NCBI GenBank assembly: GCA_029865345.1
Contig: JAOUHD010000020.1
Coordinates: 1-32,410, forward strand
DNA from: Nitrospira sp.
GTDB lineage: Bacteria > Nitrospirota > Nitrospiria > Nitrospirales > Nitrospiraceae
Reading direction: 5' to 3'
DNA: 32,410 nt
Shown here: piece by piece, positions 1-32,410 of the stretch
Layout: each line of letters opens with the position of its first letter
How positions within the stretch are numbered: the first letter of the stretch is position 1
Notes under the pieces: model-generated
Databases searched by the model: none
Told to the model about the DNA's origin: nothing
Seen by the model: only the letters and a program-made list of their open reading frames with translations
Translations under genes and position numbers: made by a program

Positions 1-49
1 CATAGAGCTGACATCGATCTTCGTACGTGATCCGACGATACGTCCTCAT
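1..49 (-). CDS. IS30-like transposase, N-terminal fragment (runs off left edge)
   Basis: Only about 16 codons lie inside the window. They read MRTYRRITYEDRCQLY from an ATG at 49-47. This resembles the start of IS30-family transposases, where a short basic N-terminus is followed by a Y-x-x-[IL]-[ST]-x-E-x-R-x-Q-[IL]-Y stretch leading into a helix-turn-helix. An AAGAGG ribosome binding site lies 6 bases upstream, on the plus strand at 56-61, and it supports this start over an out-of-frame ATG at 53-51. The rest of the gene, including the DDE catalytic residues, is outside the window. The family call rests on a very short match recalled from memory. Confidence 0.55.
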   Translation of the reverse strand, partial: MRTYRRITYEDRCQLY

Positions 50-53
50 TCAT

Positions 54-77
54 AACCTCTTGGTGTGCCAAGAGGTT
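54..77 (-). promoter_or_regulatory. Perfect hairpin covering the transposase ribosome binding site
   Basis: AACCTCTTGG at 54-63 and CCAAGAGGTT at 68-77 are exact reverse complements, with a 4-base loop. On the minus strand the AAGAGG ribosome binding site of the transposase fragment is inside the stem, and the stem ends 4 bases before its ATG. No T-run follows on either strand, so an intrinsic terminator is unlikely. A structure that hides the ribosome binding site, limiting transposase translation from read-through transcripts, is the simplest reading. That mechanism is known for other insertion sequences and is inferred here. Confidence 0.6.
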
Positions 78-96
78 ACTCCATCACGCCGTCGCT

Positions 97-122
97 GAAA
101 TTATGCACTGGCTACTTGAATC
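97..122. repeat. Candidate terminal inverted repeat of the IS30-like element
   Basis: The segment just upstream of the transposase start reads, on the minus strand, GATTCAAGTAGCCAGTGCAT and then AATTTC. This resembles the tips of some IS30-family elements as I remember them. If so, the element ends near 122 and host DNA resumes to its right. The matching repeat at the other end lies outside the window, so the boundary is unproven. I recognise nothing from 123 to 198. Confidence 0.3.
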
Positions 123-198
123 CGCGCCGCCATGACCACGAGTTGCCCTGGCATTAGGGTGGTGTAAGAAGGGGCTAAGGCATTTATATCAGTGAGGG

Positions 199-2864
199 TT
201 AGAAGCGCTCTGTAATGCGATCGAGATCGTCGGGCCCGCCAATATTATTCTAGAGCATACTACCGGGATCGTTGTTCACCGCCAATTGGTAGTACAGGAG
301 CCCGACGTTTTTCTCGACCATTTTCGTAAGCCGGCATTGCGCCAGGTCTTCGTCCCGTTGATCCAGCGAGAATAATGGTCCATGAGGCAAGTGAAGGGGG
401 AGTGTCCGTGGATGCATACGTGCGCTGGAGACGACCGCGTATCGGCCACCTTCGCGATGCGAAAAGACGTATTGCCAGGAGGACTGCTCCCGATACATGT
501 CCTGTGCTGTCACGCCGATCACAATTGCGTCGGGTTGAGCAGCCAGCTCGGCTAACTGCCGTTTCATCCTCTCGATCACGCGCTCGGCCACGAGTTGTTT
601 GCGAGAGGGATCCCAGAGGCTCTCATCCTCCAACGGCAACGGGGGAAGGGTGGTGACTGGGATGCGCCAGGTGTCGGTGTAATGGGCTGTCAATCGGGAC
701 AGCGTGGTGTGTGGGAAGTCTCCAATTGGCACGAGATACAGTGTGCGAGAGCCGACCTGATTTGTAGCGAGTCCGGTAGGGTGATCGGTGCAGTTGGGTT
801 CCGGATGAGCGGAGAAGTTCGAGAACAATGCGAGCACCGCCACAATGACCGCAAACTCAGGCCATCGGCGTTTCATCCAGTACAACCAACGAGATACAAA
901 TGAGGGACGCTCAGAGGTCTCTGGAGTCGAGTCTGCTGTACTGTTGAGGCCAGGTTTGAACGGCAGGGGCGGGATACGTTTCAGGGCCTTCTTCTTCCAC
1001 TGGCGCTTCATCTGTGACCCGAGAACGAGAATATAGGTGTTGCTTGGAAGAGTGATCTCTTGTGAGAGCTTCTCAAGCAGCGCGTCGTTCTTCGCATCCT
1101 CTCGCCACTCGTACCAGCGGTATCGGGGGATGACGACCAGGACGTAGGCAGGAACGGCCGGCATGACTCGCACCTGCTTCCGCGTCAGGTAGGCTTCTCC
1201 CACTTCCGCAAGGGCGGAGAGTTCGTTCGCAAGGTTGCGGGTCTCCTCACGTGACAGGTCGTGCGGGAGGAACACGTCATCTGGTTCGACATGCTGCCGC
1301 TCTTCTTCCACCTTCAGTAAGAGCTCGCAGCGTTCCATCGCCTGTTCGCGATACTTGGCTGCTTCATTCTCCTGGCCCGTGCGGATCAAGAACTCCTCTG
1401 CCAGTGCGGAGGCGGCGAGAAACGCTTCTGGATCTTTGGCGCCTGCTTGTTCAAGCCGTTCCAATCCGGCACGGTCCCCTTGCGCAAGGAGCAACCGCCC
1501 CAAGGCGAAATTCGCGCTGGCATGGTCGGGTGAACGGTCCAACAGTTGGCGAAACAGCGGAATCGCGGCTGTCGCTCCTTCGAGAAGGTCGGTCTTCGTC
1601 GCGTATTCCCACAGTTCATCTTCAGATAATGGCTCAGCGATCGACTTTTCCCACAGCTCGACCACACGGGCCTGAGCGGCCTGCTTCTCGTCGTAATTCC
1701 GCTTCCACGTCTCCTTGATGTGTTCGGCCCATTCCCGGTTGAGCTGGTCGCACAATTCGTCACACGTCTTCCCCAGGTAGTAGTGGGCTGCGTGGTCCTG
1801 CTCCGTGCCAAGCAATTGAGGAATGGCGGAAGAGGCAGGCTCGGGCGCTGTCTTTGAGGGGAGCTTTGCGAGGGCTGCCAGTCGATCGACCAACGAGGGA
1901 TGCGTATCAGCATAGCCTGTCTTGTCGTGCATCGCTTCGCTGAAGAATCGTGGAATCAGCTCACGATGGGTGGGAACCAGAATCGTGTGTGCCAAGTCAT
2001 GCAATAGGCATCGGGCGGGTTGGCCGTCTCTTTGTTTCGCTGGTTGAGCGACGACCAGAATGATTCTCGTAGCAGGCGTCCAACGACGGAGAGAGACGCG
2101 AGAGCATCCTTCATGCAATGCGGGCCGACCAGATGGGCGGCGTTCCGGTCGGCTTCATACTCTTGCTCGCGGGCCATGACAAACGAATAGGCATTGAAGA
2201 ACGGCGCGTACCACCCCAGAAACTTCGTAAACACGAACGACGCCCAGTGTCGGCGTACGGTCATTTCCTGGAGCAGCTGTGACCAGGTCACGCGGGCGCG
2301 ATAGATCCAGGTAAAGAAGCGGCCGTGTTGGCTCCCAAGATGGCCGAACTCGTGCGCCAGCACCGCGCGAAACTGGGCTGGGGTAAGGGTGAGCAGGAGC
2401 GGAAGTCCCAGCAACAGATAATTGCGTTGCCAGCCGAAGATGCCGAGCCTGGGCACCTGTACCACCGCAGCATTCAATTCATTGACGATCAGAACATGGT
2501 GAAAGGCCGGCGTGCCGAGGGCGTTCCGGATCTTGTCGATCAAGAGAAAGAGGCGCGGTGCATGCTCGCGCTGGAGTTCGATGCCGGTCGGGGGCTCCAA
2601 CCGGACCCAGAGTGCACGAACGATCACGGTGGCAAGGACAATGAGCGCGATGCCCACCTTGAAGAGGAGGGCATGTCCGCTTGAGCCGTCTTTGATGAGG
2701 ACAAAACAACTGACCGTCAGGGCAATGACAGCCCCCAGCACGGCGAACACGTAGGCGTAGCCAGAAAAAGCAAGTAGGGCAACCTTCAGCTTGTATTGAG
2801 CCGGATGGGCCTTCGCGTACCCTTCCAGCTCGCGAACGAGTTGTTCGAAGCGCTTCTCGGTCAT
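199..2864 (-). pseudogene. Broken M48 metallopeptidase / TPR / archaemetzincin-like fusion gene
   Basis: The ATG at 2864 opens a membrane-anchored M48 peptidase. It has an N-terminal hydrophobic segment (about residues 30-55), a second hydrophobic stretch (about 68-85), the zinc motif HEFGH (DNA 2340-2354) and the downstream EYEAD motif supplying the third ligand. This frame stops at 1956. The natural continuation (LVPTHRELIPRFF, then a conserved-looking TGYADTHPSLVDRLAAL) is in the -1 frame, open from 2118 to 250. One base therefore appears lost near 1990-2030. The second part carries TPR-like helices, a single membrane segment (WPEFAVIVAVLALF) and a C-terminal domain resembling archaemetzincins (LYLVPIGDFP, VIGVTAQDMY, YAVVSSARM). 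That domain lacks the HExxH zinc site. An in-frame TAG at 250-252 cuts it short; reading on gives NNIGGPDDLDRITERF to a TAA at 199-201. The frameshift alone could be a sequencing error, but with the amber codon decay is likely. No clear ribosome binding site precedes 2864. Confidence 0.75.
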
Positions 2865-3053
2865 CGGATGGAGTGAATGGCGGTGTTTCAGTCAGTTTAG
2901 GAGAGAAGGGCAGGTTCTCAAAGGAGATTGTATTTTAGCGACTAACAGGAAGGTTGTTCAGATTTGAGGATCAATGAGGAGGGAGCGAGGACGTTCTTGA
3001 TGACCGTGGCGAGGCCATGGAGCGGAAGAGGGTCGCGGTCGGATCTAGTGTGC

Positions 3054-3082
3054 TTTACCTCATCGGAATCAGGTGATATGAT
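3054..3082 (+). promoter_or_regulatory. Sigma70-type promoter of the AbrB/Doc operon
   Basis: TTTACC at 3054-3059 and TATGAT at 3077-3082 match the -35 (4 of 6) and -10 (5 of 6) consensus with an ideal 17-base spacer. Transcription would start near 3089, about 30 bases before the antitoxin ATG. The rest of the 2865-3118 gap shows nothing I recognise. Confidence 0.55.
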
Positions 3083-3118
3083 GGATCTACATTGTAGTAC
3101 CATTGAGAGGAAGAGGAT

Positions 3119-3346
3119 ATGATCAAAAAACTGACCAAGCACGGCAATAGTCTTGCCCTCGTGATTGATCGGGGAGTACTCGATCTGTTGGAGATTGATG
3201 CGGAGACGCCGCTAAACATCAAGACGGACGGGAAGTGCCTCATCGTGACGCCCGCACAAGATGCCGCTCGCCAAAAGAAATTCCGCGCGGCCCTGGCCAA
3301 GGTGAATAGGCAATACGGTCCGGCGTTGAAAAAACTTGCGGAATAG
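3119..3346 (+). CDS. AbrB/MazE/SpoVT-type antitoxin
   Basis: This 75-residue protein begins with the swapped-hairpin AbrB fold signature: KLTKHGNSLALVIDRGVLDLL, then a beta-rich LNIKTDGKCLIVTPA. In this family that half binds DNA. The basic, helical C-terminal half (about residues 48-75, QKKFRAALAKVNRQYGPALKKL) probably folds on the toxin. A GAGGAAGAGG ribosome binding site lies just upstream of the ATG. The doc toxin gene follows after 3 bases, so the two are surely co-transcribed. Antitoxins of this class usually repress their own promoter, here the one at 3054-3082. The classic Doc partner is Phd; AbrB-type partners also occur with Doc proteins. Confidence 0.85.
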   Translation: MIKKLTKHGNSLALVIDRGVLDLLEIDAETPLNIKTDGKCLIVTPAQDAARQKKFRAALAKVNRQYGPALKKLAE

Positions 3347-3349
3347 AGA

Positions 3350-3736
3350 ATGGAACCACTATTTCTCACATTGGAGGAAGTCCTAGAGATCCACCGTGAT
3401 GAAATTGAACGGCATGGTGGGACGCTGGGGGTCCGTGACAATGGGCTGCTCGAATCTGCGGTCGCTACTCCTCAGTCCGGATTTGGTGGGCACTATCTGC
3501 ACGGTGATCTGTATGAAATGGCCGCAGCCTATCTCTTTCACCTTGTGCAAAATCATCCGTTCTTAGATGGAAATAAGCGGGTGGGGGCAGCCACGGCTCT
3601 TGTGTTTCTGACTATGAATGGCGTTGAAACAAAGATGACAAATCAGGTGCTGGTCGATATGGTGCTTGCAGTGGCCAAAGGGAAGATGGACAAACCGGCC
3701 ATCGCAGACTTCTTCCGCAAGCATTCCCGCTCGTAA
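3350..3736 (+). CDS. doc: Doc (death-on-curing) toxin, Fic fold
   Basis: This 128-residue protein has the usual length of Doc. It begins FLTLEEVLEIHRDEIERHGG and has the Doc-type LGVRDNGLLESAVATPQ stretch. The Fic-family active site is HPFLDGNKR (about residues 66-74) and matches the HxFx[DN]GNKR pattern of Doc. Phage P1 Doc phosphorylates elongation factor Tu and stops translation; the intact motif suggests this copy is active. It lies 3 bases behind its antitoxin gene and needs it to be tolerated. The downstream gap 3737-3929 separates it from a convergent toxin-antitoxin pair and holds no clear terminator. Confidence 0.92.
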   Translation: MEPLFLTLEEVLEIHRDEIERHGGTLGVRDNGLLESAVATPQSGFGGHYLHGDLYEMAAAYLFHLVQNHPFLDGNKRVGAATALVFLTMNGVETKMTNQVLVDMVLAVAKGKMDKPAIADFFRKHSRS

Positions 3737-3829
3737 TTCAGACCCTCGGTTCTGCCGTCTGCCACTAGCCACATCCTATTTGCTCTTTAGGCAAGGACGC
3801 CGGCCATTCGGACCTGGAGGAGCATTGAT

Positions 3830-3901
3830 GTGAAAATGGCAACGAAGGTTACTGCTTCGTATTCATCGCAAGATGCCAGCGTCGTAGGTGCTTCAGATTA
3901 G
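3830..3901 (+). other. Possible 23-codon reading frame with a strong ribosome binding site
   Basis: In the gap between the two toxin genes a GTG at 3830 (or ATG at 3836) sits 7 bases after GGAGGAG (3816-3822). It opens a short frame ending at TAG 3899-3901. The start MATKVTASYSSQDA looks protein-like and could be the remnant of a longer lost gene. I cannot assign it and it may be chance. Confidence 0.2.
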
Positions 3902-3929
3902 GCAATGGGGATAGACTTGGCCAATTGCC

Positions 3930-4226
3930 TTACAGCAGGTAGCGGTCGATGTTGAGGGCTCCATGAAACACCCCAAGGATATCGATCGCGCCGGAAGTTT
4001 TGATCACGTAGGCGATTCGGTAGTGACCGTGCAGCAGGATGCGGATGTGCCGGTCTGGTCGTTGCCAGTACCGGTACCCTGATTCGGGGAACTCTCTGAG
4101 GATTTCGACTTTCCGGTAGAGCGTTTCAACGGTACGGGTTGCGGCGGCGGGATTGTCCTGCGTGATATAGTCGTGGATGTCACGCAGCCATCGCTCGGCT
4201 TCTGGCGTCCAGGTCAGTTCCGCCAT
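3930..4226 (-). CDS. ParE/RelE-superfamily toxin
   Basis: This 98-residue protein has the ParE-like layout. An N-terminal helical hairpin with WTPEAERWLRDIHDYI is followed by NPAAATRTVETLYRKVEIL, and then by the beta-sheet part with FPESGYRYWQRPDRHIRILLHGHYRIAYVI and DILGVFHGALNIDRYL. The R-x-L-x-x-[GH]-[HR]-Y-R-I-x-Y block is typical of ParE/RelE toxins. ParE members poison DNA gyrase and RelE members cleave mRNA; the sequence alone does not decide, although overall it looks nearer ParE. Its ATG lies inside the end of the antitoxin gene (13-base overlap), so translation is probably coupled. Confidence 0.85.
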   Translation of the reverse strand: MAELTWTPEAERWLRDIHDYITQDNPAAATRTVETLYRKVEILREFPESGYRYWQRPDRHIRILLHGHYRIAYVIKTSGAIDILGVFHGALNIDRYLL

Positions 4227-4399
4227 GTTTTGATGCGGCGACCCATCTCTTCGTGGCTGATTGTTCTGCCTGCATCAGAATCGGTCAGCCCTCGCTCAAT
4301 CATTCGAGCCAGGGCCAGCTCGCGCAGAATTTCGTCGTAGGAACTGTCGTCTGGCTGATCCTGAAGAATCCTGGTGATCTGCTCTTTGGCGGATGGCAT
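4214..4399 (-). CDS. Small antitoxin of the ParE-like pair
   Basis: This 61-residue protein (MPSAKEQITRILQDQPDDSSYDEILRELALARMIERGL and on) is the upstream partner of the ParE-like toxin. The D-x-S-[YF]-x-E-[IL]-L-x-E-L-x-x-x-x-x-[IV]-E-x-G-L pattern occurs in short antitoxins next to ParE toxins. The C-terminal part (TISHEEMGRRIKTW) is likely the toxin-binding tail. A GAGAGG ribosome binding site precedes the ATG. I see no classic ribbon-helix-helix or helix-turn-helix, so DNA binding is not obvious. Confidence 0.8.
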   Translation of the reverse strand: MPSAKEQITRILQDQPDDSSYDEILRELALARMIERGLTDSDAGRTISHEEMGRRIKTWRN

Positions 4400-4440
4400 A
4401 GTTACCTCTCGGCGGTGGAAACGCGCACCGAACCCTCATC

Positions 4441-4469
4441 AGAATAACGGCAAGGGGTCTGATTTACAA
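4441..4469 (-). promoter_or_regulatory. Candidate promoter of the ParE-like antitoxin-toxin operon
   Basis: On the minus strand TTGTAA (plus 4464-4469) and TATTCT (plus 4441-4446) stand 17 bases apart, each matching 4 of 6 consensus bases. The start of transcription would be about 35 bases before the antitoxin ATG. It lies in the short divergent gap shared with cstA. Confidence 0.4.
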
Positions 4470-4489
4470 GCAGCAGGCGGGTTGTTACT

Positions 4490-6508
4490 ATGCCCCACGT
4501 GAAATACTTTCTTTCTCTCCTCTGGGTGTTGCTTTCCGTTCTCGGTGCGCTCGCGTTGGCCCATGTGGTCGGTGTCGTCAATCCCAATGAGAAAGTAAAC
4601 GGCCTCTGGATGGTCGTGGCCGCAGCCTGTATCTATGTGTTGGCCTATCGGTTTTATGGCAGGTGGTTGGCTAGGCAGGTGGTCGGACTGAACAATCAGC
4701 ATGTGACACCGGCGGTGCGGCTGAACGATGGGGTCAATTTTCATCCCACCAACAAGGTCGTTCTCTTTGGCCATCACTTCGCGGCGATTGCTGGGGCGGG
4801 GCCCTTGCTTGGTCCGGTCTTGGCGGCGCAATTCGGATTTGTGCCGGGGTTTCTCTGGCTGGTGATCGGGGCGGTGCTGGCTGGGGCGGTGCAGGATTTC
4901 ATCATCCTTGTCGCCTCAATGCGGCGCAATGGGCGCTCACTTCCTGAGATCGCCCACGATGAACTCGGCTCTGTCACCGGCACGGCGACGGCGGTCGCGG
5001 TGCTCTTTATTGTCGTGGTGGCTCTGGCTGGTCTTGGATTCGCCGTGGTGAATGCGCTCTACCACAATGCCTGGGGTACGTTCACGATCGCGATGACGAT
5101 TCCGATTGGTCTTCTCATGGGCTTCTATCTTCAAAAGTTTCGTCCCGGTGCGGTTGCGGAAGTGTCAATACTTGGCGTGGTTCTACTGATCGCCGCCGTG
5201 CTGTACGGCCGTGTCGTCGCGCAGTCGTCCTACGCGTGGCTCTTCGAGTTTGACAAGCCAGCGCTGATCTGGCTGCTAGCTGGCTATGGCTTTCTTGCGT
5301 CAGTACTGCCCGGTTGGATGTTGCTGGTGCCGCGTGGCTATCTCTCCACCTTCATGAAGCTCGGCGTGGTCTTCCTGCTCGGCTTTGGTGTGATCCTCAT
5401 GGCACCGACGATCGAGATGCCGCGTGTGACACAGTTTGCGAATGGCGGCGGGCCGATTATTCCAGGCACGCTCTTCCCTTTTCTCTTTATCACGATCGCC
5501 TGCGGGGCAATCTCAGGATTCCACTCACTGGTCTCATCCGGGACGACGGCTAAGATGATCGAGCAGGAATCGCAGGCGGTAGTGGGGTATGCGGCGATGC
5601 TGCTGGAAAGTTTCGTTGGTGTCATGGCGTTGATCGCGGCCTCGGTGCTGATTCCTGGCGACTACCTGGCGATCAATACGACATTGAGTGGGGATGCATT
5701 GGCGGCGATGGGTTTTCCCCCGTCGCGAATCGCTGAATTGTCACAGATGGTTGAAGTTGATGTGGCTGGGCGTCCTGGCGGGGCTGTGTCGTTGGCCGTC
5801 GGCATGGCGTCGATCTTTTCAGCCTTGCCCGGCATGGCGGGTCTGATGGCCTACTGGTATCAATTCGCGCTCGTATTTGAAGCGCTCTTCATCTTGACGA
5901 CGATTGATACGGGTACGCGTGTGGCGCGATACCTGATCCAAGAAATGGCAGGACGGGTCTATGCGCCCTTTCGCCGAATGAACTGGATGCCGGGTGTGAT
6001 GTTGAGCAGCGGTGTGGTCGTGGGTGTCTGGGCCTATCTGATTGGAACAGGAAGCATTTCGACGATTTGGCCGATGTTCGGTGCTGCGAATCAGTTGTTG
6101 GGCACGCTGGCTCTTTGCATCGGGACGACCGTCTTGATCAAGATGTGGAAGTCGCCCTATCTCTGGGTGACGGCGCTGCCGATGCTCTTCGTGGGCATTG
6201 TCACCCTGACCGGATCGTATGAAATGTTTTGGCTGTTCTTGAAGAAAGCCGGAACATTGACGGCAGGGCAAGCCTTTGCGCTCTATCTGGATGCCGTGTT
6301 GGTGGCACTGGTCGCGGTGCTGGGTTTGATTGTCTTGAGCGACAGTTTGAGACAGTGGTATGGCTACGTGGTCTTGAAGAAGCCGTTTACGTCGAGTGAA
6401 GTTGTCGTGATGGCGGGCGGAGGATCGGCAGGACGGATGCAGACGGCGATCCATTGTGTTGATGACGAGAAGAGTTTTAAGCTGCCGCATGGAACGGGGT
6501 GTTGTTGA
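4490..6508 (+). CDS. cstA: CstA-family carbon starvation / peptide transporter
   Basis: This 672-residue, very hydrophobic inner-membrane protein (E. coli CstA has 701) carries long family-conserved stretches. These include the N-terminal VNGLWMVVAAACIYVLAYRF, TPAVRLNDGVNF followed by LFGHHFAAIAGAGPLLGPV (about residues 73-110), GAVQDFIIL, GFHSLVSSGTTAK (about 343) and TIDTGTRVARY (about 469). CstA proteins take up peptides or pyruvate and are induced when carbon is short. About 16 membrane segments are visible. The start has an AGGCGGG-like ribosome binding site 8 bases upstream; a GTG three codons on is an alternative. The small YbdD/YjiX protein that often follows CstA is absent here. Next comes a 203-base gap with nothing clear. 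Confidence 0.93.
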   Translation: MPHVKYFLSLLWVLLSVLGALALAHVVGVVNPNEKVNGLWMVVAAACIYVLAYRFYGRWLARQVVGLNNQHVTPAVRLNDGVNFHPTNKVVLFGHHFAAIAGAGPLLGPVLAAQFGFVPGFLWLVIGAVLAGAVQDFIILVASMRRNGRSLPEIAHDELGSVTGTATAVAVLFIVVVALAGLGFAVVNALYHNAWGTFTIAMTIPIGLLMGFYLQKFRPGAVAEVSILGVVLLIAAVLYGRVVAQSSYAWLFEFDKPALIWLLAGYGFLASVLPGWMLLVPRGYLSTFMKLGVVFLLGFGVILMAPTIEMPRVTQFANGGGPIIPGTLFPFLFITIACGAISGFHSLVSSGTTAKMIEQESQAVVGYAAMLLESFVGVMALIAASVLIPGDYLAINTTLSGDALAAMGFPPSRIAELSQMVEVDVAGRPGGAVSLAVGMASIFSALPGMAGLMAYWYQFALVFEALFILTTIDTGTRVARYLIQEMAGRVYAPFRRMNWMPGVMLSSGVVVGVWAYLIGTGSISTIWPMFGAANQLLGTLALCIGTTVLIKMWKSPYLWVTALPMLFVGIVTLTGSYEMFWLFLKKAGTLTAGQAFALYLDAVLVALVAVLGLIVLSDSLRQWYGYVVLKKPFTSSEVVVMAGGGSAGRMQTAIHCVDDEKSFKLPHGTGCC

Positions 6509-6711
6509 GGGCGGTATGGTTAATCTTTCTTGCTCGCCCCCGACGTGTGAAGGAGAAAGGAGCAGCCTGGTCGTCCTCCTGCTCGCCGAACGCGCACATC
6601 TGCTTATAAGATGAGGCACTGGATGTGAACGATGTGCTCGTTCTATGCGCGCATTCGAGGATCAACCAGGCCGCTCCTTGGAAAAAGTATAGAGTAAAGA
6701 AGGAGGGAATC

Positions 6712-7209
6712 GTGGCTGATCAGTTTTCATTCGATGTGGTGTCGGAAGTGAATATGCAGGAGCTGAAGAACGCGCTGGATCAGGCGACGAAGGAAGTCAA
6801 ACAGCGATTTGATTTCAAGGACTCGAAGACGGAGATCACGCTGAAGGAGAAAGAAAAAGAGTTGGTTGTCATCTCCGACGACGAATACAAGCTGAACGCC
6901 GTACAGGAGATCATTAAAGCGAAATGCGTGAAGCGTGGGGTGTCGCTGAAGGCGTTCGACTTTGGCGCGGTGGAGCCGGCGTTGAGCGGAACGGTGCGAC
7001 AGACGGTGAAGATTCAGAGCGGCCTCGCCTCGGAGAAAGCCAAAGAGATCACGAAGGCGGTCAAGGATGCCAAGTTGAAAGTCCAAGCGCAAATTCAGGG
7101 CGAGCAGGTGCGGGTGTTGGGGAAAAGTAAGGATGAATTGCAGTCCGCGATCGCATTCTTGAAGGGCAAGGATTTCGGGATCGATTTGCAGTTTACGAAC
7201 TATCGATAG
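6712..7209 (+). CDS. yajQ: YajQ-family nucleotide-binding protein
   Basis: The protein has 165 residues from the GTG at 6712, which follows AAGGAGGG; the family length is about 163. Longer in-frame starts back to 6625 would add an unrelated leader. It shows the family's opening DQFSFDVVSEVNMQELKNAL, then the ferredoxin-like repeats with KQRFDFKDSKTEI, KCVKRGVSLKAFDFG and the closing FLKGKDFGIDLQFTNYR. YajQ proteins bind nucleotides; a Xanthomonas member binds cyclic di-GMP and acts as a regulator. It has no operon partner on either side. A 124-bp inverted-repeat element begins two bases after its stop. Confidence 0.95.
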   Translation: MADQFSFDVVSEVNMQELKNALDQATKEVKQRFDFKDSKTEITLKEKEKELVVISDDEYKLNAVQEIIKAKCVKRGVSLKAFDFGAVEPALSGTVRQTVKIQSGLASEKAKEITKAVKDAKLKVQAQIQGEQVRVLGKSKDELQSAIAFLKGKDFGIDLQFTNYR

Positions 7210-7211
7210 AC

Positions 7212-7335
7212 AGGATGCTGAAACGGGCTCTCAACTGCGTTCTCGGTTGATCGCCCACCTCAACGTGCAAAACAGAGCACGCTTCGGCGTCCGACTCTCC
7301 CTGCGGCCTTGTTGGATAGCCCGTTTGAGCATCCT
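7212..7335. repeat. 124-bp palindromic intergenic repeat element
   Basis: AGGATGCTGAAACGGGCT at 7212-7229 pairs with AGCCCGTTTGAGCATCCT at 7318-7335, an 18-bp inverted repeat with one mismatch. The interior contains GCGTTCTCG and GCGGCCTTG segments and a further GC-rich structure. From memory, dispersed elements beginning and ending with the same AGGATGCTG/CAGCATCCT tips are common in Nitrospira intergenic regions. I see only one copy here, so dispersal cannot be shown. It may act as a terminator or RNA-stability structure after yajQ. Confidence 0.65.
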
Positions 7336-7356
7336 GAAGAAATTTCAAGATCCCAC

Positions 7357-8373
7357 ATGAGAAACCTTCTCCTGCTCCTCGTTCTTGCCGCCTCACTCTT
7401 CGGCTGCAATCGCAGCGATCCGATCGTTCTGATCCAGCTCCATCCAAAGAATCCCGATATCATCTACGTTGCGACGAACGACTACATCTATAAGACCCGT
7501 GATGCCGGCCAGACATGGACAAACCTTTCTCAAGGAATGAGCTATTCCCGTGTGATCGCTATGGCAATCGATCCCGTTTATCCCGCGACTGTGTATGCGG
7601 GAACGAAGGGCGACGCCGTCTACAAAAGCCATGATGGCGGACAGCGCTGGATCTCGATGCGATCGGGGCTTGATGATGCGACCATTACGTCCGTGGTGAA
7701 TCAGTTCCTCTTTGATCCTGCCGACGCGCAGCACATTTTTCTCGCTACCACGATGGGTGTGTTTGAAACCAAGAACGGCGGCGAACAATGGACGAAGAAA
7801 ATGGAGGGTATGAAAGAAGTGTTGATGGTTGTGACGTTGGGCATGGATCCGACCAGGCCTTCCATTCTGTATGCTGGAACCAGCGGCGGCGTCTACAAGT
7901 CGATGGATCAGGCCGCACATTGGGTAAAAGTGAACAACGGGCTGGTGCCGCCGGACATGGTGAAAACCTCTCGGGCACTGAATGTCACTTCCATACTGGT
8001 CGATCCATACGAGCCTGATACCGTCTATGCTGCCACGCTTGCGGGGCTCTATAAGACAACGGATGCGGCCAAGGGCTGGAAACGAATCGGAGAATCGCTT
8101 GCTGATCAGATGATCATTGCCATGGTGCTCGACCGAACGCGTCGAGGCGTGATCTACATCACGGGACGGGATGGCGTGCATCGGAGTGAAGATGGTGGGG
8201 GCACGTGGGTGGTGCTCAACAAGGGGTTGGCGACCACCAACATCAGAACCATCGCACAAAGCGAAGCGGATCCAGGGGTGTTCTATGCCGGCACAAATGG
8301 GAGTGGTCTTTATCGCAGTAAGGATGCGGGGGAGAACTGGGAGCCGATGCCGGTGGTGGGAGGAAAACCTTGA
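7357..8373 (+). CDS. Lipoprotein with a seven-repeat BNR/Asp-box beta-propeller
   Basis: The ATG at 7357 gives 338 residues starting with a lipoprotein signal peptide (MRNLLLLLVLAASLFGC, lipobox LFGC, Cys17). An upstream extension would lie inside the repeat element and hide the signal. Seven Asp-box-like repeats follow at about 45-residue spacing: KTRDAGQTW, KSHDGGQRW, ETKNGGEQW, KSMDQAAHW, KTTDAAKGW, RSEDGGGTW and RSKDAGENW. Each blade also has a P-x-x-[IV]-[YF]-[AV] strand (DIIYVAT, TVYAGT, ILYAGT, VFYAGT). This resembles the sortilin/YCF48-like propellers. Such proteins sit in the periplasm as binding or assembly scaffolds; the partner is unknown. The gene ends 8 bases from a convergent gene. 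Confidence 0.85.
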   Translation: MRNLLLLLVLAASLFGCNRSDPIVLIQLHPKNPDIIYVATNDYIYKTRDAGQTWTNLSQGMSYSRVIAMAIDPVYPATVYAGTKGDAVYKSHDGGQRWISMRSGLDDATITSVVNQFLFDPADAQHIFLATTMGVFETKNGGEQWTKKMEGMKEVLMVVTLGMDPTRPSILYAGTSGGVYKSMDQAAHWVKVNNGLVPPDMVKTSRALNVTSILVDPYEPDTVYAATLAGLYKTTDAAKGWKRIGESLADQMIIAMVLDRTRRGVIYITGRDGVHRSEDGGGTWVVLNKGLATTNIRTIAQSEADPGVFYAGTNGSGLYRSKDAGENWEPMPVVGGKP

Positions 8374-8381
8374 GGGGAGGG

Positions 8382-9494
8382 CTATCGCCTCTTGCTATTC
8401 AAGTCAGAGTCTCCAATAGAGGCACCAACCCCTCGTCGTGGAACGGTTGAGGTACCTTCACGATTTTGTGCGTGGTCGACTTCGAACCCAGTGCTGCTGG
8501 ACATGGAGGTATCTTGCATATCCGTTCCAGGCCGATGGGGGAGCTGACTATCGTGAACATCCTCCCCTCTCCGCGGGCGAAGTGATTCGCCCACATTACT
8601 ATAGGGAGACACCGAGGCGCCGATATCCGCACCGAAGTTGGAATTCAACTTCGTATCTTCAATATCTCCTCCAATTCGTGAGCGCAGCGTCGTATCTTCT
8701 ATATCCATTCCCGTTGGGGCCGCTGAGGGCAGTTTCTTTGCATTGAACTCCTTTTTGATTGCTTCTTCCTCGTCCTGGATCTGTAGCCTGGCACGGCCGC
8801 TGCGTTCGTACTCGACCTCACCAAGGTTTTTCTGTGCCTCGTTCAATCTGTCGAGACGTTCATTGAGGCGAAAGAGATCTTCGCGCGCACGGGCAACTGT
8901 TCCTACGATTTCACTAAGTGTGAATTGACGCGCGAACGTGCCGAGCTTCGGGCCTCGTGCAGCCCCTCCACCTAAACCACCGCTTCCACTTCCATCGCCG
9001 GGACCGGTGCCTGGGCTTCCGTCTGCCCTGCTTCCGATGCCAAATCCTGCCGAATTGTAGATGCCTTTTTGTTGAACGGCTTTGAGAATGTGGTTTGCCT
9101 CATCGATGAGATCTACGACTTTATCAGGGGCATCCCCATCGGTCAGGCAGCACGAGACAAAGGTCCGGTAACGATCCGAAAATCTCGACGCTGCATTCTG
9201 CAGCTCCACGATTTTTATGGGGTCACGGTCGGGAAGTTCGAAACCCTGTCGGCGTGCCTTTTCCTTGAATGCTTCTACGGACTGTGTGTCGTAGAGCGGC
9301 TTGCATCCGGAGCCCTTTTTCGTTGCAATCTGTTGGTCTGGCGTCTTGCTCGAGCACCAATAGACCGGTGCCGGTTGGTTGAGCGGATTATCCGGATTGA
9401 AGTCCTTTCCATCGGCCTGTTCCAGGTAGAGGAACGGAAGGGTGAGGGACAGAAACGGTCCTATGTATGAGGAAAGCAAATAATTTCGAAGCAT
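8382..9494 (-). CDS. Exported protein of unknown function with C-terminal 13-residue repeats
   Basis: I do not recognise a family. From the ATG at 9494 there are 370 residues; a TTG at 9533 would add 13 more and bury the likely signal segment MLRNYLLSSYIGPFLSLTLPFLYLEQADG. Then come: an N-terminal domain with four cysteines (YWC, SGC, SCC), the first two around a DQQ and PLYD stretch; a Gly-rich linker (GDGSGSGGLGGGAARG); a charged coiled-coil (about residues 190-255, REDLFRLNERLDRLNEAQ and on); and a repeat tail (262-370). Export to the periplasm or envelope is likely. The gene is divergent from the dcw cluster. The gap 9495-9698 includes an AT-rich stretch near 9601-9622, but I could not fix a promoter for this gene. 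Confidence 0.75.
   Translation of the reverse strand: MLRNYLLSSYIGPFLSLTLPFLYLEQADGKDFNPDNPLNQPAPVYWCSSKTPDQQIATKKGSGCKPLYDTQSVEAFKEKARRQGFELPDRDPIKIVELQNAASRFSDRYRTFVSCCLTDGDAPDKVVDLIDEANHILKAVQQKGIYNSAGFGIGSRADGSPGTGPGDGSGSGGLGGGAARGPKLGTFARQFTLSEIVGTVARAREDLFRLNERLDRLNEAQKNLGEVEYERSGRARLQIQDEEEAIKKEFNAKKLPSAAPTGMDIEDTTLRSRIGGDIEDTKLNSNFGADIGASVSPYSNVGESLRPRRGEDVHDSQLPHRPGTDMQDTSMSSSTGFEVDHAQNREGTSTVPRRGVGASIGDSDLNSKRR
8385..8711 (-). repeat. Degenerate 13-residue tandem repeats within the exported protein
   Basis: The last 109 residues divide into units such as GMDIEDTTLRSRI, GGDIEDTKLNSNF, GEDVHDSQLPHRP, GTDMQDTSMSSST and a final SIGDSDLNSK, with shorter or longer degenerate units between. 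The consensus is G-x-D-[IMV]-x-D-[ST]-x-[LM]-x-S. Three units also keep a shared DNA core, GTATCTT followed two bases later by ATATC (plus strand near 8509, 8655 and 8694). This points to growth by duplication. Confidence 0.7.
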
Positions 9495-9698
9495 GACAGC
9501 ATTCTCTAATTGAAATCCCTTGAAGTCAACCAAACTTCACCAGTTTGACGGGCTAGGAAAGCATTGGAACATTTCAGAGGGCTAAGTTTCGTAGCGTGTT
9601 GTAAATAAATAATAATTCAATCGAATGCCGACTATCAGATGACGCTTTTTCAAACTTCTGCACCTAAATGTAGGCCTCGCTAGATTACTGAAAGACTG

Positions 9699-9726
9699 TT
9701 GACAAGCAAAAATGCCAGAGTATACT
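9699..9726 (+). promoter_or_regulatory. Near-consensus sigma70 promoter of the dcw cluster
   Basis: TTGACA (9699-9704, perfect) and TATACT (9721-9726, 5 of 6) are separated by 16 bases. Transcription would begin near 9733, about 22 bases before the rsmH start codon and at the edge of the TGGGN repeats. This is the clearest promoter in the window and probably drives much of the cluster. Confidence 0.75.
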
Positions 9727-9735
9727 TCGCCAGAG

Positions 9736-9760
9736 TGGGGAGAAGTGGAGGCGTGTGGGT
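9736..9760 (+). promoter_or_regulatory. MraZ-type operator: three TGGGN-like repeats
   Basis: TGGGG (9736-9740), TGGAG (9746-9750) and TGGGT (9756-9760) are spaced by exactly 5 bases each. E. coli MraZ binds TGGGN direct repeats with 5-base spacers upstream of the dcw operon. The site lies directly after the -10 element, covers the rsmH ribosome binding site and overlaps its start codon. Binding there should repress. The middle repeat deviates at one position. No mraZ gene is adjacent. Confidence 0.6.
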
Positions 9761-10687
9761 GAAAGTATCGCCAGTGAAAATTTGCACATCCCAGTACTCG
9801 GCCAAGAAGTCTGCTCTTGGCTTATTTATCAACAACCTACCACAATTGTCGATTGTACGGTGGGATATGGTGGGCATGCTGAAATGCTCTTAATGAGTAG
9901 CCCTGTTGAAACAAGGGTTGTAGGGCTGGACCAAGACTCTCAGGCCATTGAGTTCAGTCAGCGGCGCTTGAATCGATTCGGAGACCGCATTGTGTTACGG
10001 CAAGGAAATTATCGAGACTTAAAGTCACACCTTGCTGAAGCGGGTATCGCGAAGGTCGATGGTGTGTTGTTCGATTTTGGGGTTTCATCCCCGCAGTTGG
10101 ACGATCCCTTGCGAGGGTTCAGCTTTCAGCGAGAAGGTCCGCTTGATATGCGGATGGACCAAACGATTGGGACAACTGCCGCCGATTTGGTGAACGGTAG
10201 TCCCGAACATGAGCTTGCGGACATCATATTTCAGAATGGGGAAGAGAGGTATGCCAGGCGAATTGCTCGGGCCATCGTGCAGGAAAGGCAACGACAGCCT
10301 GTCATGACCACCGGAGTACTTGCCTCTATCATTGCTGGGTCCGTGCCGGCGTCTTATCGCCACGGACGGATTCATTGTGCCACGCGGACCTTTCAGGCAC
10401 TTCGCATTGCGGTGAATCATGAGCTGGATTTCTTGGAGCCATCGCTTCGAGATGCAACCGACGTGTTGGCTGTGGGGGGGAGGGTTTGCGCGATTTCTTT
10501 TCATTCCCTCGAAGACCGTATCGTGAAGCATACGTTCCGGTCTCTTGCTCAAGGGCCAGACGCCACCCTGTCGATACTCACGAAGAAACCGGTCCTTCCT
10601 TCGGAGGCCGAGTGCGAAGCAAATCCCCGATCACGAAGCGCTAAATTACGAGTCGCTGAACGTCAACCGAGGATGGGACTTTTATGA
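9755..10687 (+). CDS. rsmH: 16S rRNA (cytosine1402-N4)-methyltransferase RsmH (MraW)
   Basis: This 310-residue protein methylates N4 of C1402 in the 16S decoding centre using S-adenosylmethionine. Seen directly: HIPVLGQEV at the start, the SAM-binding DCTVGYGGHAEMLL (about residues 33-46), VVGLDQDSQAI, VLFDFGVSSPQLDDPLRGFSF (about 103-123), HCATRTFQALRIAVN and ISFHSLEDRIVK. The GTG at 9755 is the only reasonable start; its GGAGG (9747-9751) is unusually close, 3 bases away, and both lie within the TGGGN repeats. It is the first gene of the dcw cluster and overlaps ftsL by an ATGA. Confidence 0.96.
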   Translation: MGESIASENLHIPVLGQEVCSWLIYQQPTTIVDCTVGYGGHAEMLLMSSPVETRVVGLDQDSQAIEFSQRRLNRFGDRIVLRQGNYRDLKSHLAEAGIAKVDGVLFDFGVSSPQLDDPLRGFSFQREGPLDMRMDQTIGTTAADLVNGSPEHELADIIFQNGEERYARRIARAIVQERQRQPVMTTGVLASIIAGSVPASYRHGRIHCATRTFQALRIAVNHELDFLEPSLRDATDVLAVGGRVCAISFHSLEDRIVKHTFRSLAQGPDATLSILTKKPVLPSEAECEANPRSRSAKLRVAERQPRMGLL

Positions 10688-11022
10688 AGACCGTCACCGT
10701 TTTTCTAGGACTCTGTCTCGTATTTGTGTTTGTGTGGGAGCGCGTAGACATGGTTCGGATCGGCTATCAGATTGAACGGTTGAAGCGTGACAAGACGGTG
10801 TTGGAACGTCAACGAGATGAGCTTCGCGTCAAATTTTCCACATTGAGCGCCTCCGACCGGATCGCAAAACTGGCGACGGAAAAACTCGGCATGAGTCTGC
10901 CTCAGCAAGGGCAAATCATCGTGGTTCAGTCCAGACCAAGACCAAGTGGTGTCCAGCCCTCAGGTATTGCGCTGGTTGAGCTGAAAGTCGCGAGGAATGA
11001 TCTTCCTAGCGGGAGGTTCTAG
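10684..11022 (+). CDS. ftsL: Cell division protein FtsL-like
   Basis: This small bitopic protein of 112 residues has a hydrophobic N-terminus (TVFLGLCLVFVFVW, residues 4-17). A coiled-coil follows (YQIERLKRDKTVLERQRDELRVKFSTL, about 27-56), then SASDRIAKLATEKLGM and a short tail. Sequence conservation in FtsL is low; the call rests on position between rsmH and ftsI, size and topology. FtsL with FtsB and FtsQ forms the septal complex that activates FtsW/FtsI. It starts inside the rsmH stop (ATGA) and its stop shares one base with the ftsI start. Confidence 0.88.
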   Translation: MKTVTVFLGLCLVFVFVWERVDMVRIGYQIERLKRDKTVLERQRDELRVKFSTLSASDRIAKLATEKLGMSLPQQGQIIVVQSRPRPSGVQPSGIALVELKVARNDLPSGRF

Positions 11023-12737
11023 TGGCCGGTTCCCTTTCTCGCGGTCGTCGGTATGTCCTATTACTGCTGGTGCTGTGTGGGTTTGGAGTGGTCCTGTTCC
11101 GGCTGGTCACGCTGCAAGTGTTGCAAGCGGCTGAACTCTCAGCCCAAGCGGATCGACAGCACCAAAAGACGGTATCGCTTGAAGGGGCTCGCGGCACGAT
11201 CGTCGACCGACATGGCAAGATTTTAGCCATGAATGTGGAGGTGCAGTCCGTATTCGGAGTTCCAAACACGGTAGATAGCCCTCTTAAGACTGCTCGGCAG
11301 TTATCGCCGATTCTGCATGTGAGGACTGATGAGTTGGAACGAAAACTCAGACAGGACCGGAGATTCGTATGGTTAGCTCGAAAATTGGATCCTGAGCAGG
11401 GGCGTCGTCTGGATCGTTTGTCGCTTGATGGGATCGGGGTTGTGATGGAAGGGCGGCGGTTCTATCCCAAAGGGCCGCTTCTGGCTCATGTGTTGGGTTT
11501 TTCGGGAATGGACGGTGAGGGCTTGGAAGGCGTTGAGCATCGCTACGAACCGTACTTGCATGGTGAGAAGCGGATGATGGTGCTGCAACGTGATGCCTTA
11601 GGGCATACAGTATTTCCTAAGGGAATGATGGAACGGAGTCCGACGCCCGGCCATAACCTCACGCTTACGATTGATGAGGTGATTCAATATATCGTTGAGA
11701 GAGAGCTTGAGGACGCGGTTGGCCGTGCGCGGGCCAAGTCAGGAACAATGATTGTACTTGATCCAAAGACTGGAGCGGTGTTGGCTATGGCGGTGAGTCC
11801 GCGATTTGATCCCAATGCCGTATCGGCTCTGAGCTCTGATCGCTGGCGGAACAGGGCGCTGACGGATGCCTATGAACCGGGGTCAACTATGAAGGCGATG
11901 ATGGCTGCGGCAGCCATTGAGGAGCGAGTGGTAAGTCCGAATACGATGGTATTTGGGGAGCATGGTCGTATGATGGTCGCGAACACCGTGATTCATGATC
12001 ATGAGCGATTGGGATGGATCTCCTTTGCGCAGGTGATTCAGAAGTCTAGCAACATTGGGGCGGCAAAGACCGGTATGGCGTTGGGGGAACACCGGCTCTA
12101 TCGATACCTCCAGGCATTCGGTTTCGGGCAGCGAACGGAGATCGATCTTCCCGGAGAGGGAGTTGGACTGGTTAGAGACCCCAAAGACTGGGGGCGCCGT
12201 TCGGTCGCGTCTATTTCCATAGGGCAAGAGATTGGTGTGACGCCACTTCAAATGGTATCTGCGGTTGCGGCCATCGCCAACAACGGTATGTTAATGAAGC
12301 CCTACGTGGTGTCAGAAATACGAGATGCTGATAACCACATCCTCAGGCAGGTTCCTCCTCAAACCAAGCGACGGGTCATTTCTCCGGAAACGGCTCGCAG
12401 CGTGACGAAGATTCTTGAAGGTGTTGTGACGGACGGCACCGGGACGAATGCGGCTATCCCGGGATTTCGGGTGGCTGGAAAAACCGGTACAGCCCAAAAA
12501 ATCGATCCCCGAACCGGTGCCTATTCAGCCTCTCGATTTGTTGCGTCTTTTGCGGGGTATGCGCCGGCAGGCAACCCGCAGCTTGCCATGATTGTGGTGA
12601 TCGATGAACCTCTAGGTGATACGCAGGGCGGGGCTGTCGCTGCCCCGGTGTTTAGTCGCGTCGGGGAGCAGGTGTTAAGCTACTTAGGCGTGCCATCGGA
12701 TGCGCCCATCACGTTGGCGATGGCTTCGCGACAATAG
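11022..12737 (+). CDS. ftsI: Septal peptidoglycan transpeptidase FtsI (PBP3-type)
   Basis: This class B penicillin-binding protein has 571 residues. It has an N-terminal membrane anchor (VLLLLVLCGFGVVLF, about 12-26), a dimerisation/pedestal domain beginning near GARGTIVDRHGKILA, and a transpeptidase domain with the three active-site motifs: STMK (288-291, nucleophile Ser288), SSN (342-344) and KTGT (487-490). No PASTA domains follow. It cross-links new septal peptidoglycan in the periplasm with FtsW. The start is a GTG, with GGGAGG 5 bases upstream, sharing a base with the ftsL stop codon. Confidence 0.96.
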   Translation: MAGSLSRGRRYVLLLLVLCGFGVVLFRLVTLQVLQAAELSAQADRQHQKTVSLEGARGTIVDRHGKILAMNVEVQSVFGVPNTVDSPLKTARQLSPILHVRTDELERKLRQDRRFVWLARKLDPEQGRRLDRLSLDGIGVVMEGRRFYPKGPLLAHVLGFSGMDGEGLEGVEHRYEPYLHGEKRMMVLQRDALGHTVFPKGMMERSPTPGHNLTLTIDEVIQYIVERELEDAVGRARAKSGTMIVLDPKTGAVLAMAVSPRFDPNAVSALSSDRWRNRALTDAYEPGSTMKAMMAAAAIEERVVSPNTMVFGEHGRMMVANTVIHDHERLGWISFAQVIQKSSNIGAAKTGMALGEHRLYRYLQAFGFGQRTEIDLPGEGVGLVRDPKDWGRRSVASISIGQEIGVTPLQMVSAVAAIANNGMLMKPYVVSEIRDADNHILRQVPPQTKRRVISPETARSVTKILEGVVTDGTGTNAAIPGFRVAGKTGTAQKIDPRTGAYSASRFVASFAGYAPAGNPQLAMIVVIDEPLGDTQGGAVAAPVFSRVGEQVLSYLGVPSDAPITLAMASRQ

Positions 12738-12758
12738 TAATCGTACTGGGGAGTGTCG

Positions 12759-14261
12759 ATGACCTTGGCAACTCTGCTTCAGTCGCTAGAGGGACGGGTG
12801 AAGATTCTTGATCGCCGTGGAAATTTGGATGTGTCTGTCAACGCGATTACTGATGATTCTCGGGCTGTCTCGGCCCACAGTCTCTTTGTCGCCGTGAAAG
12901 GCGAGCAGGTTGATGGACATGAGTTTATTCCAGCGGCAATGAGAGGGGGAATGGTCGCATTGTTGTCGCAGCAGCCGGTGAGTGAGGTGCCTCTTCCATT
13001 CGTCCGCGTTGACGACTCCAGAAAGGCGCTCGGTCTGCTGGGGGGCCGCTTTTATGGAGACCCCTCATCGAAGATTCGGATGATCGGCGTGACTGGAACG
13101 AATGGGAAAACCACCACGACCTATATCTGCAAAGCGCTGCTGGAAGCCTTGGGGCACCCAGTAGGGTTAATCGGAACCGTTGCCTATCAGATCGGTGAGT
13201 GCTCGATGCCGGCCACACACACGACACCTGGTTCTCTTGAACTGCAACAGCTGCTTGCCAAGATGGTCGCCAGCGGCTGCACCACTGCCGTGATGGAAGT
13301 GTCTTCTCACGCCCTGGCACAGGACCGCACGAGTGGATGCGAATATGATGTGGCGGTATTTTCGAATCTGACTCAGGACCATCTCGACTTTCATAAGACC
13401 ATGGAAGAGTACTTTCAGGCAAAACTGAGACTATTCACAGAATTGGAGGGGGGGCTCAAGGCGAATAAACGGGCGATTGTCAACATCGATGACCCCTATG
13501 GAAGTCGCATTATCGAGCGTTGTCCTGCTCCGGTTTGGACCTATGCATTAAAGGCCAAGGCGGACCTGCGTGCGGAAAAGGTGCGGCTTTCTCTTCAGGG
13601 GACAACCTTTACTGCGGCGACACCGGTCGGGAGCTTCCCCATCGAGAGTCATCTCGTAGGTGAGCACAATGTCTACAACCTACTTGCTGCCATAGGCGTC
13701 GCGCTCCATGAAGGGGCTACACCCTCGCAAATTCGTGAGGCCGTGGCGAGGGTCACGAACGTGCCGGGACGGTTCGAGCGTGTGATCGCGGGCCAGCCGT
13801 TCACCGTAGCCGTAGATTATGCCCACACCGAAGACGCGCTGGTCCGATTGCTCACGGCGGCACAAGCGCTGAAAGCCGGCCGCATCATCACGGTTTTTGG
13901 GTGTGGTGGAGACCGTGACCGAGGCAAGAGGCCGAAGATGGGAGAAGCGGCCGTGCGCTACAGCGACGTCGTGATACTGACGTCGGACAACCCTAGAACC
14001 GAGGATCCCCTCTCCATCCTGGAGCAAGTAGAAGTCGGGGTGGTCGAGGCACTGCGGCTACGGCCACACGTCCAGTACCGAAAAGTGTCTGATCGCCGAG
14101 AAGCTATCGAAGAGGCGGTGCGGGAAGCCCAGAGTGCGGATATGGTGTTGATTGCCGGTAAAGGGCACGAAGACTACCAGATCATCGGCACGAAGAAGGT
14201 TCATTTCGACGATCGCGAGGTGGCACGCGATGCTATCGAACGGCTCGGAGCCCGCATCTAA
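12759..14261 (+). CDS. murE: UDP-MurNAc-L-Ala-D-Glu:meso-diaminopimelate ligase MurE
   Basis: This 500-residue cytoplasmic Mur ligase adds the third stem-peptide residue. The ATP loop GTNGKTTT lies at 113-120, followed by the central-domain THTTPGSLELQQLL and VMEVSSHAL. The signature DNPRTEDP (410-417) identifies the meso-DAP-adding type, so the wall should be A1-gamma as in Gram-negatives. The end has GKGHEDYQI. The ATG at 12759 is preferred over a GTG two codons earlier because GGGGAG (12748-12753) sits 5 bases before the ATG and overlaps the GTG. Confidence 0.96.
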   Translation: MTLATLLQSLEGRVKILDRRGNLDVSVNAITDDSRAVSAHSLFVAVKGEQVDGHEFIPAAMRGGMVALLSQQPVSEVPLPFVRVDDSRKALGLLGGRFYGDPSSKIRMIGVTGTNGKTTTTYICKALLEALGHPVGLIGTVAYQIGECSMPATHTTPGSLELQQLLAKMVASGCTTAVMEVSSHALAQDRTSGCEYDVAVFSNLTQDHLDFHKTMEEYFQAKLRLFTELEGGLKANKRAIVNIDDPYGSRIIERCPAPVWTYALKAKADLRAEKVRLSLQGTTFTAATPVGSFPIESHLVGEHNVYNLLAAIGVALHEGATPSQIREAVARVTNVPGRFERVIAGQPFTVAVDYAHTEDALVRLLTAAQALKAGRIITVFGCGGDRDRGKRPKMGEAAVRYSDVVILTSDNPRTEDPLSILEQVEVGVVEALRLRPHVQYRKVSDRREAIEEAVREAQSADMVLIAGKGHEDYQIIGTKKVHFDDREVARDAIERLGARI

Positions 14262-14285
14262 GCCAACGGATGCAGGGGGCGGTCG

Positions 14286-15752
14286 GTGCGTGGAAGTATC
14301 CAGATGACACTGTTTACCGTCGAAGAATTGCGGGAAGTGATCAGCGCGAAAGTCTTGGCCAGCGATGGGGTGAGTTGGGCAAAACAACGTATCCGTGGAA
14401 TCAGTCTCGATAGTCGCTCTCTTCAGCCTGGTGATCTCTTTCTTGCGCTCCAGGGAGATCGATTCGACGGCCACGACTTTGTGGTAACGGCACTCGCGCG
14501 CGGGGCGGTTGGAGCGATCGTGCTCGATTCCTACGATGTGTCGGGGATTTCCTTGAAGCGTGGTTCGAAGCGGGCCCAGCCATTTATCCTCGGTGTCCGC
14601 GATCCACTCCATGTCTATCAGCAGCTGGCTGCATACCACCGAAGCCGATTTCACATTCCTGTCGTTGCCGTCACAGGAAGCAACGGTAAGACGACGACGA
14701 AAGAAATGGTCGCCAGTGTCATGGCTCATCGCTGGAAGATTCTCAAGACGGAAGGGAATTTGAATAACCGTGTAGGCGTCCCGCAGACCCTGCTTCGCCT
14801 TAACGAGCGACACAAGGGAGCGGTCATCGAGATGGGAGTCGACAATCTCGGTCAGACCACCAGGCTGTGTGAAATAGTTCGCCCCACGATCGGGATCATT
14901 ACGAACATCGGCCCCGACCATTTAGAGTTTTTCGGCACGATGGAGGTGTCAGCTCAGGCAAAGGCGGAGATACTCGATCTCCTTCCTCCTGATGGAGTTG
15001 CAATCCTGAACGCAGATGATTCGTATTACGACTACCTTGCTGCGCGAGCTCGCTGTCGTGTGGTGTCGTTTGGTTTTTCATCAAAGGCTGACGTCCGTGC
15101 CATGGATCTGAAATCTGACGGGCGCAATGGGACGATCTTTCGTCTTCTACTCCCAGGCATGGTCCGCCACACCGCGGTTCATATTCGAGTGCAAGGGGAC
15201 CATAACGTCACCAATGCTTTGGCTGCAGGGGCAGTAGGTTCGGTTCTGGGCTTATCCGGAGGGGTGATCGCTCAGGGACTGTCCCGTTTCCGGCCTGCTG
15301 CCATGCGGTCGCAGGTGCGAGTGAGTCAGGGCGTGAAGTTGATCATCGACTGTTACAATGCCAACCCGGCCTCCATGAAAGCAGCGGTGCAGTTGCTCGC
15401 ACAAACAGGGGCAAAACGAAAGAGAATTGCCGTGCTTGGCGATATGCTGGAACTTGGCCCGAATGCCGCTCAGATGCATGAGGAAGTCGGTGGATTCGTG
15501 GCACGCCACGGTATTGATCAGCTCGTAGCCTGTGGACTATTGGGGCGGAGCCTCGCCAAAGGGGCGAAGCAGGCAGGACTGGATCAAGCCCATATTCTCG
15601 AAGTCCCGGATGCGCGCGCGGCGTCCGCCGCCATAAAAACCTTTGTGAAGCCGGGTGATATCGTGCTGATCAAAGCATCGCGCGGGATGAAATTAGAGCT
15701 TGTCGCTGATGCGCTTCGAGGAGCAACACATACGACAAGAAAGGCGTCCTAA
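14286..15752 (+). CDS. murF: UDP-MurNAc-tripeptide:D-Ala-D-Ala ligase MurF
   Basis: This 488-residue Mur ligase attaches D-Ala-D-Ala, the Ddl product, to complete the pentapeptide precursor. Evidence: DSRSLQPGDLFLALQG near the N-terminus, ATP loop GSNGKTTT at 131-138, EGNLNNRVGVPQTLLRL after it, and DCYNANPASMKAAV and VLGDMLELG in the C-terminal domain. GTG 14286 follows AGGGGG by 6 bases. The ATG at 14304, with GGAAG 7 bases upstream, gives the more family-like start MTLFTVEELR and remains possible. Confidence 0.95.
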   Translation: MRGSIQMTLFTVEELREVISAKVLASDGVSWAKQRIRGISLDSRSLQPGDLFLALQGDRFDGHDFVVTALARGAVGAIVLDSYDVSGISLKRGSKRAQPFILGVRDPLHVYQQLAAYHRSRFHIPVVAVTGSNGKTTTKEMVASVMAHRWKILKTEGNLNNRVGVPQTLLRLNERHKGAVIEMGVDNLGQTTRLCEIVRPTIGIITNIGPDHLEFFGTMEVSAQAKAEILDLLPPDGVAILNADDSYYDYLAARARCRVVSFGFSSKADVRAMDLKSDGRNGTIFRLLLPGMVRHTAVHIRVQGDHNVTNALAAGAVGSVLGLSGGVIAQGLSRFRPAAMRSQVRVSQGVKLIIDCYNANPASMKAAVQLLAQTGAKRKRIAVLGDMLELGPNAAQMHEEVGGFVARHGIDQLVACGLLGRSLAKGAKQAGLDQAHILEVPDARAASAAIKTFVKPGDIVLIKASRGMKLELVADALRGATHTTRKAS

Positions 15753-15766
15753 CGGTCGTTCAGGCT

Positions 15767-16843
15767 ATGCTGTATATCTGGCTCTATCCGTTCCATAAAG
15801 AATTTTCGTTTCTGAATGTCTTTCGATATCAGAGCTTTCGCATCATTTATGCCGCGGTCACGGCGTTTCTGATCGCCTTCGTGCTCGCGCCGTGGGTGAT
15901 TCGCAAGCTTCAAGAAATCAAGTTAGGGCAACAGATACGGGATGACGGACCGAAGAGACATCTCGCTAAAAGTGGGACGCCCACGATGGGCGGCATCCTC
16001 ATTATTTTCGCAGTCACGTTGTCCACGCTGCTCTGGGCGGACATCTCGCGTCCCCATATCTGGCTAGTTCTTGCTGCGACACTGGGGTTTTGTGCCATTG
16101 GGTTTGCGGACGACTATCTCAAATTCATCAAGGCTCGATCAAAGGGGCTTTCCGCATCGCAAAAATTCACGGCCCAAATAGTCGTCGCGCTTATCGTCGC
16201 GCTGATTTTGTACTCGTTGCCTGGCTACAGCACGCAGCTGAGTGTGCCATTTTTCAAGAGTTTCACGCCTGATTTGGGATGGTTTTATATTGTCTTTGCC
16301 GTGTTGGTGATCGTCGGTTGTTCCAATGCCGTGAACCTCACTGATGGTCTCGATGGGCTGGCTATCGGGCCTGTGATGATTGCTGCATTGGCGTACACCG
16401 TGGTCGCTTACGTAACCGGTCACCGATTGATGTCGGAATACCTTCTGATTCCGCACATCGACGGAGCCGGAGAGTTGGCGGTCTTTACGGCGGCCATCCT
16501 GGGTTCGAGTCTTGGGTTCCTTTGGTTCAACACCTATCCGGCCTCGGTCTTTATGGGCGATGTCGGTTCGCTCCCGCTTGGGGCGGCCCTTGGGACGGTA
16601 GCAGTCATCAGCAAGCATGAGCTGTTGTTGCTTATGGTCGGCGGCGTCTTCGTGATCGAAGCCGTCTCGGTCATTTTCCAGGTCGCCTCATTCAAATCCA
16701 GAGGGAAGCGAATATTCCTCATGGCTCCGATCCACCACCACTTTGAGATGAAAGGCTGGGAAGAGCCGAAAGTCGTTGTGCGTCTCTGGATCATCGCCAT
16801 TTTGTTGGCGCTATTGAGCTTAAGCACACTCAAGTTGAGGTAA
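15767..16843 (+). CDS. mraY: Phospho-MurNAc-pentapeptide transferase MraY
   Basis: This 358-residue inner-membrane protein with about ten hydrophobic segments makes lipid I by moving phospho-MurNAc-pentapeptide to undecaprenyl phosphate. The family motifs are all present: [12 protein letters not shown], the catalytic FADDYLKF (about residues 113-120), [13 protein letters not shown] (about 189-201), [19 protein letters not shown], and [18 protein letters not shown] near the end. The start lies 14 bases after the murF stop. The stop codon shares its last base with the murD ATG (TAATG). Confidence 0.97.
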
Positions 16844-18258
16844 TGGAGATGGTGGGAGTGGACACCACTCAGCTGGCAGGAGCTCGCGTCACAGTCGTCG
16901 GGCTGGCACGGAGTGGCATGGCCGCCGCCCGCCTACTCCAGGAAGTCGGCGCGGTGGTAACGCTGGCTGATCGAAAGGATCGAGGAGAGTTACTCGGTGT
17001 GCTTGAATCGCTGGATCAGACGACGACGCGTGTCGTTCTAGGCGAGGATTATGAATCGGCTCTCAATACAGCCGAACTCGTCGTCATTAGTCCGGGAGTC
17101 CCCTATCGGTTGGAGGCTCTTGAGCGTGTTCGTCGCCGAGGTGTGAAGGTCATCAGTGAACTCGATCTCGCATCGAGGTTTCTTTCAGCTCCAATTCTGG
17201 CTCTGACCGGCACTAATGGAAAGAGCACGACGGTCACGCTGACTGGGAAGATGTTGCAAGAGAGTGGAAAACGGGTATTTGTCGGCGGGAATTTGGGCAC
17301 GGCGATCAGTGAGGCTGCTCTACACTCGCTGCAAGCCATGAAGGCGGGCCGCCCATGCCCGTATGATGCGTTGGTGGTGGAAGTGTCCAGCTTTCAACTG
17401 GAAACCGTCGAGCAGTTTCATCCATGGATTGCCGGGATTCTCAACGTGACGGTGGACCATCAGGATCGCTATGAGTCGATTGACGAATATATTGCGGCGA
17501 AAAACAGAATTTTCGAGAATCAAACTCCGTCCGACTATGCCCTCTTTAATCTGGATGATTCAAGAGTGGCTCCGTTGCGGCGGGGTGCGAGGGCTCGGGT
17601 ACTGGGTTTCACGAGGACTCAGACGTTACCTGCCGATTTAGAGGGAGGGACCTATCTCGATCGAGATCGCCTCATGACGACCATTGGAGGCCAGACTCAG
17701 GAGATCTGCCCTCGGAGCGAGATCAAGATCCTCGGCAATCACAACGTCGAAAACGCCATGGTGGCTGCCACCTACGCCCTGTTGAGCGGGTGCCCTCTCA
17801 GTGTTGTTCGTCAGGTTCTTAGAGAGTTCCCTGGCTTGGAACATGCGTTGGAGGTGGTTCGTGAGCGCCGAGGCACCTGCTTTATCAACGACTCGAAGGG
17901 GACCAATGTGGATGCGACCCTCAAAGCGTTGGAAAGTATCGAGCAGCCGATTTGGCTGATCGCCGGGGGGCGAGACAAGGGCGGAGATTTTTCTCGGTTA
18001 GCTCCCGCTATTCGCAGGAGAGTGAAGCGGCTCATTCTGATCGGTGAAGCGGCGCCGCTCATTGCGAAGGCGATAGAAGGCTATCAGGCGTTCGAACGGA
18101 CTGACACCTTGAAGCAGGCCATTGAGTTGGCGGCAGCGGGAGCCGGTGTCGGCGAGGTGGTATTGCTGTCACCAGCCTGTGCGAGTTTCGATATGTTTGC
18201 AGATTACCAGGATCGAGGCCGTCAGTTTAAAGCACTCGTGCAATCGTTGCCCGCGTAG
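16843..18258 (+). CDS. murD: UDP-MurNAc-L-alanine:D-glutamate ligase MurD
   Basis: This 471-residue cytoplasmic ligase adds D-Glu, the second stem-peptide residue. It has an N-terminal Rossmann-like domain ([17 protein letters not shown]), the ATP loop GTNGKSTT at 123-130, [23 protein letters not shown] in the central domain, [17 protein letters not shown] (a C-terminal-domain substrate site) and the closing [19 protein letters not shown]. Starts with an ATG overlapping the mraY stop by one base. A 35-base gap separates it from ftsW. Confidence 0.96.
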
Positions 18259-18293
18259 CTGACGGCGAGGCAGAGGAGAATTGATACTCACCA

Positions 18294-19505
18294 ATGTCGC
18301 AGAAATCTGTAGGGACCCTGACGCTGCCATGGTCCACTCCAAGCCCGAAGGCCACGAAGCAGGTGACGTTCGATCATCTCTTGTTGATCGTCACCGTGAC
18401 CCTGGCGCTCGTGGGTCTGGTGATGGTGTTCAGCGCAAGCGCCGTGGTGGCTGGAGAAAACAAGCGCTTTCACGACTCGTGGTACTTCCTGAAGCGACAA
18501 TTGGCGTGGTTAGCATTCGGGCTAGCACTTCTCCATGTGGTGTCTCGGATCGACTATGTCTGGTGGAAGCGACTGGCGCTTCCGCTTCTTGGTCTCATCA
18601 CTGTGTTGTTGGTTCTGGTGTTGATTCCATCGGTCGGGGTGGCGGTGAAGGGGGCCAGACGATGGCTGCACCTTGGACCGATTTCAATTCAGCCGGTCGA
18701 AATGGTGAAGCTGATCACGGTGATTTATCTCGCCGCGTATCTGGCCAAAAAGGAGGATCGGATCCAGAGTTTTCGCGATGGGCTCATGCCGGCGGTTGCA
18801 GTGGTCGGTCTCCTCAGTGGCTTGGTTTTGCTGGAACCAGATCTCGGGACCATCGTGGTGATCGGACTGGTTACAGCGGGGATGTTATTTCTTGGCGGGG
18901 CGCGAATGTCTCATCTCTTCAGGCTCGTGCCGGTGGCGCTGGTCGCAATGGCGGTATTGATTTGGCTGTCGCCCTATCGCTGGAAGCGGCTTCTTGCGTT
19001 TCTCGATCCAGAGCAGGATCCGACTGGATCGGGTTTTCAGATCCATCAATCGTTGCTTGCGTTTGGCAGCGGGGGATTGTTCGGAGTCGGGTTGGGCGAG
19101 GGCAAACAAAAGCTCTTTTTCCTCCCAGAAGCCCACACCGATTTTGTCTTGGCGTTGATGGGCGAGGAACTTGGATTGGTAGGTACAGGAATCATTATTC
19201 TACTCTTTGCTGTGTTCGCCATCCGTGGATTTCAGATCGCGGCGCGCGCACAAATGCCGTTTGGTCGGTATCTTGGCATGGGGATCACGTTGCTTATTAC
19301 CGCTCAAGCGATAATCAATGCCTCTGTGGTCACAGGACTCTTGCCGACCAAAGGACTGACATTGCCGTTCGTCAGTTATGGGGGATCCTCCTTGGTCATG
19401 AGTCTGGTAGGAGTGGGGATCTTGCTGAATATCTCGCGGGATCGACAGGCAGGGCAGGAGGAGATGAGACAACGGAGTGGGCGTGGCGGGGTGCGGCGAC
19501 AATGA
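18294..19505 (+). CDS. ftsW: Septal peptidoglycan polymerase FtsW (SEDS)
   Basis: This 403-residue SEDS-family membrane protein with about ten hydrophobic segments polymerises lipid II into septal glycan together with FtsI. Seen: VFSASAVVA in the first membrane segment, GARRWLHLGPISIQPVEMVKL, LLLEPDLGT-type VLLEPDLGTIVV, GSGGLFGVGLGEGKQKLFFLPEAHTDFVLALMGEELG and LPFVSYGGSSLV near the end. AGAGGAGA (18272-18279) is 14 bases before the ATG, rather far. The last codons overlap murG as ATGA. Confidence 0.96.
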   Translation: MSQKSVGTLTLPWSTPSPKATKQVTFDHLLLIVTVTLALVGLVMVFSASAVVAGENKRFHDSWYFLKRQLAWLAFGLALLHVVSRIDYVWWKRLALPLLGLITVLLVLVLIPSVGVAVKGARRWLHLGPISIQPVEMVKLITVIYLAAYLAKKEDRIQSFRDGLMPAVAVVGLLSGLVLLEPDLGTIVVIGLVTAGMLFLGGARMSHLFRLVPVALVAMAVLIWLSPYRWKRLLAFLDPEQDPTGSGFQIHQSLLAFGSGGLFGVGLGEGKQKLFFLPEAHTDFVLALMGEELGLVGTGIIILLFAVFAIRGFQIAARAQMPFGRYLGMGITLLITAQAIINASVVTGLLPTKGLTLPFVSYGGSSLVMSLVGVGILLNISRDRQAGQEEMRQRSGRGGVRRQ

Positions 19506-20623
19506 CCATTGTGATCGCCGCCGGAGGGACCGGTGGGCATCTGTATCCAGCTGTTGCATTGGCTCGGGAATTTCAGCGTCGTGACCCTTCTACGAAGATC
19601 CTCTTTGTTGGGACGACACGAGGGGTCGAATCGAAGGTCCTCGCGCATGAAGGGTTTGAACTGGCGATGATTACCGCCAAGCCGGTGATGGGAAAGGGGC
19701 TACTGGACGTCATGCGGGGAGTCTTTTCCGTGCCTATTGGGATTTGGCAATCACTGGAACTGCTGAAGCAGCGGCAGGCTGATCTCGTGATTGGAGTGGG
19801 GGGCTACACGAGTCCGACCATGTTGGTTGCTGCTGCCTTGAAAGGAATTGCCCGGGTGATTCTGGAGCCAAATGCCTATCCCGGATTGGCCAACAAAGTC
19901 GTTGCTTCTTTTGCGCAGCGGATTTTTTTGGCATTTGAGTCGGCCGGGACTTCCTTTGACCGGCGGAAGGTGCGCGTGGTGGGGACACCGATTCGACAGG
20001 ATTTTTTGGTGCAGCCAGACAGCAGCGCGTCAACAAAGCAGGGTGACCAACACCTGCTCATTTTTGGTGGAAGCCAGGGGGCCAAGGCCATCAACAGCGC
20101 GGTGTTGGAAGGATTACCCCTGCTGAGCCAACGGTTTCCAGGCCTGACCATCACGCATCAGACAGGCGAGGGAGATTACGAGCGAGTCGGTGAAGCGTAC
20201 CGAACGTTGGGTATCCAAGCCAAGATTGTCCCGTTTCTCTACGATATGCCGGCTGTTCTTCGGACGGCCGATCTGGTGGTAGCTCGTGCTGGCGCGATGA
20301 CGATTGCTGAACTGACGGCCTGTGGAAAAGCCGCGATTCTGATTCCGTTACCGACGGCGATCTATGATCACCAGATGAAGAATGCGCGGGCGATGGAGGC
20401 GGCGGGAGGGGCCATTGTTTTTCCGCAGGCCGATCTCACCGGAGTAAAATTGAGTGAGATGATCGACGCTGTCTTGTCGGATCCACAACGGCTGGGGACG
20501 ATGCAACGGAAAAGTGTGGAGATGAGACGAATCGATGCCGGCGAAGTGATCGTCGGTGAATGTTACACGCTCATGGGAGTGACACATGACATCAACCAAT
20601 CTACTAGAACGACCGGAGGTTAG
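19502..20623 (+). CDS. murG: UDP-GlcNAc:lipid I GlcNAc-transferase MurG
   Basis: This GT28-family glycosyltransferase of 373 residues converts lipid I to lipid II on the inner face of the membrane. Evidence: IAAGGTGGHLYPAVALA at the N-terminus, IGVGGYTSPTMLVAA, ILEPNAYPGLANK, VVGTPIRQDFL, LLIFGGSQGAKAIN at the start of the second Rossmann domain, and ARAGAMTIAELTACGKAAILIPLPTA with the UDP-GlcNAc site. The ATG overlaps the ftsW stop (ATGA). A frame open back to 18281 is a shadow of ftsW, and the true start is at GGTGGH. Confidence 0.96.
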   Translation: MTIVIAAGGTGGHLYPAVALAREFQRRDPSTKILFVGTTRGVESKVLAHEGFELAMITAKPVMGKGLLDVMRGVFSVPIGIWQSLELLKQRQADLVIGVGGYTSPTMLVAAALKGIARVILEPNAYPGLANKVVASFAQRIFLAFESAGTSFDRRKVRVVGTPIRQDFLVQPDSSASTKQGDQHLLIFGGSQGAKAINSAVLEGLPLLSQRFPGLTITHQTGEGDYERVGEAYRTLGIQAKIVPFLYDMPAVLRTADLVVARAGAMTIAELTACGKAAILIPLPTAIYDHQMKNARAMEAAGGAIVFPQADLTGVKLSEMIDAVLSDPQRLGTMQRKSVEMRRIDAGEVIVGECYTLMGVTHDINQSTRTTGG

Positions 20624-22076
20624 TGTTGTTGGTGAACAAGGGATTCGATCACAGACTTCAACGGGACGACAAAGGCAGGCTCGCATGACACTTTTTCGAA
20701 AAATACAGCAGATTCATCTCGTCGGAATCGGTGGGGCCGGCATGAGTGGCATCGCAGAAGTGCTGCTCACGATGGGATACAAGGTGACCGGTTCAGATCT
20801 GAACGTTTCGGAGACGACGAGGCGACTGGAAGAACTCGGTGGGAAAGTGTTCATTGGACATCAGGAGTCCAATGTGGGGGAGGCGCAGGTCGTGGTCATC
20901 TCCTCCGCCGTGGCGGCAAGTAACCCGGAAGTTGTGGTGGCGAAGAGCAAGCAGATTCCAGTCATTCCAAGGGCGGAGATGTTGGCAGAGCTGATGCGTC
21001 TGAAGTTTGGGGTAGCCATCGCCGGTGCCCATGGAAAGACCACGACGACATCCATGGTCGCAAACGTGTTGGCGCAAGGTGGCCTCGATCCCACAATGGT
21101 GATTGGAGGCAAGGTCAATGCTTTGGGCAGCCATGCACGGCTTGGACGAGGTGACTTGCTCGTGGCGGAAGCAGACGAAAGTGATGGATCATTTCTTCGT
21201 CTCTCTCCGACCATCGTGGCGGTGACCAATCTGGACCGTGAGCACCTTGATCATTACGGGTCGATGGAACGCATCAACGAGAGCTTTCTCGAATTCATCA
21301 ATAAAATACCGTTTTACGGTGTAGCGGTTTTGTGTGCCGATGATGATCGTCTGGCCGCACTGTTCCCTCGCCTGGTCAAGCAGTATCACACCTACGGGCT
21401 TCGGGATCGGGATGGGGTGGCACCCGATTTCAAGGCAACCGATATTAGCTTGAAGCAATGGAGTGCCGAGTTCCGGGCTCATTTTCGCGGGAAGAATCTT
21501 GGTCCTTTTCGCTTGGCTGTGCCGGGGATCCACAACGTTTCCAATGCGCTGGTGGCCATTGCTATCGGGATCGAGCTAGAGATTCCTGTCGACCTGATTC
21601 GCAAAGGGTTAGCGGCCTTTACGGGAGTTGAACGGCGGTTTCATTTGCGAGGCGAAGTCGGCGGCATCATGGTTGTCGACGACTATGGCCACCATCCCAC
21701 TGAGGTGAAAGCAACTCTTGCGGCTGCCAAACAGGGCTGGGACCGTAGATTGGTGGTTCTTTTTCAGCCGCATCGATATAGCCGGACGCGGGATTGCATT
21801 GGAGATTTTGCGGATGCCTTTGCGAACGCCGACATGCTGTTCATGACGGAAATTTATCCGGCTGGTGAATCACCGATACCGGGAGTTTCTGGAGCGGCCC
21901 TTGCCGAAACGATCAAGTCGGCAGGGCATCCATCTGTGACTTTCCTCGAGCGCAAAGAAACGCTACCGGACCAGGTACTGCCTCATCTCAGACCGGGCGA
22001 TCTCGTTCTTACGTTGGGGGCGGGCGATATCTGGAAGGCTGGAACCGGGATTCTTGCACGGCTCGAGTCTGCTTAA
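20586..22076 (+). CDS. murC: UDP-MurNAc:L-alanine ligase MurC
   Basis: This Mur ligase adds the first stem-peptide residue, L-Ala. From ATG 20586 it has 496 residues. IHLVGIGGAGMSGIAEVLL forms the UDP-binding loop, and GAHGKTTT (147-154) the ATP loop. VAEADESDGSFL, DDYGHHPTEV and FQPHRYSRTRD are further MurC hallmarks. The start is ambiguous. GGGAG lies 6 bases before 20586, which overlaps the end of murG by 38 bases. The ATG at 20685 gives 463 residues and the more typical opening MTLFRKIQQIHLVGIGG, with only a weak AGG upstream. The stop shares a base with a possible murB ATG. Confidence 0.95.
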   Translation: MTSTNLLERPEVSVVGEQGIRSQTSTGRQRQARMTLFRKIQQIHLVGIGGAGMSGIAEVLLTMGYKVTGSDLNVSETTRRLEELGGKVFIGHQESNVGEAQVVVISSAVAASNPEVVVAKSKQIPVIPRAEMLAELMRLKFGVAIAGAHGKTTTTSMVANVLAQGGLDPTMVIGGKVNALGSHARLGRGDLLVAEADESDGSFLRLSPTIVAVTNLDREHLDHYGSMERINESFLEFINKIPFYGVAVLCADDDRLAALFPRLVKQYHTYGLRDRDGVAPDFKATDISLKQWSAEFRAHFRGKNLGPFRLAVPGIHNVSNALVAIAIGIELEIPVDLIRKGLAAFTGVERRFHLRGEVGGIMVVDDYGHHPTEVKATLAAAKQGWDRRLVVLFQPHRYSRTRDCIGDFADAFANADMLFMTEIYPAGESPIPGVSGAALAETIKSAGHPSVTFLERKETLPDQVLPHLRPGDLVLTLGAGDIWKAGTGILARLESA

Positions 22077-22123
22077 TGGCCCATGACGGATCGATGCACA
22101 CAGATGGAGCGAAGGGACGACCA

Positions 22124-23026
22124 ATGCGGGAACGGCGAAGATTGGAGTTTGCCGTGGCTGGCGTTCGAGGGGTGGTTCGCTTCAATGCACCGCTTAAAGA
22201 GTACACGTCATTCCACATTGGTGGTCCAGCTGATGTGTTGGTGGAGCCGGCTGACGTGGAGGATGTTGTTCAGCTCACGAGGCAGACGCATGAGCAGAAG
22301 CTTCCGATCTTTGTGTTGGGTGGCACCAACCTCCTGGTTCGGGACAAAGGCATTCGGGGCGTGGTGGTTAGTTTGGGGAAATTACGCGCGATCAAAGAAG
22401 AACCAGGATCCGTGTTGTATGCCGAAGGCGGTGTAGGCATGCCGACTCTGATTGGCCATGCCATCCGCCGGTCCTTGGCGGGATTGGAGTGGGCGGCCGG
22501 TATTCCCGGCACTGTCGCCGGTTGTGTCGTGATGAATGCAGGGACACGGCTTGGGGAGATGAAAGACTCAGTGAAAGCCGTTCGGATTGTGTCGCCGAAA
22601 GGCGCACTGATGGACTGTTCGGCAGAGGCGATCGAATTTGGGTATCGTCGGGCAACCTTGCCGAAGGGTGTCGTGGTCGGAGTATGGCTGCAACTGAGGT
22701 CGGGAGTGCGAGCAGATATCGAAAAGGTCGTAAAAGACTATCTCCACTACCGTCGTGATACGCAGCCGCTCACGCTACCGAGCGCCGGCTGTGTGTTCAA
22801 GAATCCGCTCAACGATTCGGCAGGGCGAGTTGTTGAAGCGACGGGGTTCAAGGGCACATCCGTCGGTGATGCACAGGTCTCGATGAAGCATGCCAATTTT
22901 ATTGTGAATCAAGGGCAGGCCAGTGCCTCCGATGTCCTCTCGCTTATCAAGAAGATACGTACGGGAATCGTGCGAAAGGCGGGGATCAAATTGGAGCTGG
23001 AGTTGAAAATCGTGGGTGAAGTGTAG
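22124..23026 (+). CDS. murB: UDP-N-acetylenolpyruvylglucosamine reductase MurB (type II)
   Basis: This FAD enzyme of 300 residues reduces the enolpyruvyl group with NADPH, completing UDP-MurNAc. It shows TSFHIGGPADVLVEP, FVLGGTNLLVRDKGIRG, AAGIPGTVAGCVVMNAG, YRRDTQPLTLPSAGCVFKNP and AGRVVEATGFKG. The short length without the extra C-terminal region fits type II MurB. In PSAGCVFKNP the residue usually given as the catalytic Ser is Cys223, a variant I believe occurs in part of the family. ATG 22124 follows AAGGGA by 6 bases; an ATG at 22076 (TAATG with murC) lacks a ribosome binding site but remains possible. Confidence 0.94.
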   Translation: MRERRRLEFAVAGVRGVVRFNAPLKEYTSFHIGGPADVLVEPADVEDVVQLTRQTHEQKLPIFVLGGTNLLVRDKGIRGVVVSLGKLRAIKEEPGSVLYAEGGVGMPTLIGHAIRRSLAGLEWAAGIPGTVAGCVVMNAGTRLGEMKDSVKAVRIVSPKGALMDCSAEAIEFGYRRATLPKGVVVGVWLQLRSGVRADIEKVVKDYLHYRRDTQPLTLPSAGCVFKNPLNDSAGRVVEATGFKGTSVGDAQVSMKHANFIVNQGQASASDVLSLIKKIRTGIVRKAGIKLELELKIVGEV

Positions 23027-23040
23027 CGAAGGGAGTCATT

Positions 23041-24024
23041 GTGACGATGGGCCGTCTAACAAATGCCCGGATCGGCGTGCTCATGGGAGGACGCTCTTCA
23101 GAACGGGATATTTCACTCAAGACCGGTCAGGCTGTTCATCAGGCCCTAATCCGTCAAGGATACGATGCGGTGGCCATCGATGTCACCGATCGTCTGCATC
23201 GAGATTTAGAGGATCAAAAAGTTGCCATTGCCTTTCTCTCGCTGCACGGACCTGGAGGTGAAGACGGAACCATCCAGGGATTTCTCGAGACGTTGGGAAT
23301 TCCCTATACCGGGTCAGGTGTACGTGCGAGTGCCGTAGGCATGCACAAGGCCGCTACGAAAATGCTATTGGCCGCACATGGCGTTCCGCTACCGGCCGGA
23401 ACTGTTGTGCGCGAATGTGACAGGTCGTCATTGGCGAAGGTTCTGAAGCAGACAAAACTGAAATTGCCGATTGTTGTCAAGCCGGTTTCGCAGGGTTCCA
23501 CGATCGGGGTGACGATCGTACGTCGCCGTACCCAATGGAAAGAGGCGCTCGCCCTTGCGCATCGCTATGATCCAGAGGCGATGGTAGAAAGTTATATTCC
23601 CGGACATGAAGCTGCCGTTTCCATTCTGGGAACAACGGCGGAAGGCCCCACCGTACTCCCTGCCATTGAAATCGTGGCGCCTGATGGATTTTACGACTTC
23701 TCGGCAAAGTATCAGAAGGGCAAGACTCAGTATCTCTGTCCCGCTCCGTTCCCTCCCAAGGTGATGCGCCACATCAGTGAATTAGCGAGGCGAACCTATG
23801 AGGCGTTGGAGTGCGAGGGGGCTGCTCGCGTGGATTTTCGGATCACTTCGAGAGGTCGGCCCTATGTCTTGGAGATCAATACGGTTCCCGGCATGACGGA
23901 GACTAGTCTTTTGCCCATGGCCGCAGCTCAAGTTGGGATTGCGTACGATGTCTTAGTCGAACGGATTCTGCAGTCGGCCCTTGATCGTGCGAATCGCTTT
24001 GCGCAGGTAGTGCCGAAGGAGTGA
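23041..24024 (+). CDS. ddl: D-alanine:D-alanine ligase
   Basis: This 327-residue ATP-grasp enzyme makes the D-Ala-D-Ala dipeptide used by MurF. Motifs: VLMGGRSSERDISLKTG at the N-terminus, FLSLHGPGGEDGTIQG (about residues 61-76), the ATP-binding KPVSQGSTIGV (about 146-156), EIVAPDGFYDFSAKY, and the metal and substrate region DFRITSRGRPYVLEINTVPGMTETSLLP (about 266-293). The GTG at 23041 follows GGGAG by 5 bases. The stop is followed closely by ftsQ. Confidence 0.96.
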   Translation: MTMGRLTNARIGVLMGGRSSERDISLKTGQAVHQALIRQGYDAVAIDVTDRLHRDLEDQKVAIAFLSLHGPGGEDGTIQGFLETLGIPYTGSGVRASAVGMHKAATKMLLAAHGVPLPAGTVVRECDRSSLAKVLKQTKLKLPIVVKPVSQGSTIGVTIVRRRTQWKEALALAHRYDPEAMVESYIPGHEAAVSILGTTAEGPTVLPAIEIVAPDGFYDFSAKYQKGKTQYLCPAPFPPKVMRHISELARRTYEALECEGAARVDFRITSRGRPYVLEINTVPGMTETSLLPMAAAQVGIAYDVLVERILQSALDRANRFAQVVPKE

Positions 24025-24029
24025 GTGTG

Positions 24030-24887
24030 ATGCCATTCTTGAGAAGAAAACGGCGATCTTCTCCCGTGGAGCCACGGAAAAATCAGTGGAAGGATCTGGA
24101 CGGAGAGAGAGCGGGGAGGGAAGCCCAACAGGGGACAACAGCCAGACGAAAGGCCCTTACTCGATGGGCTGGCGTGATCATCGGTATGGTATTCGTGGCA
24201 GGGATCATCGTGATAAGTGTGAAATACGCTGGCCCTGCGCTCCAAGCATTGCTGGAAATTAAGACCATTACGATCGAAGGTGGCCACCACATCGATAGAC
24301 AGAAAGTGCTCGATCTTGCGAAGGTGAAGTCTGGTACTGGCCTCCACCATATTGTCACGAGCGTTATTAAGGAGCAGGTGGAATCTCATCCCTGGGTCAA
24401 AGAAGCCGAAGTGACCCGCGTTCCGTTTCATGAGTTACGTATATCCCTGGTTGAGCGAAAACCAGCTGCGGTCATCCGTGCCGACTCCCAGAACTTTCTA
24501 ACTGATGCGGAGGGGCATGTGCTGACCAGGCTCGGTCAGACCGATGATGACGCGTTGCCTCTTGTGACGGGAATCGATTCCAAAGGATTGCTGGAAGAGA
24601 CTGAGTCGGTAAGGCAGGTCATCGCGTCGGGCATCGAGCTTGCACATTTAGTTGGGCAAACCTTCGAAGGCCGGCTACAAGTGAACGCCGAAAACCCGTC
24701 AAACCTCATCGCGCTTGTACAGGGAGTGCGATTTCAATTCGGGGAGGCAGCGGTCGGAGAGCAGTGGAAACGGTTCCAACGCGTCAAACCGACACTCAAA
24801 ACGTTGAACTTTGACGGTCGCGGACGTAGAGCGAACGAAGTGGATCTCCGGTACGAAAATCGGATTGTCGTACGGGAAGGGGGGTGA
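24030..24887 (+). CDS. ftsQ: Cell division protein FtsQ
   Basis: This bitopic membrane protein of 285 residues has a basic cytoplasmic N-terminus (FLRRKRRSS, about residues 3-11) and one membrane segment (WAGVIIGMVFVAGIIVISV, about 46-64). A periplasmic POTRA domain follows (KTITIEGGHHIDRQKVLDLAKV, then HPWVKEAEVTRVPFHELRISLVERKPAAVI). The last part is an FtsQ-type beta domain ending VDLRYENRIVVREGG. FtsQ recruits FtsL/FtsB to the division site. ATG 24030 is chosen because AAGGAG ends 8 bases before it; the GTGs at 24021 and 24027 sit on or too near that site. It overlaps ftsA as GTGA. Confidence 0.94.
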   Translation: MPFLRRKRRSSPVEPRKNQWKDLDGERAGREAQQGTTARRKALTRWAGVIIGMVFVAGIIVISVKYAGPALQALLEIKTITIEGGHHIDRQKVLDLAKVKSGTGLHHIVTSVIKEQVESHPWVKEAEVTRVPFHELRISLVERKPAAVIRADSQNFLTDAEGHVLTRLGQTDDDALPLVTGIDSKGLLEETESVRQVIASGIELAHLVGQTFEGRLQVNAENPSNLIALVQGVRFQFGEAAVGEQWKRFQRVKPTLKTLNFDGRGRRANEVDLRYENRIVVREGG

Positions 24888-26125
24888 GCGCGGTGCCGAA
24901 ACGGGATCAAATTCTGGTCGGCCTCGATATTGGAACCACGAAGATCTGTGCGATCGTGGCGGAGATGACCGATGCTGGAGGGCTCAATATCATCGGTGTT
25001 GGCACGAGTCCTTCCCGTGGCCTACGCAAAGGAGTCGTCGTTAATATCGAAAGCACCGTCGAATCCATCAAGAAAGCAGTTGAAGAGGCGGAGTTGATGG
25101 CGGCCGTCCAGATCAACTCGGTCTACACCGGCATTGCGGGTAGCCACATTTCTGCTGAAAACTGCAAAGGCGTCGTGGCGCTGAAACGGGCCGAGGTGAC
25201 TCGCGAAGATATCCAACGGGCCATTGAAAGCGCTCGTACGCTCGCCGTGATCCCCCACGAACGCAGGATTCTTCACGTACTCCCGCGAGAGTTTATGGTG
25301 GATGGGCAGGAAGGTGTGCGCGAACCATTAGGTCTTTCTGGTAATCGCTTGGAAGTGAACGTGCACGTCATCACCGGTGCCGTGACCTCTGCGCAGAATA
25401 TCGTGAAGTGCGTGAATCGAGCCGGGCTTGATGTCGTGGACATCATTCTGCAGCCGCTCGCATCCAGTGAAGCCGTCTTGGGCCAAGAAGAGCGCGACTT
25501 GGGTGTGGCGATGGTGGACTTAGGAGGCGGGACGACGGACCTGGCTATTTTCCTGGATGGCAGCATTCGTCACTCAGCGGTCCTTCCCATCGGCGGCCAA
25601 AATTTGACGAGGGACTTGGCCTACGGCCTCCATACTTCACAGACCGAGGCCGAGAAGATCAAGACTCAGTACGGTGTTGCGCGGACTGAGTTGGTGATCG
25701 GGCATCAAATGGTCGAAGTATCGTCTGTTGGAGAACGTCCGGCCCGAACATTTTCCAGACGGGATATCGCTGAGATTTTGGAACCGCGCGTTGACGAAAT
25801 GTTTGAGCTGGTCCGGAGGGAAATTGCACGCGCCGGCTATGAAGAGATATTAGGGGCCGGTGTCGTGATTACCGGAGGCACATCGTTATTAGAGGGCATG
25901 CCAGATGCCGCTGAGAAGGTCTTGAACTTGCCGGCACGTCGAGGCATACCTTCTGGTGTTGGAGGGCTCTGTGAAACCGTCGGCCATCCCAGTTATTCGA
26001 CTGGAGTCGGTCTCTTATTACGTGCCCGGAGACATGTCAGTGAATTAGAAACGGCCGGACTTCGCAATGGAGGACCTTGGGCCAAAGTGCGTGGATGGAC
26101 GAAGTGGATGTCGGAGGTCTTTTAA
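24884..26125 (+). CDS. ftsA: Cell division protein FtsA
   Basis: This actin-like ATPase of 413 residues tethers FtsZ to the membrane and recruits the division machinery. Seen: ILVGLDIGTTKICAIVAEM (phosphate 1), the 1C subdomain region with VYTGIAGSHISAENCKGVVAL, VDLGGGTTDLAIF (phosphate 2, about residue 208), AVLPIGGQNLTRDLA, GAGVVITGGTSLLEG (adenosine motif) and a C-terminal amphipathic segment (KVRGWTKWMSEVF) that should be the membrane-targeting helix. GTG 24884 overlaps the ftsQ stop (GTGA); GTG 24893 is better spaced from GGAAGGGG and is an equally good start. Confidence 0.96.
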   Translation: MSAVPKRDQILVGLDIGTTKICAIVAEMTDAGGLNIIGVGTSPSRGLRKGVVVNIESTVESIKKAVEEAELMAAVQINSVYTGIAGSHISAENCKGVVALKRAEVTREDIQRAIESARTLAVIPHERRILHVLPREFMVDGQEGVREPLGLSGNRLEVNVHVITGAVTSAQNIVKCVNRAGLDVVDIILQPLASSEAVLGQEERDLGVAMVDLGGGTTDLAIFLDGSIRHSAVLPIGGQNLTRDLAYGLHTSQTEAEKIKTQYGVARTELVIGHQMVEVSSVGERPARTFSRRDIAEILEPRVDEMFELVRREIARAGYEEILGAGVVITGGTSLLEGMPDAAEKVLNLPARRGIPSGVGGLCETVGHPSYSTGVGLLLRARRHVSELETAGLRNGGPWAKVRGWTKWMSEVF

Positions 26126-26188
26126 CTTTTTAGAATCCTTGCGGACGGCAAGCTGGTCGTCGTGCGAGGCGATGTGGGAGGTGCCCCA

Positions 26189-27385
26189 ATGTTCTCATTC
26201 CAGGAAGATATGCTGTCGCCGGTCCGCATCAAGGTGATTGGAATTGGCGGTGCTGGGTGCAATGCGATCAACACGATGATCACCTCCGGACTCGCGCGCG
26301 TCGACTTTATCGCCGGGAACACCGATCTTCAGGCGCTCGATCGGTCGTTGGCACCCTATAAGATCCAGCTCGGGCCTGAACGTACCCGTGGGTTGGGCGC
26401 GGGTGCAAAGCCGGAGATCGGTCGAGACGCGGCGCTTGAAAGTAAAGAACATATCCGAGAATGTCTCGAAGGGGCCGATATGGTCTTTGTCACGGCCGGG
26501 ATGGGGGGAGGGACTGGCACAGGAGCCGCCCCCATTGTGGCCAGCATTGCCCGCGAAATGGGCATCCTTACGGTAGGCGTCGTTACAAAACCGTTTCAGT
26601 ATGAAGGCCAACGGCGACACAGGCACGCGGAAGAAGGGATCCGGGATTTGCGTCGGCATGTCGATACCTTGCTCGTGATTCCGAACCAGCGGCTGCTGGG
26701 GATTGTCGATAAATCTACCCCGCTTCTCGAAGCATTCAAAGTCGCGGATGATGTGCTGCGCCAAGCGATCCAGGGTATCGCCGACGTCATTACGACCACA
26801 GGACATGTGAACGTCGACTTTGCCGATGTTCGGACCGTGATGTCACACACGGGACGAGCGGTCATGGGCATGGGCGTGTCCTATGGGCCGAATCGGGCGA
26901 TCGAAGCAGCGCAAAAGGCTATGTGCAGCCCTCTCCTTGAGGAAGGAAGTGTTGAGGGGGCCTGCGGTGTTCTGTTGAATATTACGGGAGGCCCCAGCAT
27001 GTCGCTGCACGAGATCGAAGAAGCTGCCTCGATCATCCAGCAGGCGGCAGATCCTGAAGCCAACATCATCGTCGGTCAGGTCATCAACCCGGACATGGGC
27101 GAGGAACTGATCATTACGGTGATCGCGACCGGGTTTGAACGAGAAGAGGACTCAGCGTCCGTCACGATCGGAGCTGATCGGGGGACGAGTCGACCGCCCA
27201 AACCTGTCCCCTCAGCGTTAAGCGGCATGGGTGCTTCATTAGTGGGAGATCGACCGATAAAAGACCTCGATCGCCCCACCTTTTTGAGACGAATGAATGA
27301 TGTGCGAGAGTCAATGGATCGAGCGGTGATGACCGCCGAAGACGAATGGGATGTGCCGACCTTTCTTCGCAAACAAACAGACTGA
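26189..27385 (+). CDS. ftsZ: Cell division GTPase FtsZ
   Basis: This tubulin homologue of 398 residues forms the division ring. Evidence: [18 protein letters not shown] (nucleotide base site), the GTP signature GGGTGTG at 106-112, [11 protein letters not shown], and the T7 synergy loop with [11 protein letters not shown]. The C-terminus ends [11 protein letters not shown] (388-398), the conserved peptide that binds FtsA and other partners. A second, very similar motif DRPTFLRRM stands at 361-369. The ATG at 26189 follows GGGAGG (26176-26181) by 7 bases. A GTG at 26162 would add nine residues without support. The gap to ftsA is 63 bases. Confidence 0.97.
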
Positions 27386-27426
27386 TCTCGTGCCGATCTT
27401 CACGGGATGAGGCAGGGAATGTGATT

Positions 27427-28170
27427 ATGGCAAGCTCATCGGTTATTACCGTGCCGGCGTTTGCGGATGCCGGGACTCAGGTCCGCCATTTTTTCGGGAC
27501 CCGTCGGCATGCCATGGGGCTTGGCCTTGAAACAGGTATTCCACAGCGGAGAATAGCAGGTGCGGCGTCGTCTTCATGGACACTCTCAGTGAAGCAAGTC
27601 CATGGGACAGAGGCGTTGGTGGTGGATCGTGCCCTCGCCCCGACAGATCGATTTGTGGGAGGTTGGGATGCCTTGGTTACCGATCAACCTGGCATTATGG
27701 TGGCGGTACGGACGGCAGATTGTGTCCCGATTCTCATGCATGATCCTAAGCGTCGGGTTGTGGCTGCAGTCCATGCCGGCTGGCGAGGAGCGGTTGCCGG
27801 CATTGTTCCCAAAACGTTGGCCCTATTGGAGTCTCGCTTTGGATCGCGTCTAGAGCATGTACGGATCAGTATCGGTCCATCTGCTGGGGTTTGCTGCTAT
27901 GAAGTGGATGAGCCGGTTCTTGACCATCTGTATCAGGGATTTCCAGATTGGAAGAAGGTGGTTCGGACGAAGGAGGCAGGAAGAGTGCATCTTGATTTGA
28001 AAGCGCTCGTCAGAGAACAGGCGCAAGCCTTTGGGGTATCTCCGAAGTCCATCACCACTGTCAACGTCTGTACAATTTGCCATGAAGACCTCTTTTTTTC
28101 CTATCGGCGGGAGGGGAAGGTCAACGGGACCATGGTCAGTGCCATCGGGTTGCCGATGAGGCGAGCATAG
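27427..28170 (+). CDS. pgeF: PgeF/YfiH-family (multicopper polyphenol oxidase-like) protein
   Basis: This 247-residue protein has the family's zinc-site motifs: VKQVHGTEALVV, AVRTADCVPILMHDP (His and Cys ligands) and VAAVHAGWRGAVAGI. INVCTICHEDLFFSYRR-like text (TVNVCTICHEDLFFSYRREG) closes the protein. E. coli PgeF removes wrongly incorporated L-Ser from UDP-MurNAc dipeptide, and related proteins act on purine nucleosides. Its place next to the mur genes favours the peptidoglycan-editing role (inference). ATG 27427 is 8 bases after AGGGA; a GTG at 27421 is too close to it. Confidence 0.93.
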   Translation: MASSSVITVPAFADAGTQVRHFFGTRRHAMGLGLETGIPQRRIAGAASSSWTLSVKQVHGTEALVVDRALAPTDRFVGGWDALVTDQPGIMVAVRTADCVPILMHDPKRRVVAAVHAGWRGAVAGIVPKTLALLESRFGSRLEHVRISIGPSAGVCCYEVDEPVLDHLYQGFPDWKKVVRTKEAGRVHLDLKALVREQAQAFGVSPKSITTVNVCTICHEDLFFSYRREGKVNGTMVSAIGLPMRRA

Positions 28171-28178
28171 GTGAGGCT

Positions 28179-28208
28179 CTGCCAATTCGGATGCGCTTCC
28201 GCTAGAAT
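28179..28208 (+). promoter_or_regulatory. Weak candidate promoter before yggS
   Basis: CTGCCA (28179-28184) and TAGAAT (28203-28208) with an 18-base spacer match 4 and 5 of 6 consensus bases. This sits in the 85-base gap between pgeF and yggS, one of the larger breaks in the string and a plausible place for an internal promoter. Confidence 0.3.
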
Positions 28209-28255
28209 GAAGAATGGGCTGCTGAATGAGCGGCCGCGACTCCTGCGAGAGGACC

Positions 28256-28966
28256 ATGGAACCGCTCATCCCTGACACGATCGCAAAACGCGTTCAATCG
28301 ATTCTGACGAAGATCCGGTTGGCGGAGGAAAAAGCTGGACGTCCTGCCGGTACGGTGCGGCTCGTGGCCGCAACGAAGACCGTGACCGTTGAACATATCG
28401 CAGAAGGTGTGCGCGCCGGTCTGTGCATGCTAGGTGAAAATCGGGTACAGGAAGCGCTTCCCAAAATAGCCGCGTTCACCGAGGCACCGGTTCAATGGCA
28501 TTTTATCGGGCAGCTGCAACGGAGGAAGGTCCGATCTGTAATCGGTCGATTCGACCTCATTCATTCGGTAGATACGGTCGACCTCGCGCAAGAAATCAAT
28601 CGTCGTGCGGAGGAAGCCGGTTGTCGGCAGAATGTCTTGCTGGAAGTAAATATCGGAGGGGAACCAACCAAGGCAGGGTTTCATCCCGATGACGTGGTAC
28701 GATCAGTACCTATGATGGCCCAATTCTCTCATATGTGTATCAAAGGCCTCATGACGATTCCTCCACCGACCACTGGTCAAGATTCGGCCAGGCCGCATTT
28801 CCGCAAACTCTATGAACTTGCTCGACAGATCGCGGCCTTAAACTTACCGACCGTAGAGATGGATGAACTGTCAATGGGAATGTCAAACGATTTTGACGTG
28901 GCCATTGAGGAAGGGGCGACATTGGTCCGAGTTGGCACCGCCATCTTTGGAGCGCGGCATGTCTAG
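28256..28966 (+). CDS. yggS: YggS-family PLP homeostasis protein (PLPBP)
   Basis: This 236-residue TIM-barrel protein binds pyridoxal phosphate without known catalysis and keeps PLP and amino-acid pools balanced. Seen: VRLVAATKTV with the PLP lysine (about residue 37), AGLCMLGENRVQEALPKI, WHFIGQLQRRKVRSVI, VLLEVNIGGEPTKAGF, GLMTIPPP, and the closing ELSMGMSNDFDVAIEEGATLVRVGTAIFG. ATG 28256 is preceded by GAGAGGA. An ATG ten codons earlier would add an atypical leader. The stop overlaps proC by 8 bases. The yggS-proC-yggT order is a common conserved string. Confidence 0.94.
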   Translation: MEPLIPDTIAKRVQSILTKIRLAEEKAGRPAGTVRLVAATKTVTVEHIAEGVRAGLCMLGENRVQEALPKIAAFTEAPVQWHFIGQLQRRKVRSVIGRFDLIHSVDTVDLAQEINRRAEEAGCRQNVLLEVNIGGEPTKAGFHPDDVVRSVPMMAQFSHMCIKGLMTIPPPTTGQDSARPHFRKLYELARQIAALNLPTVEMDELSMGMSNDFDVAIEEGATLVRVGTAIFGARHV

Positions 28967-29777
28967 TCCAACAGTCATGCCTAATATCTCGTTTGTGGGC
29001 GGTGGCCGGATGGCGGAGGCATTGATCAGTGGAGTGCTGTCCTCAGGGGGCTACAAGGCCGAGCAGATCCATGTCGCTGATCCAGATACGGCCCGCCTGG
29101 ATCATCTCAAGCAGCAGTACGGTGTTCAGATTAGTGCCACGAATCATGAGGCAGTAGTCTCGGGAGATGTCATTGTGCTGGCCGTGAAACCTCAGGTAAC
29201 GGCCGCAGTCCTCAAGGAGATCGGGGATGGGTTGGCGAAACGGCTTGTGATCTCGGTGGTTGCGGGAATGCAACTCATGCGAATTATTGAGGCTTGTGGG
29301 CCGCAGGCGCGCGTCATTCGCGCGATGCCGAATACGCCGGCGATGGTGGGTGAAGGGATGACTGCCTTGGCGATCGGTCCCGGGGTAGGGGAGAGCGACG
29401 TGGCATGTGCGCGACAGCTCTTTGAGTCGGTTGGCCGGGTGGCGTCTGTCGATGAGCGCTTCATGGATGCTGTGACCGGCTTGAGCGGAAGCGGACCGGC
29501 GTACGTCTTTCTCATGATCGAAGCGATGGCCGATGGCGGCGTCAAGATGGGGTTGTCGCGGGAAACGGCCAGTCTCCTTGCAGCGCAGACCGTATTGGGT
29601 GCGGCACGGATGGTCATAGAAACTGGGCAGCATCCAGCGCGTCTCAAGGATCAGGTGGCGTCTCCTGGAGGAACGACGATTGTGGGTTTGCATCGGTTGG
29701 AACAGGGAGGCCTCCGGGGTGTGTTGATCGACGCCGTTGAGGCCGCAACGAAACGTTCTCAGGAGCTCGGAGGCTGA
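28959..29777 (+). CDS. proC: Pyrroline-5-carboxylate reductase ProC
   Basis: This 272-residue enzyme makes L-proline from pyrroline-5-carboxylate with NAD(P)H in the cytoplasm. The Rossmann fold starts ISFVGGGRMAEALISGVL. VIVLAVKPQ, VISVVAGM and RAMPNTPAMVGEGMTAL follow. The active-site block reads AVTGLSGSGPAYVFLMIEAMADGGVKMGL, and the helical end has LKDQVASPGGTTIVGLHRLE. ATG 28959 lies in the end of yggS with GGAG 6 bases upstream; ATG 28977 is an alternative. The stop forms a TGATG junction with the next gene. Confidence 0.96.
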   Translation: MSSPTVMPNISFVGGGRMAEALISGVLSSGGYKAEQIHVADPDTARLDHLKQQYGVQISATNHEAVVSGDVIVLAVKPQVTAAVLKEIGDGLAKRLVISVVAGMQLMRIIEACGPQARVIRAMPNTPAMVGEGMTALAIGPGVGESDVACARQLFESVGRVASVDERFMDAVTGLSGSGPAYVFLMIEAMADGGVKMGLSRETASLLAAQTVLGAARMVIETGQHPARLKDQVASPGGTTIVGLHRLEQGGLRGVLIDAVEAATKRSQELGG

Positions 29778-30073
29778 TGTTTGTTGTGGGGAATACGCTA
29801 TTAGGGGTGGCCACGGTACTTGATTATGCGCTGACGTTCTATAGCTGGATCGTCATTGCTCGAGCGCTGATTTCTTGGGTGAATCCGGATCCGTGGAATC
29901 CAATCGTTCAATTCCTTACCCGAGTCACTGAACCGATTTTGGTCCCGATCCGACGGCGATTGGGCTCGGGGATGGGCATGGATTGGTCGCCATTGATCGT
30001 CATCGTGACCATCTGGTTTTTGCAGATTGCGGTCGTACAGTCGATTAAGGACCTCGCGGTACGGATGAATTGA
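29777..30073 (+). CDS. YggT-family membrane protein
   Basis: This 98-residue protein has two hydrophobic stretches (LGVATVLDYALTFYSWIVIARALISWV and SPLIVIVTIWFLQIAVVQSI). They flank the family block WVNPDPWNPIVQFLTRVTEPILVPIRRRL. YggT proteins are inner-membrane proteins without an established biochemical role, often encoded beside proC/yggS and near division genes; some are linked to osmotic tolerance or to cell shape. The ATG shares a base with the proC stop codon. Confidence 0.92.
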   Translation: MFVVGNTLLGVATVLDYALTFYSWIVIARALISWVNPDPWNPIVQFLTRVTEPILVPIRRRLGSGMGMDWSPLIVIVTIWFLQIAVVQSIKDLAVRMN

Positions 30074-30093
30074 TTCAACGAATGGGGGATGCC

Positions 30094-30606
30094 ATGAAGA
30101 TCACACCGCTCGACATTCAACAGATGGTCTTTCAAGTCAAGCTTCGTGGCTATGACCGTGAAGAGGTCAACCGCTTTCTAGAAGAGATTGCACAAACCGT
30201 CGAATATCTGAATCGTGACAATGCCACGTTGCGTGATCGAATTATGACGCTTGAACAGCAGGTCTCGGATCTCAAACGGACTGAGGCGACTTTGTCTACC
30301 ACATTGATCTCGGCGCAGTCGTTGGCCGAGGATGTCAAGCGAAGCGCGCAACGCGATGCCGAGTTGATCGTCAAAGAGGCGGAACTGAAAGCCAGCGAGT
30401 TATTCCGACAAGCGCGAGTGGAGCTAGGAAACACACAGCGAGACTTGTCTCTGCTGCAGAAGCAGCGGCTGCTCATGGTTGAGCGGATGCGGGCGACGCT
30501 TCATACCTTCGAGCGGATGTTGGACGTGGAAGCCAGTGAAGCGTACCAGGATCATGGCGTCATGCAGGAAGAAAAGCTGGAAGGGGAATCAAGCCCTACC
30601 CGTTGA
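30094..30606 (+). CDS. divIVA: DivIVA-domain protein
   Basis: The 170-residue protein opens with the membrane-binding DivIVA motif (KITPLDIQQMVFQVKLRGYDREEVNRFLEEI). Long coiled-coil segments follow (about residues 25-150). DivIVA proteins sense curved membranes and recruit division or wall-synthesis proteins at poles and septa. In Gram-negatives with this gene the role is less well studied. ATG 30094 matches the domain start; GGGGGA lies 4 bases upstream, and ATG 30082 is a possible slightly longer start. The stop is followed by 77 bases to the next gene. Confidence 0.92.
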   Translation: MKITPLDIQQMVFQVKLRGYDREEVNRFLEEIAQTVEYLNRDNATLRDRIMTLEQQVSDLKRTEATLSTTLISAQSLAEDVKRSAQRDAELIVKEAELKASELFRQARVELGNTQRDLSLLQKQRLLMVERMRATLHTFERMLDVEASEAYQDHGVMQEEKLEGESSPTR

Positions 30607-30683
30607 CCGTTCGGGTTGAAAGCGCTACCGCATGCGTAATGCGTGATCATTACCCCTGAGCATTTCCCGTCATCCTCATCCCG

Positions 30684-31820
30684 ATGCCCAATCTTAGTGT
30701 GATCCAAGCAGCACTCGATCGAGCCGTTACCGACGGGGTCTTTCCGGGGGCTGTATTGGCGGTGCGGTGTGGCAATAGACCGGTTTCTCGCTTTCATGCC
30801 GGTCATCTTTCAACCGTCCCTCCAGGATCTCCCGTCAGTTCCTCCACAATTTATGACCTGGCTTCGTTGACAAAACCGTTGGCCACCGTTACGGCCCTCG
30901 TTTTGTTGATGCAGAAAGGCCGTTGCCAGCTTGATGACTATGTGGCCGACCATCTTTCAGAATGTGCCGATACGTTCATCGGCTCTGCGACGATTTGCCA
31001 CCTCCTTACGCATTCTTCCGGTTTGCCTGGCTGGCGGGGATTCTATGAACAGCTCAGACCGGATGGAGTAATCCCTTCGTCGGCTGGCGAGCGAGCGCAG
31101 GCCAAACGCGCGATGCTCAGCCTCATTCGGTCTGAGGCGCCAGTATACGAACGAGGCACACGCAGCCTGTACAGCGATCTCGGCTTCATGTTGCTCGGCT
31201 TTATTATTGAGCGAATCAGCGGACAATCGATGAGCGAGTATTTTCTCGAGCACATTGTGTGCCCGTTGGGTAAGCCCCGGATGGGATTTATCCTGCCCGG
31301 ACAGCACCGTGCACTTCCTAATAGCCTAGATGCCGATATGAGTGGTGTAGCGCCGACGGAAATTGATCGATGGCGAGGACATCTCTTATGTGGAGAAGTC
31401 CACGATCAGAATGCAGCTGCGTTGGGTGGTGAGGCTGGTCATGCCGGGCTGTTTGGGACTGTAGACGCGGTGCTGGCGATCTCAGGCGAGTGGTTGGGAG
31501 CTTATCACGGCCGAGTCACAATCCTCGATTGGGCCATGGTCCATGAATTTACGCGAAGACAGAAATTAGAAGGATCTTCCAGTTGGGCGCTCGGGTGGGA
31601 TACACCGTCCGTCCCTTCATCTGCAGGATGCCAGTTTGCAGCTCAATCATTTGGCCATCTCGGCTACACGGGGACGTCCCTCTGGATTGATCCTGTGCGA
31701 GAGCTGGAGGTCGTTCTGCTCTCAAATCGAGTGCATCCATCGAGCAGGAATGAAGCAATTCGTGAGTTCCGTCCGGCGATCCATGATCTGGTGTATCAGG
31801 AATTCATCGGCTCGATTTAA
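30684..31820 (+). CDS. Class C beta-lactamase-like serine hydrolase
   Basis: This 378-residue protein has the three serine beta-lactamase/DD-peptidase motifs: SLTK at 61-64 (nucleophile Ser61), YSD at 163-165 in the Y-x-N position, and HLGYTG at 325-330 in place of K-T-G. HLLTHSSGLPGW is typical of AmpC-like esterases and peptidases. No signal peptide is evident, which argues against a classical periplasmic beta-lactamase. A role in peptidoglycan turnover is suggested only by the neighbours. The stop TAA is shared with the convergent gene. Confidence 0.88.
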   Translation: MPNLSVIQAALDRAVTDGVFPGAVLAVRCGNRPVSRFHAGHLSTVPPGSPVSSSTIYDLASLTKPLATVTALVLLMQKGRCQLDDYVADHLSECADTFIGSATICHLLTHSSGLPGWRGFYEQLRPDGVIPSSAGERAQAKRAMLSLIRSEAPVYERGTRSLYSDLGFMLLGFIIERISGQSMSEYFLEHIVCPLGKPRMGFILPGQHRALPNSLDADMSGVAPTEIDRWRGHLLCGEVHDQNAAALGGEAGHAGLFGTVDAVLAISGEWLGAYHGRVTILDWAMVHEFTRRQKLEGSSSWALGWDTPSVPSSAGCQFAAQSFGHLGYTGTSLWIDPVRELEVVLLSNRVHPSSRNEAIREFRPAIHDLVYQEFIGSI

Positions 31821-32134
31821 GCCTGATCTGGGTAGTCAAGCCACGTTTCTTTTTCAGCCAGATAGCGAGTCCCCTTGAAATTGGCCCGCGTTCTCATGCG
31901 AGTGAACCCGAACCCTTGAAGTTTATCCACTAATTCTTTCACTGTTGCGGCAATGGTCGAGTGTGAAGGACTCTCAACAACGAAGGCTTCATACATAATC
32001 TTCCCCGAGTATCCCGATGGGGTCCGATTGACCAGAATGGTGCGGTTGAAATATCGATCACTCGGATCAACTCCTTCAAGCTGATGTTTTTCGACCAATC
32101 CTTCTTTCTTAAACATCAGTGGCAACGTGCTCAT
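31817..32134 (-). CDS. Conserved-looking small protein of unknown function
   Basis: I do not recognise a family for this 105-residue protein. It is soluble and has a predicted beta-alpha-beta-rich order: YFNRTILVNRTPSGYSGKIMYEAFVVESPS, then a helix TIAATVKELVDKLQGFGF, then MRTRANFKGTRYLAEKETWLDYP. GGGGGA lies 9 bases before the ATG. The last stop codon overlaps that of the serine hydrolase on the other strand. The coherent composition and good ribosome binding site favour a real gene. Confidence 0.7.
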   Translation of the reverse strand: MSTLPLMFKKEGLVEKHQLEGVDPSDRYFNRTILVNRTPSGYSGKIMYEAFVVESPSHSTIAATVKELVDKLQGFGFTRMRTRANFKGTRYLAEKETWLDYPDQA

Positions 32135-32158
32135 GCTTTCTTATCCCCCAGAAATAAC

Positions 32159-32187
32159 AATTGACGACAAGTCGATGTCTGTCAATT
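32159..32187. repeat. 7-bp inverted repeat near the small gene's promoter
   Basis: AATTGAC (32159-32165) and GTCAATT (32181-32187) are exact reverse complements separated by 15 bases. They lie in the leader and -10 region of the minus-strand small gene, so an operator is possible. No regulator can be named. Confidence 0.35.
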
Positions 32188-32214
32188 ATAGAAGGTCATC
32201 CATACAGCCTGCAA
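32185..32214 (-). promoter_or_regulatory. Candidate promoter of the minus-strand small gene
   Basis: On the minus strand a perfect TATAAT lies at plus 32185-32190, with TTGCAG (3 of 6) 18 bases upstream at 32209-32214. The -10 overlaps the right arm of the inverted repeat 32159-32187. The -35 is weak. Confidence 0.4.
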
Positions 32215-32230
32215 CTCGTGTAATCCCAAG

Positions 32231-32410
32231 ATGATAATGTCCGCTTTGACCAAGATAGAAATGTCCTCTTGCTTGGTAGACTACCGGCTCTCACCAGGAG
32301 GGCGGGATGGTCGGAGAGGACAGGGTCATCATGAGCGTGAAGGAATTGCGACGGCTGCCTGTGATTCGACAGGCGCTGGAAAAGAAGCTGACCCAGAAGC
32401 AGGCAGGGGA
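32231..32410 (+). mobile_element. Left end of an ISNCY-like insertion sequence (truncated by window edge)
   Basis: Two AATGTCC motifs (32236-32242 and 32260-32266) stand 24 bases apart just before a transposase start. This arrangement (GATAATGTCC, then GATAGAAATGTCC) resembles the ends of some ISNCY-family elements as I recall them. The element probably begins near 32231. Its right end and target duplication lie outside the window. Confidence 0.55.
32307..32410 (+). CDS. ISNCY-like transposase, N-terminal fragment (runs off right edge)
   Basis: The first 34 codons are visible: MVGEDRVIMSVKELRRLPVI and then RQALEKKLTQKQAG. The M-S-x-K-E-L-x-R-L-x-V-I-x-x-x-[LI]-x-x-x-[LI]-[TS]-Q-x-x-A pattern is the usual opening of ISNCY-type transposases, leading into a helix-turn-helix. 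AGGAGG (32296-32301) is 5 bases before ATG 32307. ATG 32331 is an alternative start without such a site. The catalytic core is outside the window. Confidence 0.7.
   Translation, partial: MVGEDRVIMSVKELRRLPVIRQALEKKLTQKQAG

Follow-up and report, generated by a model that had tools for sequence, protein, structure and literature searches.

The stretch of DNA analysed here (the window) comprises 32,410 nucleotides from Nitrospira sp. (assembly GCA_029865345.1, contig JAOUHD010000020.1) and carries on its minus strand an ORF for a putatively exported protein of 370 aa, which we call the repeat-tail protein (positions 8385..9494, with an ATG start and the stop codon at 8382-8384). The gene is flanked convergently by a plus-strand gene for a sortilin/BNR-type beta-propeller lipoprotein (7357..8373; Pfam PF15902, E = 1.7e-21, lipobox recognised by eye) and divergently by a plus-strand ORF (9755..10687) which, from its sequence and from synteny, we take to be rsmH (mraW), here the first gene of the dcw cluster. 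The order rsmH, repeat-tail gene, propeller lipoprotein, yajQ and transporter is constant in the loci that reach that far. Extra DNA separates the repeat-tail gene from rsmH in three genomes (G108, G155 and G193), with the propeller gene still adjacent, and in the seven genomes that we examined from another family (f3) the propeller gene is widely separated from rsmH or sits on a separate contig. Elsewhere in the window are two small ORFs, presumably of Fic/Doc type (3350-3736, plus strand) and of ParE/RelE toxin type (3930-4226, minus strand), both recognised by eye from their motifs.

Comparison with homologs showed that the N-terminus and the start of the repeat-tail protein are shared. Residues 1-29 (9408..9494, like all features of this protein on the minus strand) resemble a signal peptide, with a hydrophobic stretch followed by an A-x-A-like site, and the aligned homologs have a similar signal-like N-terminus; judged by eye, the protein looks exported through a Sec-type signal. 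In the AlphaFold2 model it begins with a folded part (residues 41-144; 9063..9374; block pLDDT about 73-91) made of helices and a small hairpin near C47 and C64, and these two cysteines as well as the vicinal pair C115-C116 are invariant in alignments A1 and A2. A Gly-rich linker of low pLDDT follows (residues 150-184; 8943..9047), shortened or absent in many relatives in the same alignments, and then come long helices (residues 190-252; 8739..8927; modelled as 190-223 and 229-252, block pLDDT about 83-91), which complete a helical bundle in the model. The last 115 residues (256-370; 8385..8729) form a conserved tail that is predicted to be disordered. An earlier note on this DNA, which had placed a repeat array at 8385-8711, was exact about the interval, which corresponds to residues 262-370.

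The presence of repeats was confirmed. In its literal form, the motif G-x-D-[IMV]-x-D-[ST]-x-[LM]-x-S of the earlier note occurs three times in the tail (at residues 262, 275 and 323) and four times when its last S is dropped, the corresponding expectations from 20,000 shuffled tails being 0.00005 and 0.00015, and a looser core of the type G-x-[DSE]-[IVLM]-x-x-[ST] is present in seven copies (0.2 expected from shuffles), starting at residues 262, 275, 288, 310, 323, 336 and 357. The proposed unit length of 13 residues holds for four of the six intervals, but the units are not evenly spaced (13, 13, 22, 13, 13, 21). Autocorrelation of the tail is raised at lag 13 (z = 4.4, P = 0.011 when corrected by the maximum across lags) and reaches its highest value at lag 48 (z = 4.7; not equalled in any of 3,000 shuffles), which is also the top lag in two distant homologs (z = 8 to 9). 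The tail consists of a 48-residue super-repeat of three cores and a spacer, present twice and followed by a terminal unit: module 1 (residues 262-309; 8568..8711; cores at 262, 275 and 288), module 2 (residues 310-356; 8427..8567; cores at 310, 323 and 336) and a partial module 3 (residues 357-370; 8385..8426), composed of the unit GxxIGDSxLN and a basic end. I360, G361, D362, S363 and N366 of this last unit are invariant across a 70-row alignment (A4) of the window protein and 69 of 71 translated loci, from which L143 and L192 were left out for want of an ATG; L198-L200 were not among the translated loci.

Similarity between the units at the DNA level, previously taken as a sign of recent expansion, was not borne out. 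Identical residues in different units share their codon as often as codon usage predicts (28 of 76 comparisons versus 26.3 expected), Tandem Repeats Finder reported no tandem repeat in the whole window, and the number of units, compared across relatives as the note had proposed, is essentially constant between species. Tail length is 113 to 120 residues in every row of the 70-row alignment; in a second form of the protein (form B, described below), 24 of 25 proteins have five to seven nine-residue units in tails of 128 to 138 residues, and the remaining one (L104) has two units in 101 residues. On these three grounds, recent expansion of the repeats was rejected. A second significant match to the tail is absent from the 16 genomes searched, so the tail is single-copy.

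Tail pLDDT is about 34-42 in the full-length AlphaFold2 model, built from the 70-row alignment, and prediction of the tail alone from 40 sequences (alignment A5, the window tail and 39 of the A4 tails) yielded no structure (pLDDT 53.5, pTM 0.11); regular strands appeared in neither run. Although predicted to be disordered, the tail is the best-conserved part of the protein, with a mean column conservation of 0.81 (0.89 in module 1), compared with 0.72 in both the N-terminal domain and the helices. Between species pS is near saturation over the three main regions (0.66-0.74), while pN takes its lowest value in the tail (0.109; N-terminal domain 0.151, helices 0.186), from which we judge that purifying selection acts on the amino-acid sequence of the tail. 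This applies above all to module 1, which has the lowest pN/pS (0.10), whereas module 2 (0.24) is no more constrained than the head. The earlier note had named pure disorder, with no repeat conservation and no such periodicity in any relative, as the outcome that would speak against its reading; disorder is indeed predicted, but periodicity and repeat conservation are both present in relatives, and the repeats have more order and conservation than first described.

A single core motif recurs across the family at many spacings. Iterative EM refinement, seeded with a loose core pattern that was defined after seeing the tails, found 190 units in 26 tails (24 family tails and those of two paralogs, with G196 omitted as a near-copy of G193), yielding the consensus G-x-[DSE]-[ILV]-[GQE]-x-[ST]; identically treated shuffled tails, a control that preserves composition but not the relatedness of the tails, gave 38 ± 8 units, with a maximum of 54 in 100 runs. 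Position 7 is Ser or Thr in 90% of the units and carries less information than position 1 (Gly) or position 4 (aliphatic). Core spacing differs by lineage, being 13, 13 and 22 in the form found in the window (form A), 9 and 10 in form B, and 15-16 in G193 and G196, and it is mixed within a single protein in G103 (13, 13, 13, 10, 10, 10). Units of the 9-10-residue form do not retain the second Asp. Few cores were found in some tails, namely four each in G116, G111 and G114 by the fixed pattern (G111 from a mis-cut tail) and four each in G108 and G193 by EM, close to the shuffled range of the fixed-pattern count. The tail thus contains a conserved, recurrent short motif inside a segment predicted to be disordered, as a motif array does. 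Solenoids keep a near-constant period, but docking motifs that act independently along a flexible chain are under no such demand; since the same core recurs at 9, 10, 13, 15-16 and ~22 residues, a motif array is favoured over a solenoid, and this is the chief argument for the reading that we prefer below.

The window protein has no Pfam or NCBIfam match that reaches the cut-off. Among 26 members scanned, the best E-values were 0.0028 for NCBIfam and 0.0053 for Pfam, with few members giving either match; the best value among 40 tails was 0.26, and no matching family was found in the PDB. Structure searches returned only generic helical bundles, mainly over residues 93-271 (Foldseek best E = 0.93; best Z = 8.5, the Z values lying within the range that the tool calls common for helical models), an outcome that does not prove a new fold. 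The four-helix arrangement of the head is a generic one, seen for example in the N-terminal domain of apolipoprotein E, to which we claim no relationship. Literature searches by subject and by locus-tag prefix gave no record on the repeat-tail protein among those listed, and the gene is not named in the accessible part of a transcriptome paper on N. moscoviensis (PMC6606698).

Profile searches found homologs in 167 of the 235 genomes of the order, all of them, among the matches listed, belonging to the family of the window (GTDB-like Nitrospiraceae), where 167 of 175 genomes have a match and 8 have none. The same search gave no homolog, among the matches listed, in 60 genomes from other families of the order. 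Within the genus the proportion is 77 of 79, and a phylum-wide search matched 108 of 395 genomes, again only in the window's family among the matches listed. Apart from one hit to Mediterraneibacter (L200; E = 1e-3 over 63 residues), which was dismissed as a chance match, and two records titled Nitrosospira, considered below, every named record belongs to Nitrospira or a relative, N. moscoviensis and Ca. N. defluvii among them. At 4 of 127 loci (L033, L099, L107 and L112) the target went unreported by tblastn with the window protein and was found by the profile. Repeat-tail proteins are an unnamed, lineage-wide protein family. A phage or plasmid origin was rejected, as no relative was found in the viral contigs, plasmids or phages searched.

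Most of the eight family genomes that gave no match are incomplete assemblies, but completeness reaches 95% or more in three of them (G185, G190 and G197). Two genomes, G072 (2.0 Mb; L119) and G156 (1.7 Mb; L207), have a broken copy of the gene, G197 (1.7 Mb; L206) has only a short remnant of it, and in G185 (1.8 Mb; L205) it is not recognisable; in all four the flanking genes are intact and remain next to each other. Thus, among family genomes of at most 2.0 Mb and at least 89% completeness, four of five have the gene broken or gone, the exception being G104, where the frame is open. NarH-like matches, none of which reaches the family cut-off, occur in these four small genomes and also in genomes of other families that lack the repeat-tail gene. 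Because such matches are found in genomes without the gene, the repeat-tail gene does not simply follow nitrite oxidation, and a simple link between the two was rejected.

Form B is present at 25 loci; it has the same locus and architecture as form A, ends in nine-residue units and is about 24-31% identical to the window protein. Both forms were seen at one locus when L031-L038 and the form-B loci among L098-L126 were set against the window. We assigned the A and B labels from the tail type and computed head trees without the tail and without L119, the gene of which is broken. Because the head tree splits A from B with one change (support 99) and the YajQ, BNR, RsmH and FtsI trees require five label changes each (97 loci holding all genes), 2 to 3 of which are forced by well-supported branches, these single-gene trees suggest that one form has probably been replaced by the other in place, as gene-sized exchanges. 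A single clade of B was rejected on the BNR tree (AU test, P = 0.005) in a subset of 48 of 120 rows of our choosing (all 25 B rows and 23 A rows). Sorting or differential loss of two ancient copies is a possible alternative.

The reading that we tentatively prefer, at somewhat short of an even chance, is that of an exported scaffold-type protein in which a disulphide-capable helical head would anchor or oligomerise and an intrinsically disordered tail would display a short linear motif (G-x-[DSE]-[ILV]-[GQE]-x-[ST]) as an array. Taken singly, the copies of the motif would bind weakly to a partner that is itself repeated in the cell envelope, possibly a periplasmic protein, an outer-membrane protein or the cell wall, and the tail would bind by avidity, gathering or tethering copies of that partner. 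The analysis shows the motif array, its conservation in the protein sequence, the predicted disorder, the varying spacing of a constant core and the presence throughout the family; binding, partner and head function are inferred, as is export, from the N-terminus read by eye. A repeated ligand site, one of the possibilities raised in the earlier note, fits best with the predicted disorder, the top conservation and the constant core at varying spacing; it should be borne in mind that AlphaFold2 can miss structure formed on binding, on oligomerisation or with metal.

One specific form of the docking-array explanation, to which we assign a low probability, would make the tail the ligand of the convergent propeller lipoprotein, which would read the G-x-x-I-x-x-[ST] units singly. 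Short peptides are common ligands of beta-propellers, and wherever a syntenic locus extends over both genes they are neighbours, including in G108, G155 and G193; its adjacency alone makes the propeller an obvious candidate partner. However, YajQ and the transporter are equally syntenic with the repeat-tail gene, propeller homologs occur in 12 of 12 examined genomes of other families, all without the repeat protein, and in several same-genus genomes the propeller is 83-88% identical to that of the window whereas the repeat protein is 25-27% identical, with no sign of co-divergence. We likewise regard as improbable a conditional folding of the tail into a beta-solenoid or beta-roll, whether brought about by calcium, by secretion or by oligomerisation. 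Such a fold would be consistent with the regular placing of Gly, aliphatic and Ser/Thr residues and with a strong periodicity that has a second, longer period (48 beside 13; 20 beside 10), but the repeat length is far from constant, with one core at 9, 10, 13, 15-16 and 22 residues and a mixture in G103, the second Asp is not retained in the 9-10-residue form, and the two AlphaFold2 predictions, which show neither a fold nor regular strands but could miss conditional folding, also weigh somewhat against the solenoid considered in the earlier note. The RTX beta-roll is built of tandem GGxGxDxUx nonapeptides, and in some lineages the repeat-tail proteins similarly combine putative export with Gly/Asp-containing repeats of about nine residues; the consensus of the 190 units is nevertheless different, the spacing runs from 9 to 22, Asp is not kept in the nine-residue units and no beta-roll is predicted.

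If the repeats were instead modification sites, for instance for O-glycosylation at the conserved Ser/Thr, the tail would be a stiff or protective stalk. The prevalence of Ser/Thr at position 7 and the linker-like composition agree with this, but a stalk would not need the Gly and aliphatic positions that outweigh position 7 in information, and no modifying enzyme was seen beside the locus; we give this explanation only a slight chance. It is unlikely, too, though worth weighing, that the protein is a surface-exposed adhesin, matrix component or receptor, its two forms exchanged in place under selection from outside by phage, a partner cell or a surface. The discord between the head tree and the four flanking-gene trees, the AU result and the decay or loss of the gene in small genomes would be in keeping with such a role; against it stand the strong purifying selection on the form-A tail, which has no sign of diversification, and differential loss of two ancient copies as an alternative to swapping.

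For the preferred docking-array scaffold, the nearest described mechanism is that of CsoS2 in alpha-carboxysomes. CsoS2 (PMC11365436) is a protein of about 90 kDa that binds Rubisco and shell proteins in the carboxysome, is disordered by AlphaFold and has a fixed set of repeats, those of the middle region containing (V/I)(T/S)G triplets, a Cys pair, Lys and Tyr, and its short repeated motifs bind shell proteins by valency. The repeat-tail protein similarly has a tail predicted to be disordered, with a fixed repeat set, short motifs that keep conserved residues despite the predicted lack of structure, and a conserved C-terminal peptide, but differs in its export-like N-terminus, folded helical head, motif and smaller size; its tail has no Cys and its core is not that of the CsoS2 repeats. 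No carboxysome genes were recognised among the syntenic neighbours. The repeat-tail protein is not a CsoS2, and the likeness is one of mechanism only; if the inference holds, the family would work like known multivalent disordered scaffolds. A bolder and rather unlikely version is that of a family-wide Nitrospira scaffold with a CsoS2-like tail outside the cytoplasm, which would organise envelope components, perhaps as a condensate or periplasmic lattice, and whose two ancient forms would swap at one locus between a propeller gene and the cell-division cluster. Bacterial effectors with arrays of short linear motifs, such as the Ehrlichia TRPs, also carry short motifs in tandem within disordered exported chains, but they act on animal hosts, a setting that has no counterpart here.

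Nitrospira are widespread nitrite oxidisers, including complete ammonia oxidisers, and their envelope proteins are little known. Nearly family-wide, absent from the sister families in the genomes searched and equipped with a predicted-disordered tail that is under the strongest selection in the protein, the repeat-tail protein qualifies as a good candidate for an envelope function that defines the lineage. If the tail is a docking array, it would offer a ready peptide bait for finding the partner. How two divergent forms came, apparently, to be exchanged in place is a further question that can be tested.

Three minor observations concern the locus and its relatives. Further homologs of the propeller lipoprotein (7357-8373), about 43-54% identical, are found elsewhere in many of the 21 genomes searched, so that the propeller lipoprotein itself forms a small gene family. 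Two records titled uncultured Nitrosospira (L151, CAADGK010000010.1; L194, CAADGJ010000280.1) carry the repeat-tail locus; these titles look wrong, L151 being placed inside Nitrospira on the propeller tree. Finally, at least two genomes (G021 and G107), and perhaps G103, encode a second, shorter paralog of the repeat-tail protein, located away from the main locus (L036:3642-4496, L211:2738-3733 and perhaps L212) and ending in a TGPEIG-type tail of 10-residue units.
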